Positions 1 through 64,000 of a stretch of 64,000 nucleotides of DNA are shown in pieces. The position numbers and the translations under genes are program-made. The DNA comes from Thermocoleostomius sinensis A174 (GTDB taxonomy: Bacteria > Cyanobacteriota > Cyanobacteriia > Elainellales > Elainellaceae), in NCBI RefSeq assembly GCF_026802175.1, contig NZ_CP113797.1:4255026-4319025 (forward strand). The letters are read 5' to 3'. Under the pieces are notes generated by a model, which worked only from the letters and a program-made list of their open reading frames with translations, made no database searches and was not told where the DNA came from. Positions within the stretch are counted from its first letter, which is position 1. Each line of letters starts with the position of its first letter.

Positions 1-207
1 GGTGTAATTTTAGACATGGAACAATGGCAGGCATTAGCCGATCGCCTCCGGCAACATCACGTTGAGTTTGTGATTGAACCATACAGGCGCTTTCAAGGAG
101 AAGTGGGTGAACAAGCAACACTGTTTATTCTCGACCCTAGCGGCAATGCTTTGGAATTCAAGGCATTTCAACACGATGCATCCATTTTTGCCACTTATGC
201 CACTTAA
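1..207 (+). CDS. VOC-family (glyoxalase/dioxygenase fold) protein, 3' part
   Basis: The reading frame is open at the window edge, so the gene begins outside; the first Met visible (position 16) is internal. The 68 visible residues contain FILDPSGNALEFKAF, the typical last beta strand and metal-ligand Glu of the vicinal-oxygen-chelate fold (glyoxalase/bleomycin-resistance/dioxygenase families). The substrate cannot be told from this end alone. The last codons contain a 9-bp tandem duplication (189-197 and 198-206), encoding the ATYAT end. It is followed by a long non-coding spacer, so it is probably the last gene of its transcript. Confidence 0.8.
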   Translation, partial: GVILDMEQWQALADRLRQHHVEFVIEPYRRFQGEVGEQATLFILDPSGNALEFKAFQHDASIFATYAT

Positions 208-783
208 TTGATCGCCTAGATTCACGGCATCAATCAGCATCAATTGGCATCAATAGATATTGCGCTAGATATTGCATTAGTTCAAGATAGTTCAAGTTTA
301 CTAACAACTTGAGCGATCGTGACCAATCTCACCCAATCTCTTCCGTGTTCTTTGCTAGAGTGAACAGAACAAAGGTTCGTTCTAATATTCAAGTTGAAGA
401 CCTCGTTTAAAAACGTAGCTTGTGAGTCCCATTCTTTATTAGGCTGCATCGCATTCATTCCACCGCGTGCGGCTCCTCTCTTTACCAAGGGGAGGGTAGG
501 AAGGGTCGGTATACTAGTCCACCGGATAGAGAATTGGTGTCACGATTAATTTTGTTTCACTAAGTTTTGTTTTGTTTTCTTGTTGCTTTGATACCTTCTG
601 ATTGCAGTGCGGGAACGTTCATACACAACAGTTCGCTGTAAGCATGAAGCACCTATCACAATGGTTGCTCTACGATCGGTGTCTGCTGTTTAGCAGCCTA
701 TCCATGTAAACTCTGTTCGTTGTAAACCCTGTTCGTTCCAAGCATGGTGAGTCAACTTCCTGTTTCTACGCTACTTGAGTCCT
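208..783. other. 576-bp spacer rich in short direct repeats
   Basis: I see no credible gene here. From 227 to 296 three short direct-repeat sets follow one another: gcatcaat at 227, 237 and 247; tagatattgc at 254 and 266; tagttcaag at 278 and 288. A dispersed-repeat copy lies at 440-510. Just upstream of the pentapeptide gene, a 16-bp unit is duplicated in tandem (705-720 and 721-736, one mismatch), and related GTTCG-aagcatg words occur exactly 100 bp apart at 631 and 731. The spacer probably carries the promoter of the gene at 784. Confidence 0.6.
440..510 (-). repeat. Dispersed repeat, copy 1
   Basis: Read on the minus strand, this segment shares an ordered series of words with 47612-47675 on the plus strand: accga..cccttcc, then gagaggagccgc, then atgcagc. 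The two copies lie 47 kb apart, in non-coding DNA. They look like decayed copies of one element, perhaps the end of a mobile element, but no transposase remnant is recognisable. Only two copies are visible in this window. Confidence 0.4.
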
Positions 784-1806
784 ATGGATGTTGATGAATT
801 AATACAACAGTATGCGGCGGGTGAGCGCAATTTTGCTGGAGTGAATTTAGCCGGAGCCGACTTCACTGGCATCAATTTAAGCGGCGCAAACTTGACCGGA
901 GCATTTTTGCCGTTTACCAGATTCGATCGCAGCATTTTAACGGAAACCTGTTTGAAGGGCGCGTTTTTATATGGCTCTAAGATGCAATACGTTAAACTGG
1001 GCGGTGCAGACTTAAGCCAGTGTGATTTCACCAAGGCTAACCTCACGGGGGCTAATTTGGTGAAAACCAACTTAACGGAGGCAAAGCTGACTGGCGCGGT
1101 TTTCCAGTCCGTGAACTTGCGGCAAGCTAGCCTCAAAAGCGTTAATTTCTGTGGTGCAAATTTAAGTCACATTAATCTCTATGCTGCCAATTTGGAAAGC
1201 GCTGATTTAAGTTGGGCAAATTTGTCGAACGCCAAACTCAGCGGGGCAAATCTACGTGGAGCCTGTTTGCTACATGTGAAGCTTTGTGGTGCATTCGTCA
1301 ATGGGGTCGATTTAAGCGGGGCAGAGCTTGATGGGGTTGATATGAGCCGAGCACGCCTCAACGGTGTGAATTTTAACCAGGCTAATTTAACTGCCACCAA
1401 TTTAACGCACGCCCAGCTAAAGCGCGCCTCGCTGATCCAAGCGAATTTGCGGGCTGCCAATTTAACCGGAGCCACCTTGGCAAAAGCAGATCTCAGTGAA
1501 GCCCATCTCAGCCGTAGCAATCTCACGTCGGCTAATTTGCATTACGCCAATCTCAGTGGGGCTAACCTCAATGGGGCTAACCTGACCGGAGCAAATGCAG
1601 AACACGCCAACTTACGAAGCGCCTATCTTTGGATGGCACAATTGCGCAACGCGAATCTAAACCACGCGAATTTACGGGGGGCACAACTGCAAGGCACAAC
1701 CCTAGACGGGGCTGACCTTCGCAACATTCTCTCTGATCCGACAACCCGGTTTCCCTCACCATTGCATACAATTGCAGAACAGTTTTCGTGGTTGCGTACA
1801 TCCTAA
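784..1806 (+). CDS. Pentapeptide-repeat protein
   Basis: About 340 residues, nearly all made of tandem A(N/D)Lxx pentapeptides (for example LSGANLTGAFL, LNGANLTGANAEHANL). These fold as a right-handed quadrilateral beta-helix. The N-terminus (MDVDELIQQYAAGERNF) is a short cap common in cyanobacterial members. There is no signal peptide or membrane segment, so it is probably cytoplasmic. The biochemical role of such proteins in cyanobacteria is mostly unknown; DNA-gyrase protection applies to a different subgroup. An in-frame TTG at 775 is possible, but ATG 784 is the better start. The repeat codons open long spurious frames on the opposite strand. Confidence 0.9.
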   Translation: MDVDELIQQYAAGERNFAGVNLAGADFTGINLSGANLTGAFLPFTRFDRSILTETCLKGAFLYGSKMQYVKLGGADLSQCDFTKANLTGANLVKTNLTEAKLTGAVFQSVNLRQASLKSVNFCGANLSHINLYAANLESADLSWANLSNAKLSGANLRGACLLHVKLCGAFVNGVDLSGAELDGVDMSRARLNGVNFNQANLTATNLTHAQLKRASLIQANLRAANLTGATLAKADLSEAHLSRSNLTSANLHYANLSGANLNGANLTGANAEHANLRSAYLWMAQLRNANLNHANLRGAQLQGTTLDGADLRNILSDPTTRFPSPLHTIAEQFSWLRTS

Positions 1807-1865
1807 GCTAGTGTTTCAAACCTAGTGACATCTCTTGATGATCCTTTAAAGTCTCCCTGACTTAT

Positions 1866-1913
1866 GCCCCCCTATAGTCCCCTTGGCTAGGGGGGACGGC
1901 AACAGCCGGGGGC
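1866..1913. repeat. Nested GC-rich palindrome after the pentapeptide gene
   Basis: Three stems can nest: GCCCCC (1866-1871) with GGGGGC (1908-1913), GTCCCC (1877-1882) with GGGGAC (1892-1897), and CGGC-AACA-GCCG (1897-1908). It lies 60 bp past the stop codon at 1806. No U-run follows directly, so it may be a small palindromic repeat of the CCCCTTGGCTAGGGG kind often seen in cyanobacterial spacers, acting as an RNA 3'-end stabiliser or weak terminator. A perfect 12-bp tandem repeat follows at 1938-1961. Confidence 0.45.
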
Positions 1914-2041
1914 GTGACTGTTTTGCTGCTGCTTTACTAATGCCTGTAGTAATGCCTGTAGCCATTCAATCGTCTCCCCCAGTTCTTCTCGATCGCGTCC
2001 TAAACTGAGAACCATTAGGAGGACGTTAGGAGAAGACAGCT

Positions 2042-2326
2042 ATGCAAGCAGCGCAGCGCCCCCATCGGTTCATCGACCCACTAGTCAATGCGTGTGTGTT
2101 GACGCTGGGGTTATACATTGCCACTGTTCCGGTTGCTCCGTCTTCTTCAAAGGGGATGGAACCAGCAATCGATGCTGCTAGTCCGTTGCAAAGTACGCCG
2201 CCTCCGGTTCAGAAGCGATCGGAGTCATTATCGCCAACGCCCACCCACCCAGCCACTTCTAATCGTGGTTGTGTGCAAGAAATTTGGTACACATTGAGTC
2301 ACTTTATTTTTCGTCAATCTGGTTAG
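2042..2326 (+). CDS. Small hypothetical membrane or secreted protein
   Basis: 94 residues of no family I recognise. One hydrophobic segment (about residues 13-30) is followed by a Pro/Ser/Thr-rich middle and an aromatic C-terminus (IWYTLSHFIFRQSG). This suggests an anchored or secreted small protein. The start is supported by a purine-rich region: AGGAGG at 2017-2022 and GGAG at 2029-2032. The first of these lies in a hairpin (CGTCC 1996-2000 with GGACG 2021-2025; TAA 2001-2003 with TTA 2015-2017), so initiation could be structure-dependent. It stands alone between spacers. Confidence 0.55.
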   Translation: MQAAQRPHRFIDPLVNACVLTLGLYIATVPVAPSSSKGMEPAIDAASPLQSTPPPVQKRSESLSPTPTHPATSNRGCVQEIWYTLSHFIFRQSG

Positions 2327-2386
2327 AATATACTTCTAATTGAGTTTAGAAATTAAGTTTATAAACATACTAATTCACTTGCAATA

Positions 2387-2854
2387 ATGATTATTTGAGA
2401 TTTCCAATCCGGTAATCTATCCAGTATTCGCCAGCTATTCTACGATACTGTTCATTGTGTGAACAGCTAAGATTACACAGCCGAACAGATTGCTGTATGG
2501 TCTGCGGGCACGACTGATGAAGAACTTTGGCAAACTAAACTGCACACGCGATCGACCGATGTTGCCGAAGCTAACGGACAAATTGTAGGATTTGCCATGC
2601 TTGACTCTAACGGCTACATCGACTGCTTTTACTGTCATCACAACTATCAACAGCAAGGGATTGGCTCTCAGTTATTGCATCACCTAGAAACGATCGCATC
2701 CGCGTTAGGAATCCGGCGACCTTTTTCTGAAGTTAGCATTACAGCCACACCATTTTTTCAACGCAAAGGATATGGTGTGGTGACGAAACAAAGAGTGGAA
2801 CAACAGGGTGTATCGTTCTGTAACTTCTTAATGGAAAAATATTTGGAGCGCTGA
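2387..2854 (+). pseudogene. GNAT N-acetyltransferase broken by two nonsense codons
   Basis: One uninterrupted frame from ATG 2387 to the stop at 2852-2854 encodes a recognisable GNAT acetyltransferase, except for TGA at 2396-2398 and TAA at 2468-2470. The pieces read in order: an N-terminus with SSIRQLFYDTVHCVNS, then DYTAEQIAVWSAG, then QIVGFAMLD, then the acetyl-CoA loop QQQGIGSQLLHHLE (Q/RxxGxG/A motif) and a normal end. No frameshift is needed. Both stops fit C-to-T changes (CGA to TGA, CAA to TAA). Translation from the internal ATG at 2597 would give only an 85-residue C-terminal part. The next gene starts 3 bp after the stop, with its ribosome site inside this frame. Confidence 0.8.
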
Positions 2855-2857
2855 ATC

Positions 2858-4345
2858 ATGATAACTGATAATCAAGCATCACTTCAATTAGAATCTAATG
2901 ATGCATTGAACTCTTCAAATTCTCAGGAATCGAGCGCGATTGTCATTGGTGCTAGCATCGCTGGACTATTGGCAGCGCGTGTGTTGCTGAATCACTTCGA
3001 TCGAGTGACTGTCCTTGAGCGCGATCGGCTTCCCGATCAACCAGAACGACGACCCGGTGTTCCCCAAGCGAGCCATGTGCATGTGCTGTTGGCGCGGGGT
3101 CAACAAATTTTAGAACAGTTGTTTCCAGGTATCAAAGCAGAATTAGCCGAGTTGGGCGTTCCACAAATTGATTGGACTGCCAACTTCCCCTGGTTTGGTA
3201 TTCACGGTTGGATGCCCCGGTTTCAGTCCAACATCACCAGCTTTTTGGCCAGCCGAGCGCTATTGGAGTGGCTGGTGCGTCAGCGTCTAAGTGCAGACGA
3301 TCGGGTAACTATCATGTCTGCCTGCACGGTGAAACAGCTACTTGCCAATGCCGATCGCAGTCGGATTACTGGGGTCGTGCTGCAACGCGATTCTGTAGAG
3401 GCTTCAATCCCGCTGTTTGCGGATCTGGTGGTTGACGCTAGCGGGCGTAACTCCGCCTTACCCAAATGGTTAGAAGCGCTGGGCTATCCTGCACCTGCCA
3501 AAACGATCGTGAATGCCTTTTTGGGCTATAGCAGTCGTTGGTATGAACGAACGCCTGATCAGTCTAGGGATTGGGCAGGAGCCGTTATTATGGCTAATCC
3601 TCCAGTGGAACGACGTGGCGGTTTCTTGATGGCAGTCGAGGCCGATCGCTGGGTGTTGAGTGTAGGGGGTATTGCAGACGATTGTCCCCCCGCCGATGAG
3701 CAGGGCTTTCTTGAATTTGTGCAAAGCTTACGGCATCCGCTGCTGTACGAGACTATCAAAGATGCAACACCACTCTCTCCGGTACAAAGCTATCGACGTA
3801 CCGAGAATTGTTGGCGGCACTACGAAAAACTAAAGCGGTTTCCGGAGGGAATCATAGCACTGGGAGATGCGGTGTGTGCCTTCAATCCAATTTATGGACA
3901 GGGCATGACAACGGCTGCACTCAGTGCCCTGTTGTTAGATCAAGCATTAACCCAAACATTGCCACTAGCAGCAAATCAGGCAAATCGAATCAACGATCGC
4001 CATTGCTTTTCTCGAGTGTTTCAAATGCAATTGGCTCGGTTACTGCAAACACCGTGGATGATGGCAACCAGCGATGATTTTCGTTGGGAAACTACAGAAG
4101 GCGACGAACCCACCTACTTCACTCGGCTCATGCATCGTTATATGGAGCAGGTAATTATCCTGTCTACGAGCGACCTAGCCACCTACCAAGCCTTAATTGA
4201 AGTGATTCATATGCTGAAGCCACCTACCTCTCTATTCCGTCCACAACTTTTGCGGAAAGTGCTAGGACAGTGGCTGCGTTGCAGGACAAAATCCAAAGAT
4301 TTAAGTCGCCAGCGAGCAAAACAACCCGCATCTGCTTCTTTATAG
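2858..4345 (+). CDS. FAD-dependent monooxygenase / oxidoreductase
   Basis: 495 residues of the UbiH/PHBH-like flavoprotein superfamily. A Ser/Asn-rich stretch of about 25 residues precedes the Rossmann dinucleotide motif AIVIGASIAGLLAARVL and the acidic strand end VTVLERD. The second FAD motif is IALGDAVCAFNPIYGQGMTT, with the conserved GD that contacts the ribityl chain. Such enzymes hydroxylate or epoxidise small aromatic or isoprenoid substrates using NAD(P)H; the substrate is not deducible here. A GGAG at 2844-2847 lies nine bases before the ATG and inside the broken acetyltransferase, so the two were probably co-transcribed, and loss of upstream translation may have polar effects. The end overlaps the convergent gene at 4340 by 6 bp. 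Confidence 0.85.
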   Translation: MITDNQASLQLESNDALNSSNSQESSAIVIGASIAGLLAARVLLNHFDRVTVLERDRLPDQPERRPGVPQASHVHVLLARGQQILEQLFPGIKAELAELGVPQIDWTANFPWFGIHGWMPRFQSNITSFLASRALLEWLVRQRLSADDRVTIMSACTVKQLLANADRSRITGVVLQRDSVEASIPLFADLVVDASGRNSALPKWLEALGYPAPAKTIVNAFLGYSSRWYERTPDQSRDWAGAVIMANPPVERRGGFLMAVEADRWVLSVGGIADDCPPADEQGFLEFVQSLRHPLLYETIKDATPLSPVQSYRRTENCWRHYEKLKRFPEGIIALGDAVCAFNPIYGQGMTTAALSALLLDQALTQTLPLAANQANRINDRHCFSRVFQMQLARLLQTPWMMATSDDFRWETTEGDEPTYFTRLMHRYMEQVIILSTSDLATYQALIEVIHMLKPPTSLFRPQLLRKVLGQWLRCRTKSKDLSRQRAKQPASASL

Positions 4346-4576
4346 TCCTAAGCGCGAAGGTGCACCAGGGTTAATTTCAGGAGTGCGATCGGGTGGGGGA
4401 ATGGGATTGGGATCTGGGTCTGGGGGAGGCGACGGATTAGGCAATGGGTCAGGATCGGGATTGGGTGGAGGAACAGGGGGCACGGGCGCTGGTTGGGGCG
4501 ATGGCAACGGTTGGGGTAGCGGTGGGTTGTTGGGAATCTCAGGGGGATTCTGAATGGCAAGAAACAGAAGGGACAT
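4340..4576 (-). CDS. Short proline-rich (PDP-repeat) protein
   Basis: 78 residues: a short hydrophobic start (MSLLFLAIQN) followed almost entirely by proline runs with PDPDP, PSPPP and PQP units. No catalytic domain. The chosen ATG has GGAGAAG nine bases upstream; an earlier in-frame ATG at 4600 would add eight basic residues. It begins 29 bp after the lysine-rich gene on the same strand, so the two are likely co-transcribed. The extended proline-rich composition is typical of cell-wall or linker proteins. The low complexity makes it less certain that this is a real gene. Confidence 0.5.
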   Translation of the reverse strand: MSLLFLAIQNPPEIPNNPPLPQPLPSPQPAPVPPVPPPNPDPDPLPNPSPPPDPDPNPIPPPDRTPEINPGAPSRLGL

Positions 4577-4604
4577 TGGGAAACTTCTCCGAGTGAACAT
4601 TAAG

Positions 4605-5252
4605 TTACTTTTTGTTTTTCTTTGATTTCTTTTTAGATTTCTTCTTCTTCGCCTTATTCTTGTTTTTCTTTGGTTTCTTTTTAGGCAGTTCAAGCTCATC
4701 TAGACCTGTTTTCAGCTTGTCTACTGCCGTTTTTACAGTTTCAGTGATGTGGTTCTCAACTCCATTACGATCGCCATTCGCAGGAACAAAGAAATCGCTG
4801 GCCCGTTCAATCACCGCCTCAACTAACTCCGCAGTATTGCCAGTGGCAGATCTGGTTGTGTCAATTGTAGACTCGGCCGTTTCCTTCAGGGCTTGTGTTG
4901 CTTCATCAGGTGTCTCTTTGCCTGTTTCTACCAAATTCGTCGCGGCGGGTTGTATGGGCTGCATCACCTCTTGAATAGCCGATACCGCTTCTTTGACGGA
5001 AGGGGGGGCATCTTCCAGCGCAGATTTGACTGAGGTAGCCACCTTTTTGACCGAATGGCTCATGCGATCGACTTGCTCGCTGTCGTTGAGTGATTGAGTC
5101 GTTTTGATCAGTACCGTTTGGGTCAGTTCTGCCACAACAGCAGCAGCAATAGCAGACCCAAGCTCAGCCATGTCGATTCCGAGAATTGTGCGGTTGGACT
5201 GATTTATCTGTTTTTGGGTTTTGTGCGGTTTCGATTTCTTCTTGGCAGCCAC
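4605..5252 (-). CDS. Protein with histone-H1-like lysine-rich tail
   Basis: 215 residues, GTG start at 5252 backed by a strong ribosome site (GGAGGAGGT, six bases upstream). The N-terminus is basic (MAAKKKSKPHKTQK). A weakly hydrophobic Ala/Gly/Val segment (IAAAVVAELTQTVLI) follows, then about 120 residues of Ala/Thr/Glu-rich helix with repeated SVK, TVK and AVxxI patterns. The last 27 residues are almost all Lys with some Asn and Ser. The tail resembles H1/HC-type nucleic-acid-binding tails; the middle resembles amphipathic repeat proteins (LEA/apolipoprotein-like). DNA, RNA or polyphosphate binding is inference only. The proline-rich gene follows it on the same strand. Confidence 0.7.
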   Translation of the reverse strand: MAAKKKSKPHKTQKQINQSNRTILGIDMAELGSAIAAAVVAELTQTVLIKTTQSLNDSEQVDRMSHSVKKVATSVKSALEDAPPSVKEAVSAIQEVMQPIQPAATNLVETGKETPDEATQALKETAESTIDTTRSATGNTAELVEAVIERASDFFVPANGDRNGVENHITETVKTAVDKLKTGLDELELPKKKPKKNKNKAKKKKSKKKSKKNKK

Positions 5253-5524
5253 GATGCTACCTCCTCCGACAAGTCGTTTAAGCCTAGGTTAAGACTCTTA
5301 CTGTAGCAGTCTCCACTTCATTCAACGTCTGCTGCAAGAGGGAACCTATTCGGAAAAAGCTGAAACTTGTTTTTTCAGTCCAAACCACCACTCGTTGTCT
5401 GAACGTATCTGAACGTAAGAGCAATCCTTCGGACCGTTTTTATGGAAATGTTGAAAACCCTTTTGGTACAAAAGTGTCCGGACTATTGTAAGAGGCTACT
5501 TTGTTGATCAAGGCATGTTAGCAC

Positions 5525-5974
5525 TCAGTTGATTGATTCTGATGTGGGGACAGATAGATTGGGAACAGATTCGTTAGGGACCGGCTGATTAAATTCTGAT
5601 GGGGCAATTGGAGCGGCTGATGGATCGGGAATCACACCATCGATGATCACAGGATTGATAGGAGTGGATTCGACAGAGGGATCGATCGGTTCTTGGGTGT
5701 TCTGAGGGGGGACGGGTGCTAGCGGACTGGGTAACGTCACACCCGTGTCAGGGCTGCTGGGCAAGGAGTCTAAGGGAGCAGGGTCTGAACTAGGGGAAGT
5801 TGGGGTTACGGTTTCGTTGAAATCCAACTGGACTGTTTCAAGCGAAGGAGACTGTACCTGTCCTAACGGGGTTTGGGCAATAGCGTGCCTCCCACTTCCA
5901 ATGTTAGGAACCAACAGACTCATGCTAAGAGCGAGCGGACTGACAGACGCTGCAAATTCTTTGAAATGGCTCAT
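5525..5974 (-). CDS. Secreted proline/serine-rich hypothetical protein
   Basis: 149 residues. A good ribosome site (AAGGA, six bases before ATG 5974) and a signal-peptide-like start (hydrophobic LALSMSLLVP, candidate cleavage after HAIAQ) support a real exported protein. The mature part is unstructured: Pro, Ser, Thr, Asp and Val with PSSDPAPLDS-like stretches, and a short ordered-looking piece around PINPVIIDGVIPDP. No known domain. It shares its strand and proline-rich character with the two genes to its left, but a 272-bp gap separates them. Confidence 0.6.
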   Translation of the reverse strand: MSHFKEFAASVSPLALSMSLLVPNIGSGRHAIAQTPLGQVQSPSLETVQLDFNETVTPTSPSSDPAPLDSLPSSPDTGVTLPSPLAPVPPQNTQEPIDPSVESTPINPVIIDGVIPDPSAAPIAPSEFNQPVPNESVPNLSVPTSESIN

Positions 5975-6087
5975 ACTTTTTCCTTATTGAATGCTTCTAA
6001 GGGCTAAGGGCTTTTCCCAAGCCATTCAGTCAAACTAAAGATACCATTCGTACTTAGATCATATACGGCTGAAAAGGGTAGACAGTA

Positions 6088-6390
6088 ATGATGGAATCTT
6101 CGCATCCGCTTATTCATGAACTCAATGAACTGTTACAAACCCACGGATTTACGTCAATATTAGAAGCAATGAATGACTTGATTGTGGCGAGAATTAACGC
6201 GATCGAGTCGTTCGAAGATCACTTTGCTCAACAGCATATACAAGCTTTGAAGAAGGTCAATCAAGCTTTGACAGAATTCAGGCAAACATCGCCTATAGAC
6301 ATAGATATGGAAATAGCGTTGGAACAATTAATGCACGCTTCTGGGGCGATCGAAACGTCTCAAGCAAAACTCAGCAGTGGTTTGGAATGA
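6088..6390 (+). CDS. Small helical hypothetical protein
   Basis: 100 residues, all predicted helical by eye, with charged and hydrophobic residues spaced in heptad fashion (HELNELLQTHGF, FEDHFAQQHIQALKKVNQALTEF). No signal peptide, membrane segment or metal motif. The start may be ATG 6088 or 6091; AAAAGGG lies 12-15 bases upstream. No family recognised. It could be a small cytoplasmic coiled-coil adaptor. It stands alone between spacers. Confidence 0.55.
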   Translation: MMESSHPLIHELNELLQTHGFTSILEAMNDLIVARINAIESFEDHFAQQHIQALKKVNQALTEFRQTSPIDIDMEIALEQLMHASGAIETSQAKLSSGLE

Positions 6391-6612
6391 TTTATCGATA
6401 TACGCGATGTGTCACTTTCGACAGTGCCTAGGTTATGGAGCAGAGGGTGGGGGAGATGAGGTCAGATATCTGTCTACTTCATCACAATCAGTCGCAATGT
6501 GAACACCTTGGATCTCTACCCAATAACTTTTAGACCTAGTCCTAAAGATAGAGCGCAGCCACTGATCCCGTCAGTAGGATGTAAATATAGCGTTTGTTAA
6601 GGAATGTAAATC

Positions 6613-6834
6613 ATGACGAACCCAACACCCACTGAAAACCGCTCTGCAACTAATCTGCCCCCCGTGGCTCGCGAATACAATGGTGTCGATCGCAATGCCT
6701 TTCTGTTTGGTTGGAAGCCACAAGCTGAACTGTGGAATGGCCGTCTAGCTATGATTGGATTCCTCGCTTACCTGCTGTGGGACATTGCTGGCTATAGCGT
6801 TGTCCGTGACGTGCTCCACCTTCTTCCTTACTAG
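6613..6834 (+). CDS. hli: High-light-inducible protein (HLIP/CAB family)
   Basis: 73 residues with the single chlorophyll-binding helix of high-light-inducible proteins: AELWNGRLAMIGFLAYLLWD at about residues 38-57. Glu39, Asn42 and Arg44 give the ExxNGR core that ligates chlorophyll and forms the salt bridges of the helix dimer. These thylakoid proteins dissipate excess energy and protect chlorophyll during photosystem assembly and repair. AAGGA lies eight bases upstream of the ATG. A strong hairpin terminator follows, so it is probably monocistronic. The family is usually induced by high light and other stress; no specific operator was identified here. Confidence 0.93.
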   Translation: MTNPTPTENRSATNLPPVAREYNGVDRNAFLFGWKPQAELWNGRLAMIGFLAYLLWDIAGYSVVRDVLHLLPY

Positions 6835-6885
6835 TCGGCTAAAGGCGATAGGTTAAACAAATTTTCGGTTTCCATCTTAATAGTT

Positions 6886-6950
6886 CTCCTTGGCGCTAAT
6901 GGACGATGACTCAACCTTGAAGAGTTACATTAACGCCAAGGAGTTTTTGT
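6886..6950 (+). terminator. Rho-independent terminator of the hli gene
   Basis: A 16-bp inverted repeat (ctccttggcgctaatg at 6886-6901, cattaacgccaaggag at 6928-6943) has one mismatch, a 26-nt loop, and TTTTT directly after the right arm. On the minus strand no T-run follows, so it fits termination of the plus-strand hli transcript, 52 bp past its stop. The long stem could also stabilise the message. Confidence 0.75.
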
Positions 6951-7032
6951 CCTGCTGGAGACCCTGTGATGAGGATTAAACTGGCAAACACAATATGCCC
7001 CAGTTTCGCGAGATGATAGGGCAATCGATCTG

Positions 7033-7596
7033 CTATAACGAAGCAGCTTGGCTTGAATTGTCTGACGGAGGAACTAACGACATCATCAACCGCGAGACTC
7101 CGCTGAATAGAACACTGATCCCCACTAAGGTTCCGATCGCCCAAGGCGCATTAAATGGCCATTGGAACCAAATCATAGCACCCAACAATAACGTGATGAT
7201 TCCATTGAATAGGGCCCAAGTCCAATTTGCTTGAGGACGGAGCCGAAAGGCTAATACTAACTCGAAGACGCCCTCGGTCAACAGAAAGCTGCCCAGCAGT
7301 AAAGTCAGTGTTAAAATCCCGGTTCGCGGATAAACAAACAACATAATGCCTGTAGCCACATACAAAATTCCAAGCAACAATTTCCAGACAAAGCCACCTC
7401 GATCGCGAGTTTGGAATGCATAGATGATCTTTGTCGTTCCCGCTGACGCCAGAATAACGGCCAGCCACGTTTCGGCGACTAGGGTCGAGACCACCGGCAA
7501 AGCAATGGCAATTGCTCCTAATACAATCAGCAAAATTCCCACGATTAACGATCGATTTGCATTTTTTGGGGAAGAGTTCGTCACATCAGAGGTCAT
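7033..7596 (-). CDS. HdeD-family (DUF308) membrane protein
   Basis: 187 residues with six hydrophobic segments in the paired-helix pattern of HdeD/DUF308 proteins, starting with SLIVGILLIVLGAIAIALP and including WKLLLGILYVATGIMLFVYP. HdeD is an inner-membrane protein linked to acid and stress tolerance in enterobacteria; its molecular function is not known. The ATG at 7596 has GAGGA eight bases upstream. It converges on the hli gene, with the hli terminator between them. Confidence 0.85.
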   Translation of the reverse strand: MTSDVTNSSPKNANRSLIVGILLIVLGAIAIALPVVSTLVAETWLAVILASAGTTKIIYAFQTRDRGGFVWKLLLGILYVATGIMLFVYPRTGILTLTLLLGSFLLTEGVFELVLAFRLRPQANWTWALFNGIITLLLGAMIWFQWPFNAPWAIGTLVGISVLFSGVSRLMMSLVPPSDNSSQAASL

Positions 7597-9215
<1,619 letters not shown>

Positions 9216-9273
9216 ACGGTCAGTTCACGATCTCAATCAGGGTGCAATCAATCTGCCGATCGTAGGTGTGTGT

Positions 9274-9297
9274 GGGGCGTTACTAAGACGCCCCTCT
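9274..9297 (+). terminator. Probable terminator after ahcY
   Basis: GGGGCGT (9274-9280) pairs with ACGCCCC (9288-9294) around a 7-nt loop, followed by tcttct. It sits 58 bp past the ahcY stop. The tail has only a partial U-run, so efficiency is uncertain. Confidence 0.5.
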
Positions 9298-9330
9298 TCT
9301 GTAAACGTTATCCCTTGAAAAGAGTTAATT

Positions 9331-9963
9331 GTGGCGCGACTTTCTACAGAACTACAGCGTTTTTTCCTAGAAGAACCCCGCAGCAATCGAGTCACCCTGG
9401 ATGACATCTTATCGATTGCCGGAGAACGGATTTTTGGCTTTCTGTTTGTGCTGCTGGCACTGCCGTCTGCATTACCTGTTCCTGCCCCTGGTTATTCTGT
9501 ACCATTTGGGATTCTGCTATTTCTGCTAGCTGTGCAGTTAATCATGGGAGCCAAAACGCCGTGGTTCCCTGAACGATTTCGACGACATTCGCTAGAGCTA
9601 AAACAAGTGCAAGGTGTCTTAAAAGCAGGATTGCCTTGGTTGCGTCGGATTGAAGCTCTGTCACGCCCTCGGTTAACCTCTGTCTGCACCAGCTTGCCAG
9701 GACGAGTAGTGATTGGTTTAGCCATTGCCCTCATGTCTATTTCAATGATGATTCCCATTCCGCTGACCAATACGCTGCCAGCGATCGGGATTTTTGTGAC
9801 TGGATTTGGGCTGCTTGATGACGATGGCGCTATCAGCTTAGCCGGACTCGTGCTATGTGCGCTGGGAGCAACCCTCACAACATCAGTGCTGATGTTTGGC
9901 TACACAGCCGTCAAGGGAGTATTGACCTTGATGAAAGGTTGGTTACTGAGTCCAGGTCAATAG
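9331..9963 (+). CDS. ExoD-family exopolysaccharide synthesis protein
   Basis: 210 residues, GTG start. It matches the ExoD family: an N-terminal cytoplasmic part (RVTLDDILSIAGERIFGFLFVLLALPSALPVPAPGYSVPF read in pieces), then hydrophobic segments, and a C-terminal pair of helices with GIFVTGFGLLDDDG. ExoD proteins are integral membrane proteins required for exopolysaccharide production and alkaline tolerance in rhizobia; their chemistry is unknown. It is followed 65 bp later by a DedA-family gene on the same strand. It may support polysaccharide export, but it is 15 kb from the main cluster. Confidence 0.85.
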   Translation: MARLSTELQRFFLEEPRSNRVTLDDILSIAGERIFGFLFVLLALPSALPVPAPGYSVPFGILLFLLAVQLIMGAKTPWFPERFRRHSLELKQVQGVLKAGLPWLRRIEALSRPRLTSVCTSLPGRVVIGLAIALMSISMMIPIPLTNTLPAIGIFVTGFGLLDDDGAISLAGLVLCALGATLTTSVLMFGYTAVKGVLTLMKGWLLSPGQ

Positions 9964-10028
9964 CAAGCCTCCTACTCTCTAATCCCTACCCCCTCCTACA
10001 CAAGTCATACCCTAAAACCACGATCGCT

Positions 10029-10649
10029 ATGACGGAATGGATTACCACTGTTATCGAATCTTTGGGATACGTCGGAATCGGTCTGTTGATGTTTTTGGAA
10101 AATATTTTCCCGCCGATTCCCTCAGAACTGATCATGCCGTTGGCTGGGTTCACTGCTTCTCAAGGCAAAATGGCTTTGGTTCCAGCGATCGCCGCTGGTG
10201 TCATTGGCACTGTATTGGGAGCGCTGCCTTGGTATTACCTAGGCAAATTTCTGGGTGAAGATCGCATCAAGCAGTGGATTACAAAACATGGAACGTGGTT
10301 GGGAATTTCTCCAAATGAAATTGACAAAACGAAACAGTGGTTCTATCGCCACGGCAGCAAGGCGGTCCTGTTGGGGCGGATGGTTCCAGGAGTGCGCACG
10401 CTGATTTCACTCCCCGCAGGGTTTAGCCACATGCCGATTGCTCAGTTCTTGATCTATTCCAGCTTGGGCACATTGGCATGGACGCTGCTGCTTACATTAG
10501 CTGGATATCTGTTGGGAAAAAACTATACGTTGGTTGAAGAATATTTGGGGCCGATTTCTAAGATTGTTTTAGGGGGATTCGTGATAGCGGGGATTGTTTG
10601 GATTATTCGCCGAAGACGCACTGTGCGACGGCAGCAAGGCAAACGGTGA
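10029..10649 (+). CDS. DedA-family membrane protein
   Basis: 206 residues. DedA (SNARE-associated/VTT) proteins are likely lipid scramblases or carrier-lipid flippases coupled to the proton-motive force. Motifs present: FLENIFPPIPSELIMPLAG near the start, GALPWYYLGKFLGEDRI, and the diagnostic GRMVPGVRTLISLPAGFS. It has about five hydrophobic segments and a basic C-terminal tail (RRRRTVRRQQGKR). The ATG at 10029 is chosen because a longer in-frame extension would run back into the ExoD gene. Undecaprenyl-phosphate recycling is a plausible role in a strain that makes much polysaccharide (inference). Confidence 0.9.
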   Translation: MTEWITTVIESLGYVGIGLLMFLENIFPPIPSELIMPLAGFTASQGKMALVPAIAAGVIGTVLGALPWYYLGKFLGEDRIKQWITKHGTWLGISPNEIDKTKQWFYRHGSKAVLLGRMVPGVRTLISLPAGFSHMPIAQFLIYSSLGTLAWTLLLTLAGYLLGKNYTLVEEYLGPISKIVLGGFVIAGIVWIIRRRRTVRRQQGKR

Positions 10650-10926
10650 GGGATAGATGAATGAACGCGTGAAAAATGACAACTAACTTTCTGAAGACTC
10701 ATTCATTGTTTATGTAGCGGCTGTCTCTGTCTTTGGTCAGATCTTGATTGACTATCACTTTTCAATCACATTTGCTTTTAATCTTGAAGACAGAAGAAAC
10801 ATTTTTCCTCCTTGTTGAATTGGCGCGATCGCTGAATATCGCCACTGAACAAAGGGAAAAGCAGCACTAGTGACCCTCTAGTCGCACAGGTAGAAGCACA
10901 GTGTCCATATGGGCGATTGAATTTCT

Positions 10927-11886
10927 ATGACTAGCATGAAACGCATCTGGAGACTGATTAAAGAAACCTTCTCCGAATGGCAATTCAATCAAGTGTCGCT
11001 ACTGGCGTCATCGCTGGCTTACTATACTGTGTTTTCGTTGGCTCCCTTGATGATTTTGGTGATTATGATTGTAGGAGTCATTTTTGGCGAAGCGGCAGCC
11101 GAGGGAGAATTGGTCGGACAGCTTCAAGAAATTGTGGGTGAAGAAGGGGCACAAATTCTAGAAACGGCGATCGCAAACCTGCGACAGGACACTACAGGCG
11201 GACCCTTGCGGTTGGTGGTGAGCTTGGGGTTCTTTGCCTTCGGAGCATCGGGGGTTTTTGCTCAAATCCAAACTGCACTTGACAAAATTTGGGAGGTGAA
11301 ACCAGAACCCAGACGACAACTGCTGCATTTTTTACGTAAGCGGTTGCTGACATTTGCGATGGTGCTGGTAATCGCGTTTCTGCTGCTGGTGTCGTTGGTT
11401 GCCAATACGGTGCTGGTGGCAGTGATCAATACCTTGCGTGATATCATACCAGCCCTGAGTTATCTCTGGCGTGCCCTCAGCTTTGTGGTCTCTTTCGGAA
11501 TGATTACGCTGTTGTTTACAGCCATGTATACCATCCTGCCAGATGCTAAAGTACGCTGGCAAGATGCGATCGTGGGTGCTTCCCTAACAACTGCTTTATT
11601 TATGCTGGGTCAGTCGTTGTTTTCATTATTTCTCAGCCAAACAAATTTTGGTTCTGCCTATGGCGTAGCAGGATCATTTGTTATCTTAATCACTTGGATT
11701 TATTACGCAGCACATATCCTATTTGTGGGGGCAGAATTTACCAAAGTGTATGCCCGACAACATGGATTTCCAATTGTTCCTGAAGAATATGCGGTGTCAA
11801 CCTCGTCTTCAAATCTTGAAAATCAAGATACTGCGAATCAACCTAAAAATCGCTCCTCAAAAACACGCCGCAAGAAGATACGGTGA
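10927..11886 (+). CDS. YihY/BrkB-family membrane protein
   Basis: 319 residues, six membrane segments. The start has the typical WQFNQVSLLASSLAYYTVFSLAPLM, with the SLAYY/SLxPL signature of the YihY (formerly RNase BN) family, and GWDAIVGA-like WQDAIVGASLTTALFMLGQ in the second half. The final 50 residues are a hydrophilic, basic tail (KNRSSKTRRKKIR). Function is unsettled; the family is not RNase BN. ATG 10927 and 10936 are both possible. Preceded by 277 bp of spacer without recognised features. Confidence 0.88.
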   Translation: MTSMKRIWRLIKETFSEWQFNQVSLLASSLAYYTVFSLAPLMILVIMIVGVIFGEAAAEGELVGQLQEIVGEEGAQILETAIANLRQDTTGGPLRLVVSLGFFAFGASGVFAQIQTALDKIWEVKPEPRRQLLHFLRKRLLTFAMVLVIAFLLLVSLVANTVLVAVINTLRDIIPALSYLWRALSFVVSFGMITLLFTAMYTILPDAKVRWQDAIVGASLTTALFMLGQSLFSLFLSQTNFGSAYGVAGSFVILITWIYYAAHILFVGAEFTKVYARQHGFPIVPEEYAVSTSSSNLENQDTANQPKNRSSKTRRKKIR

Positions 11887-12035
11887 GGAGGTTCGCTTTG
11901 GTAACGAATTGATTGAGACGTTGATAAAGCTGATACGTTGCAGACCGTTGTGGCTCATATCAATCTTCACTTAATTCAAACAAGTATTCGATCACCTCTC
12001 GGTAGAACGCTTCGCAATATTAAGGTAAAGACATT

Positions 12036-12452
12036 ATGGAACAACCAGCAACTCAGCTAGAAAAATCTTTTCAACCTCGACAACTCGTAAGTCAGGCTAC
12101 TCAATACGAATTCATTCAGCCCGAGACATCAATTGAAGATGTTCCGCTCAATCCTACTCAACCTGAAAATTCAATTCTATCGATCGGACTTTTGGGGATT
12201 GGCTTGATTGGCATGGCGCTACTTCTGAGAATAATTGCGCTTAAGCTGCAAGCAGAACACAAGCAAGTCATTGATACCTTAAAATATACAGACAAAGTAC
12301 CGTGTCGAAACTGCCGATTTTTCTCAAATAATTCCTATCTCAAATGTGCTGTTCATCCATCTGATGTGCTAAAAGAAACAGCAATTGACTGCTCAGATTA
12401 CTGTCCGAAGAATGAACCTCCTACTAAAAAAGATGGACGTTCCAGAAGCTAA
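12036..12452 (+). CDS. Small membrane protein with CRxC...CAxHP...CxD motif
   Basis: 138 residues. A polar N-terminus (1-45), one membrane helix (about 47-66, ILSIGLLGIGLIGMALLL), a charged linker, then a cysteine module: Cys90, Cys93, Cys104, His107, Cys119 and Cys123 in CRNC, LKCAVHP and CSDYC. The pattern suggests a small zinc or other metal site, or disulfides. The same motif recurs in the otherwise different protein at 18228. By the positive-inside rule the basic region after the helix would place the cysteine module in the cytoplasm. No family name recalled. It converges on the TPR gene, 39 bp away. Confidence 0.7.
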   Translation: MEQPATQLEKSFQPRQLVSQATQYEFIQPETSIEDVPLNPTQPENSILSIGLLGIGLIGMALLLRIIALKLQAEHKQVIDTLKYTDKVPCRNCRFFSNNSYLKCAVHPSDVLKETAIDCSDYCPKNEPPTKKDGRSRS

Positions 12453-12491
12453 AGCAGCCAAACTAAACTAGCGAATACATTTCTCGATCGA

Positions 12492-15092
12492 TCACAGTTT
12501 GGGTAGAATTTCTGGCAACAGATCGCCGGGTACTTTAGATAACATTAGGCTTTGCCCTGCTAAGCCTTGTTGATTGTAGGCAGCACGAATAGTTTGGACA
12601 ATGCAATTAAAGGCTGTTTGCCGCAAGTTAGGTTGTTCTGCCCAACCCTGTAGTGCCAACACATGATGAAGAATTGCAGCTTCTAGATGGGTAGTTTGTT
12701 CAGTTGTGCTCAGCCCATTCATGGAGTCTGTGGCGAATTGATAGTGCGCTAAACCTAAGTTATTGTGGGTGGCAAACAGATCAAAGTTGAGCATTATTGC
12801 ATTGGACTGCTGTTGTAAATACGCTGCCGCTTGAAGTGACGCTTCATAGGCTACGATCGCATGTTGCAAATGGTCGAGCCGCTCTTGGGGATGGTCGGTT
12901 TGATTCGCAAGGTGCCAGTACGCGGTGCCCAAATTATTTTGAGTGGCCGCATGGGCTGCTGGAACTGCCTCCCGCGTTCGATACGTGAGTGCCATCTGAT
13001 AGGCAGACACCGCCAGCGACAGCCAATCCTCATGGGGTTCATGCTGAGCCAAGTTCCAGTAAGCAGTCCCTAAGTTATTTTGAATCATGGCGTAATTGAG
13101 CGGCTCTTGATCGGGATTGTAGTACTGCAAGGCTTCCGAGTAGGCCGTAATTGCCAATTTGAGGTTGGCTTTCTGCTCTTTATACTGAGCCAAATTCCAG
13201 TAGGTTGTTCCCAAGTTATTTTGGGTAGAGGCATAGCGCAACGGATCAGACTCAGGGGTGCGATAGCGCAAGGCTTCACGATAAGACTGTACCGATAATT
13301 CCAAATTGTCCACTGGGTTGTCGTGGCGAGCGAGATCGGCATACGCCGCACCCAAGTTGTTTTGCACCATTGGGTAGGTTTGGGCCTGCGTTTGCGGATC
13401 AATTTTGGTGATGGCAAGCTGATACGCTTGAATTCCTTGCTGTAGATAAGCTAATCCCTGACTGGTAGGCAACAAGCGAGAGGTCATCCAGTAGAGATTC
13501 CCCAAGTCGTTGAGAATATCAACCCAAAGCGGCGATACCTCGGGCAATCGTACCAACACCTGTTCGTAGGCTTGGATAGCGATTGAGAGATTTTGGGGTG
13601 TGGCATCTCCTTGTTCGACGCGATCGCGGAAAAGATTACCCACGCTGCGGTAAGCATCAATCAAAACCGTGGAAGAGGCGTTCCGCTGATGCAGTTCTTC
13701 AATGTGTTGCAAAATTCGCTGAATGCGATCGGCATCGGGAAGTCCATCAGGTAGGTGAATGCCGACATGGGTAGGTAGTTCAGAAAGAGGCGGTTGGGCA
13801 GTGGCAGCAGACGAGGTTTGACCGACCGTAGGCGAGGCTCCGTTGGTTGCCATTGGTGGTTCAGAAGCTGGCTGAGCCAGATCCGGATCATCCGTTGTTT
13901 CATAAAGCTGATTCAGATTTTCACCCAGTGGCAACCAAGGATTATCAGCCGTCGCAGGTGGTTCTGCTGAGGAAGGTGATTGTGACTTGGAAGGTGACTC
14001 GATCGGCGTTGCCTGGTCTTGAATATCTTCTTGATGCTGGATAAACTGCTCGACCCAAGCCAACAACGGGTTATCAGGAACATCTCCATTAGTTAACTCT
14101 GCGACTAACTCTGCGGCCAAATCCTCTGGCAACAGCGAATGAGACTGAGTGGCATCTATTGCGGAGGTCTCATCTCCTAAGCCTTCCGCTTGCAGCCAAG
14201 GATTGCTCTCTAGATCATCCAGGGTAAACGTTGCATCCAGCCCATCCTCTGCATCGGCTAACACGCGATCGAGTTGCTCGTCGTGCAGCAGCGTCAACCA
14301 AGGATTTTCTGCCAGTTCCGGGCTATCTTCCTTGGTGGGAGTCGCTGCATCCGTTGGGGGCGTTTCGATCGCGGCGGCGGCGTGGTTTCCTGCATTTTGC
14401 TCATCACCGCGCTCATGAATTACAGGATCACGAACGGCATACTCTAAGGGCGGCACCGTTTCACTGCTTGGGTCTAGACGCGAAGACTGGGCCCCAAATC
14501 GCTCTGGCAGCGTGATAGTGAGTGGAGTAGGATCGCCAATAAACTCAAATACCCCTGTTCGACAGCGCCAAAACTCTGGTACAGATTGCGATACGGTGTG
14601 AAACCAAGGCTGGGTGATCCAAAATAGCAAGCTGAGGTCAAGTAGCGGCAGATGGCGCTCGATCGTCTGTAAATGGGTTAGAAATAGGCGCTGAACCGCT
14701 GGAGACTGTCGCGTCAGATGTTCAATGCCTAAAATTTGAAACGCAGGCATCTCCATCGCCGATCGACCGATGATGGGTGGTGGAGATTGGTTCAGCCATT
14801 GCGCTACCTGAATCAACGGGTTTGGATCTTCCAGGCTCAGTTGCACACTCACCAGTCGAGGATAGTGTTGCACTGCGGACGGTAAGCGAGAGGCGTCAAC
14901 TCCGGCCAACTCTAATGCAGGGGCTTGATTGAGTTCCGTTTGCAGTTGTGTTGCTAGTCGATCGCGCAACACCAAATCATCACATACTGCGATAAAAATT
15001 TGCCGACGCAAATTCAGATCCAGCGCTAGTTTAAGCCGCTGATACGTCTGCTGATTCAACCCCAAAATTTTGCGAAGAGGAACGTTTGCCAC
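12492..15092 (-). CDS. Large TPR protein with disordered NPWL-motif linker
   Basis: 866 residues from a GTG at 15092 (an in-frame TTG at 15158 would add 22 residues that look unlike a protein start). N-terminal globular domain of about 200 residues (ILGLNQQTYQRLKLALDLNL, FIAVCDDLVLRDRLATQL) resembles a degenerate P-loop or STAND-type sensor without a clear Walker A. A disordered, acidic Pro/Ser-rich linker of about 230 residues follows, holding (E/S/D)NPWL three times and NPLLAWV once. The C-terminal half has at least five TPR-like repeats with a roughly 47-residue period, each marked QNNLGTAYWNLAQ. It is likely a cytoplasmic scaffold; partners are unknown. Confidence 0.8.
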   Translation of the reverse strand: MANVPLRKILGLNQQTYQRLKLALDLNLRRQIFIAVCDDLVLRDRLATQLQTELNQAPALELAGVDASRLPSAVQHYPRLVSVQLSLEDPNPLIQVAQWLNQSPPPIIGRSAMEMPAFQILGIEHLTRQSPAVQRLFLTHLQTIERHLPLLDLSLLFWITQPWFHTVSQSVPEFWRCRTGVFEFIGDPTPLTITLPERFGAQSSRLDPSSETVPPLEYAVRDPVIHERGDEQNAGNHAAAAIETPPTDAATPTKEDSPELAENPWLTLLHDEQLDRVLADAEDGLDATFTLDDLESNPWLQAEGLGDETSAIDATQSHSLLPEDLAAELVAELTNGDVPDNPLLAWVEQFIQHQEDIQDQATPIESPSKSQSPSSAEPPATADNPWLPLGENLNQLYETTDDPDLAQPASEPPMATNGASPTVGQTSSAATAQPPLSELPTHVGIHLPDGLPDADRIQRILQHIEELHQRNASSTVLIDAYRSVGNLFRDRVEQGDATPQNLSIAIQAYEQVLVRLPEVSPLWVDILNDLGNLYWMTSRLLPTSQGLAYLQQGIQAYQLAITKIDPQTQAQTYPMVQNNLGAAYADLARHDNPVDNLELSVQSYREALRYRTPESDPLRYASTQNNLGTTYWNLAQYKEQKANLKLAITAYSEALQYYNPDQEPLNYAMIQNNLGTAYWNLAQHEPHEDWLSLAVSAYQMALTYRTREAVPAAHAATQNNLGTAYWHLANQTDHPQERLDHLQHAIVAYEASLQAAAYLQQQSNAIMLNFDLFATHNNLGLAHYQFATDSMNGLSTTEQTTHLEAAILHHVLALQGWAEQPNLRQTAFNCIVQTIRAAYNQQGLAGQSLMLSKVPGDLLPEILPKL

Positions 15093-15229
15093 AGCGAAAA
15101 AACAGCGAGGATGGTAAAGCAAGCCCCGAACTAGACAAAAGCAAAGGTAGCCCAGCAAGGCAGAACACGAACAGTGAATACCCAGTTGCTATGACTCTTT
15201 TTTCAAGGACTTTAGGATTGGGTCAGGAT

Positions 15230-15450
15230 AGATAGAGAGCCAGATAAGAAAAGGGTGAGGGTGTATCCCCGTTGTGCTGGCCTTCGCCCTAATCCCGCTT
15301 CCAAGTCCTGGCGAGAGACTTTGAGCCGGAAGCATTGGCTTTGTTTGAGCCGAGCCATTTTTCTCTGACTCCCCTTCTTCTAGCCATGGGAGAAAGGGCA
15401 GGGGGATGAGGGCTATTACAACCACACAGATACGAAAGTGGAGATGCACC
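15230..15450. repeat. Degenerate GC-rich inverted-repeat element
   Basis: The spacer between the TPR gene and tex contains gccctaatcccgctt at 15286-15300 and, inverted, agggggatgagggc at 15400-15413. Local palindromes include ccccttctt...gagaaaggg. This resembles worn copies of the CCCTCATCCCC/AGAAGGGG palindromic elements that are scattered in many cyanobacterial spacers. No coding potential is credible here. No promoter was identified for tex. Confidence 0.35.
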
Positions 15451-15600
15451 CAAGGGGAAGAGGGTTAAATCCCGGAGTATAGCCGAAGGAGAGCCGAAAA
15501 CTTTGTGCCTGTATCTTTCAATTGAACCGAGTTCGATCGCCTATCCTAGAAGAACTGTTTGAATCATAATTTCAGAACGAGACTGACGATCGAATTGGTT

Positions 15601-17931
15601 ATGAACATTCCTCAACTGCTGGCGAATGAATTGGCGCTGAAGCCGTATCAGGTTGAAAATGCTCTACAACTATTGACAGAAGGAGCCACCGTTCCCTTCA
15701 TTGCCCGCTACCGTAAAGAGCGCACGGGTGAGATGAATGAGGTGCAATTACGAAACTTATTAGACCGCTACACCTATTTGACGGAGTTAGAAGAACGCAA
15801 GGCGGCGATCTTGAAGTCGATCGCAGAACAGGGAAAACTCACCGATGCGTTGCAGCAGCAGATTGAAGCCTGTTTGCAGAAGAACGAATTGGAAGATCTG
15901 TACTTGCCCTATCGCCCCAAGCGTCGTACCCGCGCTACGATTGCTCGCGAGAAGGGCTTGGAACCATTGGCAATCTGGATTAAATCTCTCAATCAACCTA
16001 CTGCTACTGGGGTGCCACTGGAGTTGGAAGCTGCCCAGTATGTTTCTGAAGAGAAGGGCGTAGCGACGATCGAAGCCGCCTTGCAAGGGGCAGCAGATAT
16101 TTTGGCCGAGGAGGTGGCAGAACAGGCAAACCTTCGTGCGTATTTGCGCGAGTATTTGCTGGATACGGGGCTGTTTGTCTCGACCGTGAAACCCGATTAT
16201 CCTGAAGGCACAACCAAGTTTGAGATGTACCGTCAGTATCAAGCCAAGGTCAAGTCGATCGCTCCACACAATCTGCTGGCTCTCTATCGCGGCGAAGCAG
16301 AAGGCATTCTGGACTTTGCCCTGATATTTGATGAAGACACAGTGATAGCGTATCTGGAGTCAGAAATGATTCAATCGAAGCAGCCTCCGGTGCGATCTTT
16401 CTACCGTGACATGCTGAAGGACGCCTTCAATCGTTTGATGAAGAATTCCCTGATCAGTGAAATTCGCGCTGCTAAGAAGCTGGAAGCGGATATTGAATCA
16501 ATTCGCACCTTTGAAGCCAATTTGCGGGAACTGTTGCTGTCGCCTCCAGCGGGCATGAAACCCACACTGGCAATTGACCCAGGGTTTCGCACGGGCTGTA
16601 AGGTCGTAGCACTGGATCAAACGGGTAAGTTTTTGGAATATCAAACGATTTTTCCGCACCAATCTGATGGGGCACGCCAGCAAGCGGCAGAGACGCTGAA
16701 GCGCATGATTGACACCCATCACGTGCAATTGATTGCGATTGGAAACGGTACAGCCAGTCGCGAAACCGATGAATTTGTGGCAACGGTTTTAAAGTCGATC
16801 GATCGATCGCCCATCAAGGTGATTGTCAACGAATCGGGAGCCTCCATTTATTCCGCTAGCAACGTGGCGATCGAGGAGTTCCCCGATCAGGATGTGACGG
16901 TGCGGGGTGCCATTAGTATTGGACGGCGATTACAAGATCCATTGGCAGAGTTAGTAAAAATCGATCCCAAGTCAATCGGTGTAGGCCAATATCAGCATGA
17001 TGTTGATCAAAAGCTACTGAAGAAAAAACTCGATGAAACCATAGAAAGCTGCGTCAATTATGTTGGTGTAGACCTAAACACGGCATCTAAACAGCTTTTG
17101 ACGTTCGTATCAGGAATTAATGCCGCGATCGCCAATAACATCGTCGCTTATCGTAACCAAAACGGTGCCTTTACCAATCGACGCGAACTGCTGAAAGTTC
17201 CCAAACTGGGGCCGAAAGCGTTTGAACAAGCCGCCGGTTTTTTGCGCATTCGCGATGGTAGTAATCCCCTGGATAACACGGCTGTGCACCCTGAAAGCTA
17301 TCAAGTTGTGGAGGCGATCGCCAAGGATTTGCAGGTGTCGCTCAGCCAAGTCACACAAATATCCGAGCGGCTGAAGCGAACCGATCTAAAAAAATACGTC
17401 ACTGACACCATCGGGGAACCTACCCTACGCGACATTTTGGCAGAACTGGAAAAACCGGGCCGTGATCCGCGTGCAGAGTTCAAATATGCCACCTTTCAAG
17501 AAGGCGTTAAGGAAATTTGCGATCTGAAACCGGGAATGCAGCTAGAAGGCGTGGTAACAAATGTGGCCAATTTTGGTGCGTTTGTTGATATTGGGGTGCA
17601 TCAAGACGGGCTGGTGCATGTCTCGCAACTGGCCGATCGGTTTGTCAGCGATCCTAAACAAATCATCAAAGTGGGACAAGTGGTGAAGGTGCGTGTGTTG
17701 GAGGTGAATGAAGCTCTGAAGCGTATCAGCTTATCGATGCGATCGTCCGATGCAGAACCACGCCATACCAGCAGTCAAGGCAACAAGGCGGAACAAAAGG
17801 TCAATCCACCAAAATCTCAGAAAGCAGAGAAAGGACAACCAAAGCCTCAACCAAAACCCCACAGCGAGCGATCGGCATCGCCTTCTGCAACATTGGAAGA
17901 CCTGCGATCGAAATTTGGACGAAAAGCATAG
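15601..17931 (+). CDS. tex: Tex-family RNA-binding transcription accessory protein
   Basis: 776 residues from ATG 15601 (a TTG 14 codons upstream is less likely). Tex proteins bind nucleic acids and affect transcription and RNA stability. Domains in order: the helical N-terminus with TVPFIARYRKERTGEMNE; a YqgF/RNase-H-like domain with LAIDPGFRTGCKVVALD; helix-hairpin-helix segments (VSGINAAIANNIVAYRNQNG); and an S1 domain (LEGVVTNVANFGAFVDIGV, then DGLVHVSQL). The end is a 60-residue Lys/Pro/Gln-rich tail closing with LEDLRSKFGRK. The length and order match the family. Confidence 0.95.
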   Translation: MNIPQLLANELALKPYQVENALQLLTEGATVPFIARYRKERTGEMNEVQLRNLLDRYTYLTELEERKAAILKSIAEQGKLTDALQQQIEACLQKNELEDLYLPYRPKRRTRATIAREKGLEPLAIWIKSLNQPTATGVPLELEAAQYVSEEKGVATIEAALQGAADILAEEVAEQANLRAYLREYLLDTGLFVSTVKPDYPEGTTKFEMYRQYQAKVKSIAPHNLLALYRGEAEGILDFALIFDEDTVIAYLESEMIQSKQPPVRSFYRDMLKDAFNRLMKNSLISEIRAAKKLEADIESIRTFEANLRELLLSPPAGMKPTLAIDPGFRTGCKVVALDQTGKFLEYQTIFPHQSDGARQQAAETLKRMIDTHHVQLIAIGNGTASRETDEFVATVLKSIDRSPIKVIVNESGASIYSASNVAIEEFPDQDVTVRGAISIGRRLQDPLAELVKIDPKSIGVGQYQHDVDQKLLKKKLDETIESCVNYVGVDLNTASKQLLTFVSGINAAIANNIVAYRNQNGAFTNRRELLKVPKLGPKAFEQAAGFLRIRDGSNPLDNTAVHPESYQVVEAIAKDLQVSLSQVTQISERLKRTDLKKYVTDTIGEPTLRDILAELEKPGRDPRAEFKYATFQEGVKEICDLKPGMQLEGVVTNVANFGAFVDIGVHQDGLVHVSQLADRFVSDPKQIIKVGQVVKVRVLEVNEALKRISLSMRSSDAEPRHTSSQGNKAEQKVNPPKSQKAEKGQPKPQPKPHSERSASPSATLEDLRSKFGRKA

Positions 17932-18227
17932 ACTGGCAAAAGACAGAACACAGTGCTTAGAGCACACCAACACTGCTTCGAGTTTGGTGACCGACTTCGA
18001 ATCAACCTGCGATGATGCATGACGATCGCGGTAGGACGATCGCGTTCTGCTATGACTTGGATCTTTGACACAAACCCAATGACATACCCTAGAATAGGCT
18101 AGGAGTTCAATCGTGCTTTCCCCGGATTTGCTACCGCTAGGATGAACATATGTAATGTGACAATTAGAATGTGCCTGATCGGGTAATGGGTGGCGATCGG
18201 CAATCATAAGTTCCTCTACGAAGACGG

Positions 18228-18695
18228 ATGACTTTGATGGCAACCATGATTGGTAAAGTGGCGCTGAGCGGAATGTGTGCAGGCATTGCTCTTTACGTGG
18301 CAGTGCGGTCAGACAATCAAGCAATTCAAGCAACGGCTGCTCTCACGAGTTCCTGTCTTCTGGGCTTCTCAGTGACAACGCTGGCTTTAGAGCGCCATCG
18401 AGAGCGTAAGACGCGGGAAGCCAACACAGATGTGTATCTAGAATTGCTGCGGCAGATGAACACGCAGCCACATCGCCCGACCTTGCCCCAACAGCCAAGC
18501 GTTTGCCGAGGCTGCTGTCACTATCACGGCAAGATGTATGGGGGAAACTTATTGGTTTGTGCCATGCACCCCTATGGAGCCGATGGGGATCAGTGCCATG
18601 ATTGGGAAGGGCATAATCATCCCGGTAGATCAGATCACCCAGATCAGCCCTTGATTTCTGATATGTATCCTGATCAGGATTCTCTAATCGAGTAG
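18228..18695 (+). CDS. Membrane protein with CRxC...CAxHP...CxD motif, second copy
   Basis: 155 residues. Two hydrophobic segments (about 8-26 and 33-53), a basic linker (LERHRERKTREAN) and a cysteine/histidine module: Cys93, Cys96, Cys97, His98, His100, Cys111, His114, Cys123. The order CRGC, LVCAMHP, C-x-DW is the same as in the gene at 12036, though the two proteins share little else. A metal site is likely; its role is unknown. The C-terminus is rich in Asp, His and Pro. Starts at ATG 18228, 18237 or 18246 are all possible. Confidence 0.7.
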   Translation: MTLMATMIGKVALSGMCAGIALYVAVRSDNQAIQATAALTSSCLLGFSVTTLALERHRERKTREANTDVYLELLRQMNTQPHRPTLPQQPSVCRGCCHYHGKMYGGNLLVCAMHPYGADGDQCHDWEGHNHPGRSDHPDQPLISDMYPDQDSLIE

Positions 18696-19255
18696 GTAAA
18701 GGGCGTCAGTAGCCGGAAACAGATCAGGCAATAGTTACCCATGGAAACCCACGCTTTTACTTGCGTAAGTCTTTGATAAGAACACACCCGTTACCAGAAC
18801 TGTTTATGTAAAGAGATACAAACTGGTAGACAAGCTAATACTAGCTAACTACTAAATTCTCTAAACTTGAACGACTCATCACCGCATCTATGAGAGCATT
18901 TCGCGAACTACCCCTACGGGATCTGTCAGATTAATGCTAGGAATAGGTATCACCGTACTAAACGATTTGAGTGAAAAAGTAGGTGAACGCTTCGTATCCT
19001 TCTCTAGGAAGCTTGTAGTTGCATAAAAATGCAACATGTGAGAAACCGATCGTTAAAACACTCAGTCATGGTGGCGGTGTATGAAGAAGGATTGGGCGAA
19101 CACAAACTACTACAAGTTGCGGAATGCATTCATGATTCTCTCGATCAAAAAATTCGAGGAGAAGACTTGGCTAAAGTAGCTGAAATGAGCCAATTTCACT
19201 AAATAGCACCTTTTGGCAGGGCATCTGTACATGACATTCCAATCTCCATCCTGTA
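18696..19255. other. Decayed intergenic region with a regulator remnant
   Basis: 560 bp with no intact gene. The right part holds the AraC-type fragment at 19029-19202. A perfect 7-bp hairpin (gttgcat-aaaa-atgcaac, 19018-19035) overlaps that fragment's first ATG. The left part shows no recognisable coding or RNA feature. Confidence 0.5.
19029..19202 (+). pseudogene. Remnant of an AraC-family regulator
   Basis: A 57-codon frame ends in IRGEDLAKVAEMSQFH and then a stop (19200-19202). That sequence closely follows the first helix-turn-helix of cyanobacterial AraC regulators, where DLAxxAxMSQFH normally continues FSRLFK. Here similarity ends exactly at the stop, and no continuation is seen in other frames downstream. 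The sensor domain upstream is also missing. I read it as the core of a deleted gene; a chance small protein is less likely. It lies beside an intact TetR gene. Confidence 0.5.
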
Positions 19256-19873
19256 TCACGAAGTTGGAGCCAAGACCCCATTCAAGAAAATATCTGCCAT
19301 CCCTTCGGCCATTTCTAACATAGCTTGGGGAGATGAATTCTCTGGCATGATCGTGTCGCGGCTGAAGCCAGCGATCGTAAACATACCCAAAAACACCTGA
19401 GCAACAATTCGGGGATTCATTCGGCGATAGATACCTTGATCCATGGCTGTTTCAAAGAACGCCTCTGCAACATCGGTCATTTTTTCGATCACATCAGACT
19501 GAATCCGTTCACGCAAATCGGGGTGAAACTGTGCCTCCATGAAGCACACCCGCAGCAAATCTGCATTCTGGTGCAGGTTCAGCATCCGTCGCCGCATGAC
19601 TTGCGCGATCGCCTTGTAGCTGCCCATTTCGCTTAGCTCAGTTAACAAGTCTGTCAAGATTTCTATCCAACCTTGAGTCGCCACTTCAATCAAGATAGCC
19701 TTTTTGCTTTCAAAGTGACGAAAGATAGTTCCTTCCGCCACGCCTGCCGCCTGAGCCAGTTCGCGAGTTGTGGTACCGTCGTACCCTTGACGGGCAAATA
19801 GTCGCCTAGCTGCCTTAAGGATGCGAGTTTGGGTTTCTGCCTCAGAAGGGGCGCTGCTGTGAAAAGTTCGCAT
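19256..19873 (-). CDS. TetR/AcrR-family transcriptional regulator
   Basis: 205 residues. The N-terminal helix-turn-helix is textbook TetR: ILKAARRLFARQGYDGTTTR, then ELAQAAGVAEGTIFRHFESK. The C-terminal ligand domain is all-helical (for example LLRVCFMEAQFHPDLRERI). TetR proteins usually repress nearby genes and release on ligand binding. The 5' neighbour across the spacer is pgk, also leftward; the 3' neighbour is the regulator remnant, so no obvious regulated efflux gene is adjacent. A perfect CGTCG-N5-CGACG palindrome lies 8 bp upstream of the start and may be its own operator. Confidence 0.93.
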   Translation of the reverse strand: MRTFHSSAPSEAETQTRILKAARRLFARQGYDGTTTRELAQAAGVAEGTIFRHFESKKAILIEVATQGWIEILTDLLTELSEMGSYKAIAQVMRRRMLNLHQNADLLRVCFMEAQFHPDLRERIQSDVIEKMTDVAEAFFETAMDQGIYRRMNPRIVAQVFLGMFTIAGFSRDTIMPENSSPQAMLEMAEGMADIFLNGVLAPTS

Positions 19874-19880
19874 AGGCGCG

Positions 19881-19895
19881 CGTCGAAGACCGACG
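19881..19895. promoter_or_regulatory. Candidate TetR autoregulatory operator
   Basis: CGTCG-aagac-CGACG is a perfect inverted repeat 8 bp upstream of the TetR ATG (19873). The position suits repression by the TetR protein, but half-sites of 5 bp are short and chance occurrence is possible. Confidence 0.3.
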
Positions 19896-20298
19896 GAAGA
19901 AGGACTCTGTAGCGATATTAGCGATATTACTAAGGCTATGATTGATTAATCTGCAAAACTTTACAGAATATAACGTTTGAGCAGGGTCGTACAAGGGCGC
20001 TTAGAAGCTGTTTGAGAGGTGCTAGTTGCGCCCAAACCGTCCCCTAAATCTCCCCAGAATTGCAGGGGGCAGGGTGGTTTCATTTAGGAGGAGAAAAACC
20101 TTGCGTGAGGATTGTAATAGACTGGCTGGAGTTGTTGGCCAATATCTGAATTCCTTGAAGAATGGTGCGGTAGGCTAATTGACGGCTCAAGCTGGATTAA
20201 GACGGAATTGGAGTTTCAGCAGGCAACTTCAACAGTTCACACAAGCTTGACCCAGGTTGTCGAGCAAAATCAGCGAAGGTCAGCCTGTCGCTTAGTAA

Positions 20299-20318
20299 GG
20301 GCGAACGCTCGTCCGCCC
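20299..20318 (-). terminator. Hairpin downstream of pgk
   Basis: Read leftward, GGGCG-g-ACG-ag-CGT-t-CGCCC can fold into one stem 12 bp past the pgk stop. There is no U-run, only TTACTAAG. It may be a worn copy of the GGGCGAACGG..CCGTTCGCCC palindrome common in cyanobacterial spacers that serves as an RNA 3' end. Confidence 0.4.
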
Positions 20319-20330
20319 CCACAAACCAAT

Positions 20331-21536
20331 CTATGCTTCATCGAGCGCAGCAATACCAGGCAGAACCTTTCCTTCTAATAGCTCTAGACTGGCTCCACCT
20401 CCAGTAGAAATGTGGCTCATTTGATCGGCCACGCCTACCTTTTCTACCGCTGCCACCGAGTCACCACCACCGATAATGGTTGTAGCTCCGGTTTTGGTAA
20501 GGTCTGCTAGGCTTCGAGCGATCGCCTCGGTTCCTTTGGCGAACTGATCGAACTCAAATACACCCATTGGGCCATTCCAGATTACGGTTTTGCAGTCTGC
20601 CAGCGCTTCTTGGAACAGTTTCACCGAGGCGGGCCCAATGTCTAAACCCATCCAGCCATCGGGAATGCTTTCGACACTAACGGTTTGAGCATTGGCATCC
20701 GCTGCAAAGTTATCCGCCACTACGACGTCGGTTGGCAACAGCAGGGTAACGCCTTTCTCGTTGGCTTTCGCTTCTAAGGTTTTAGCTAATTCTACAAAAT
20801 CATCTTCTACTAGCGATTTTCCAACGCTTAAGCCGCGGGCTTTGTAGAAGGTGAAAATCATACCGCCGCCAATCAGCAACTTATCAACTTTCTCTAGCAG
20901 GGTTTCAATTACGGTGATTTTGCTGGAAACCTTAGAGCCACCAATAATTGCTGCCAGAGGACGTTGGGGATTCTCGATCGCACTCTGAAGATACTGCAAT
21001 TCTTTTTCAATCAGGTAGCCACCCACAGCTGGTTTGAGATAGTGAGTAACACCCTCAGTAGAGGCATGGGCCCGGTGAGCAGTGCCAAAGGCATCATTCA
21101 CGTATAGATCGGCAACAGACGCGAGCTTCTTGGCAAAGTCTGGATCGTTTTTTTCCTCCTCTGCATAAAAACGCACATTCTCTAACAGCGCCACCTGTCC
21201 ATTTTGCATGTTGGAAACCGCATTGGCTACACTATCGCCAATACAATCGTCACATTTAATCACATCTTGCCCTAGTAACTCAGATAACCGCTTAGCAACG
21301 GGTGTCAGGCGCATACTATCGACAACTTTGCCCTTGGGACGCCCAAAGTGACTCGTCAAGATGACCTTGGCTCCATTGGAAGACAAATACTGAATGGTGG
21401 GTAGGGCCGCTCGAATGCGGGTATCGTCGGTGATGTTGCCTTGGTCATCCAGAGGCACGTTGAAATCGACTCGGACAAGTGCTCGCTTACCAGTCAAATC
21501 GGCCGCCGATAAACTTGCTACGGTTTTTTTTGACAC
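20331..21536 (-). CDS. pgk: Phosphoglycerate kinase
   Basis: 401 residues, the normal bacterial length. It interconverts 1,3-bisphosphoglycerate and 3-phosphoglycerate with ADP/ATP, serving both the Calvin cycle and glycolysis. Motifs: [20 protein letters not shown] at the N-terminus, [23 protein letters not shown], the nucleotide-binding GGSKVSSK, and [13 protein letters not shown] near the end. The start is GTG 21536, supported by AGGGGGA six bases upstream; no ATG fits. It is divergent from leuB, with a 221-bp promoter region between. Confidence 0.97.
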
Positions 21537-21757
21537 TGGAATCCCCCTGAGTGAGTCTTTTTACCTATTGATTATTGTACGGTGACAGGGATCATTATCA
21601 GATAAAGCTGAACCGCGTTACCAAAAACTTTAAAAAATTCTGTAGCATAGAACGCTTGATGATCTGGTCTCGAACAAGCAGGTTGTTGCAGATTATTCCC
21701 CTAGTCTCCCTTTTCTCTTAAGATAGGAGACTGCTGATTACAACTCCAACTCTCCCC

Positions 21758-22837
21758 ATGAGCGATTATCGAATCACGTTATTACCTGGTGACGGCATTG
21801 GCCCTGAAATTATGACGGTAGCTGTATCGGTTCTCAAGTGCGTGGGCGAACAGTTGGATGTGCAGTTTGAATATCAGGACGCCTTGATTGGTGGAGCGGC
21901 GATCGACGCTACTGGAACTCCATTACCCGATGAAACGCTGGCTGCTTGCAAAGAGAGCGATGCAGTATTGTTGGCAGCGATCGGTGGCTACAAATGGGAC
22001 ACTTTGCCGCGTCATCAACGCCCTGAAACGGGCTTGCTGGGGCTGCGGGCTGGCATGGAACTGTTTGCTAATTTGCGACCCGCTAAAATTCTACCGCAGT
22101 TAATTGATGCGTCTAGCCTCAAGCGAGAGGTGATTGAAGGGGTCGATATCATGGTAGTGCGAGAGTTAACCGGGGGGATTTACTTCGGACAACCCAAAGG
22201 CATCTTTGCTACCGAAACCGGGGAGAAACGTGGCGTCAATACAATGGTCTATGCTGAAGGCGAAATCGATCGCATTGGTCGTGTAGCGTTTGAAACGGCT
22301 CGAAAGCGCGGTAAACGCTTATGTTCAGTAGATAAGGCAAATGTGTTGGAAGTCTCGCAACTGTGGCGTGATCGCATGATCAAACTGGCTGAAGAGTATC
22401 CCGATGTCGAGTTATCACATCTCTATGTAGATAATGCGGCGATGCAATTGGTGCGCTATCCCAAACAGTTTGACACGATCGTCACAGGTAATTTGTTTGG
22501 CGATATTCTATCTGATGAAGCTGCCATGTTGACGGGAAGTATTGGCATGTTACCGTCTGCTAGCTTGGGGGCGTCAGGGCCCGGGTTGTTTGAACCTGTG
22601 CACGGCTCGGCTCCTGATATTGCTGGACAAGACAAAGCTAACCCGATTGCTCAAGTGCTGAGTGCAGCGATGATGTTGCGTTATGGGTTGGATCAACCAG
22701 AAGCGGCCGATCGAATTGAACAAGCGGTGATGCACGTATTAGATGCAGGCTATCGCACGGGGGATATAATGTCGGACGGCATGAAGGCGGTTGGTTGTCG
22801 GGCGATGGGTGAAGCGTTGGTTGCTGCGATGCAGTAG
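21758..22837 (+). CDS. leuB: 3-Isopropylmalate dehydrogenase
   Basis: 359 residues. It catalyses the NAD-dependent oxidation and decarboxylation step of leucine synthesis. Motifs: [12 protein letters not shown] at the start, the substrate Arg region [29 protein letters not shown] (the LeuB-type signature, rather than isocitrate dehydrogenase), the Lys/Asp site [11 protein letters not shown], and [20 protein letters not shown] followed by [17 protein letters not shown]. The length is standard. No leu neighbour is present, as is common in cyanobacteria. Confidence 0.97.
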
Positions 22838-22999
22838 TCTGCTGATTTATCTACTGATTGGATTATTCAAAACGTCTTCTGGAAGCACGGGCTGGGGAAT
22901 GAGGGAGGTTCGGAAAGCAAGATCAAGGATGGCCGGGTTGATAGGAAGGGAAGTTAGGGGGAGGGTACAAAGGTGACTTGCACTCATTGTGGAAAGAAT

Positions 23000-24661
23000 T
23001 TATGGCTTTACCCGTTGTAACAGTTGCCGCAGAATAGCAGTTCTCACGTCTAGCGTTTTATATCCCACCTGCTCAAATAAAACCACGATCGTTTCGCCTT
23101 CATACCGCATCACAGTACCCTCACCCCATGATTTGTGTTTGACTCGACTATCTACTGGATAGGGTTGCTGGTGTTGGGTGGTTTCGGTTTCTTGCGTCTT
23201 AGCATCATCTTGCGTGATACTAGCCTTGCAATTATCGCAAGTTGTACAAGGGCCAGCGAACTTTTCACCAAAATAGTTGAGCAAATATTGACGACGGCAA
23301 CTGCGAATTTCGGCATAGTTGCGCATCATGTCTAGACGCGATCGTTCGACCTGCCGTCTTTGCTCTTGGGTTTCTAACACAGCTTCGGCCACTGCGTCTA
23401 AATCTGCCTTAGGTCGCAATTTTACTTCGCCAGTTGGCGTGTTTTCTACCGCACCTGCGTCCGTCAGATAGTTCAACGCACTTTTCAATTTTGTTTTCGA
23501 CAGATCTAGTTGGGATTGTAAATCTTTAGGCGCGATTGGGTCTATCTGTAATTGCAGCGCTTCCACAACTTGGTTAATATCTGCTAGATTGACCTGTCCA
23601 CTGCTTGAGAAAAACCGGCGCAAGTTCAAATCTTCGGGATTATAAAACAGAATAGCGCGGGACAGTTCATGGTCTCGTCCTGCCCGACCAATTTCCTGAT
23701 AATAGGAGTCGATCGAATCACTAATGTCAGCATGAAATACAAAACGAATATTAGGTTTATCTACACCCATGCCAAATGCCGTTGTTGCTACTAGTACTTC
23801 AATTTGATCATCCATGAACGCTATTTCAGTTTCCTGGCGATCGGATGCTTTCATGCCAGCATGATAATACTCAGATTTAATGCCGTGTTCTTGTAGTTGC
23901 TTCGTCAGTTCTTCAGCGCGTTTACGAGTCGCTACATATACAATTCCTGGTTTTTTGACTTTAAGAATTTGATTAACTAGGTAAGTTTGTTTCTCGCCTT
24001 CATCATCAAATCGTTCTACTACTAACTCAATGTTGGGGCGATCGAATCCTTGCACAATCACATTGGCATTGCGCATATTTAATCGCTCTATAATCTCAGA
24101 ACGTACCGGAGGAGCCGCTGTAGCAGTTAAGGCTAGAATACGCGGGTGGTCTAATGCATCAATAATTTGCCCCAGACGCAAGTAATCCGGACGAAAGTCA
24201 TGCCCCCAAGCACTAATACAGTGAGCTTCGTCTATCACAAACAGTGAAGGTTTAGCCGCTTGCAATCGCTCAAGCGTTTCAGCTTGGTTGAACTGCTCTG
24301 GTGCTAAGAAAATAAATTCTAGATCGCCATCTTCCAGTTGTTCAAATGCGTCTTCTCGTTCACTCGAATCAATAGCCGAATTGATAACTGCCGCATCTCC
24401 TATGTCCTGATTCAGGATGGCATTCACCTGATCTCGTTGTAGCGCAATCAGAGGCGAGATTACAACCGTAGCGCCAGGAATAACAAACGCCGCAATTTGG
24501 TAGATTGCTGATTTGCCAGATCCCGTTGGCATAATTGCAAGCGTATCATGCCCTTTTAGAACTGATTGAATTGCTTCCTTTTGACCGGGACGCCATTCTG
24601 TGTAACCAAATCGTGTCTTAGCAATTTGTTCTAGATTCGTCTTGAGGCGTGATTTACTCAT
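23000..24661 (-). CDS. recQ: RecQ-type DNA helicase with tudor-like C-terminus
   Basis: 553 residues. SF2 helicase motifs are intact: Walker A PTGSGKS (45-51), VIDEAHCISAWGHDF (DEAH at 144-147), ALTATAAPPV, and the motif V/VI stretch ATTAFGMGVDKPNIRFVFH and QEIGRAGRD. The RecQ zinc site follows (CRRQYLLNYFGE...CTTCDNC). After it there is no HRDC domain. Instead, the last 55 residues (VKHKSWGEGTVMRYEGETIV) look like the small tudor-like/DUF3553 domain found at the end of some UvrD/PcrA proteins. It unwinds DNA in repair and recombination. Confidence 0.92.
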   Translation of the reverse strand: MSKSRLKTNLEQIAKTRFGYTEWRPGQKEAIQSVLKGHDTLAIMPTGSGKSAIYQIAAFVIPGATVVISPLIALQRDQVNAILNQDIGDAAVINSAIDSSEREDAFEQLEDGDLEFIFLAPEQFNQAETLERLQAAKPSLFVIDEAHCISAWGHDFRPDYLRLGQIIDALDHPRILALTATAAPPVRSEIIERLNMRNANVIVQGFDRPNIELVVERFDDEGEKQTYLVNQILKVKKPGIVYVATRKRAEELTKQLQEHGIKSEYYHAGMKASDRQETEIAFMDDQIEVLVATTAFGMGVDKPNIRFVFHADISDSIDSYYQEIGRAGRDHELSRAILFYNPEDLNLRRFFSSSGQVNLADINQVVEALQLQIDPIAPKDLQSQLDLSKTKLKSALNYLTDAGAVENTPTGEVKLRPKADLDAVAEAVLETQEQRRQVERSRLDMMRNYAEIRSCRRQYLLNYFGEKFAGPCTTCDNCKASITQDDAKTQETETTQHQQPYPVDSRVKHKSWGEGTVMRYEGETIVVLFEQVGYKTLDVRTAILRQLLQRVKP

Positions 24662-24875
24662 AAATAGGCGTCACTCGTAACCAGACTAGGGCTGAATTGC
24701 CAGCAGGATCACTCAAATAAGCTACTCAGCAGGATTGTGACTAGCATTATAGAAACCCGCGATCGCCCCAACGTCCGCCTCTTGTTAGGAAACCGTGTTA
24801 AGTTTGACTGTATTACCAATGACAACGATTTACTTGAGAATTCAGAAAATGATTTTGACAAAGATTAAGAAGAGA

Positions 24876-26090
24876 TTAAAAGGTTGACTGATTGAAAAGT
24901 GTATTTGACGGCATTGCTTTGCGCAATGGTGATATCTTTTGAGATTGTTGTAGTACCGAATCAAGATGTTGATCAATGACTTGATTGGTGAATTGTAAGT
25001 TAAAGCGCTGACTAGCTTGTCGTTTACCTTCGTGGGCGATCGCAGCAGTTTGACATGGGTGGTGATAACAGTACAGAATTTTAGCCGCTAGCTGATCGGC
25101 ATCATTGGGAGTACACATCCATCCAGTTTTACCAGACTCAATCAGTTCAGTGGCCCCACCTGCTCTAGTCGCAATGACAGGTCGATCGCAAAGCATCCCT
25201 TCTACAATCACTCGTCCAAACGGTTCTGGGGCGATAGATGTATGAGCAATTAAGTCACAGACTGCCATTAGCTGCGGCACGTCCGATCGAAATCCCAGAA
25301 AATGAACACGATTTTCCAAGCCTAGATCAATTACCTGTTGCTGTAGTTGCTGTACATACTCCTGTTCCCCGAATAACGCATCTCCAACTAGCAGTGTCAC
25401 AATCTGTTCCGGACATTTTGCCAAAGCTTTGAGTAACACATGTTGTCCCTTCCAAGGCGACAAGCGACTGAAATGTCCGACGATAAATTGATCGTCTTTA
25501 AGTCCAAGTTGATGTTTAAGTTGGTTTGTAGAGTCAGCATCAATTTGATACTGCTCCGGGATAAAGCCGTTATACACAACTTGAGTAATATTCGGTTGTC
25601 CACCTGCTGCTATAAAAGCCGATCGAGTTGCTTCAGAGTTGGCTAACACTAACGAGGCACAGTAGTTAGCAATCTTGATTGCAATGAAACGGTTCGCAGT
25701 GCTGAAATGTTCGGCAGAGAGAATATCACGCAAATGGTAGACCAGCGGACGACACGCCAACCTGCTGGCAAGTCCACCAATCACTAATGCCTTTTGGGTA
25801 TTAGCATAGATCAAATCATAGCTACGAGCTAGTTTGGCAACTTGTAAAATACATGGCAACAAGAAATAAGTTTGACTGAGACTATGTATCCACCCGCTGC
25901 TTCGCTTGATCTGAATAGTGTTATGCACAAGAACAGTATTAGGAATAGATCGTTTCTCTAGATGTGCTCGAAATGGACCATCAGCAAACAACCCAACTAG
26001 GCATCGATCGCGGTGCGATTCAGCAACATCTGCTAACGATAATTCTGCGCCGCCAAGATGACCACTCTGATCAAGAAACAAGATATTCAT
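24876..26090 (-). CDS. GT4-type glycosyltransferase (EPS cluster, last gene)
   Basis: 404 residues from ATG 26090, a start consistent with NILFLDQSGHLGGAELSLAD (the nucleotide-sugar loop with GGAE). The C-terminal Rossmann half holds GHFSRLSPWKGQ and the E-x7-E donor-binding motif in EPFGRVIVEGMLCDRP. It transfers a sugar from an activated donor in the cytoplasm to the growing lipid-linked oligosaccharide. Its start overlaps the previous gene's stop as ATGA (26087-26090), so translation is coupled. It is the last gene of the leftward cluster. Confidence 0.9.
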   Translation of the reverse strand: MNILFLDQSGHLGGAELSLADVAESHRDRCLVGLFADGPFRAHLEKRSIPNTVLVHNTIQIKRSSGWIHSLSQTYFLLPCILQVAKLARSYDLIYANTQKALVIGGLASRLACRPLVYHLRDILSAEHFSTANRFIAIKIANYCASLVLANSEATRSAFIAAGGQPNITQVVYNGFIPEQYQIDADSTNQLKHQLGLKDDQFIVGHFSRLSPWKGQHVLLKALAKCPEQIVTLLVGDALFGEQEYVQQLQQQVIDLGLENRVHFLGFRSDVPQLMAVCDLIAHTSIAPEPFGRVIVEGMLCDRPVIATRAGGATELIESGKTGWMCTPNDADQLAAKILYCYHHPCQTAAIAHEGKRQASQRFNLQFTNQVIDQHLDSVLQQSQKISPLRKAMPSNTLFNQSTF

Positions 26091-27253
26091 GTTGATTTCT
26101 TCCCTGATTGAAGTAACACTTGTTGTATTTGTTGGCTGATGCTGTGCCAATCAAAATGCTGTTTCACATAAGCGCGGCAGTCGGTACTCGATGGTAATAA
26201 TAGTTCGCCCGACAAGGCCGCCACTAAATGGGTTGCAATTGCATGGACTGTTGTATCAGGAATGAGTAACTGGGGCGCAAAAGGTTGAAGAATTTCGGGC
26301 ATTCCTCCCACAGGCGTACAGACTACAGGCGTGCCGCAGGCAAGAGACTCCAGCACCACTAACCCAAATCCTTCCAAGGCTTGGCTGGGCACAACAGTGA
26401 GATTGGCCGCTTGATAGGCGATCGGCAACTGATCATCGGGCAAAAAACCAAGAAATTGCACCGTATCACTCAATCCAGCATCCCGACACTGCTGTTGTAA
26501 TTGTGTCTGTAACGGTCCTCGTCCGGCGATCGCTAGCCAAACATCGGGAATCTGTTGTCTTACCTGTACAAGCGCCGTTAACAACTGATCGAGGCCCATG
26601 CGCGGCACTAAACGACGGGGCGTGAATAAGATCGGGCGATTGCTGGGCCAATGCAGATGCTGACGTGCTGCTTGTTGAGTCAGTCTGGGCTGAAATCGTT
26701 CAGTGTCTACACCACCCGGGATCAGGTAAATTTTACTCCAGGGAATTTGGTAGTGTTGATGCAAAACCTCGCCAAATGCTCGACTCAAAACAATAAAGCG
26801 ATCGCAACGCTGATAGACTTGTTGCTCGATCCAATGCTTGAGTAAGGTAGTTATTCGATTTTCAGATTCTTGCTGTCCCTCTAGGGCCCAAGGGCCGTGA
26901 AACGTGAAAGTGATTGGAATCTCAGCAGGCAAGATGGATAAGATAGGTAATCCATAGAGAGCAAAGTGAAGATTAATGGCATCAGGACAGGGGGCTACCT
27001 TACGATTAGCAAAATAACGCCAAGCCGATAACAATCGATGTACCAAGAATGCTTTTGAATCGCATAAATTTGTTAACTGGATCGAAGCCGACAATGAACA
27101 TTCTGCTTGATTGGGTATTCCCACTCCGCAGAATTCGATCGAACTTCCTAACTGCGATAGGTGATGAATCGATTCATACACATAGCGATTTAGTCCACCG
27201 GGCATTAATGGGAACCAACCATTACCAATGCAAAGAATTTTGGATTGCGACAT
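26087..27253 (-). CDS. GT4-type glycosyltransferase
   Basis: 388 residues, retaining GT-B fold. N-terminal GNGWFPLMPGGLNRYVYESI, acceptor-side EFCGVGIP, then LFTPRRLVPRMGLDQLLTAL and the catalytic E-x7-E motif EGFGLVVLESLACGTPVV. It is a typical mannosyl/galactosyl/glucosyl transferase of polysaccharide assembly; donor and acceptor are not predictable. Coupled by a 4-bp overlap to the next gene. Confidence 0.9.
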   Translation of the reverse strand: MSQSKILCIGNGWFPLMPGGLNRYVYESIHHLSQLGSSIEFCGVGIPNQAECSLSASIQLTNLCDSKAFLVHRLLSAWRYFANRKVAPCPDAINLHFALYGLPILSILPAEIPITFTFHGPWALEGQQESENRITTLLKHWIEQQVYQRCDRFIVLSRAFGEVLHQHYQIPWSKIYLIPGGVDTERFQPRLTQQAARQHLHWPSNRPILFTPRRLVPRMGLDQLLTALVQVRQQIPDVWLAIAGRGPLQTQLQQQCRDAGLSDTVQFLGFLPDDQLPIAYQAANLTVVPSQALEGFGLVVLESLACGTPVVCTPVGGMPEILQPFAPQLLIPDTTVHAIATHLVAALSGELLLPSSTDCRAYVKQHFDWHSISQQIQQVLLQSGKKST

Positions 27254-27315
27254 AGCATGTTGTTGAAGGCTGATTTGGGTTGACGAATTTACTATCGAGG
27301 CGATTGTTGTCAGCG

Positions 27316-28053
27316 TTATTTCGAGGAGAGAAATAAGTTTTGCCGATATGAATACTTCCTAAACGTGGGAAACTGAAAGAAATAGTCGTCTAGTTGCTTC
27401 ATCAACGAATGTAAACGGCCCCTCAACAAATACTGAGATGCTAAACGGAAAAATAATAGCTCTGGGTAATCTATTTCTACTTGAAAAGCTTGCTGTAGTT
27501 GTGCCACTTCTTGAGGAGACAGCGGAGCTTCATCATCATCGCCACCTTTTGGAATACCAAACTTACCAACAACATGATTACGAAACCAAACTAGCAACGA
27601 ACTAAACGCACTATTTTCACGAAAATAAGCTTTGCCATCAGTTGCCAATCCTTGATGTAGAACACGTACAAAAGCATCAAACGGCTCCAAATGATGCAAA
27701 ATCATATTGCCAAAGATGAAATCGAAAGAGCCTAGCTCGGCGATATCAAACGCTGAACAGTGAACGGGGTTGATATTAGTAATGGCTTGGTCATGGCAAA
27801 ACTGAGTCAAGTTATGTATTGCTACTTCACTGATGTCGATCGCCGTCACCTGTGCTCCACGTTGAGCAAAAAACAGAGAACTGCGACCATCCCCACACCC
27901 TAAATCGAGCAATTTTCTGTTGCGAATATCTCCAAAAAACTCGATCGCAGCTAACAACATTGGATCAGATGCATTCGGCATTCGTGTTGTATGATTTGTA
28001 TAAATTTGATTCCAAAACAATGCAGTTGTTGCAGTAATTTTTTGGGTTGTCAT
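27316..28053 (-). CDS. Class I SAM-dependent methyltransferase
   Basis: 245 residues from ATG 28053, with GGAG 12 bases upstream. The AdoMet Rossmann motif I is LLDLGCGDGRSSLFFAQRGA, motif II has the acidic VTAIDIS, and the post-motif FDFIFGNMILHHLEPFD is clear. Its place among glycosyltransferases suggests O-methylation of a sugar, but a lipid or small-molecule substrate cannot be excluded. Confidence 0.88.
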   Translation of the reverse strand: MTTQKITATTALFWNQIYTNHTTRMPNASDPMLLAAIEFFGDIRNRKLLDLGCGDGRSSLFFAQRGAQVTAIDISEVAIHNLTQFCHDQAITNINPVHCSAFDIAELGSFDFIFGNMILHHLEPFDAFVRVLHQGLATDGKAYFRENSAFSSLLVWFRNHVVGKFGIPKGGDDDEAPLSPQEVAQLQQAFQVEIDYPELLFFRLASQYLLRGRLHSLMKQLDDYFFQFPTFRKYSYRQNLFLSSK

Positions 28054-28103
28054 AATCTTATGTTTCTCCAATACTTTCGGTAATTTCAGTGACTTTTTGT
28101 TAT

Positions 28104-29216
28104 TTAGCTACGAACTAATTCCTGACAAATTTTTTCTACCCGTTGTGCTAATACTTGATAATCAAAGTGTTCCTTAGCAATCTGCCTAGCGCGATGGTAT
28201 CTAGCGTGATCAAGAGTTCTCAGACGATCGGATGTCACTAGTTGCCTTAAATGGGCAGCTAAACGGGCAGGATGATTGTCATCACGAACACCACAGTAGG
28301 GGAGCAGGTATCCCACGTTTGGTAACACTCGTCTAGCTTCACCTACATCAGTGGCAATCACATACTTGCCATAAGCAAGATACAAAGGTAATTTGCCCGT
28401 TGTTCGCACTTGCCCAACCAAATCGTTCGACTGTGTAGAAACACATACATCCATTGCGGCTAAATAGTCTGCAAGTTGAGCATAGGGAACCTGTCCGGTG
28501 AATAGAACGCGATCGGCAATTCCCCACGCTTGGGCTTGCTGTTCTAGAATCGATCGGCCGCTACCATCTCCTACCAATAGCGCTTTGATCGGTTGATCTT
28601 TTAACAACTGCATCGCAGCAAGAATATCCCAGCCATAGCACATCTGATGATGTTCTGACCAAGACATGGTTCCAACTAACCCTACAACTAAGCAATCCTC
28701 TAGACCGAGCTTACTTCTAATTGGTTGTGCATCGATTAAAGCAATCTGCCTGGTATCAATACCATCTGGAATAAAGGCAACTGGCTGAATTCCCTGTTTT
28801 TCCAGCCAGTCCTTGTGATAACTACCGCGAACAATGATGTAATCAAAGTTACGTACTGCTAATTGCTCAATCCAATGAATTAGAAATAACTGCTGTGGTG
28901 AATAGCGTCCTGTGGATTTTGCTAATTCATACGCTACATCCCCGGTGTCAATGATCAGTTTACAGGGCCGTATTTTTCTAGCGATGTATCCCGCTAGCAC
29001 ACCTGTATAAGCCACATCAATGACATAGATAACATCTGGACTGAAGGATATTGCCGATCGAACGAACGAAACAATGCTTTTCCATTTAGGGCGCGATCGA
29101 TACTGAAAGTGAATTATCCAGGTTGCAGGTAACCGTTCAGCAAAACTATGAGCACGAATACCAGCCGCACTCTCTTGAGAACCGTTGACGAAAAACAATA
29201 CTCGCAATTTAGACAT
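28104..29216 (-). CDS. GT4-like glycosyltransferase
   Basis: 370 residues from ATG 29216 (the frame extends farther upstream, but that would run deep into the previous gene). LRVLFFVNGSQESAAGIRAH is the N-terminal GT-B strand and loop; VVGLVGTMSWSEHH starts the second half, with LLVGDGSGRSILEQQAQAWG before the donor site. The final E-x7-E element is degenerate (TGKLPLYLAYGKYVIATDVG), so it is a divergent member. Its start overlaps the preceding gene by 8 bp. Confidence 0.82.
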   Translation of the reverse strand: MSKLRVLFFVNGSQESAAGIRAHSFAERLPATWIIHFQYRSRPKWKSIVSFVRSAISFSPDVIYVIDVAYTGVLAGYIARKIRPCKLIIDTGDVAYELAKSTGRYSPQQLFLIHWIEQLAVRNFDYIIVRGSYHKDWLEKQGIQPVAFIPDGIDTRQIALIDAQPIRSKLGLEDCLVVGLVGTMSWSEHHQMCYGWDILAAMQLLKDQPIKALLVGDGSGRSILEQQAQAWGIADRVLFTGQVPYAQLADYLAAMDVCVSTQSNDLVGQVRTTGKLPLYLAYGKYVIATDVGEARRVLPNVGYLLPYCGVRDDNHPARLAAHLRQLVTSDRLRTLDHARYHRARQIAKEHFDYQVLAQRVEKICQELVRS

Positions 29217-30261
29217 ATTCTGACCTGTAATGATGAATGAGATCAGTAGATAATTGGCGATAAAGTATCTCGTACTGAGTGACAATACTTGACCAAGAGA
29301 AAGCTTGCACTCGGTTGAGTCCTTTACGGGCATAGACCTCGCGCAAATCTGGATCTTGGAATAGCCGATTGATCTGTTGTCCTAATTTAGTTTCATCTAC
29401 AATGAGTCCATATTCTCCATCTTGAAGCACCTCCTGTGCTCCTGGATTAGTCGTTGCAACCACAGGCGTACCTGCTGCCATCGCTTCGATATAAGGAACT
29501 CCAAACCCCTCATACGTGCTTGGCAAGCAAAACAACCAAGCCTGCTGATATAGGTGACTGAGTGCTTCCAGCGAAACTTTTCCCAGGTTGACAATCCCTT
29601 CACCCACGACGGCTCGATCGCTGACCATCCACAGTTCAGCATTCGGAAAACGGGGCCGCACTTCCTGTGTAAATACGTTTGCTAAATACTGACCACGCTT
29701 GCGTCCCTCTACAGTACCAACGAATAATAAAGAAGGCTGCATAGATTTGCGACCGGGGCGGAAGTAGGTTGTATCAACACCGCAGGGAATGATCGTTGAA
29801 ATAGCTGGAATTTTGGACTGAGTTGCTTGCGAAACACCGACACTAATATCTGCCCAGCGAACTGAAAAGGGTTCTAAGCCAGCTAACACGCTTTGATAAA
29901 GGCGTCGTTGCCACCGCACAGCCGATCGGGCTTCATCTTGAGCAGATCCATGAAACGTGCGAATTTGGGGATGACAATTCCAAAGCAGGTAGTTATCTCC
30001 ATGTGTATGCACAACATCAAATCTCGAAAAATCAGTTTTAGCAAGATAGACCGCAAACATGAATGCTTTGAAGCGACGAAAGCACGATGGCAAGTGGTAC
30101 TGATGAATGCGATAACGGCAATCAGTATCGCCTGAACTGAGTGTGAACATCGTCACGTCATGTCCGCGATCGACTAGCGCATTCGCCAAGTAATGGGCTT
30201 GAAATGCAACCCCTCCTTTGGCTTCGTTGGGCAAATCGACATGCGTCATAGCAATTTTCAT
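29209..30261 (-). CDS. GT4-type glycosyltransferase
   Basis: 350 residues. MTHVDLPNEAKGGVAFQAHY gives the GT-B N-terminal loop, then LLFVGTVEGRKRGQYLAN, and the donor motif EGFGVPYIEAMAAGTPVVAT with both conserved Glu. Retaining transferase of cell-surface polysaccharide assembly. 6 bp follow the stop of the Wzy-like gene before its ATG, and its end overlaps the next gene. Confidence 0.9.
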   Translation of the reverse strand: MKIAMTHVDLPNEAKGGVAFQAHYLANALVDRGHDVTMFTLSSGDTDCRYRIHQYHLPSCFRRFKAFMFAVYLAKTDFSRFDVVHTHGDNYLLWNCHPQIRTFHGSAQDEARSAVRWQRRLYQSVLAGLEPFSVRWADISVGVSQATQSKIPAISTIIPCGVDTTYFRPGRKSMQPSLLFVGTVEGRKRGQYLANVFTQEVRPRFPNAELWMVSDRAVVGEGIVNLGKVSLEALSHLYQQAWLFCLPSTYEGFGVPYIEAMAAGTPVVATTNPGAQEVLQDGEYGLIVDETKLGQQINRLFQDPDLREVYARKGLNRVQAFSWSSIVTQYEILYRQLSTDLIHHYRSEYV

Positions 30262-30267
30262 AGGGTT

Positions 30268-31695
30268 TTATTCAGATAGCTGTGATGATAAAAATGGATC
30301 TTGATTTATAAATTTGTGGTATCGTTGAGCGGCCATACCGAGACTTAAAAAAGCCCAAGTTAATACTCCAGGAATGCCAATCATTGTACTGCCAAATAGC
30401 AACATTGCAAATAATGGTAGGACGATTGATTGACAAACTTTGACGAATGGATCAGGACATCGTTTGGCTCCGTTAAATAGATGAAATATTAGTATTAAAA
30501 TCGCGCCCATATATAATACAGTTCCTAGCCAGCCCAAGCTCAGGAGAGTGTTGATAAAGCCGCTGTCAAAACCAGGGCTACCAATCCCTTTACCAACAAT
30601 TGTGGATAGGGCTGGGCCAAGCTGCTCACTATACATGGCCCGTCGCGCTGCTCCACTGTTGTCTTCTTCAATATTAGATAACGTTTCAAACCGCGTATGA
30701 ATCACATCCGAGAAAGGCTCGATCGTTACTAGCGGTACAACCAACAGTACAATTAATAGCGCATTCAGTAGCAACCGCACCTGAAATTTCAACTTCATCG
30801 AACTTGCTAAAATTAGTAGTCCTAACCCCCAACCTCCCCAACTAGAGCGAACCAAGGACAGCAGAAAAGCCAAATAGCCAACTGCCAAAGCAGGGAGCTT
30901 CAAAGTACTTTTATTCAGAAATAACAGAATCAATCCTGTCATCATAAAAATAGAAAAAGGGCCTGGTGCGTTCATCGTACTCCACACTCGAATGCCTAAT
31001 GGTTCTGGACGCCCCACGCTGTTAAGCCCTACGTTAATCAGCCACAATTGATCCCATTCTGGAGCGATTAGAAATTGCAAGATGCCATAACAACCAGTTA
31101 ACAATACACCCCACACAAAAACACGCTGAAGGTTACGACAATAGCTAGGGTAATCACGCCAATGAATATAGAAATAGAAACCTAGTAGTACCGGAGCCAA
31201 CCAATCTAATAACTCAATCGTGGCAGAAACAGGTGGAAGCTGAACGAGTCCTAGAAAGTAACCATAGATAACACTGCTAAACGCTAGAATGAATGGGTAC
31301 TTACCTTTATCATCGATTTTAGGTAGATGGCGCACCACCGTAAGTAACGTAATTAGTGTAACTAGATAGGGCGTTAATAAGATAGGGCTAGGATCAGTGA
31401 ATCGACTTTGATAGTCAATTAATCGGCGAACCAGCGGCGAAAGAAACCACAACCACCAAGTGAATCCAAGATATAACAATGGATAACGAAAATATAGAAA
31501 CAACCCAACAATAAATGCTCCTGCTGGAAATGCCAAGTTTAAGAATTCACCTGCCCGCACCCAGATTGCTAGAAAAGATAGCAAACCAAAGGCTAGAATC
31601 GCCAACCAAGCCTGGGGAGGATGGAATCCAAACCGCAGTTTTCGCTTGGAATCAAGGCTGGAGTGATGATCGACAACTGTTTGATGAGAAAGCAT
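30268..31695 (-). CDS. Wzy/O-antigen-ligase-like polysaccharide polymerase
   Basis: 475 residues with about eleven hydrophobic segments and a large external loop after the middle (FSDVIHTRFETLSNIEEDNS), ending in the R-x-x-xY-x-E-like piece RRAMYSEQLGPALSTIVGKG. This is the layout of Wzy polymerases and O-antigen ligases, which join lipid-linked repeat units at the outer face of the inner membrane. The middle of a glycosyltransferase operon is the usual place for Wzy. Confidence 0.85.
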   Translation of the reverse strand: MLSHQTVVDHHSSLDSKRKLRFGFHPPQAWLAILAFGLLSFLAIWVRAGEFLNLAFPAGAFIVGLFLYFRYPLLYLGFTWWLWFLSPLVRRLIDYQSRFTDPSPILLTPYLVTLITLLTVVRHLPKIDDKGKYPFILAFSSVIYGYFLGLVQLPPVSATIELLDWLAPVLLGFYFYIHWRDYPSYCRNLQRVFVWGVLLTGCYGILQFLIAPEWDQLWLINVGLNSVGRPEPLGIRVWSTMNAPGPFSIFMMTGLILLFLNKSTLKLPALAVGYLAFLLSLVRSSWGGWGLGLLILASSMKLKFQVRLLLNALLIVLLVVPLVTIEPFSDVIHTRFETLSNIEEDNSGAARRAMYSEQLGPALSTIVGKGIGSPGFDSGFINTLLSLGWLGTVLYMGAILILIFHLFNGAKRCPDPFVKVCQSIVLPLFAMLLFGSTMIGIPGVLTWAFLSLGMAAQRYHKFINQDPFLSSQLSE

Positions 31696-31765
31696 AGTTA
31701 TTCTTTGAGGGGTTGCTTATCGATCGGCTAAAGGTCATTAAGGTATGAGGCAAATATGAATTAAA

Positions 31766-32698
31766 CTATCGGTATCCATAGACAGAGCGGTTAATCTGGG
31801 TTAATAGCTCAGTGATCCTACGATTAGTGGCTGGCAGCAGCGTTTTCCAACGTTCATCTAAGCTAATCCCTCGAGTTTCGTAACGCATTGGATTTCCAGC
31901 AATTGTATGAACACTGCCTTGACGAAAATTAGTGACGGCTTGTGCTTCAAACTCACAGCCAATCATTTGACAGATGGACTCAAACGTTTCAGTTGGTGCA
32001 GTTGCTAGTTTCTCATAATTTACTAGGTAATAGTCTGATGTTGCCAAATGGTGCTGGGCAACCTGTGAAATTAAATAATTCTCGATCGACCATTTCACAG
32101 ATTGTTTGGCAGTTACACGTAACTGTTTGAGTGACGATGCTTGAAAATTCTTGGTGACGGAATAAATAAAAGCGCGAGGATTTTTAACGACATGTAGAAC
32201 CTTAATGTTAAATAAGTTCGATCGAACTAACCAGAGCAAACGATAGGGATCTTTTGAAGAATCAACTACCCAGTGAATATCTCGTCCTATTTGATCTTGA
32301 ATGAGATCTAAAAACGCTTGAAACACCGCCTGATTATTTCGACCAAATTGTTCGATCTGCGCTGCCGTTTGAGGTGAAACTGGATTTTTACTAAAGTCCT
32401 GCAATCGGCTCCAACGAATGGTTTTACCTGCGTTGTGTCGTTCTCTAAAAAAATGAATGGGTGGATCAAGCTGCCGTCGTGGATCAAGGCGCTGCTGCAT
32501 CTCAATCCAGAACGGGCAGTCTAATACAGAGCGTCCACAGCTACAAGGTCGAACCCCCCCTTGGGCGATTTCATGCGGCCAAATATGAATTTCGCCACAA
32601 GTCGCAATTTGTGAGTGAGCTCCCAGCATTGATTCAAGCAACGTAGAGCCACTGCGTCCAATGCTAGCAAGATAAATTAGATTGATCTTGGAATTCAT
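31766..32698 (-). CDS. PAPS-dependent sulfotransferase
   Basis: 310 residues. The 5'-phosphosulfate loop is SIGRSGSTLLESMLGAHSQI near the start, and the 3'-phosphate region is WVVDSSKDPYRLLWL with KVLHVVKNPRAFIYSVTKNF. These are the two PAPS-binding elements of the sulfotransferase fold. In this cluster it should sulfate a sugar of the polysaccharide, as in cyanobacterial sulfated EPS systems. It has 168 bp of spacer before it (32699-32866), the longest gap inside the cluster. Confidence 0.88.
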   Translation of the reverse strand: MNSKINLIYLASIGRSGSTLLESMLGAHSQIATCGEIHIWPHEIAQGGVRPCSCGRSVLDCPFWIEMQQRLDPRRQLDPPIHFFRERHNAGKTIRWSRLQDFSKNPVSPQTAAQIEQFGRNNQAVFQAFLDLIQDQIGRDIHWVVDSSKDPYRLLWLVRSNLFNIKVLHVVKNPRAFIYSVTKNFQASSLKQLRVTAKQSVKWSIENYLISQVAQHHLATSDYYLVNYEKLATAPTETFESICQMIGCEFEAQAVTNFRQGSVHTIAGNPMRYETRGISLDERWKTLLPATNRRITELLTQINRSVYGYR

Positions 32699-32866
32699 GG
32701 TACTGCCCCAGTTGTTAAGCTGTAATTCAACCAGCCATTACAAATACAAATGATTCAACAACTACATTGGTGTACTTTTAGTACGAGATTGATACCACTA
32801 ATGTTTATATATCTTGTACGAATATCAATCGTCGAATTATCTCGTGTTGAATCAACTAAGAACCAT

Positions 32867-33883
32867 CTAGTGACTAGTACGATAGGTATTTATTGGCTGT
32901 AGCTTGGGTTCCATCGATTTGGAATTTACGGCGAGTTGTGGCGCTGAAGCCTGATAGGCAGAATGTCGCCAAGTTTGCCAACCTTGCCATCGTCCTTGTA
33001 AGGCTGCAAAAAGCTTATGAATTGTCAATAGTTTTTCTTGCGGTAGAAATCGCAGGCATTGAGCTAATCCTCGATAGCTGCGTGTTCCAATTAGCAGCGC
33101 CCATACCAGAAACGCAATACGCCTAGGAGGTGACAAATACTCTAACAGAATCAACGTTTCATTGTGAACTTTGTTGACCAATGCGATTCGATCGAACTGC
33201 CCGCGTTGATCTTCATCAAATCGTGGAGCCGGATAGTGATCGACTGCTACTAACGGATCATAAAGTAGCTTCCAACCCAATCGATGTACCGACAAGCTGA
33301 AGGCTAAATCGTTGTGAACTTGTGCCCCTGTTCCGCGTAGACGTTCATCAAATTTCAATGCGGCAATAGCTGTTTGACGGTAGCTCATATTAGCTCCTTT
33401 GAGGAATTCCACCCAGCGCGGCGGCCCTGCACCTAGATGGTGTTGTCCAATCAAACGACCAAACCATTGCACCTTCCCAACTAAACTACGAGTGGCATCC
33501 ATCCGCCGCTCGCCTTGATGCACCCAGTCTCGACCACCGACAGCGCCCACCTGTTCATTGAACAAGAAATAAGTTTCAATCCGATCTAACCAATTGGGTT
33601 TAGGAACAGCATCATCGTCGGTCATGGCAATAATGTCACCTGATGCAACCGCTAATCCAGCATTTAGAGCAGCAACCTGACCAGGAAGAGACACTTTGAC
33701 CAAGCGAAGGGGTAGCAACCCCGGCTCGAACCATTCCAGAAATTGACAGGTTTCGGTATCGGTATCTCGCACCACAACTAGCACCTCATCAGCGGGGCGT
33801 GATTGCTGCTTTAACCCATCTAGACAACGCTTGAGGTCATGAACACGGCGGTAGGTTGGAATTAAAACAGTAATGGTTAACAT
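32867..33883 (-). CDS. GT2-type glycosyltransferase
   Basis: 338 residues from ATG 33883. GT-A fold: ITVLIPTYRRVHDLKRCLDG, the first Asp region VLVVVRDTDTE, and the metal-binding DxD-like IIAMTDDDAVPKPNWLDRIE (DDD). GRDWVHQGERR and GANMSYRQTA are acceptor-side pieces. Inverting enzyme adding one sugar to the repeat unit; identity unknown. Confidence 0.9.
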   Translation of the reverse strand: MLTITVLIPTYRRVHDLKRCLDGLKQQSRPADEVLVVVRDTDTETCQFLEWFEPGLLPLRLVKVSLPGQVAALNAGLAVASGDIIAMTDDDAVPKPNWLDRIETYFLFNEQVGAVGGRDWVHQGERRMDATRSLVGKVQWFGRLIGQHHLGAGPPRWVEFLKGANMSYRQTAIAALKFDERLRGTGAQVHNDLAFSLSVHRLGWKLLYDPLVAVDHYPAPRFDEDQRGQFDRIALVNKVHNETLILLEYLSPPRRIAFLVWALLIGTRSYRGLAQCLRFLPQEKLLTIHKLFAALQGRWQGWQTWRHSAYQASAPQLAVNSKSMEPKLQPINTYRTSH

Positions 33884-33927
33884 AGTGTTGTGAGAAAGGA
33901 TTTGTCGAAGAGAATGGCAACAGAGCA

Positions 33928-34893
33928 TCAGAGATTGGTAATCGATCGTGGTTTCTTCCATAGATGTTTGATCCACCCAGTTTTGATCCAAATTGTTTTG
34001 ATCCACAAATCCAGTAGAAGTTTTAACCGAGAGGTTAGTCGCAGTTCCCAGGGATGATTTAGTGCTAATTGACTAAGCATCAGTAAGCTTTTTCCTTCAC
34101 CCAGATTATGCTTGAGACGTTGATAGGGCCAATGTTGCTGCAAACTAATCTGCGCCTGGATGCCCGTAGACTGTAGAGTACGATTTAACACCTTGACACG
34201 AAGCTCATGGGAGTGTAGCGATCGTCGTTGTATCTCAATAGGATGACTCCAGTGATTGGTACTATGAATACGAAAGAGAGAAAGGGCATCCTCAATACCG
34301 ATTACCTCGCCGAAAAAGGGAGCCAAATCAGCAAGATAAGCATCCGCACAAAGATGATACTCTAACTCTGGAATTGGTATTACTTTAGCTATGAATGAGC
34401 GTGGGAAACTTAATCCTGTTGAGGGAGGAAAGGGCCACCACCCACCTGTATCCATTACTTGTTGTGCAATTGAACCACGAATAACTGGATAAGGTGGCCA
34501 AGGCTGACCTCGCCGCTGCTCTAATTGATCGACGGTTTGCACCCGATGATAGACTACCGATGCCTTTGGATAAGCCTTCAGTGCGGTTACAACCCGCTCC
34601 ACCTTCGTTGGCAACCACACATCATCTGCATCTAATAAACAGATTACGTCGCCTCGGCTAGCGGTGAATCCTGTATTCAAAGCAGAAGCTTGTCCCCCAT
34701 TCGACTGAAGGATGGGAATAATCCGATTGCCATAACCCTCAATGATTTGGCGTGAGTCATCCGTTGAACCATCATCGATGACTATGATTTCACAAGGCTG
34801 GTAGGTTTGACCCAAGGCGCTATCGATCGCTCTTGGTAAATAGCGACCATAGTTATAATTACTGATCAAAACGCTAACGAGTGGTTGTGCCAT
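33928..34893 (-). CDS. GT2-type glycosyltransferase with WIK-repeat tail
   Basis: 321 residues from ATG 34893. VSVLISNYNYGRYLPRAIDS, IIVIDDGSTDDSRQIIEGYG and VICLLDADDVWLPTKVERVV are the classic GT2 elements. The C-terminus is unusual: WIKTIWIKTGWIKHLWKK. It comes from a 15-bp unit repeated about three times (33966-34010), so a tandem duplication has extended the tail. The start overlaps the preceding gene by 20 bp. Confidence 0.9.
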   Translation of the reverse strand: MAQPLVSVLISNYNYGRYLPRAIDSALGQTYQPCEIIVIDDGSTDDSRQIIEGYGNRIIPILQSNGGQASALNTGFTASRGDVICLLDADDVWLPTKVERVVTALKAYPKASVVYHRVQTVDQLEQRRGQPWPPYPVIRGSIAQQVMDTGGWWPFPPSTGLSFPRSFIAKVIPIPELEYHLCADAYLADLAPFFGEVIGIEDALSLFRIHSTNHWSHPIEIQRRSLHSHELRVKVLNRTLQSTGIQAQISLQQHWPYQRLKHNLGEGKSLLMLSQLALNHPWELRLTSRLKLLLDLWIKTIWIKTGWIKHLWKKPRSITNL

Positions 34894-35830
34894 AACAAGT
34901 TTCCCCAAAACCAGTGATTAAGTAGCGATAAGCGGTAATTGTCGCTTGAATAGCATTCCAAACAATTGATAAATCTCCTCTTTTGAAACCACTTGCCACC
35001 AATTGTAGAGGAGCTAACAGGAGATATATTAATGCTTTAATTCGTGAACGATCGTAATACCAATAGGCTTTAGTTGTGGTATAAAAACGGGACGCATGAA
35101 TAAACCGCTTGTATTGCTGCCGGTTTATAGAAGAAGGATAGTGGTGTACATACAACTCGTCACAGTAAATAATTGTGTACCCTAGTGCTGTAGCATGGCG
35201 AGCCATATCAATTTCATCACAGCCATAGCGTAGTTTCTCATCAAACTTGGCTTGGCTCAATAAAGTGCGCGGGAAAATAGTGGCATTGATGACAATTGAT
35301 TGATACTGATGCTCGACTGGCAGCCGTTGCACTCCCCAAAAATCGGGATTATGCGGTACAACCTTTCGCCCCTGTTGAAGGCAACCTGTTCCACCATAAT
35401 TAATTTCATGCCCTGTAATTATCGTATCCGGAGAGGAAGTAATTAACCGTCGCGCCGTTGCCATGAAATTGGGTGGTACTTGCACATCATCATCAACAAA
35501 CATGATGTGACTACTGGATGCGAGGTAAAGACAGGCATTGCGATTGGCACTCAATCCACATCGAGGACCCTTTTGATAGGTGGCAGCAGGATATTTTGCT
35601 GTCACCGCCTGTGTTGATTGAGGCGCAGAACTATCGTCACTGACAATCACTTCGTCAGGTAAATCGGCACTCTGAAAAATACTGCTCAAGCAGCGATCAA
35701 GTTCATCAGGACGATTCATCGTGCAAATACATACACTGATTGTCTCCGGTTGATTATGCTGGTTAACTTGTTTCAATTCAACGTGGTGATATGGATTGTA
35801 TTTAGTTAGATCAGTCATAGATTTCATCAT
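34874..35830 (-). CDS. GT2-type glycosyltransferase
   Basis: 318 residues. ISVCICTMNRPDELDRCLSS, VIVSDDSSAP and the metal motif HIMFVDDDVQVPPNFM (DDD) identify GT-A. The galactosyltransferase-like lower half has KLRYGCDEIDMARHATALGY. A short polar N-terminal extension of about 28 residues precedes the fold. ATG 35830 or 35827 are equivalent starts. It lies 6 bp after the stop of the GT14-like gene. Confidence 0.9.
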   Translation of the reverse strand: MMKSMTDLTKYNPYHHVELKQVNQHNQPETISVCICTMNRPDELDRCLSSIFQSADLPDEVIVSDDSSAPQSTQAVTAKYPAATYQKGPRCGLSANRNACLYLASSSHIMFVDDDVQVPPNFMATARRLITSSPDTIITGHEINYGGTGCLQQGRKVVPHNPDFWGVQRLPVEHQYQSIVINATIFPRTLLSQAKFDEKLRYGCDEIDMARHATALGYTIIYCDELYVHHYPSSINRQQYKRFIHASRFYTTTKAYWYYDRSRIKALIYLLLAPLQLVASGFKRGDLSIVWNAIQATITAYRYLITGFGETCYGTTTR

Positions 35831-35836
35831 TTGAAC

Positions 35837-36802
35837 TTAGACATTAATTAAGGTTGGGCTAACATTACGGATGTGTTGATCGAGTCGATCGAATAACTGC
35901 GTATCTGCTGTTAAATCAAGTTTCCTAGCAAAGTGACAATCAGAATCTATGAGTCGATCAAAATCTTGTGACTTTAAAGTTTCTGGCTTTGATCCGTTCC
36001 AGTCAATATAACGTTTGTTGTTATTTAAGATCTTTAGTGAAGGTTGATTAAGCAAAATGGTTTGAAAGAAAGATTCGTCTGGTATTAAGGTATGGCGATA
36101 GTGATTGACAATAGCTGGATACTGTTGAACAAACTCATGTATATATTTAATACAGTGATACGATAGCGTATGCCATTGTGAGCCTGCATAACACTGAAAT
36201 GTATCATTAAATGGAGTTTTGCAACGAACACCCAATTTGGCTCCATGTCGATCGACAACTAATGTGAACAAGAATTGCAGCGGGTTGATCCGTCCTAACC
36301 AAAACAAAAGGCTGTTTAATGAACTTGGTAAAGGAAGCTTAAAGTAGTGGTAAAAGAATCGTTTGAACCCTGTATCATGCTTCCAGCGTAGTCTTCTTTG
36401 GGTCGATGCTTGCGGTGGTTCTGTTGCTAGAAAGTATTCCATAAAGCCATCATATTCAGTTGTGCTAAGAAACTGTTCAATATCTGAAAATGGTTGGATC
36501 GGGTAATCTTGTCCAGATAGAAAAATGAGCCAATCAAACTGAATTGAATTTGCAAAAAGCCAATCAATACAATAAAGCTCCATTTCTACAAGCGAAAACT
36601 CTCCCCACTGAACGGGAATTGAACGCTCTAAAAAATGCACGCGCTCCATCGCCTTAAAAACAGAATCATCAAGGGTTGAACCTGCTACATCATGGTGAAT
36701 TAGGACATAAGCATTGGCGCTATTTGCCTGAATAGTTTGAACTAATCGTAACACCTGATCCGGATTGGTATGGGAAGCAATAAGATAAAGAATTTGGTTC
36801 AT
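35837..36802 (-). CDS. GT14-like branching glycosyltransferase
   Basis: 321 residues of the Core-2/I-branching (Branch) family: ILYLIASHTNPDQVLRLVQT, VHFLERSIPVQWGEFSLVEM, the diagnostic WLIFLSGQDYPIQPFSDIEQ and SQWHTLSYHCIKYI, then PDESFFQTILLNQ. Members add beta-1,6-linked GlcNAc or xylose branches. This suggests the polymer is branched. Its ATG overlaps the previous stop by 4 bp (36799-36802). Confidence 0.88.
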   Translation of the reverse strand: MNQILYLIASHTNPDQVLRLVQTIQANSANAYVLIHHDVAGSTLDDSVFKAMERVHFLERSIPVQWGEFSLVEMELYCIDWLFANSIQFDWLIFLSGQDYPIQPFSDIEQFLSTTEYDGFMEYFLATEPPQASTQRRLRWKHDTGFKRFFYHYFKLPLPSSLNSLLFWLGRINPLQFLFTLVVDRHGAKLGVRCKTPFNDTFQCYAGSQWHTLSYHCIKYIHEFVQQYPAIVNHYRHTLIPDESFFQTILLNQPSLKILNNNKRYIDWNGSKPETLKSQDFDRLIDSDCHFARKLDLTADTQLFDRLDQHIRNVSPTLINV

Positions 36803-37746
36803 GATTCAATCGCCTCCTTCACGAAGCGAATAATCAGTTCTGTTTGCTCAAATCCGAACAGTTTCTGTAATAGAGAATAACCTTGTTTGGTATTGGCAGG
36901 TTTAAAGTCTGGATTTAGGGCAATAATTTTTTTGAGCACCCAATGGTATTGGGAATAATCAATATTCGTGCGATCGGCGCGGATTTTCTCATAGTAAGAG
37001 TGGGCTAATGCTTGTCGATAAGATGGTAATAATTGCCCGAGTTGAGCTAATTTGATTTCTGTTTTTTGCATCAATGCAAAATGTCCATTACGCCATCGAG
37101 ACTTACTAGATGTCGATACAGTGACATTGCCATAGCGCCGATAGATAGACTCACAACCGGATTGATAGTGAAATTTAGCGCCACTAAGAGCAACAGAAAT
37201 GAAAAAGTCGCGATCTTGTCCTGTTCTTAACTTCTCATCCCAGCCACCACTGCGCATAACAGCAGCACGAGTAAATAGAAATGCCATCGGAGCAATCCAT
37301 TCAGAATCTGTTAGTAAAGACTCTAAAAAATTAGCTTTAGGACCTCCCAATTGAATATTGTCTAAAAACACTGCTCCATTCGGTAAATGTTTTTGATATC
37401 TCCAATCACCATAGACTGCATCGGCTCCTGAGGTTTCTAGTATCTCTACTTGTTTTGCAATTTTATCAGGCAGAATATAATCATCTGCATCTAAATACTG
37501 AATATAATCGCCTATAGAAAGGGCAAAACCGCGATTGCGCGCATAACATCCACCGCGATTTAAGTTACTTTCCCAACGAATTCGATCGCCATAGCGCTTG
37601 ATAATATCCAGGCTGTGATCGGTCGAGCCGTCATCAATTACAATCACCTCAATATGAGGATAAGTTTGCTGTAAGCAGCTATCGATCGCTTCTTGAATCC
37701 AACGATCGGCATTAAAACACGGAATGATGATAGAAACGATTTTCAT
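36799..37746 (-). CDS. GT2-type glycosyltransferase
   Basis: 315 residues from ATG 37746 (a TTG three codons earlier is less likely). VSIIIPCFNADRWIQEAIDS, VIVIDDGSTDHSLDIIKRYG, and YIQYLDADDYILPDKIAKQV are standard GT2 motifs. GGWDEKLRTGQDRDFFISVA follows. It ends in a 4-bp overlap with the GT14-like gene. Confidence 0.9.
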   Translation of the reverse strand: MKIVSIIIPCFNADRWIQEAIDSCLQQTYPHIEVIVIDDGSTDHSLDIIKRYGDRIRWESNLNRGGCYARNRGFALSIGDYIQYLDADDYILPDKIAKQVEILETSGADAVYGDWRYQKHLPNGAVFLDNIQLGGPKANFLESLLTDSEWIAPMAFLFTRAAVMRSGGWDEKLRTGQDRDFFISVALSGAKFHYQSGCESIYRRYGNVTVSTSSKSRWRNGHFALMQKTEIKLAQLGQLLPSYRQALAHSYYEKIRADRTNIDYSQYHWVLKKIIALNPDFKPANTKQGYSLLQKLFGFEQTELIIRFVKEAIES

Positions 37747-37823
37747 GAGATACAACTTTGATAAGTCAGAACTACAACTACACGAATTGGAATCAGTTGG
37801 TTAATAAGCTTGTCTTCTGCTTT

Positions 37824-38786
37824 TTACACGCGAATCTTTTCTAAAAATATTGTTTTTCTAAATATCAGTTTTTCTATCAAATCTCGCATCAATAAGCGCT
37901 TAATTTGCCGTATCATCTGCTGCAACGTGTAGAGCCAAGAGAAATAGCGAGCAGACTGAAGCGCTAACCTTAACCATTGTCCAAACGCATGATTTGCACA
38001 ATGCTTTCCGGCAAACGTTAGATAAATCTCGGCTTGAATTTGTTGAAGCGATACAATCGCCTCTTGCTTCGCAATCAGTGGGTAGTACTCCTGAGCACGT
38101 ATTAGCCGCTCTTGCATCCGCAGTCCATCATTTTTACGATGCGTCAGTTGATTTCCATGTTCTCGCCAGATGACTAACGACTGCTTAGTATAAATGGGTG
38201 CATACCCTGCTAAAAAACACCGTAAATAGAAGTCCGTATCGCCAGCAATGCGTAGAGATTCATTGAATTGACCGACTTCCATAAAAAGCGTAGAAGGGAA
38301 CACCACTGACGACGGTGTGCAAATGAAGCTACCGCCTACTAACAGATGATGAAATGCTGACCCATAGCGCTGCACGTTGGGTTGTTGCTGATTGACTTCT
38401 TTTTGCTTTGTGTCTACCCGCCAAATTACCACATCACTCACACAAAAACTGCGATCGTGCCCGGCTAATGCATCGATTTGAATGGTGAGATAATCAGGCT
38501 CCCACAAATCATCTGAATCCAGAAAAGCAACATAGCGACTGTTGGTCAGTTCAATTGCCCGGTTACGAGCCGCATAGGCTCCGACGTTGTGGGGCAGGGG
38601 GATTAGATTAACTTGCGGATAGCGTTGCCGTATAACATCAGCCGTATCGTCCTGTGAACAATCATCTACAACAATGATCCTGATAGTGCCATCAAACGAC
38701 TGAGCGAGTACGCTATTTAAAGCCTCCTCTAGCATTAAGCGGCGGTTATGAGTAGGAATCACTACCGCAACATCAACAAGTGACAT
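37824..38786 (-). CDS. GT2-type glycosyltransferase
   Basis: 320 residues. VAVVIPTHNRRLMLEEALNS, IIVVDDCSQDDTADVIRQRY and YVAFLDSDDLWEPDYLTIQI (DSDD) are the GT-A elements. The last 90 residues are basic and helical and may sit on the membrane. Its start overlaps the preceding GT4 gene by 14 bp. Confidence 0.9.
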   Translation of the reverse strand: MSLVDVAVVIPTHNRRLMLEEALNSVLAQSFDGTIRIIVVDDCSQDDTADVIRQRYPQVNLIPLPHNVGAYAARNRAIELTNSRYVAFLDSDDLWEPDYLTIQIDALAGHDRSFCVSDVVIWRVDTKQKEVNQQQPNVQRYGSAFHHLLVGGSFICTPSSVVFPSTLFMEVGQFNESLRIAGDTDFYLRCFLAGYAPIYTKQSLVIWREHGNQLTHRKNDGLRMQERLIRAQEYYPLIAKQEAIVSLQQIQAEIYLTFAGKHCANHAFGQWLRLALQSARYFSWLYTLQQMIRQIKRLLMRDLIEKLIFRKTIFLEKIRV

Positions 38787-39942
38787 AATTTGATACTTCC
38801 ATTTGTGTAGAGTACGACCGGGTTGAAGTCAAACGACAAGTTTCAACCCATTCAATAAAACAATCAACTTGATGTTCTGGATCGAATTCCACTCGCTGAC
38901 TATTTTGAAACGCTCGATCGGCTAAAGTGTTGTAAAGCTGCGAATCAGCGCGTAAGGTTTGAAGGGCATTGACATAGGATTGAATATCGTCTTTTGGATC
39001 AATGACTATTCCTCCACTTCCCATGCTGTAAGTAATACCCCCTACATTTGCTGCCACTACGGGAATTTGATTCACTTGTGCTTCCACAATCACTCGCCCA
39101 AATGCCTCTTCAAACTGTGAAGGAACCAACAAAATATCAGTCACAGCGTATACCTGTCGCATGTCAGACTGATGTTCCCAAACCGTGATATTTTTTAAGC
39201 TTTTAATTGCTTGCAAGTATGTCTGAAGCCGTGTGTCACTGAAGCCCGTCCACTTACCCTGAATGAACAAAAACTGTGCCTCTGGCATCTGCCGAGCGAT
39301 TTCAATCGCCACTTCAACCCCTTTTTGAGGAATAGGATTGATGAATGTGATGTACCGCCGATCGCGAGTAGCAGCACGATACTGATTGACATTGAGAAAT
39401 GGTAGAACGATGCCAATATCATCGCGTTGAGTAAATTGTTTAGCTTTTTCAGCCGTGAATGGTGCATTAGCAATGATATGAATTGTTTCAGGAATTGCAA
39501 TGCCGCGATCGAAGTTATACAAACTGCGTAAAAAGAAGAAACTGGGATAGCCTTGCTGTGCAGCGTAATTGAGTAACGGACAATCGGGGCTGGTATGACC
39601 CAGAATCACATCGGGTTTGTATTTCTGTAGATAGGTGCTCAGCCATTGCAGGCGTTGATCGATCGTTTTATGAAATCGCCTCAGTAGACGCCAACAGGGG
39701 TATCCCAAGCTCTCATCCTTTACCACCGATAGATTGGGCAGTTGCCAAGGAATGTGGCGATGCCTTAAAGCATATTGGTAGGCCCGCTGAATCGATTCTG
39801 AGCGAAGATTGGCTCCACACACTAACTCAACTTGCCAACCACGATTGCGCAAGCTTTGAAATAAATACAGCGACGAATGCTGTGCACCTCCCGAATTATC
39901 GGGGTAGAAGAAAGCATCGGTGACAAACAGAAGTTTGGGCAT
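38773..39942 (-). CDS. GT4-type glycosyltransferase
   Basis: 389 residues. FVTDAFFYPDNSGGAQHSSL (GGxQ loop) at the N-terminus; ITFINPIPQKGVEVAIEIAR begins the donor domain; EEAFGRVIVEAQVNQIPVV carries E-x7-E. A retaining glycosyltransferase. The end overlaps the next gene by 14 bp; 94 bp separate it from the ABC exporter. Confidence 0.9.
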   Translation of the reverse strand: MPKLLFVTDAFFYPDNSGGAQHSSLYLFQSLRNRGWQVELVCGANLRSESIQRAYQYALRHRHIPWQLPNLSVVKDESLGYPCWRLLRRFHKTIDQRLQWLSTYLQKYKPDVILGHTSPDCPLLNYAAQQGYPSFFFLRSLYNFDRGIAIPETIHIIANAPFTAEKAKQFTQRDDIGIVLPFLNVNQYRAATRDRRYITFINPIPQKGVEVAIEIARQMPEAQFLFIQGKWTGFSDTRLQTYLQAIKSLKNITVWEHQSDMRQVYAVTDILLVPSQFEEAFGRVIVEAQVNQIPVVAANVGGITYSMGSGGIVIDPKDDIQSYVNALQTLRADSQLYNTLADRAFQNSQRVEFDPEHQVDCFIEWVETCRLTSTRSYSTQMEVSNYVTC

Positions 39943-40036
39943 AGGGAGTTGGGGGAGATTGGAGGTTGGGAAAATTGTTGATTTATCTATGTATTCATTT
40001 ATTCACTTGTCTGGTTTTTTTGTATTTTTTCCTTAA

Positions 40037-41899
40037 TTATCCAGCTTGGCTAAGTTTGTACTGCATTTGGTGGTAGTTCCAGAGTTTACCGCGCCGATCG
40101 AGAAGTTCTTGATAGCCGCCCTGTTCTACAATTCGACCCTTTTCTAGTACGACAACCTTGTGGGCCCGAACGATGGTTGAAAGGCGATGGGCAATGACAA
40201 TAACAGTGCGACCAGCCGCAAGGGTTTCGATTGACTCTTGAATGAGCCGCTCGGTAACAGAATCAAGGGCACTAGTTGCTTCATCCAAAATCAAAATTTC
40301 TGGGTTCCGCAGCAAGGCCCGAGCGATCGCAATTCGCTGGCGTTGTCCACCCGATAAACGCACACCTCGATCGCCAAGTCGGGTTTCAAATCCCTGTGGC
40401 AACTCTTGAATAAAATCCAATGCATTGGCGAGCCTTGCAGCTTGCCAAATGGCTCTATCGTCTACGTTTTCTAGAGCATAAGCGATGTTATTGCGTACAG
40501 AGTCATTGAAGATGAAGGTGTCCTGACTAACAACGGCTATTTTACGGCGCAGCGAGTTGATGTCATACGATTGCAAATCAACGCCATCAATTAAGATGCG
40601 TCCATGCGTTGGATCATAAAAGCGAGGAATTAAATCCACTAATGTTGATTTCCCGGCTCCCGATGCACCCACTAGAGCCGTCATTTGTCCCCGTTCGATC
40701 GTTAAATTAATATTGTGCAAAACTGATTCATTTTGGTTGTAATTAAAATTGATCGAACACAATTCGATTGCATCGGTTAGTTCCCGAAAAGCTATTTTGC
40801 CATTCTGGATATAAAGTTTGTCATCCGTTCGTAGCAAATCTTTGACGTGATTTAAGGAGCCTTGAAAACTGCTGAGTTGTCCTCTAGCATTGTTAAGCTG
40901 GCGCAGCAATGGAGTAGAACGAAACAACACAAATAAAAATCCTAATAATGCAGCCGACTGCAACTGACCACTAGGCGTGAGGGTCATAAATGCCAATAGC
41001 AAAATGCCAATTAATAGGGTTACGGATGCGCCTTCCGTCAGAGGCCCCACCAACGAGATCGCCGTTACAGACTTGGTTGCTGCTTGCAGTAACTGTTCGC
41101 TGGCATCGTAGAACCGCCGTCGTTCATAGTCTTGAGCAGCAAAAGCTTGAACGGTGCGAATCCCATTGATAAACTCCAATGACACAGAGGTATACCATCG
41201 ACTCGCCTTCGATCGCTCAAAACTGGCCTCTCGCACCCACGCCAACAAGTTAGATAACCCAACTGTCAGCAAACTGTACAACAGCACCGAAATCAGGGTC
41301 AATTGCCACGAGAGCACTATCATTGAGATCACATAAACCACTAGGGTTGACCCTTGAATTAACAGCGTGGACATGACGTTAAACGCCTGCATAATTTGGT
41401 AAACTTCAGACGTAATGCCATTGATTAAATCTCCGGCTCGCTGCTTAGCAAAATATTGTAGGCTCAATGCTTGCATCTGCTCAAATAGCCGCTTGCGGAG
41501 CCGATCACCCAATACCAGTTGAGTTTTCTGACTGTAAACCTGTCCCAGAAAGGTAAACGCGGCTCGTAGCCAAGTTGTCAGCAGAATGAGAAAGCAAGTG
41601 CGGTAGATACGGGACGCTAACGACGCATCTACCCCTAGAATTACACGATCGAACCAGTCAATGCCAGTTTTAATCGGTGTAGCCTCTGGATTGGTTAAAT
41701 TTTGCAGGAAAGTGACAACAAAACCAATTCCAAATCCTTCAAAAACGGCTGCCAGCAAGGTAAAAATTAGAGCTAATACAACGAGGCGAGGAAAGTAACG
41801 AAACTCTCGCAAGATAATGTCATAATCTTGCCAAAAAGGCATTCTCTTAAGCCGCCTCAAGAAGGTTCGATTGCATTGATCAACGCATTGACTAAGCAT
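40037..41899 (-). CDS. hepA: HepA-like ABC exporter (fused membrane and ATPase domains)
   Basis: 620 residues. The half-transporter has an N-terminal six-helix domain (about 35-350; ALIFTLLAAVFEGFGIGFVV) and an ATPase domain: Walker A GASGAGKST, signature RLSGGQRQRIAIARALLRNP, Walker B ILILDEATSALDS and H-loop IAHRLSTI. Overall it resembles Anabaena HepA, needed for heterocyst envelope polysaccharide, and MsbA/PglK lipid-oligosaccharide flippases. Pieces such as FEGFGIGF, TNPEATPIKTGIDWFD and WYTSVSLEFINGIRTV fit HepA from memory. It lies directly after a HepC-like sugar transferase, the order known in Anabaena. With no Wzx here, it may flip the lipid-linked repeat unit. The symbol rests on recalled similarity. 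Confidence 0.85.
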   Translation of the reverse strand: MLSQCVDQCNRTFLRRLKRMPFWQDYDIILREFRYFPRLVVLALIFTLLAAVFEGFGIGFVVTFLQNLTNPEATPIKTGIDWFDRVILGVDASLASRIYRTCFLILLTTWLRAAFTFLGQVYSQKTQLVLGDRLRKRLFEQMQALSLQYFAKQRAGDLINGITSEVYQIMQAFNVMSTLLIQGSTLVVYVISMIVLSWQLTLISVLLYSLLTVGLSNLLAWVREASFERSKASRWYTSVSLEFINGIRTVQAFAAQDYERRRFYDASEQLLQAATKSVTAISLVGPLTEGASVTLLIGILLLAFMTLTPSGQLQSAALLGFLFVLFRSTPLLRQLNNARGQLSSFQGSLNHVKDLLRTDDKLYIQNGKIAFRELTDAIELCSINFNYNQNESVLHNINLTIERGQMTALVGASGAGKSTLVDLIPRFYDPTHGRILIDGVDLQSYDINSLRRKIAVVSQDTFIFNDSVRNNIAYALENVDDRAIWQAARLANALDFIQELPQGFETRLGDRGVRLSGGQRQRIAIARALLRNPEILILDEATSALDSVTERLIQESIETLAAGRTVIVIAHRLSTIVRAHKVVVLEKGRIVEQGGYQELLDRRGKLWNYHQMQYKLSQAG

Positions 41900-42020
41900 G
41901 AATCTGCCGTTTCCTTAGCTAGTTTCTCAACTGCATGATTGAATTGGTCTTGAAGAAACTCAATTTAGTTAGTTAAGTTAGCTGATGTCATTTATTATTC
42001 CTTGGTTGCTCAGTAGATGC

Positions 42021-42962
42021 TTAATAGGCATTTACTCCAGAAATAACCCTAGGAATTGTCATTAACAAAATGCGTAAATCTTCTTGGATTGTCCAGTTAC
42101 GTAAATATTCTAGATCCAGATAATTCACTGTTTCTAAATCGAATAGCTTCGATCGCCCCGAAATTTGCCAAGCTCCGGTAATTCCAGGTAATGCATTCAG
42201 TCGCGAACATTCTTTTCTAGGAATACGAACGGCATCATACAAAGCCCAAGGACGCGGCCCAACTAAGCTCATTTCGCCCCGCAGCACATTAATCAATTGC
42301 GGTAATTCGTCTAGGCTATACTTCCGCATCCAGCCTCCTAGTCGGGTGACTCTAGGATCAGACTTGAGCTTATGTAACCCTGGCTGAGATCCCATAACCT
42401 GATGGTGAAGCTGTTCGGCTCCGTCAATCATCGAGCGAAATTTTAATACCCGAAACAGTTTACCGCGCCTGCCCACTCGCCACTGCCGATACAAAATTGG
42501 GCCAGATGAATCTAGCCGAATCAATAGTGCCAACAACAACATGATGGGAGCGAGGAGCAATAACAGCAACGATGCTACAACCCAATCGAGCGATCGCTTA
42601 ATCCACCAGGCCCAACGATATCGCTTTTGCGGCAAGGTGATGGATGGTAAACGTAAAAATGCTTGTTTCCCTGCACACTCACAGGTATTCATCCATGCCT
42701 TCAAAGTGGGTTCATCTAAATCCGGTGAAAGATAGACTGCTCGAATAGGTGAATGTACCAAGCACTCTTTAAACCATTGCTCATTTTGTAAGGCGGGTAG
42801 TGTCTTGGTAGGGTTAGATTGAGTTGGACTCACCCAAAGCCATTGCCGCTTCCACTTAAGCTTACAGCCAGATAAAGGCGAAACTTGAGGATCTCCAGGC
42901 AGCAGTGGAATGTCTGGAACAGAAATTTTGGCGATTGTCAGCATAACATTGGAAACTTGCAT
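42021..42962 (-). CDS. hepC: HepC-like initiating sugar-phosphate transferase
   Basis: 313 residues. The C-terminal 200 residues are a bacterial sugar transferase (WcaJ/ExoY class): one membrane helix (WVVASLLLLLLAPIMLLLAL), then YRQWRVGRRGKLFRVLKFRS, RKYSLDELPQLINVLRGEMS and LVGPRPWALYDAVRI. These enzymes place the first sugar-1-phosphate on undecaprenyl phosphate. The first 110 residues are a soluble domain (PLSGCKLKWKRQWLWVSPTQ) typical of cyanobacterial HepC-like proteins, not the five-helix domain of WcaJ. The name rests on recalled similarity and position next to the HepA-like gene; confidence in the chemistry is higher than in the name. Confidence 0.85.
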   Translation of the reverse strand: MQVSNVMLTIAKISVPDIPLLPGDPQVSPLSGCKLKWKRQWLWVSPTQSNPTKTLPALQNEQWFKECLVHSPIRAVYLSPDLDEPTLKAWMNTCECAGKQAFLRLPSITLPQKRYRWAWWIKRSLDWVVASLLLLLLAPIMLLLALLIRLDSSGPILYRQWRVGRRGKLFRVLKFRSMIDGAEQLHHQVMGSQPGLHKLKSDPRVTRLGGWMRKYSLDELPQLINVLRGEMSLVGPRPWALYDAVRIPRKECSRLNALPGITGAWQISGRSKLFDLETVNYLDLEYLRNWTIQEDLRILLMTIPRVISGVNAY

Positions 42963-43021
42963 AGTAATAGAAGAGCCAAGTGAATGAAAAACATCTGTAA
43001 CAGGAAACTTGTTGAAAGCAA

Positions 43022-45517
43022 CTAATTTCTTAATACTTGCAGATGTTGAGTGTCGATTTCGCGATGCCCATTGGTAGCGATCGCGTAATCGGATAGACCA
43101 GAAGACGAACCATTGATAACAACCCCAAGAAGATTCAAAGATTGCAGCATTGCAACTGCCTGCTGGAAATTCGATTGAGTAACGTGATTCAAACGGCTAA
43201 TTAATAGTGCACCACTACAAACAGACGCTACTTGTAATGCATCTACAATACCAATGAGTGATGGTGCATCGACAATCACCAGATCATAGGTTGATTCAAA
43301 TAGAGACATTAAATCTTTCATACGGGGAGAACTCAGCAATCGCACAGGATCGATTGGTTTTGGCCCAGCGGGTAGAATATCCAAACGAAAATCAGCTAAG
43401 GAAACTGGAACAGGGCTAGGAATAGTATCAGGATCTTCAAGCAGCACCGATAGGCCACGTTCGTTGGCAAGCCCTAGCTCAGCATGAAGAATTGGATGAC
43501 GTAAATCTGCGTCGATCAGTAGTACCCGTTGATGCAATCGAGCCGCGCTAACAGCAAGCCCAAACGCCAGAGTAGATTTACCTTCCTTAGGTTGGGTGGA
43601 GGTAATCAGCAACGAATTCAGCCGTTTTGTGAGTTGAATATTTTTGTAGATTAAGTCGATCGACTCTCGAAACGATGGCTGCTGAATTAATTGAATTAAA
43701 GATAGCCGCTCTGCTAAGGGACGGGGCAACGCGGACAAAAACGGTAGCGATCGGCGTGAGGGCGGCTGGAAAATTGGCAGGACTCCCAAAATTGGCTGGT
43801 GGGCAGCTTGTAAATCATCGTTCGATCGAACCACCTCATCCATCGATTCACGCACCAACGCCACAATTCCCCCTAAAAATACGCCCACTACTAAACCCAA
43901 CAAAAGATTTTGCTTCGGTTTAGGACTAATTTTTTTACCCAAAGCTGGGTCTTCAACAATTTGCCAGTGAAAGCCACCTCGAGCCAATTCCGCACTGACT
44001 TCTTGGCGTTGCTTCAGCAGTTGTTCTAGTACCACTCGCTCAATATCAACTTCTGGTTGTAGGCGATCGTATTCAGCAATCAAGTCTGGATAGCGATTTA
44101 ATTCAGCCCGCAACCATTCCTCGGTTTGAATCAAACTTTGCTGACGGGCTTCCAGTCCATTGAGGGACGCCTGAGCATTGGCCAGGGCGCTGACCAAGCT
44201 TAGATCAAGCGCTCCCAACTGCCCTACTGATAGCAGTGCTTCTCCGGTTGATGAGTTTGAATTCGCAGCAGGCAGCATGTTCAATGAGTCAGGTGCAGAT
44301 GGATTGTTACCTGGCATTTCAGCGGTGGCACTGGCGCTGAGAGAATTGGAATCTAGTGTCAGGGAAGCCGCACTCTCGCTTTCTGCTTCTGCAATCTCGG
44401 TAATCGCTGTATTCGCTCCCAAGCTAAATGGGGTTTCAACTCCGGCAACTGCATCATTATGTCGAACCAGATCATCATCCATAGTGGGCACAGGCGATGG
44501 CGATTCAGCAAGCGAGCCGTCCGGTGGTGGAGACACTGTATGGAGGCTATCGGTGTAAGAATCTATGGCAAACTGCTGAGGGACGTCTCCTAAAACGCGC
44601 TCCACTTCCTGGGTCAGTAATCCCAGTTGATTTTCTCGCTGATGAACGAGTGCTTCCACACTTGGATCGGCATCTGAAAAAATCACCCGGCGCTGGGCCA
44701 ATTCCAATTCAGTTTTCTGCAATTGATCCAGCAGTGATTGATAGCGAGAGGATTGACTTAACCGTGTGGCAATTAATGCTTCTTCGGGCGATCGAGCCAG
44801 TTGCTGTTGAATAGTATTGTAGCGAGCTTGAGCTTCTTGATGTTCGGCTTGCAACGTTTGCCGCTCTTGAAGCAATTGATTGAGGGCATTGGCAACGGCC
44901 ATCGCCTGCTGAGCCGGATCAATCAGGTTTTGCCGCTGTCGAAATTCTCTCAAGGCGGACTGTGACTGTAGCAGATCTTGCCGTACAACATTTAACTGAC
45001 CGTTAATTGAGGTCAGTCCTCGCTTTAGTCGTTGCTCTTGCTGCTCTAGGTTATAATCCTGATAAATTTGCTGAAGCGTTTCTAGTACTCGCTGCGTCTT
45101 AATTGGATCATCGTTTACGTATACCGCCTGAAAGATTTTTGTATCCTTCAGTTGAGACAATTCCAGAGAACTTCGTACTCCCTCAACTGTTAAGTTTGGA
45201 AATTCAGCTTCTAGCGCATTAACCGTTCGCTCGATAAATTGCCTACTTTTCATTAAGTTAAGTTGAGTAGCATAGTCTCGATAATCAACGGAAACAGTAC
45301 TCTCATCTCGCAGCCGTTGTTCATAGTTAGGTTCAACTAGCAATTGCATTGTACTGCGATATTGGGGTTGTTCTCGCGCGGTTAAGATGGCCGCAGTCAC
45401 TAGCACTAACCCTAACGTACTCAGGAAACAGCGACTACGCCGAGCTAAAATTGCTAAAAGCTGACTATAGCCAAAATCGGAATCACCAGCTGAAGTAAGA
45501 GAATGATTGTCAGTCAC
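43022..45517 (-). CDS. Wzz/BY-kinase polysaccharide copolymerase
   Basis: 831 residues, GTG start with GGGAGG upstream. Wzz domain with membrane helices at about 30-46 and 537-555 and a periplasmic coiled coil between. The cytoplasmic ATPase has Walker A TQPKEGKST (641-649), A' VLLIDADLRHP (665-675) and Walker B DLVIVDAPS (745-753). It controls chain length and export with the Wza-like protein. Two oddities: about 105 residues (322-427) of Ser/Ala/Pro/Asp-rich low complexity inside the coiled coil, and a C-terminus with only one tyrosine (Tyr811) instead of the usual tyrosine cluster. 15 bp follow the first glycosyltransferase gene. Confidence 0.93.
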   Translation of the reverse strand: MTDNHSLTSAGDSDFGYSQLLAILARRSRCFLSTLGLVLVTAAILTAREQPQYRSTMQLLVEPNYEQRLRDESTVSVDYRDYATQLNLMKSRQFIERTVNALEAEFPNLTVEGVRSSLELSQLKDTKIFQAVYVNDDPIKTQRVLETLQQIYQDYNLEQQEQRLKRGLTSINGQLNVVRQDLLQSQSALREFRQRQNLIDPAQQAMAVANALNQLLQERQTLQAEHQEAQARYNTIQQQLARSPEEALIATRLSQSSRYQSLLDQLQKTELELAQRRVIFSDADPSVEALVHQRENQLGLLTQEVERVLGDVPQQFAIDSYTDSLHTVSPPPDGSLAESPSPVPTMDDDLVRHNDAVAGVETPFSLGANTAITEIAEAESESAASLTLDSNSLSASATAEMPGNNPSAPDSLNMLPAANSNSSTGEALLSVGQLGALDLSLVSALANAQASLNGLEARQQSLIQTEEWLRAELNRYPDLIAEYDRLQPEVDIERVVLEQLLKQRQEVSAELARGGFHWQIVEDPALGKKISPKPKQNLLLGLVVGVFLGGIVALVRESMDEVVRSNDDLQAAHQPILGVLPIFQPPSRRSLPFLSALPRPLAERLSLIQLIQQPSFRESIDLIYKNIQLTKRLNSLLITSTQPKEGKSTLAFGLAVSAARLHQRVLLIDADLRHPILHAELGLANERGLSVLLEDPDTIPSPVPVSLADFRLDILPAGPKPIDPVRLLSSPRMKDLMSLFESTYDLVIVDAPSLIGIVDALQVASVCSGALLISRLNHVTQSNFQQAVAMLQSLNLLGVVINGSSSGLSDYAIATNGHREIDTQHLQVLRN

Positions 45518-45532
45518 TATAACCTCCCTGAT

Positions 45533-46648
45533 TCAAGCAACAGAGTACGATACGGTTGAAACAGAGTTTGCACAAACTTGTTCAATAAGTCGATCGACCT
45601 TTTGGAAGAAAACAGCTTCAGTAAATCGATTCAATGCGTAATTCCGAATGTCGGCATAATTCCAATCCATCTTGCTAGCTTCGAGTAAGGCAACCTGTAC
45701 AGCATCCGGTGTTTGTCGCTTAAAGAAAGCCCCTGTAAACCCTGGAATTTGAGTATCCAATGCTCCTCCCGCTCCATAGGTAATAGTTGGCGTGCCGCTG
45801 AAGTTGGCTTCGATCGGCACAAGCCCATAATCTTCAAGCGCAGCCGTCACAACAAACTTAGCTTTTGCCATCAAATAAGCTCGCTCAGCATCGCTGACAT
45901 GTCCCAGAAAACGGACATTGGGTAAAGCTTTCGATTCTAAATATTGGCGCTGCGGCCCGTTACCAATGATCAATAGCGGCCATCCCAACCAGTTGAATGC
46001 TTCCACCAAAATATCAACCCGCTTATAGCTCATCAGCCGAGAGGAGACAAGGCAGAAATCATCTTTTTGATCGGAAAAGATAAACCGACGATCGTTGATA
46101 GGATAGTGCACGGTAATGGCTGGTTGTCCATAAATTCGTTGAATGCGATCGGCTACTGTGGTGGAATTGGCAATGTAGATATCTGGTTCTGTGGCGTATT
46201 CCAAATCCAGCTTTTTCATCCGTTCAAACAGACAGTTCAGCACAGGATAAAACAGATGATACTTGCGATAACCCCGTAGATAGGTTTGCGTGTCCCACAG
46301 AAAACGGGTGACGTTGTGACAAAAACAGATATGTTTAGCATCGGGGCGTTTGTGTACCGCTTTAGCAAAGCTAGAAGAACTACTGATGATCAAATCATAG
46401 GCTTGTAAATCTAGGGCCCGAAACGCAGGATAGTAAAAGGGAGCCAATAATCTAAAGTACTTTGTTGCTCCAGGAATATTCTGCAAGCTGGTTGTACAAA
46501 CATCTCGATCGCTTAAATCGATCGTGTGATCTGGATCATAAAGCGAAGTGAAAATATCCGCATTTGCGAATCGCTTGCAAAGCAACTCAAATACTCGCTC
46601 AGCTCCACCTTTTTGCGTCAAATAATCATGAACCAATGCAATTTTCAT
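45533..46648 (-). CDS. GT4-type glycosyltransferase (first gene of EPS operon)
   Basis: 371 residues. IALVHDYLTQKGGAERVFEL is the N-terminal loop, HICFCHNVTRFLWDTQTYLR a conserved acceptor-side piece seen in mannosyl/rhamnosyl transferases, LLIIGNGPQRQYLESKAL and EDYGLVPIEANFSGTPTIT the donor site (E-x7-E). It heads the leftward cluster after a 1.3-kb spacer, so the main promoter should lie just upstream. Confidence 0.9.
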   Translation of the reverse strand: MKIALVHDYLTQKGGAERVFELLCKRFANADIFTSLYDPDHTIDLSDRDVCTTSLQNIPGATKYFRLLAPFYYPAFRALDLQAYDLIISSSSSFAKAVHKRPDAKHICFCHNVTRFLWDTQTYLRGYRKYHLFYPVLNCLFERMKKLDLEYATEPDIYIANSTTVADRIQRIYGQPAITVHYPINDRRFIFSDQKDDFCLVSSRLMSYKRVDILVEAFNWLGWPLLIIGNGPQRQYLESKALPNVRFLGHVSDAERAYLMAKAKFVVTAALEDYGLVPIEANFSGTPTITYGAGGALDTQIPGFTGAFFKRQTPDAVQVALLEASKMDWNYADIRNYALNRFTEAVFFQKVDRLIEQVCANSVSTVSYSVA

Positions 46649-47947
46649 GATGTGTCCTACTGCACTGTAATCGATTAATTCATGAAAACTTTACCTGTTT
46701 TGACCAGTTGCCATCGAAAGGATTAGAAAAATTGTTTAATACAACGTACATTTGTTTAGTTAGTGTTGATGCGACAGAAAAACCCGGCACTTTAGTAGCT
46801 TTTATCTAGCTGAAAGCGCCTCAAGAAAATGATTGGAGATAGGACGGAGCTTGATTAAGTTTTGCTTAATCAAGACGAGCAATCAAGATCACAATAGCGT
46901 ACCCTGAATAATGCTTCGACTGAAGGATATAACGCAAACGATCGAAAACCTGGAATTACTTCCAATTTTGATCAGGCGAAAACCACAGCTTCCTCAGGAC
47001 TTATAGAAAGCTCTACAAAACGAAACAGATCAAATTAACTTACACTGCTAAACAGCTCGTCCACATGCACTAAAAACGCACTGAGGGAACGCATGAATCT
47101 TCTTTATCTCTTTACAAAGGAATTGACCAGAGATAACAAGCGATCAAAAACAGGGAAATCACAAGCGATCATTCTAAAGTATTTCCACTTTGTAGCTCAT
47201 TTAAGAGGTGACTAATGTCAGAAAACTTGAATGACACTCGGTACTTGTGCTGAAATTTGCGATCACGATAACTCATACTTTTAAAAAAAACAACTCCTTT
47301 TTTGACAAAATCGCAAATTTACTTGAGAAAACATATCACAAAAAAACTATATGTTTCGTAATCTTTTAACGATAAAGTTGCAACCAATTGGAGTAGGGTT
47401 GCAAAAAATAAAGAGTTGGATAAACTGTAGTGAATCTGTCATCTAAAGCTATAATGACTCTGCCATCCTAGCAAAAAGCTCAAACTGACCTTAAGCAACG
47501 TTCGAGTCGTGTTTTGTTAAGGGCAACCGATGTCACCCAAGCTTCGTTATTTTCGTGTGTTCTAACAGTGTTCTGATACCCATTCTCTACCAAGTTGCCA
47601 AGTCGCACATTTACCGATCCCTTCCAAGTTAAGGAGAGGAGCCGCGAGCGTGAGGTGCATTCTATGCAGCATGACATAGAACTGGTATAACATTAGTTCT
47701 ACACTGTTGATTTAGCTTGTTTCAAGCGAGTGGTTTTCAGGCTTGGATTCAGGCTTGGATCAAGAGTGGATGTTCGATCATCAGCGCTCGAATCATTTAG
47801 ATTATTAGTCTGTTATTTAGAAGACTGTTATTCAGACGATCGAAGAACTATTCGGATACTTATCGGATACTTTAAGACTCATTGCTGTTTCCTCTAGCAG
47901 TGTAGTTATTGTGTCTTCACTAGTTTGAGTAAATTTAGGTAGAGCAC
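46649..47947. other. 1.3-kb divergent regulatory spacer of the EPS island
   Basis: AT-rich and without a credible gene. It separates the leftward glycosyltransferase operon from the rightward export gene, so it should carry both promoters and long leaders. It contains a dispersed-repeat copy (47612-47675), a 12-bp near-perfect tandem repeat (47738-47761) and an 11-12-bp one (47852-47874). A 65-codon minus-strand frame at 47480-47677 overlaps the repeat and looks spurious. Confidence 0.6.
47612..47675 (+). repeat. Dispersed repeat, copy 2
   Basis: Shares accgatcccttcc, gagaggagccgc and atgcagc, in this order, with the minus strand of 440-510. See that entry for interpretation. It sits in the spacer between the two EPS transcription units. 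Confidence 0.4.
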
Positions 47948-49099
47948 ATGATGAGGCAAATCTTCTGTTCTAATTTTATTCAGGTTCACAAGGACGAGTA
48001 CGCAAGCTTAACTCAATTATTCCAATGGGTATCGCTTCAGTATGCACTCAGATTGTCCTCAAAACTAGGAATCGTCGCACTTAGCACTATTCTCTGTGCT
48101 GATCTTGCATTTGCGCAAACGATGTCGCCAGCGTCATCACCTACATCTAACTCAACATCCTCAGGAACGCCAGAAATTCTATCTGAAGCTTATACACTTG
48201 GAACAGGCGATCGCATCAGTATCTCTATTTTTGGCGCGCCGGAGTATAGCGGCGAAGCCCTAGTTTTACCGGATGGATCGCTAAATTTACCAACAGCTGG
48301 CAGTGTGGCAGTGCGGGGCATGACGTTGCAACAAGCCGCCCAAGCGATCGCACAGAAATATGCCCCCTTCGTTAATCGCCCTTACGTTACAGTTACTTTG
48401 GTATCGCTGCGACCCGTCCGAGTTGGTATCGCTGGGGCCGTTAATCGTCCAGGCTCCTATACGTTATCATCTGAGGAAAAGTCAGAATTTCCTACCCTAA
48501 CTGATGCTATTCAGTCAGCCGGGGGAATCACTTCAAGGGCTGATCTGCGTCAAATTCAGATACGGCGTCAACAACCTGATGCAGAACAAGTTATTGATAT
48601 TAATTTATGGGAAATGTTACAAAGCGGGGATTTAAGTAAGGACATTGTATTACATGGTGGCGATACCATATTTATTCCTACTGCTGATACTCTAACACCC
48701 GCCGATGCTCTGCAACTTGGGACAGCTAGTTTTGCTCCTGATACGGTCACCGTTTATGTTGTCGGTGAAGTAGGCTCACCCGGTGCGGTAAACGTTCCTG
48801 CCAACACACCTTTAAACCAAGCTATCTTGGCGGCTGGTGGTTTAAATCAACTCCGGGCTGAATCGGATTCGGTGAAACTGGTTCGGCTCAATCCGGATGG
48901 CACTGTTTCACAGCAAACGGTTGCAGTGCAGTTTGATCAAGATGTAAACGAGGCCAGTAACCCGACGTTGCAGAATAATGATGTGATTGTGGTCGGTCGA
49001 TCGGACTTGGCGAACTTTGCCGCAACGACTGAGCTTGCCCTTGGTCCCTTTGGCAGAATTATCTCTAGTTTTCTGGGAATATTGAACATTTTCAACTAG
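47948..49099 (+). CDS. Polysaccharide export protein (Wza/SLBB type)
   Basis: 383 residues. A long N-terminal lead of about 33 residues precedes a signal peptide (LGIVALSTILCADLAFAQ). The Poly_export domain has YTLGTGDRISISIFGAPEYS, LPDGSLNLPTAGSVAVRGMT and PYVTVTLVSLRPVRVGIAGA, and two SLBB units follow (GSYTL..., YVVGEVGSPGAVNVPANTPL). It forms the outer-membrane/periplasmic channel for the polymer. No lipobox Cys is present at the cleavage site, unlike E. coli Wza. ATG 47948 or 47951. Divergent from the synthesis operon. Confidence 0.92.
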   Translation: MMRQIFCSNFIQVHKDEYASLTQLFQWVSLQYALRLSSKLGIVALSTILCADLAFAQTMSPASSPTSNSTSSGTPEILSEAYTLGTGDRISISIFGAPEYSGEALVLPDGSLNLPTAGSVAVRGMTLQQAAQAIAQKYAPFVNRPYVTVTLVSLRPVRVGIAGAVNRPGSYTLSSEEKSEFPTLTDAIQSAGGITSRADLRQIQIRRQQPDAEQVIDINLWEMLQSGDLSKDIVLHGGDTIFIPTADTLTPADALQLGTASFAPDTVTVYVVGEVGSPGAVNVPANTPLNQAILAAGGLNQLRAESDSVKLVRLNPDGTVSQQTVAVQFDQDVNEASNPTLQNNDVIVVGRSDLANFAATTELALGPFGRIISSFLGILNIFN

Positions 49100-49190
49100 G
49101 GTGTGCCGAAACGGCTGTTACGATCCCAATATCAGGCTGGCAGATGTTAGCTGATGGGCGAGTTAACAGTGTTGTTAAAGGCAGGACGTG

Positions 49191-50723
49191 ATGCAAGCAG
49201 ATGTAATTGTGATTGGCAGCGGCATTGGGGGATTGACGGCAGCGGCGCTATTGGCGCGATATGGCAAAAGCGTAATTGTTTGTGAAAGCCACGCTATTCC
49301 AGGTGGTGCGGCTCATGGCTTCTCACGGCAAGGATTTTTGTTTGATTCTGGACCATCGTTTTTTGCCGGACTCAGCGACTCCAACTCGCTTAATCCACTG
49401 CGGCAGGTGTTAGAGGCGATCGGCGAAACGGTGGCAGCCGTTCCCTATGAGCCATTTGGCTATTACCACTTTCCCGAAGGCACGTTTGCAGTCTATGGCA
49501 ACTCCGATCGTTACAAAGCCGAGATTGCCAAAGTTACCCTCCAAGGAGCACAGGAGTACACCAAATTTGAACGGGAACTGCTACGACTATATGACAGGCT
49601 GCGCCAGATTCCTGCCATGGCGCTGCGGGCTGATTTCAACCTAATTCCATTCTTACTGAGTCGGTATCCTGCGGCACTGCTGAACCTACTGCCACAACTG
49701 GCTATCATTCAAGCCTCGGTAGGCAATGTAGCCAGAGTGTTTGTACACGATCGCTGGGTACAGCGGTTGATCGATCTGGAATGTTTCTTGCTATCTGGAC
49801 TGAAAGCCGACGGCACAGTTGCTCCCGAAATGGCGTTTATGCTGGGTGAGCGCACTCATTCCGCCATTGATTACCCGATCGGTGGCAGCGATGCGCTTGT
49901 ACAAGCCCTGATTCGCGGACTAGAACGTTGGGGCGGAACCCTACGTTTGAATGCTCACGTCGAGCAAATTTTAGTAGAACGTGGCAGGGTCAGCGGTGTA
50001 CAGTTGCGTCGGGGAGAGGTGTTGCACGCCCCGATCGTCATTTCCAATGCTACGATTTGGGATACCTACACACAGTTGCTCAAACCTACCGATCTGCCCC
50101 CCGCCTATCGTCAAAGATCTCTCAATATACCAGTCGTTGATAGCTTCATGCACCTGCATCTGGGCATTCGCGCCGATGGATTAAACGCATTAACCGGACA
50201 TCATGTGGTAGTACACGATGCCGCACAAGACATCACTGTACCCGGTAACACCTGCATGATTTCTATCCCGTCTGTATGGGATGCTAAGTTGGCGCCACCC
50301 GGTCATCATGTCGTTCATGCCTATACGCTGGAACCCTTTGCTGGCTGGCAACGCGATGAGCACTATGACGCTCGCAAGCGCGATCGATCGCAATCGTTAT
50401 ATCGAGCGTTGGAGCGAATCATTCCCGATGTGCGACAACGAATTGTGCTGGAACTGATTGGGACTCCCTTAACTCATGCGCACTATCTCAGGCGACATCA
50501 GGGAACCTATGGCCCGGCTATTGCAGCAGGTAAAGGCATGTTTCCCAGCACGCATACCCCGATCGCAGGACTGTACCGAGTGGGAGACAGCACCATACCC
50601 GGTATCGGCGTCCCGGCAGTGGCCGCATCAGGAATTTTGTGCGCTAATACGATCGTCAGTCCTCAACAGGTAGCTGCATTGCTAAAGCAGTCATTCAACT
50701 CTCAAAAAATTCTCGAAAATTAG
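49191..50723 (+). CDS. CrtI/CrtISO-like FAD oxidoreductase
   Basis: 510 residues. Dinucleotide motif VIVIGSGIGGLTAAALLARY, VIVCESHAIPGGAAHGFSRQ and GFLFDSGPSFFAGLSD at the N-terminus; the C-terminus has LYRVGDSTIPGIGVPAVAAS, the carotenoid-desaturase/isomerase FAD signature. The family includes phytoene desaturases, carotene isomerases and retinol saturases; the exact carotenoid or lipid substrate is not clear. Start at ATG 49191 (GTG 49188 directly before) with AGGA five bases upstream. It begins 92 bp after the Wza-like gene, possibly in the same transcript. Confidence 0.85.
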   Translation: MQADVIVIGSGIGGLTAAALLARYGKSVIVCESHAIPGGAAHGFSRQGFLFDSGPSFFAGLSDSNSLNPLRQVLEAIGETVAAVPYEPFGYYHFPEGTFAVYGNSDRYKAEIAKVTLQGAQEYTKFERELLRLYDRLRQIPAMALRADFNLIPFLLSRYPAALLNLLPQLAIIQASVGNVARVFVHDRWVQRLIDLECFLLSGLKADGTVAPEMAFMLGERTHSAIDYPIGGSDALVQALIRGLERWGGTLRLNAHVEQILVERGRVSGVQLRRGEVLHAPIVISNATIWDTYTQLLKPTDLPPAYRQRSLNIPVVDSFMHLHLGIRADGLNALTGHHVVVHDAAQDITVPGNTCMISIPSVWDAKLAPPGHHVVHAYTLEPFAGWQRDEHYDARKRDRSQSLYRALERIIPDVRQRIVLELIGTPLTHAHYLRRHQGTYGPAIAAGKGMFPSTHTPIAGLYRVGDSTIPGIGVPAVAASGILCANTIVSPQQVAALLKQSFNSQKILEN

Positions 50724-50803
50724 GATAAAGGCTAAAAGACAAGCAAGAAAATCAAACAAATTTCATCCTTGATCCCCTATCCTTTATCCGTTGACGATTG
50801 GCG

Positions 50804-51049
50804 CTAAATCACACCCAAATTTGCCAGGCCCAAAATAGCCCCTGTGCCCAGCACATGGCCAAAGCACGCCGCACCGATAAGAGCAGGAACACTGAAATCA
50901 CCAATCAATGTGGGGCCGACGTTAGGTTGTTGGATGGCAAAGCGAGCGATCGCGATTGCAATTGCGTTAGCAATTACCATAATCAGAGCAGTTGTTAAGC
51001 TCCATTCGGGAGTTCTGGGCACCACAGCGAGTAAATCTAGATAAAACAA
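50804..51049 (-). CDS. psaK: Photosystem I subunit PsaK
   Basis: 81 residues with the two membrane helices of PsaK: TPEWSLTTALIMVIANAIAI near the N-terminus, and SVPALIGAACFGHVLGTGAI near the C-terminus, ending GLANLGVI. The connecting loop (ARFAIQQPNVGPTLIGDF) fits the family. PsaK sits at the edge of photosystem I and binds chlorophyll and carotenoid. No ATG is available; TTG 51049 is the likely start because AAGGAG lies seven bases upstream. Stand-alone gene, divergent from a GNAT gene. Confidence 0.9.
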   Translation of the reverse strand: MFYLDLLAVVPRTPEWSLTTALIMVIANAIAIAIARFAIQQPNVGPTLIGDFSVPALIGAACFGHVLGTGAILGLANLGVI

Positions 51050-51278
51050 CGCTTATCTCCTTTATCTTTCAAGCGGGCAGAAATCATTGTCAGGTGAATA
51101 TTTACCAAAAAACCTCAACCCATAGACCTAAATCGCATTAATAGTTAACATTCCAAGGGCAAAACGGCATGGCATTTTACAGGTTAATAGCGTTCGTAAA
51201 GGGACGACAAGCCGCGCAGATCTCCGATCGTTAGCAGATACAGTTTCTAACAATTTCTATTTCTATAGAACCGATTCT

Positions 51279-51710
51279 ATGAAACCAATCGACTTAATGA
51301 TTAGACCTTACACCGCAGGCGATGAAGTATGCGTCATTGCGCTCTGGTATCGTTGTGATTTAGTCGTGCCCTGGAATGACCCAAAGCAAGATATCAGGCG
51401 GAAGTGGCAGGTACAGCCAGAGCTATTCTTAGTTGGATTAGTCCAATCAGAAATTGTCGCAACGGTCATGGCTGGTTACGAAGGACATCGTGGCTGGCTC
51501 AATTATTTAGCAGTAGATCCAGCTTTTCAACAGCAGGGAATTGGGCGACAAATGGTAGAAGCGGCAACGGCTAAACTCAAAGCCATGAACTGCCCCAAAA
51601 TTAATGTACAGATTCGATCGTCTAATGCGGCGGTGATTGAGTTTTATCAGCGGCTCGGTTTCAAGTTAGAGGAGGTCATCAGCATGGGTTGTCAACTCAA
51701 TAACCATTGA
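51279..51710 (+). CDS. GNAT acetyltransferase (YpeA-like)
   Basis: 143 residues. LMIRPYTAGDEVCVIALWYR at the start, the beta-4 strand WLNYLAVDPAFQ and acetyl-CoA loop QQQGIGRQMVEAATAKLKAM, then VIEFYQRLGFKLEE: all GNAT landmarks. Closest in layout to the YpeA group. Substrate unknown, perhaps an amine or ribosomal protein. Its spacer with psaK (229 bp) holds both promoters. Confidence 0.9.
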   Translation: MKPIDLMIRPYTAGDEVCVIALWYRCDLVVPWNDPKQDIRRKWQVQPELFLVGLVQSEIVATVMAGYEGHRGWLNYLAVDPAFQQQGIGRQMVEAATAKLKAMNCPKINVQIRSSNAAVIEFYQRLGFKLEEVISMGCQLNNH

Positions 51711-51897
51711 TTGACGCAAGGCGGAATGCTCCCACACGTCATGCCGTATGGAGTCATCCCTCATACTTTATCCTTTATTCTTTTTTTATTTTTTATCCTT
51801 CTGCTAATGTGTGCCCAATTTGCTAGACCAAGGCAGAATAGTGAAGGTTGTGGTTCTCATTGTGGTTCAAAATTGTGGTTCAAAGGGAGTTGCGGTT

Positions 51898-52395
51898 ATG
51901 AAGGTGGTTCGTTGGCGTGGAGCGTTACTGGCAACAGCATTTAGTTTTATGGTACTGGGGGCGGCTTGCGCCCCATCGGAACCATCCCGCTATGAACAAG
52001 CGCAAGAGCAAACGCAAGGCGGATCAGCCGTTGCTCAAGATGCTGTACCCGGCAGTCGCTTCAACCAATTTTTCCCGCGATCGGTTTCTGGGTATGAAAT
52101 TGTCCCCTCTCAGGAAAAACAGGGCTTTGCAGAATATAAGGTGAATCAAAACGGTCAAACTGTTGCCATGCTCGCCATCAATGACACCACAGGTACAGGA
52201 GCCGCTGACAAATTTCAAAGCAGCAGCATGACAATTGCGGGTTATCCAGCCGTTGAACAAGGGCAAAACGCTACGGCTATCCTGGTCAACGATCGGTTTC
52301 AGGTGAAGGTACTGTCTCGCGACTCTTCCTTTACTAAAGAAGATCGTGCCGATTGGATTGGAAAGTTTGATCTACAGGGATTATCAGGGCTGTAG
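51898..52395 (+). CDS. Putative lipoprotein
   Basis: 165 residues from ATG 51898, with AGGGAG eight bases upstream. MKVVRWRGALLATAFSFMVL is a lipoprotein-type signal and LGAACAPSE the probable lipobox (Cys at about 24, with Gly rather than Leu/Val at -3, so slightly atypical). The mature part (SRFNQFFPRSVSGYEIVPSQ, DDTTGTGAADKF-like NDTTGTGAADKFQ) matches no family I recognise. Likely anchored in the periplasm. The C-terminus runs to 25 bp from the convergent kinase gene. Confidence 0.75.
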   Translation: MKVVRWRGALLATAFSFMVLGAACAPSEPSRYEQAQEQTQGGSAVAQDAVPGSRFNQFFPRSVSGYEIVPSQEKQGFAEYKVNQNGQTVAMLAINDTTGTGAADKFQSSSMTIAGYPAVEQGQNATAILVNDRFQVKVLSRDSSFTKEDRADWIGKFDLQGLSGL

Positions 52396-52419
52396 AAAGG
52401 ATGAAGTAGGATACACCCC

Positions 52420-54765
52420 TCAAATATTCGGATGCAGTGGTAATTCGATCGTAAAGCAAGTCTGATTCGCACTGCTTTCCACCCAAACAGAGCCACTCAG
52501 CCATTCTGCTAATTTTTTCACCAAAGCCAATCCTAGACCCGTGCCGCCATGCTGCCACGGATCATTGTTAGGAATACGATAAAACTTCTCAAAGATACGT
52601 GTTAGTTCCTGGGGTGGAATTTCTACGCCAGTGTTTGTCACGCTGAGCCGAAGCGATGGATAGGATGTTACCAAAGCAGAACTAGATTGGTAGAAGAAAG
52701 GACGGGGAGTAGAAAGCAGGAGATTGGTCGCAACCAAGCGATCGTCTACCGTTTGAGGTTCCAGGTGTCCCGGTGCTGGTTTTACCTCAGCCGCGATTGT
52801 GATGACGCCATTTGATGGTGTGTATTTGCAAGCGTTCTGCAATAGCTCGATTACAATTCGCTCTAAGCTGGGCAAGTCTGTAGTCAACAGCGGCAAATTA
52901 GCGGGCAGATCAAGTTGGATGGTTTGCTGTTGATTATGAGCACGCTCCAGAAACGGCTGCACGATCGCACTCAACCAACTGGGAAGATCGATATTTGCGA
53001 GTTGGGGGGAAGCCTGTTCAGTATCCAGTCGCGACAAATCTAGCAAGTCGTTGATCAGGCTAATTTCTCGTTGACACTCTGCCTGAAGAATCTGAAAATA
53101 CTTGCTGGCTTTGGGATGTTCTCCGCGCAAGAATCCCGATTGCTTCAGTACCACCTCTAGCATTTGCGCTGCCATCTTAATGTTAGACATGGGGGTGCGC
53201 AGTTCATGGGAAACTGTACTGAGAAAATCATCCTTGAGCCGATTCAACCGTTCGAGTTCTTTCACCTGAGTGTGTGCTGCTTGATACAGCCGCGCCTGCC
53301 GAATGGCGATTGCACATTGATTGGCTACTTGTTGCACTAACCGAATATCCTGTTCTCGAAAGCAAGAATAGGGTTGATTAATGAGCCATAAATCGCCCAG
53401 TACTTCTTGATCATTCACGATTGGGCAAGCCAGCATTGAAACCTTACCCCGCGTGGGATTGATATTGAGCGAGCAAAACTGAAACGCCTGTCCTTGTAGC
53501 AATTGCGTATAGATTTCGGGAGAGGCATCCAGTAGCACAACGCGCCCTTGGTAAGGTGATAGGGTGGTTGTATATTCGTAACAAATGGTGGATGTACCTG
53601 CCTTTAAATCATAAATCGAGGCATTACAGCAGCTTGTTCCGATCGCACAAGCAAGCTCCTGCACCACGGTTTCCAGAATTTGATTTTCATCGAGGCTGTC
53701 GCGAACATTATCGGTGATGCGTTTAAGGGTGGCTTCAAACTCAAAGGCAAGTTCTAGTTCTGCCGTGCGGGCTTGAATTTGGCGTTCAAGATCAGCGTTG
53801 AGTCGCTGAACTTTTTGATAGAGTTCTGCTTGTTGAATCACGCTATTGAGATACGTGACAAGCTGCTTCAGTAAGCCTAACTCCCATCGTTGCCACGATC
53901 GCAAGGAACGGCATTGCTGCACCACCAGCACCCCCCACAGGTCATCCTGCTGCACAATTGGTAGGGTAATAGATGCTTGCACCCCTGCCTGATTGTCGTC
54001 TGAAGCCACTGGAACCCAAACAATGGGTTGAAGTTGAGTGAGAGTCGTCCCTGTTTGAAGCTGTAAACACTGCTGCTGCAAGCAATTGAGAAATTGAGGA
54101 GACTCTAAAATTGACAAACAGTCCGGTCGCGTTGCCTCTGCAATTAAGCTACCCATCCCCGAAGCATGAAATTGATAGAACAGCGCTCGATCGGCTTGCA
54201 GTTGCTGACAAAGCTCCATCGCAATGGTACGCAGCGTTAGGCGCAGTTCAGGGGTCTGTCGCGCAGGCTGAGCCACTGCGTGCATTAACTTATCCCACTC
54301 TACCTGTTGACGCAGTACCTGTTCGGCTTGGGTCAGATCAAGGCGATGCGGTTTTGGAGATGAAGGTTCCAGGTCATTACAGAGGAACAGCACTTCTGTT
54401 CTGGTTGCCGTTTGCACAATTTGCATAGTGGTTAATTGGCGAACGATCGTGCCATTGCGACAGACAAGGCGAAACTCCCCTAGTTTAGTGGTGGGTTCCA
54501 TGGGCAGCATGAGAAGGTCGGTTCTCAGCCGCATGTGATCTTGGGGATGCAGCAACGATAACAACGATCGCCCGATCAAGTTTTCAGCCTCAAAACCTAG
54601 CCGGGCGGCTCCTGATGGATTAATGGATACAACGGTTCCCGTCAAATCGAGGGTGAAGCAAATCGGTGGCAAATTAGCAGATGGCGAGTAACTGGATAGC
54701 AATGTCGTTGAAGGTGAGTATGTAAAAGACAAATCAACAGCCTGTGTTGTAGCAGACCCATTCAA
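52420..54765 (-). CDS. Soluble sensor histidine kinase (PAS-GAF-GAF-HisKA)
   Basis: 781 residues. PAS domain (about 33-130, LDLTGTVVSINPSGAARLGF), first GAF (about 165-310), a coiled coil, second GAF (about 355-495), dimerisation/phosphoacceptor DDFLSTVSHELRTPMSNIKM (His520), and ATPase with ELLQNACKYTPSNG and GTGLGLALVKKLAEWLSGSV. No membrane helix, so it senses a cytoplasmic signal. The GAFs lack an obvious bilin-binding Cys-His pair of phytochromes (GTSCCNASIYD has two Cys but no following His). No response regulator is adjacent: an orphan. The start is TTG 54765 without a good ribosome site, so it is uncertain. Confidence 0.9.
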   Translation of the reverse strand: MNGSATTQAVDLSFTYSPSTTLLSSYSPSANLPPICFTLDLTGTVVSINPSGAARLGFEAENLIGRSLLSLLHPQDHMRLRTDLLMLPMEPTTKLGEFRLVCRNGTIVRQLTTMQIVQTATRTEVLFLCNDLEPSSPKPHRLDLTQAEQVLRQQVEWDKLMHAVAQPARQTPELRLTLRTIAMELCQQLQADRALFYQFHASGMGSLIAEATRPDCLSILESPQFLNCLQQQCLQLQTGTTLTQLQPIVWVPVASDDNQAGVQASITLPIVQQDDLWGVLVVQQCRSLRSWQRWELGLLKQLVTYLNSVIQQAELYQKVQRLNADLERQIQARTAELELAFEFEATLKRITDNVRDSLDENQILETVVQELACAIGTSCCNASIYDLKAGTSTICYEYTTTLSPYQGRVVLLDASPEIYTQLLQGQAFQFCSLNINPTRGKVSMLACPIVNDQEVLGDLWLINQPYSCFREQDIRLVQQVANQCAIAIRQARLYQAAHTQVKELERLNRLKDDFLSTVSHELRTPMSNIKMAAQMLEVVLKQSGFLRGEHPKASKYFQILQAECQREISLINDLLDLSRLDTEQASPQLANIDLPSWLSAIVQPFLERAHNQQQTIQLDLPANLPLLTTDLPSLERIVIELLQNACKYTPSNGVITIAAEVKPAPGHLEPQTVDDRLVATNLLLSTPRPFFYQSSSALVTSYPSLRLSVTNTGVEIPPQELTRIFEKFYRIPNNDPWQHGGTGLGLALVKKLAEWLSGSVWVESSANQTCFTIELPLHPNI

Positions 54766-54861
54766 GCAGGGTTTTGTGGTAATAGGATTCCCACGTCTGC
54801 CTCAGGAATCACAGGGCAGCATGAAATGTCTTACATGAAATGTCTCAAATAGTCTTAGTAA

Positions 54862-55854
54862 TCACTCTTCTACGCGATAGCCTAACTCTGCTAGCTGTGT
54901 GCGCGACTGCCGCCACTTAGGTTGTACTTTCACAAATAACTCAATATAAACCTTGCCCAGAATCAATTTTTGAATTTGCTCGCGAGCGCCGATGCCGATC
55001 GTCTTCATCATTTGCCCGCCTTTGCCAATTAGAATGCCTTTTTGCGAACTCCGCTCTACATAAACGGTTGCTAAAATGTGCGTGATGTCTGAAGACTCCT
55101 CTACTTGATCGATCGACACAGCCACCGAATGGGGCACCTCTTCGCGGGTGTGAAGCAGAATTTGCTCTCGAATCAGTTCACCCATGATGAAGCGTTCCGG
55201 TTGATCAGTAACTAAATCAGGCGGGTAATAGTAAGGGCCAGGGTCTAAGCGATCGACGAGCAGCGTTTGCAGCAAGTCCAACCCTTCGCCTGTCAGCGCT
55301 GAAAATTTGGCGATCGTCCAAGGATGGTTGGCTGCCAAATCACTATAACTTTGCTCGATTACCTCGGAAGTCAGGTGTTGATCAATTTTATTGATCCCCA
55401 GAATCACGGGCACATTGGTACGTTCGAGCAACTCAGCCACAAACCGATCGCCGCCGCCAGCTTCGCTGGTTCCATCTACCACAAACAGCAACACATCTAC
55501 CGAGTCGATGGCAATTTGGGCATTTTTCACCAGCACTTTACCCAATTGATGATGTGGTTTGTGAATGCCGGGTGTGTCTACAAAAATGATTTGTGCCTGG
55601 GGAGTGGAAAGAATGCCACGCAAGCGATTGCGGGTCGTTTGGGCCACAGGTGAGGTGATGGCAATTTTTTGACCAATCAACTGATTCATCAACGTTGACT
55701 TGCCCACATTGGGACGCCCAATAATGCCGACAAAGCCCGATTTGAACCCCGGCGGCGCGATCGGAATCAGCGGGTCTCCACCATAGATGTTTTCCGGCAT
55801 CCCTGACCCATCATCCAAATTATTGAGGTCGCCGTCCTGCAATGGCTCGTTCAT
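54862..55854 (-). CDS. era: GTPase Era
   Basis: 330 residues. GTPase motifs: G1 GRPNVGKS, switch TSPVAQTTRNRLRGILS, G3 DTPGIH, G4 NKID. The C-terminal KH domain (GKGGQMMKTIGIGAREQIQK) binds the 3' end of 16S rRNA in 30S assembly. The N-terminus carries about 35 extra residues (EPLQDGDLNNLDDGSGMPEN) before the G domain, as in many cyanobacterial Era proteins. It lies 111 bp after another GTPase gene on the same strand. Confidence 0.95.
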   Translation of the reverse strand: MNEPLQDGDLNNLDDGSGMPENIYGGDPLIPIAPPGFKSGFVGIIGRPNVGKSTLMNQLIGQKIAITSPVAQTTRNRLRGILSTPQAQIIFVDTPGIHKPHHQLGKVLVKNAQIAIDSVDVLLFVVDGTSEAGGGDRFVAELLERTNVPVILGINKIDQHLTSEVIEQSYSDLAANHPWTIAKFSALTGEGLDLLQTLLVDRLDPGPYYYPPDLVTDQPERFIMGELIREQILLHTREEVPHSVAVSIDQVEESSDITHILATVYVERSSQKGILIGKGGQMMKTIGIGAREQIQKLILGKVYIELFVKVQPKWRQSRTQLAELGYRVEE

Positions 55855-55965
55855 TCTGCACCTGCTGTACGCGCTTTAAATCAACTTTGATCAACTTTGA
55901 ATCGTTCGCTTTGTTTAATTGCGGGTCTTCTACCATCATGAACTAGCGTCCTCAATCAGGTTGAC

Positions 55966-57393
55966 CTATCGTGGATAGAATTCAAGTTCTCGCTGCAAGC
56001 GATGAATGATTGTGTCGCGATCGACCTGAAGCAAAATTTCTTCAATGACGGTGTTGACGCCTTGAGGTCCCCAAGTGCAGCCACGCTCTAGATACACTTG
56101 TGCTGCTTTGCCAACCCGATAAGAACCGTACCCAGCCAATCCTGCTTGCGCGGCCGCCGATGCCCCATAAGCCATGACCCCAGAGGCACTATCAAACATA
56201 GAGGTAATGGCTCCGGCACTTTTACCCATGCCCAGCAACAAGCCGCTGCCCACCTCCCCCAGCAGCAGTCCACCAGAGCTAATGAGAATCGCCTTTAGCA
56301 GCTTACCAGCTTCATAGCGGGTCATTGGTAAGCCATAGAGCCGAGCCAGCGATCGAATCATCACCAAATCAACGGCAGCCCCACCCATCAAATCCAGCGC
56401 AGCGATCGGGTTCACGGCCACAACCAGCGATTTCCATTTAGCGAACTGCCAGATCAAGTCTTCAGCTTCGTTGCGGTACAGTTCAACGGTTTTGTAAGCG
56501 ATCGAGGCTTCGGTCTGTTGAGCTTGTCGCAACGCATTCAGTGCCAGCAGCGACTTGCCTTCTCGGTTAAGAATATCTAGCAGCTTTTGTTTAAGTTCAT
56601 CAATATCTGGTTCTGGCGACTCCCACTCGTGCGTTACTCGCCCATCGGCCCACTCTACTCGCACTTCCAATGGAGATGGGTCGGCTGCGGTCAGCACAAT
56701 ATCATCGGGGGTGAAAAAGGGACGCTGGCGATCGCCTTGATCGGCAAATAAACGCTGTAACTTGGCATAAATTGTCTGTCGATCCTCATCTGGATACAGA
56801 TCAACTTTGTTGAAGATAATGATCAGTGGTTTGCCGGCTAGCTGCAATTGCCGCAAGGCTTGGTATTCTGTGCGCGTTACATCTCCCGCAATCACAAATA
56901 AAATTAAATCTGCCTGACTGGAGACCTCCCGCGCCATGCGACCTCGCTCTTCACCCCCCACTTCGTCGAGTCCAGGGGTATCAATCAACTCAACCTGCAC
57001 CTGTCCGCCTGCTGCTGACCAATACACCGATCGTGGATATTGAGTAACGCCATGCAGGGGTCCCGTTTGCAGCATTTTTTGACCGAGGAGGGCGTTGATC
57101 ACTGCCGATTTACCACGACTGACCAGACCAAATACGGCAATCCGAACGAGGCAGCAATTAAGCTTATCCAACGTGTGTGATAGGCGATCGAGGTCGGTTT
57201 TCATGGCGGCCTGAATTTCAACAGCTTCTGGATGGCGGCGGCGCAGCCGCACAGTTTGTGCATACCGACTGATGGCTTGTTTCAAACTCAATCGGGCCCG
57301 ATCGAAATGTTGATCGGCTAGGCTCTTGCGCACCAATGGAGGAGCACTGGCAGCCGTTGAATCAGTAAGGGGGTTGGATGAATGCGTGGTCAA
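55966..57393 (-). CDS. Dynamin/Era-like GTPase with DUF697-type tail
   Basis: 475 residues. G1 GLVSRGKSAVINALLGQK, G3 IDTPGLDEVGGEERGR, G4 IIFNKVDLYPDE. After the G domain comes a hydrophobic C-terminal half (AILISSGGLLLGEVGSGLLL, SMFDSASGVMAYGASAAAQA) like the DUF697 region that associates with membranes. Members are common in cyanobacteria and plastid-related genomes; function is unknown. The start is uncertain: TTG 57393 has no ribosome site, and GTG 57333 is an alternative. Adjacent to era on the same strand. Confidence 0.88.
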   Translation of the reverse strand: MTTHSSNPLTDSTAASAPPLVRKSLADQHFDRARLSLKQAISRYAQTVRLRRRHPEAVEIQAAMKTDLDRLSHTLDKLNCCLVRIAVFGLVSRGKSAVINALLGQKMLQTGPLHGVTQYPRSVYWSAAGGQVQVELIDTPGLDEVGGEERGRMAREVSSQADLILFVIAGDVTRTEYQALRQLQLAGKPLIIIFNKVDLYPDEDRQTIYAKLQRLFADQGDRQRPFFTPDDIVLTAADPSPLEVRVEWADGRVTHEWESPEPDIDELKQKLLDILNREGKSLLALNALRQAQQTEASIAYKTVELYRNEAEDLIWQFAKWKSLVVAVNPIAALDLMGGAAVDLVMIRSLARLYGLPMTRYEAGKLLKAILISSGGLLLGEVGSGLLLGMGKSAGAITSMFDSASGVMAYGASAAAQAGLAGYGSYRVGKAAQVYLERGCTWGPQGVNTVIEEILLQVDRDTIIHRLQRELEFYPR

Positions 57394-57689
57394 GGGAGGA
57401 TTCTATCGGGTGATAGAAACGAGACGACACTAAATTTATTCTCGATCATTCTATTTGTTTCTTGTGAGTGACTAATAGCCGATGACCGACCCATCTTTAT
57501 CCAGGGAACCGAAGCCTCGATAAAATCTGTCTACTTCCCCCTACAATTGACACGTAAACGGCTAGGTTCAATGCAGGTTGCTGAAGTCAATCTAGGGTTG
57601 GTGGCTAGGGTTGATGTCTTCACCTGATTTTGTTGATTTTGCAATAAGACTACTTATCTCATTTGAGATATTTATCTAGAATCACTGGC

Positions 57690-58880
57690 ATGAAAACATT
57701 TGATTGGATTGTGATCGGTAACGGCATCACTGGGGCCGCCGTTAGTTACGAACTTGCTCGGGCTGGGGCATCGGTGTTGCTCCTGGAGCAATCATCTCAG
57801 CCGCAGAATGCAACCCGCTATAGCTATGGTGGCATTGCTTATTGGTCTGGTACAACAGATCTAACTCGTCAGCTTTGCCAAGAGGGGATCGACTTACATC
57901 GATCGCTGCCTGCGGAACTGGGGGCAGATACGCAGTTTCGGGAACTGGATTTATTACTGACCATTGAACCCAATCGCGATCCGCAGCAGATAGCTGCTAC
58001 CTATACCGACTGTACAATTTCTCCTAAGATATTAAGTCCGGCTGAGGCTCAGGCAATTGAACCCCGTTTGAATGCGGCGGCGGTGGCTGGGGCGCTGCTG
58101 CTGCCGCATGGGCATGTGTCTCCCGAAGCTAATGTTCTGGCCTACAATCAGGCGTTTTTACGCTTGGGCGGCACGCTCGACATTGCTCAGGTGACAGGCT
58201 TGGTGCAGTCTGGGCAGCAAGTTCAAGGAGTGGTAGCGACGAATATCACCTACGAGGCAGGAAATGTGGTGGTGTGTGTGGGTGGATACAGTCGAACGCT
58301 GTTACGCTCGTTTGGATTTCCGATACGGCTCTACTATACCCAAGCGGAACTGATTGAAATTCCTCCGACTGATTTACAGTTGCGATCGATTGTCATGCCA
58401 GCCGAGCTTAAACGCCCTCACCTAGAAGCAACCGCTGCAAAAGCCGAATTGGATGCCCTCTGGGATGAACCGAATCACGAAGTTACACCAGCCATTTTGG
58501 ACGCTGGGGCGATTCAGTTTCAAGATGGCCGTATTCGCATGGGACAGTTCAGCCGCACGTTCACAGACCCACAAGCGCGGTTTGATGCTGCCGCCAGTGA
58601 AGCCGCGATGCGAACCGCCGTTGGGACTCTGTTGCCCGATCTCAAATCTCTAGCTGGGCAGTGGCACAGTTGCTTAGTGGCTTTCAGCCGCGATGGCTTG
58701 CCGGTCATAGGGGCCTTGCCCAATACAACCGGAATACACATATTCTCTGGGTTCAATAGTCCGTTTGTGTTGGCTCCGCCTGTGGCCCGTCGATTTGCCC
58801 GTCACGCCGCCTCAAATGCGGTCAATTTAGACCCGCTTTTGACGCAACTTGCCCCCGATCGGCTGTGGGATGAACGCTAA
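57690..58880 (+). CDS. DAO-family FAD oxidoreductase
   Basis: 396 residues from ATG 57690. WIVIGNGITGAAVSYELARA and VLLLEQSS (FAD-binding strand), LPHGHVSPEANVLAYNQAFL (substrate domain, as in glycine/D-amino-acid oxidases), NVVVCVGGYSR, and the C-terminal FAD region FSRDGLPVIGALPNTTGIHI then GFNSPFVLAPPVARRFA. It should oxidise an amine or amino acid; the substrate is unknown. Followed by a good terminator. Single-gene unit. Confidence 0.88.
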   Translation: MKTFDWIVIGNGITGAAVSYELARAGASVLLLEQSSQPQNATRYSYGGIAYWSGTTDLTRQLCQEGIDLHRSLPAELGADTQFRELDLLLTIEPNRDPQQIAATYTDCTISPKILSPAEAQAIEPRLNAAAVAGALLLPHGHVSPEANVLAYNQAFLRLGGTLDIAQVTGLVQSGQQVQGVVATNITYEAGNVVVCVGGYSRTLLRSFGFPIRLYYTQAELIEIPPTDLQLRSIVMPAELKRPHLEATAAKAELDALWDEPNHEVTPAILDAGAIQFQDGRIRMGQFSRTFTDPQARFDAAASEAAMRTAVGTLLPDLKSLAGQWHSCLVAFSRDGLPVIGALPNTTGIHIFSGFNSPFVLAPPVARRFARHAASNAVNLDPLLTQLAPDRLWDER

Positions 58881-59188
58881 CGCAATCTACAACTTGCTGA
58901 AAGAGATAATCGCACATCAAGATCTTTTGATTCATTGCGTAAGCTAATAACGAATCAAAAGATTTTAAATATCTCCAACCCTCTCTCCAGCCTTTTGTAT
59001 CAGCCTTTCTCCCAACTCCTAACCCATTGCCAGGGGGAGTAACCGAACCAGAAACTAGATGGACTTTCGCTAAATATCCGCTAAACTAAGCTTAAAACCG
59101 CATTGCAAGCTTGTCTGCGCAGTTGACTCAATTAAACATGCGCATTGAAGCGCGGAGACATCTGAGACATACAACCAGAGAGAGTTCT
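58881..59188. other. Spacer with terminator before the YggT gene
   Basis: 308 bp. It holds the hairpin terminator at 58922-58966, then a C/T-rich stretch (58975-59045) that looks like a worn palindromic repeat. No gene is credible. The YggT promoter should lie near its right end. Confidence 0.5.
58922..58966 (+). terminator. Rho-independent terminator after the DAO-like gene
   Basis: A perfect 12-bp stem, atcttttgattc (58922-58933) with gaatcaaaagat (58952-58963), 18-nt loop, followed by TTT. It sits 41 bp after the stop. The stem is AT-rich, so moderate strength is expected. Confidence 0.7.
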
Positions 59189-59473
59189 ATGGCCCTGATT
59201 GCACAATCGCTTGCTATTTTTCTCAATATCTACTTTGTTTTGATTCTGATTCGCGTGTTGCTGAGTTGGTTTCCCAATGTCAGTTGGTACAACCCACCGT
59301 TTTCCACACTCAGCCAGCTAACCGATCCCTACCTCAACATCTTTCGTTCGATTATTCCGCCGCTGGGTGGCATCGACTTTTCTCCCATGTTGGCAATCAT
59401 TCTGCTGCAAGTAGTGGCAGGAGCGATCGGTAGTTTAGCTTCGCCCGCTGGAGCAAGTTTCGGAGCTTTCTAA
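59189..59473 (+). CDS. YggT-family membrane protein
   Basis: 94 residues from ATG 59189. Two hydrophobic helices: SLAIFLNIYFVLILIRVLLS and PMLAIILLQVVAGAIGSLAS, with the signature SWFPNVSWYNPPF and DPYLNIFRSIIPPLGGIDFS between them. The plastid homologue CCB3 helps assemble cytochrome b6 haem; other members help cell shape or osmotic balance. In a cyanobacterium the thylakoid role is plausible but unproven. Confidence 0.92.
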   Translation: MALIAQSLAIFLNIYFVLILIRVLLSWFPNVSWYNPPFSTLSQLTDPYLNIFRSIIPPLGGIDFSPMLAIILLQVVAGAIGSLASPAGASFGAF

Positions 59474-59575
59474 TTAGCCTAAAACGCGCACTAGGATAAT
59501 AAGTGGAGGCAGGATGAAGGGTCCACAATCCATGCCTCGGTTTTTTGATCGCAGAGGCTGAAGTAAACCGCTCTA

Positions 59576-61000
59576 TTACTGGGCTGATAACTCAGACTTG
59601 TTGGCGCTGTAGGCTTCAGTCGGAGTCTGGGACAAAGGAACGAGCGAGTAGTAGCTGGCGATCAGGGCGATCGTTAACCACCATAGTGTGCTCACCTGCG
59701 GACGATACCAAACTGTATCCACTAGCCCGTGCGCTAACATGCCAACCATATTGGCGACAGCGGCCATCAACCAAAATCCCTCTCGACTCCCCAGCTTACG
59801 AAGCTGCTGAATGCGCTGCCATGCTTGACTGAAGGCAACCAGCAGTAGCCAGAGAAAACAAGCCACACCAATTAAGCCAGTTTCGACCGCAATTTCTAGC
59901 ACAACTGAGTAGGCACTCAAGGCCGTGTAGCCGGGCTGTTGATAGCGCGGATAAATCCGGTTGAAGGCATCGTTTCCAGGACCAATGCCAAGCCAGGGGC
60001 GATCTTTAATCATTTCAATCACTGCCATCCACACATTAATTCGGAAGTTATTGCTGCTATCTTCCCGCCCCACAAAAATACTGGCTACGCGCTCACGCAG
60101 CGGTTCCACTGTAATAACCGCAACTGCAACTAGCAGCGCCGTCACTCCTAACACGATCGGGAGTGTCCAAATGCGCCAGAAGCGAGGAAATCGCACGGTT
60201 AACCAGTGGACCAATAGCATCAGCAGCACGAAACTGCCTGCTACATACCCAATCCAACCGCCTCGGCTGAACGTTAAAACTAAACAAGCCGAATTGACAA
60301 CCCAGAGAGTAAGCGCCAGCAGTTTGGGCAACCAATTGCGCCACGCAAAAAAGGCAGCTGCGCTGAAAATTGTGGCAGGCAGCAGGTAAGCGGCTAGTAA
60401 ATTCGGGTTTCCCAAAAAACTGTAGACTCGTGTTGTTCCAGCCAGTGATGACTCTGGATCAACCCAAGTTGCCAAAGCAGATGCCCCAAAAAACCATTGC
60501 CGTAACCCAACGACACTGACGATCGCCGCTGCTACCAAATACACCAAGATTAAGGTAGAGCGAAACCGCGATGAGCGTAGTACCCGTGCCATTAGGGCAA
60601 AAAACAGCAGATATAATGTCAGCTTAATCCATCCTTCTAAGGCAGCCGATCGCACCGGAGACACAGCCGTAGCCACGGTGGCCACTCCCCAGTAGAGTAA
60701 AACCAACAGGTGCAGAGGCGTGATCCCGGTTCCTATTTCTCCTTCATCAGTTAACGTTAGCAATAGCCAAAACCCAGCACAGGCCAACAACAACACACCC
60801 ACTACACCCGTCGAGACAAACGGAGCTAGCCCAAATACGATCGCCACTAACCCCGCAGCCAAATAGTCAGCCCAGCGCATGAGCCAACTGCCCTGTCGCC
60901 AAGTGCGCAGCCAGCCAATGATGTGATGAAGATAACTCGACTCACTCCATTGTCGAAGCGGCAAATTGACCAAGGTTAACTGTTGCCAGACTGAATTCAT
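59576..61000 (-). CDS. ictB: IctB-family membrane protein
   Basis: 474 residues, about 10-12 membrane helices. The N-terminus (LTLVNLPLRQWSESSYLHHI, WLRTWRQGSWLMRWADYLAA) is typical of cyanobacterial IctB; the middle holds the O-antigen-ligase/Wzy_C core (SFLGNPNLLAAYLLPATIFS, LTFSRGGWIGYVAGS, and MIKDRPWLGIGPGNDAFNRI). IctB was first linked to inorganic-carbon accumulation, but its fold argues for a glycan-related role, and bicarbonate transport has been disputed. Stand-alone, convergent with YggT. Confidence 0.9.
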   Translation of the reverse strand: MNSVWQQLTLVNLPLRQWSESSYLHHIIGWLRTWRQGSWLMRWADYLAAGLVAIVFGLAPFVSTGVVGVLLLACAGFWLLLTLTDEGEIGTGITPLHLLVLLYWGVATVATAVSPVRSAALEGWIKLTLYLLFFALMARVLRSSRFRSTLILVYLVAAAIVSVVGLRQWFFGASALATWVDPESSLAGTTRVYSFLGNPNLLAAYLLPATIFSAAAFFAWRNWLPKLLALTLWVVNSACLVLTFSRGGWIGYVAGSFVLLMLLVHWLTVRFPRFWRIWTLPIVLGVTALLVAVAVITVEPLRERVASIFVGREDSSNNFRINVWMAVIEMIKDRPWLGIGPGNDAFNRIYPRYQQPGYTALSAYSVVLEIAVETGLIGVACFLWLLLVAFSQAWQRIQQLRKLGSREGFWLMAAVANMVGMLAHGLVDTVWYRPQVSTLWWLTIALIASYYSLVPLSQTPTEAYSANKSELSAQ

Positions 61001-63375
<2,375 letters not shown>

Positions 63376-63404
63376 CCCACATGAGCCATAGCTGCAATTT
63401 TTCC

Positions 63405-64000
63405 TCAATGAGCACGATGAGGGTGCTTTCTCTTCGCTTGCGATCGCGGGCGAAGCACTAGTTTCTGAATTTCTACGACCCAAAACCCGATTGTACTGAT
63501 GGCTAGACAAATCAACAATTCTTGTCCGGATAGCGATCGGGTTTGAAAAATGGGTTGCAGCCAAGGGGTATAGATTACTGCTATTTGCAGTGCAAATGTG
63601 AGCAGCACCGAAATCAAAATTAGTTTGTTGCTCAGCAGTCCTTTGTGAATGAGCAGATCGCGTTCCGATCGCATGGCTAATGCCAAACTCATCCGAGAGA
63701 ATGCCAAGGTTGCGAATATCATGGTTTGCCAATTCTGCCATCCTATTGATTCTGCCCAGTAGCCCATTCCCAAGAAAGTTAGTCCCATCAGCAATCCTAC
63801 CCAAATAATGTCTCTGCCAATGCCTCGGCTAAATACACTTTCATTCGGAGGATAGGGTGGACGATCCATGACATTTTCTTCAGCTGGTTCAACACTCAGC
63901 GCTAACGCCAACAGCCCATCGGCTAACAGGTTAATCCAGAGAATTTGTATTGGAGTTAGGGGTAATCGCAGAGCAATAAACGGAGCCAGCAGCATGATGA
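63405..64000 (-). CDS. P-type cation-transporting ATPase, C-terminal part
   Basis: 198 codons visible; the frame stays open at the right edge, so the rest of the gene is outside. The content is the C-terminal membrane region of a type II (PacL/Ca2+-like) P-type ATPase: PLTPIQILWINLLADGLLAL (helix M6 with the ion-binding N-x-x-AD), ALSVEPAEENVMDRPPYPPN, and three later helices. The catalytic DKTGT part is not in the window. Likely a calcium or other divalent-cation pump of the plasma membrane. Convergent with hetR. Confidence 0.9.
   Translation of the reverse strand, partial: IMLLAPFIALRLPLTPIQILWINLLADGLLALALSVEPAEENVMDRPPYPPNESVFSRGIGRDIIWVGLLMGLTFLGMGYWAESIGWQNWQTMIFATLAFSRMSLALAMRSERDLLIHKGLLSNKLILISVLLTFALQIAVIYTPWLQPIFQTRSLSGQELLICLAISTIGFWVVEIQKLVLRPRSQAKRKHPHRAH

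Follow-up and report, generated by a model that had tools for sequence, protein, structure and literature searches.

A cysteine-rich module on two unlike membrane proteins

What joins two membrane proteins of Thermocoleostomius sinensis A174 that differ in length and in membrane part but end alike, and what might the common part do? The window (the whole 64-kb stretch of DNA analyzed here) contains both reading frames on the forward strand, at 12036–12452 (138 residues) and 18228–18695 (155 residues). The first encodes a one-helix protein with a long polar N-terminus, assigned to group A, with paralogues in the genome and relatives elsewhere; the second encodes a two-helix protein of group B, a type that recurs at other loci (L261, L262, L272, L281, and L288). 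In the 12036 protein, a hydrophobic segment (residues 47–69; 12174–12242, + strand) lies inside a modeled helix of residues 46–83, with a pLDDT of about 95 in residues 51–70. The 18228 model has helices at residues 2–27 and 31–79, a predicted hairpin whose membrane part covers about residues 2–54 (18231–18389, + strand). The cysteine module occupies residues 90–122 of the first protein (12303–12401, + strand; Cys 90, 93, 104, and 119, and Pro 108) and residues 93–126 of the second (18504–18605, + strand; Cys 93, 96, 111, and 123). The original prediction, that the same ordered module ends both proteins behind different membrane parts, is borne out to the residue, with the spacings CRNC-x10-CAVHP-x10-CSDY and CRGC-x14-CAMHP-x7-CHDW exact. 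The structure models give the module a low pLDDT, about 46–54 in the 12036 protein and 54–71 in the 18228 protein, where strands 99–104 and 107–111 are tentatively placed between Cys 96 and Cys 111. Foldseek returned no match to the 18228 model, the module part of which is of this low confidence.

The likeness exceeds coincidence on three counts. First, BLASTP aligned the two window proteins pairwise across the module and the few residues that follow it (E-value 4e-4). Second, the profiles of group A (93 modules) and group B (17 modules) matched each other with a probability of 87.5 and a score of 28.8, a score reached by none of 200 column permutations with the Cys held fixed. Third, the genome carries eight copies of the module. 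Judged from these alignments, the module is common to both proteins by descent and not by chance. The 110 modules, left after two false rows of 112 were removed, were gathered by profile searches (E ≤ 1e-3) and are a partly redundant set in which copies lacking a Cys could be missed. They follow the pattern C-x2-C-x(10-19)-C-x2-[HNRQK]-P-x(5-10)-C-x-[DE]-aromatic, about 35 residues long. All 110 distinct modules have the same four Cys and one Pro without exception. The position that is His in both window proteins is H in 64, N in 16, R in 13, Q in 12, and K in 5, so that the predicted conservation of four Cys and one His survives for the Cys and fails for the His. The invariant Cys and Pro beside a variable His suggest a Cys4 site, probably one that binds metal and perhaps holds an iron-sulfur cluster. 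His was also considered as a ligand and rejected, being substituted in 46 of 110 modules.

Anchors, orientation, and distribution

The module is joined to at least five kinds of N-terminal part, among them one helix, a two-helix hairpin, an acidic soluble part, and a basic part. An invariant Cys4 set on such varied N-termini supports the proposal of a compact module, metal-binding or redox in nature, that sits on different anchors. Lysine and arginine are in excess on the module side of 123 of 147 hydrophobic segments (19 are equal and 5 opposite), a charge bias that probably puts the module on the side of the reducing cytoplasm.

Gene order was compared in 82 stretches, 80 of them loci and the other two taken from the window. 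Upstream of group A genes stands a gene that we take to be a chlorophyll synthase in 28 of the 82 and one that is presumably an ArsA-type ATPase in 27. Both are absent beside the two window genes, so the upstream genes may reflect shared gene order only; a conserved partner of group A was discarded. An 11-row group B profile detected group B in 145 of the 194 genomes sampled from the class, and it is also present on six viral contigs. The module is thus widespread in the class, yet it is named by no Pfam or NCBIfam model scanned.

Comparison with HiPIPs and with zinc and iron sites

Neither window protein has a Pfam or NCBIfam model over its cut-off, and PHROGs and NCBIfam gave weak matches only. 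Against solved structures, matches were at chance level or lacking: profiles A3, A7, and A9 found no PDB chain at E ≤ 10, and the sole Cys-rich match of the group B profile was MasC, which is not significant in sequence (E 0.86). A literature search of limited scope yielded no description of the module and no mention of DUF6464, and in the portion of PMC2823733 covered, none of the listed hypothetical signature proteins could be tied to it. So far as could be found, no function has been assigned to the module.

Fourteen families matched the 64 modules weakly in Pfam, several of them zinc domains. HIPIP (PF01355) recurs among the weak matches, in 9 of 61 whole proteins and 8 of 64 modules. Its score of 12.7 bits lies below the gathering score of 22 bits, and no scanned family member reaches the cut-off. 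PF01355 is over cut-off in none of 146 genomes of the phylum, where family copies score at chance (E 0.17, 0.44, and 0.63). We nevertheless think, at a little under even confidence, that the module is best read as a HiPIP-like unit of minimal size with a [4Fe-4S] cluster on the cytoplasmic side of the membrane. Its main rival, a sizeable minority prospect, is structural zinc: the four Cys would bind a single Zn and give form to a compact adaptor by which partners are brought to the membrane, to phage proteins, or to soluble ones. Cys4 sites of such size are frequent in zinc proteins. The zinc domain zf-RING_12 matches 9 of the 64 modules, about as many as HIPIP does; PHDvar_NSD matches two, and IRF-2BP1_2, Zn_ribbon_FGT1_1, zf-Tbcl_FmdE, and zf-C2H2_ZN142 match one each.

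The module profiles were also compared with HiPIP directly. The combined profile of both groups (110 rows for the single-protein ranks) aligned to the HiPIP alignment with a score of 23.5, which none of 200 Cys-fixed permutations reached (maximum 20.6). For the groups taken singly, 1 of 200 permutations was as high with group A and 5 of 200 with group B. The four Cys fall in register in the extended alignment (-mact 0), while the default alignment covers only 14 columns. Scored with the combined profile, eight single HiPIPs rank 2, 1, 0, 1, 0, 2, 47, and 0 among 500 Cys-fixed shuffles and reach 3.3 to 14.0 bits, as against −9.6 to 4.7 bits for seven control proteins. Seven of the eight (8.6 to 14.0 bits) outscore every zinc control (at most 4.7 bits), and the eighth stands at 3.3. 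The controls are not all flat: the combined profile places the zinc-binding proteins L31 and L36 at ranks 10 and 16 of 500, in favor of zinc, and the group A profile places L31 at rank 3 of 500. YacG (rank 271) and a part of DksA (rank 374) speak against zinc, as does the four-Cys core of the 110 modules, which has no second CxxC knuckle.

The same Cys could instead hold mononuclear iron, as in rubredoxin, or a [2Fe-2S] cluster, a reading we consider improbable. MitoNEET, at rank 11 of 500 when scored with the combined profile, counts for this reading, whereas rubredoxin ranks 128. According to PMC12358834, a [4Fe-4S] cluster had been predicted for MASSdelta (CX2CXnCXnC), which proved to bind a single Fe in a rubredoxin-like fold; however, both rubredoxin and MASSdelta (Cys3, 6, 32, and 35) need two CxxC. 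The HiPIP-like MASSbeta of the same source has Cys32, 35, 51, and 86, that is C-x2-C-x(n)-C-x(n)-C with no second CxxC, and the module shares this order.

The HiPIP-like reading also finds small counterparts. MASSgamma/MasC, BSSgamma/TutF, and BSSbeta are described, in PMC12590467 and PMC12358834, as accessory subunits of glycyl radical enzymes with a HiPIP-like fold and a [4Fe-4S] cluster. MasC and TutF have 60 residues and are small like the module; MasC carries CKECRNYF at residues 3–10 and CSDY at 47–50, the latter shared with the 12036 protein. The ranks of MasC, like the poor structure models of the module and the lack of PDB matches for profiles A3, A7, and A9, weigh against this reading: MasC ranks 4 of 500 with the combined profile, 79 with group A, and 0 with group B, a set that here includes two group A rows. 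Unlike the module proteins, MasC, TutF, and BSSbeta are soluble enzyme subunits of anaerobes, with a much longer spacing from the third to the fourth Cys. With HiPIPs the module shares the order and register of four Cys, an aromatic after CxxC, a Pro or a small side chain four positions past the third Cys, and an aromatic three positions past the last. It differs in its size, about 35 residues against 66–85, and lacks the N-terminal half of HiPIP and its GWC. Classical HiPIPs are exported and soluble, whereas the module is membrane-tethered on what is presumed to be the cytoplasmic side.

DUF6464 as the closest named relative

The original prediction knew no name for the module. No model does cover it over cut-off, but DUF6464 (PF20065), a family of unknown function, is detectable as a distant relative. 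It matched the module profile with a probability of 95.1, and none of 200 Cys-fixed permutations scored as high (0 of 200 for group A alone, 8 of 200 for group B). It weakly matches 13 of 64 modules (best E 0.0023); against its gathering score of 25 bits, the 12036 protein reaches 14.1 and the 18228 protein has no listed match. By profile alignment, DUF6464 is the closest named relative, with a homologous Cys core. The two have in common a C-x10-C-A-V-[NH]-P core, conserved aromatic and Leu positions, four Cys, and a cyanobacterial range. Three of the four Cys match and the fourth is displaced: DUF6464 lacks the first Cys of the module, and its own third Cys, in a PCxxC near the end, has no equivalent in the modules, so that one ligand changes place. 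PCxxC follows CAVNPxG in 30 of 30 DUF6464 modules, collected with a pattern requiring PCxxC; in the present modules, CxxC stands in front and a single Cys behind. The remainder of DUF6464 is missing from the module proteins. The motif order had suggested a circular permutation, which we rejected, since the profile alignment preserves the order and shifts only one Cys.

That DUF6464 keeps four Cys while one moves counts for a HiPIP-like reading. The same observation bears on a thiol-disulfide module, in which the Cys would switch in and out of disulfide bonds without binding metal. Redox-active thiols would fit a CxxC with other Cys nearby. However, all four Cys are invariant, a Cys that is displaced but retained makes more sense if the site has four ligands, and the module, to go by the charge bias, probably faces a reducing compartment. 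We hold a thiol-disulfide switch to be unlikely.

A possible role in cyanobacteria

In the favored HiPIP-like reading, the module of about 35 residues would form a minimal fold around a single [4Fe-4S] cluster, with the four Cys as ligands. Exchangeable N-termini would put it at the cytoplasmic face of the membrane, as in group A and the 18228 protein, and other N-terminal parts would place it in soluble acidic proteins. The module would most likely pass single electrons; alternatively, it may signal the redox state or the iron supply by gaining and losing its cluster. More broadly, and with considerable doubt, we suggest that most cyanobacteria may carry an unrecognized superfamily of minimal HiPIP-like [4Fe-4S] modules on interchangeable cytoplasmic-face anchors, with DUF6464 as a sister group that has one cluster ligand relocated to the opposite end, and that phages may use the module among their structural genes. 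If the [4Fe-4S] assignment held, it would add membrane-tethered redox or iron-sensing proteins to oxygenic phototrophs, and the unexplained DUF6464 would be tied to a hypothesis open to experiment.

A shared C-terminal module

The 138-aa protein with one helix encoded at 12036-12452 (+) of the window and the 155-aa protein with two helices at 18228-18695 (+), hereafter the 12036 and 18228 proteins, share a C-terminal module of ~35 residues. Sequence checks and structure models bore out the original prediction for both reading frames and their coordinates, helices, and cysteine spacings. BLASTP aligns the two proteins with an E-value of 4e-4 over the module and a few residues C-terminal of it, and neither protein exceeds the cut-off of any Pfam or NCBIfam family. 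A combined eight-row profile matches eight module copies in the genome (5,809,202 bases, one contig), which profile searches divide into two subgroups. Five copies belong to group A (E 1.3e-7 or better), with the pattern CxxC-x10-C-x14-C placed C-terminal to one helix, and three to group B (E 3.5e-7 or better), which has a longer first loop than group A and typically reads YHG...LVCAMHPYG. The 12036 gene adjoins that of an 888-aa protein (12492-15158, -), for which the only matches are weak ones to tetratricopeptide repeats, in the C-terminal part. Elsewhere in the window, 24876-49099 (10 ORFs scanned) is a polysaccharide gene cluster with several glycosyltransferases, a sulfotransferase, an ABC transporter, a CbiA/MinD-type ATPase protein, and a polysaccharide export protein.

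Conserved residues

We collected 112 distinct modules and, after removing two false rows, analyzed 110 (93 group A, 17 group B). The modules are homologous and share a Cys4 pattern: four cysteines and one proline are invariant in all 110, and the loops of 10 and 14 residues recur in 93/93 group A modules. The second position after the last cysteine is D in 101 modules and E in nine, followed by Y, F, or W in 107/110. Four cysteines and one histidine had been proposed as conserved; the cysteines are, but the histidine, three residues after the third cysteine, is present in only 64 modules (17/17 of group B, 47/93 of group A) and gives way to N (16 modules), R (13), Q (12), or K (5) in the rest. 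Because of these counts over the 110 modules, we read the site as a probable Cys4 site, with the histidine second-shell at most. Several group A proteins (at loci L020, L021, L055, L092, and L119 of our searches) carry extra cysteines in the tail C-terminal to the module, in group A examples such as CSKSCSK, CCSSRCK, CNACQK, and CPCKK.

Anchors and membrane side

The module does sit on different anchors, as first proposed, and at least five kinds of N-terminus were found. Two kinds have a single helix, preceded either by a short stretch or, as in the 12036 protein and many others, by ~45 polar residues. The third is the two-helix hairpin of the 18228 protein, seen also at five other loci among 31. 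The remaining two are an N-terminus that is acidic and probably soluble, frequently starting M-E-x-W, and a basic one (L003). A simple scan found a hydrophobic segment in 147/166 module proteins, a partly redundant set that mixes both groups, and the K + R excess lies on the module side in 123 of the 147 segments (equal in 19, opposite in five). Given this charge bias, the positive-inside rule would place the module on the cytoplasmic side. At one locus (L002, genes at 872-1240 and 1249-1701), a soluble group B gene lies directly 3' of a gene for a small protein, MAGFGDLVQKAFYLGVG..., with no Pfam match over cut-off. Since relatives of this small protein adjoin group B genes in 16/31 loci, the L002 pair may form an operon.

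Comparison with DUF6464 and HiPIP

Searched against 24,736 Pfam families, 64 isolated modules gave weak matches to 14 families, led by DUF6464 (13), zf-RING_12 (9), HIPIP (8), and Neurexophilin (4), with ten more. The module profile matches DUF6464 with a probability of 95.1 and a score of 34.4, as compared with a permutation maximum of 23.8 (0/200 as high; 0/200 for group A, 8/200 for group B). In the profile alignment, DUF6464 cysteines 1, 2, and 4 align with module cysteines 2, 3, and 4, whereas module cysteine 1 has no counterpart and an extra cysteine (PCxxC) lies near the DUF6464 end. In DUF6464, the module stands in a rearranged form, with four cysteines retained, one of them at another place, on the other side; the test set of 30 modules from 31 loci (L014, L015, and L290-L318) was collected with a pattern that presupposes four cysteines. 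DUF6464 exceeds its own cut-off in 80/96 sampled genomes of the class. Its Cys module may be mobile too, since some PF20065 matches span only profile positions ~74-104, the Cys part, on other N-termini.

Against an alignment of 1cku and seven HiPIPs from Pseudomonadota plasmid records, the combined profile scores 23.5, which none of 200 permutations with fixed Cys columns reached (maximum 20.6); by group, 1/200 for A and 5/200 for B were as high. The default local alignment covers 14 columns only, and the extended alignment places all four cysteines in register. Among 500 Cys-fixed shuffles, the eight single HiPIPs rank 2, 1, 0, 1, 0, 2, 47, and 0 with the combined profile; MasC ranks 4 (79 with the group A profile). 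The controls rank 16 (L36), 10 (L31; 3 with the group A profile), 11 (mitoNEET), 128 (rubredoxin), 271 (YacG), 374 (DksA part), and 392 (clostridial ferredoxin). On these permutation, shuffle, and control ranks, HiPIP is the second-best match among those tested, after DUF6464, with a modest lead over L31 and mitoNEET. HiPIP membership fails: PF01355 exceeded its cut-off in none of 146 genomes of the phylum, and in one of 14 control genomes. According to two reports on HiPIP-like subunits of glycyl radical enzymes, the fold is possible with as few as 60 residues, and two such subunits can lack mutual sequence similarity (PMC12590467, PMC12358834); for MASSdelta, the motif alone is described as having misled (PMC12358834).

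Distribution and viral contigs

Module matches (E <= 0.01) occur in 96/292 sampled genomes of the phylum, all 96 from the window's own class. At this threshold, there was no match in 14 listed genomes (1.6-3.0 Mb) of one family, f19, which we guess from their size to be picocyanobacteria, or in 176 further genomes of the sample. An 11-row group B profile (E <= 0.001) matches 145/194 genomes of the class, the weakest matches, near 1e-4 to 1e-3, being less certain. A scan of one genome per species (84,980 species) confirmed 339/348 stretches, the best 80 of which all come from genera that we take to be cyanobacterial. Plasmid copies were found in 27 records with a group B query and 17 with a group A query (E <= 1), and the plasmid records with the module are tallied under cyanobacterial genera.

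Group B modules are encoded on six viral contigs; from 35 candidate stretches, no group A module lay on a viral contig, and the 18228 module had no match in 50,697 phage records (E <= 1). Neighbors were scanned on four of the six contigs. In three, the module lies at or near the C-terminus of its protein: L057 (4488-5165) with a terminase gene nearby, L058 (4833-5117) with tape measure and endolysin genes nearby, the module gene following one gene after the tape measure gene, and L060 (4293-5135) with a portal gene nearby. On L059, a transposase is the only neighbor match. The 226-aa protein of L057 also occurs in a cyanobacterial genome (L264), perhaps in a provirus. In phage lambda, the C-terminal domain of the tail tip protein gpL is of the [4Fe-4S] type, with Cys173, 182, 205, and 212 (PMC10721106). 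This spacing is unlike that of the module, and gpL is therefore a parallel rather than a homolog.

Proposed mechanism

The structure models are no help here, with pLDDT on the module of ~46-54 in the 12036 protein and ~54-71 in the 18228 protein. Tentatively, we infer cluster, fold, and function as follows: the module would be a HiPIP-like unit of minimal size that holds a [4Fe-4S] cluster, sits at the cytoplasmic face of the membrane, and might serve in electron transfer, or in sensing of redox state or iron.
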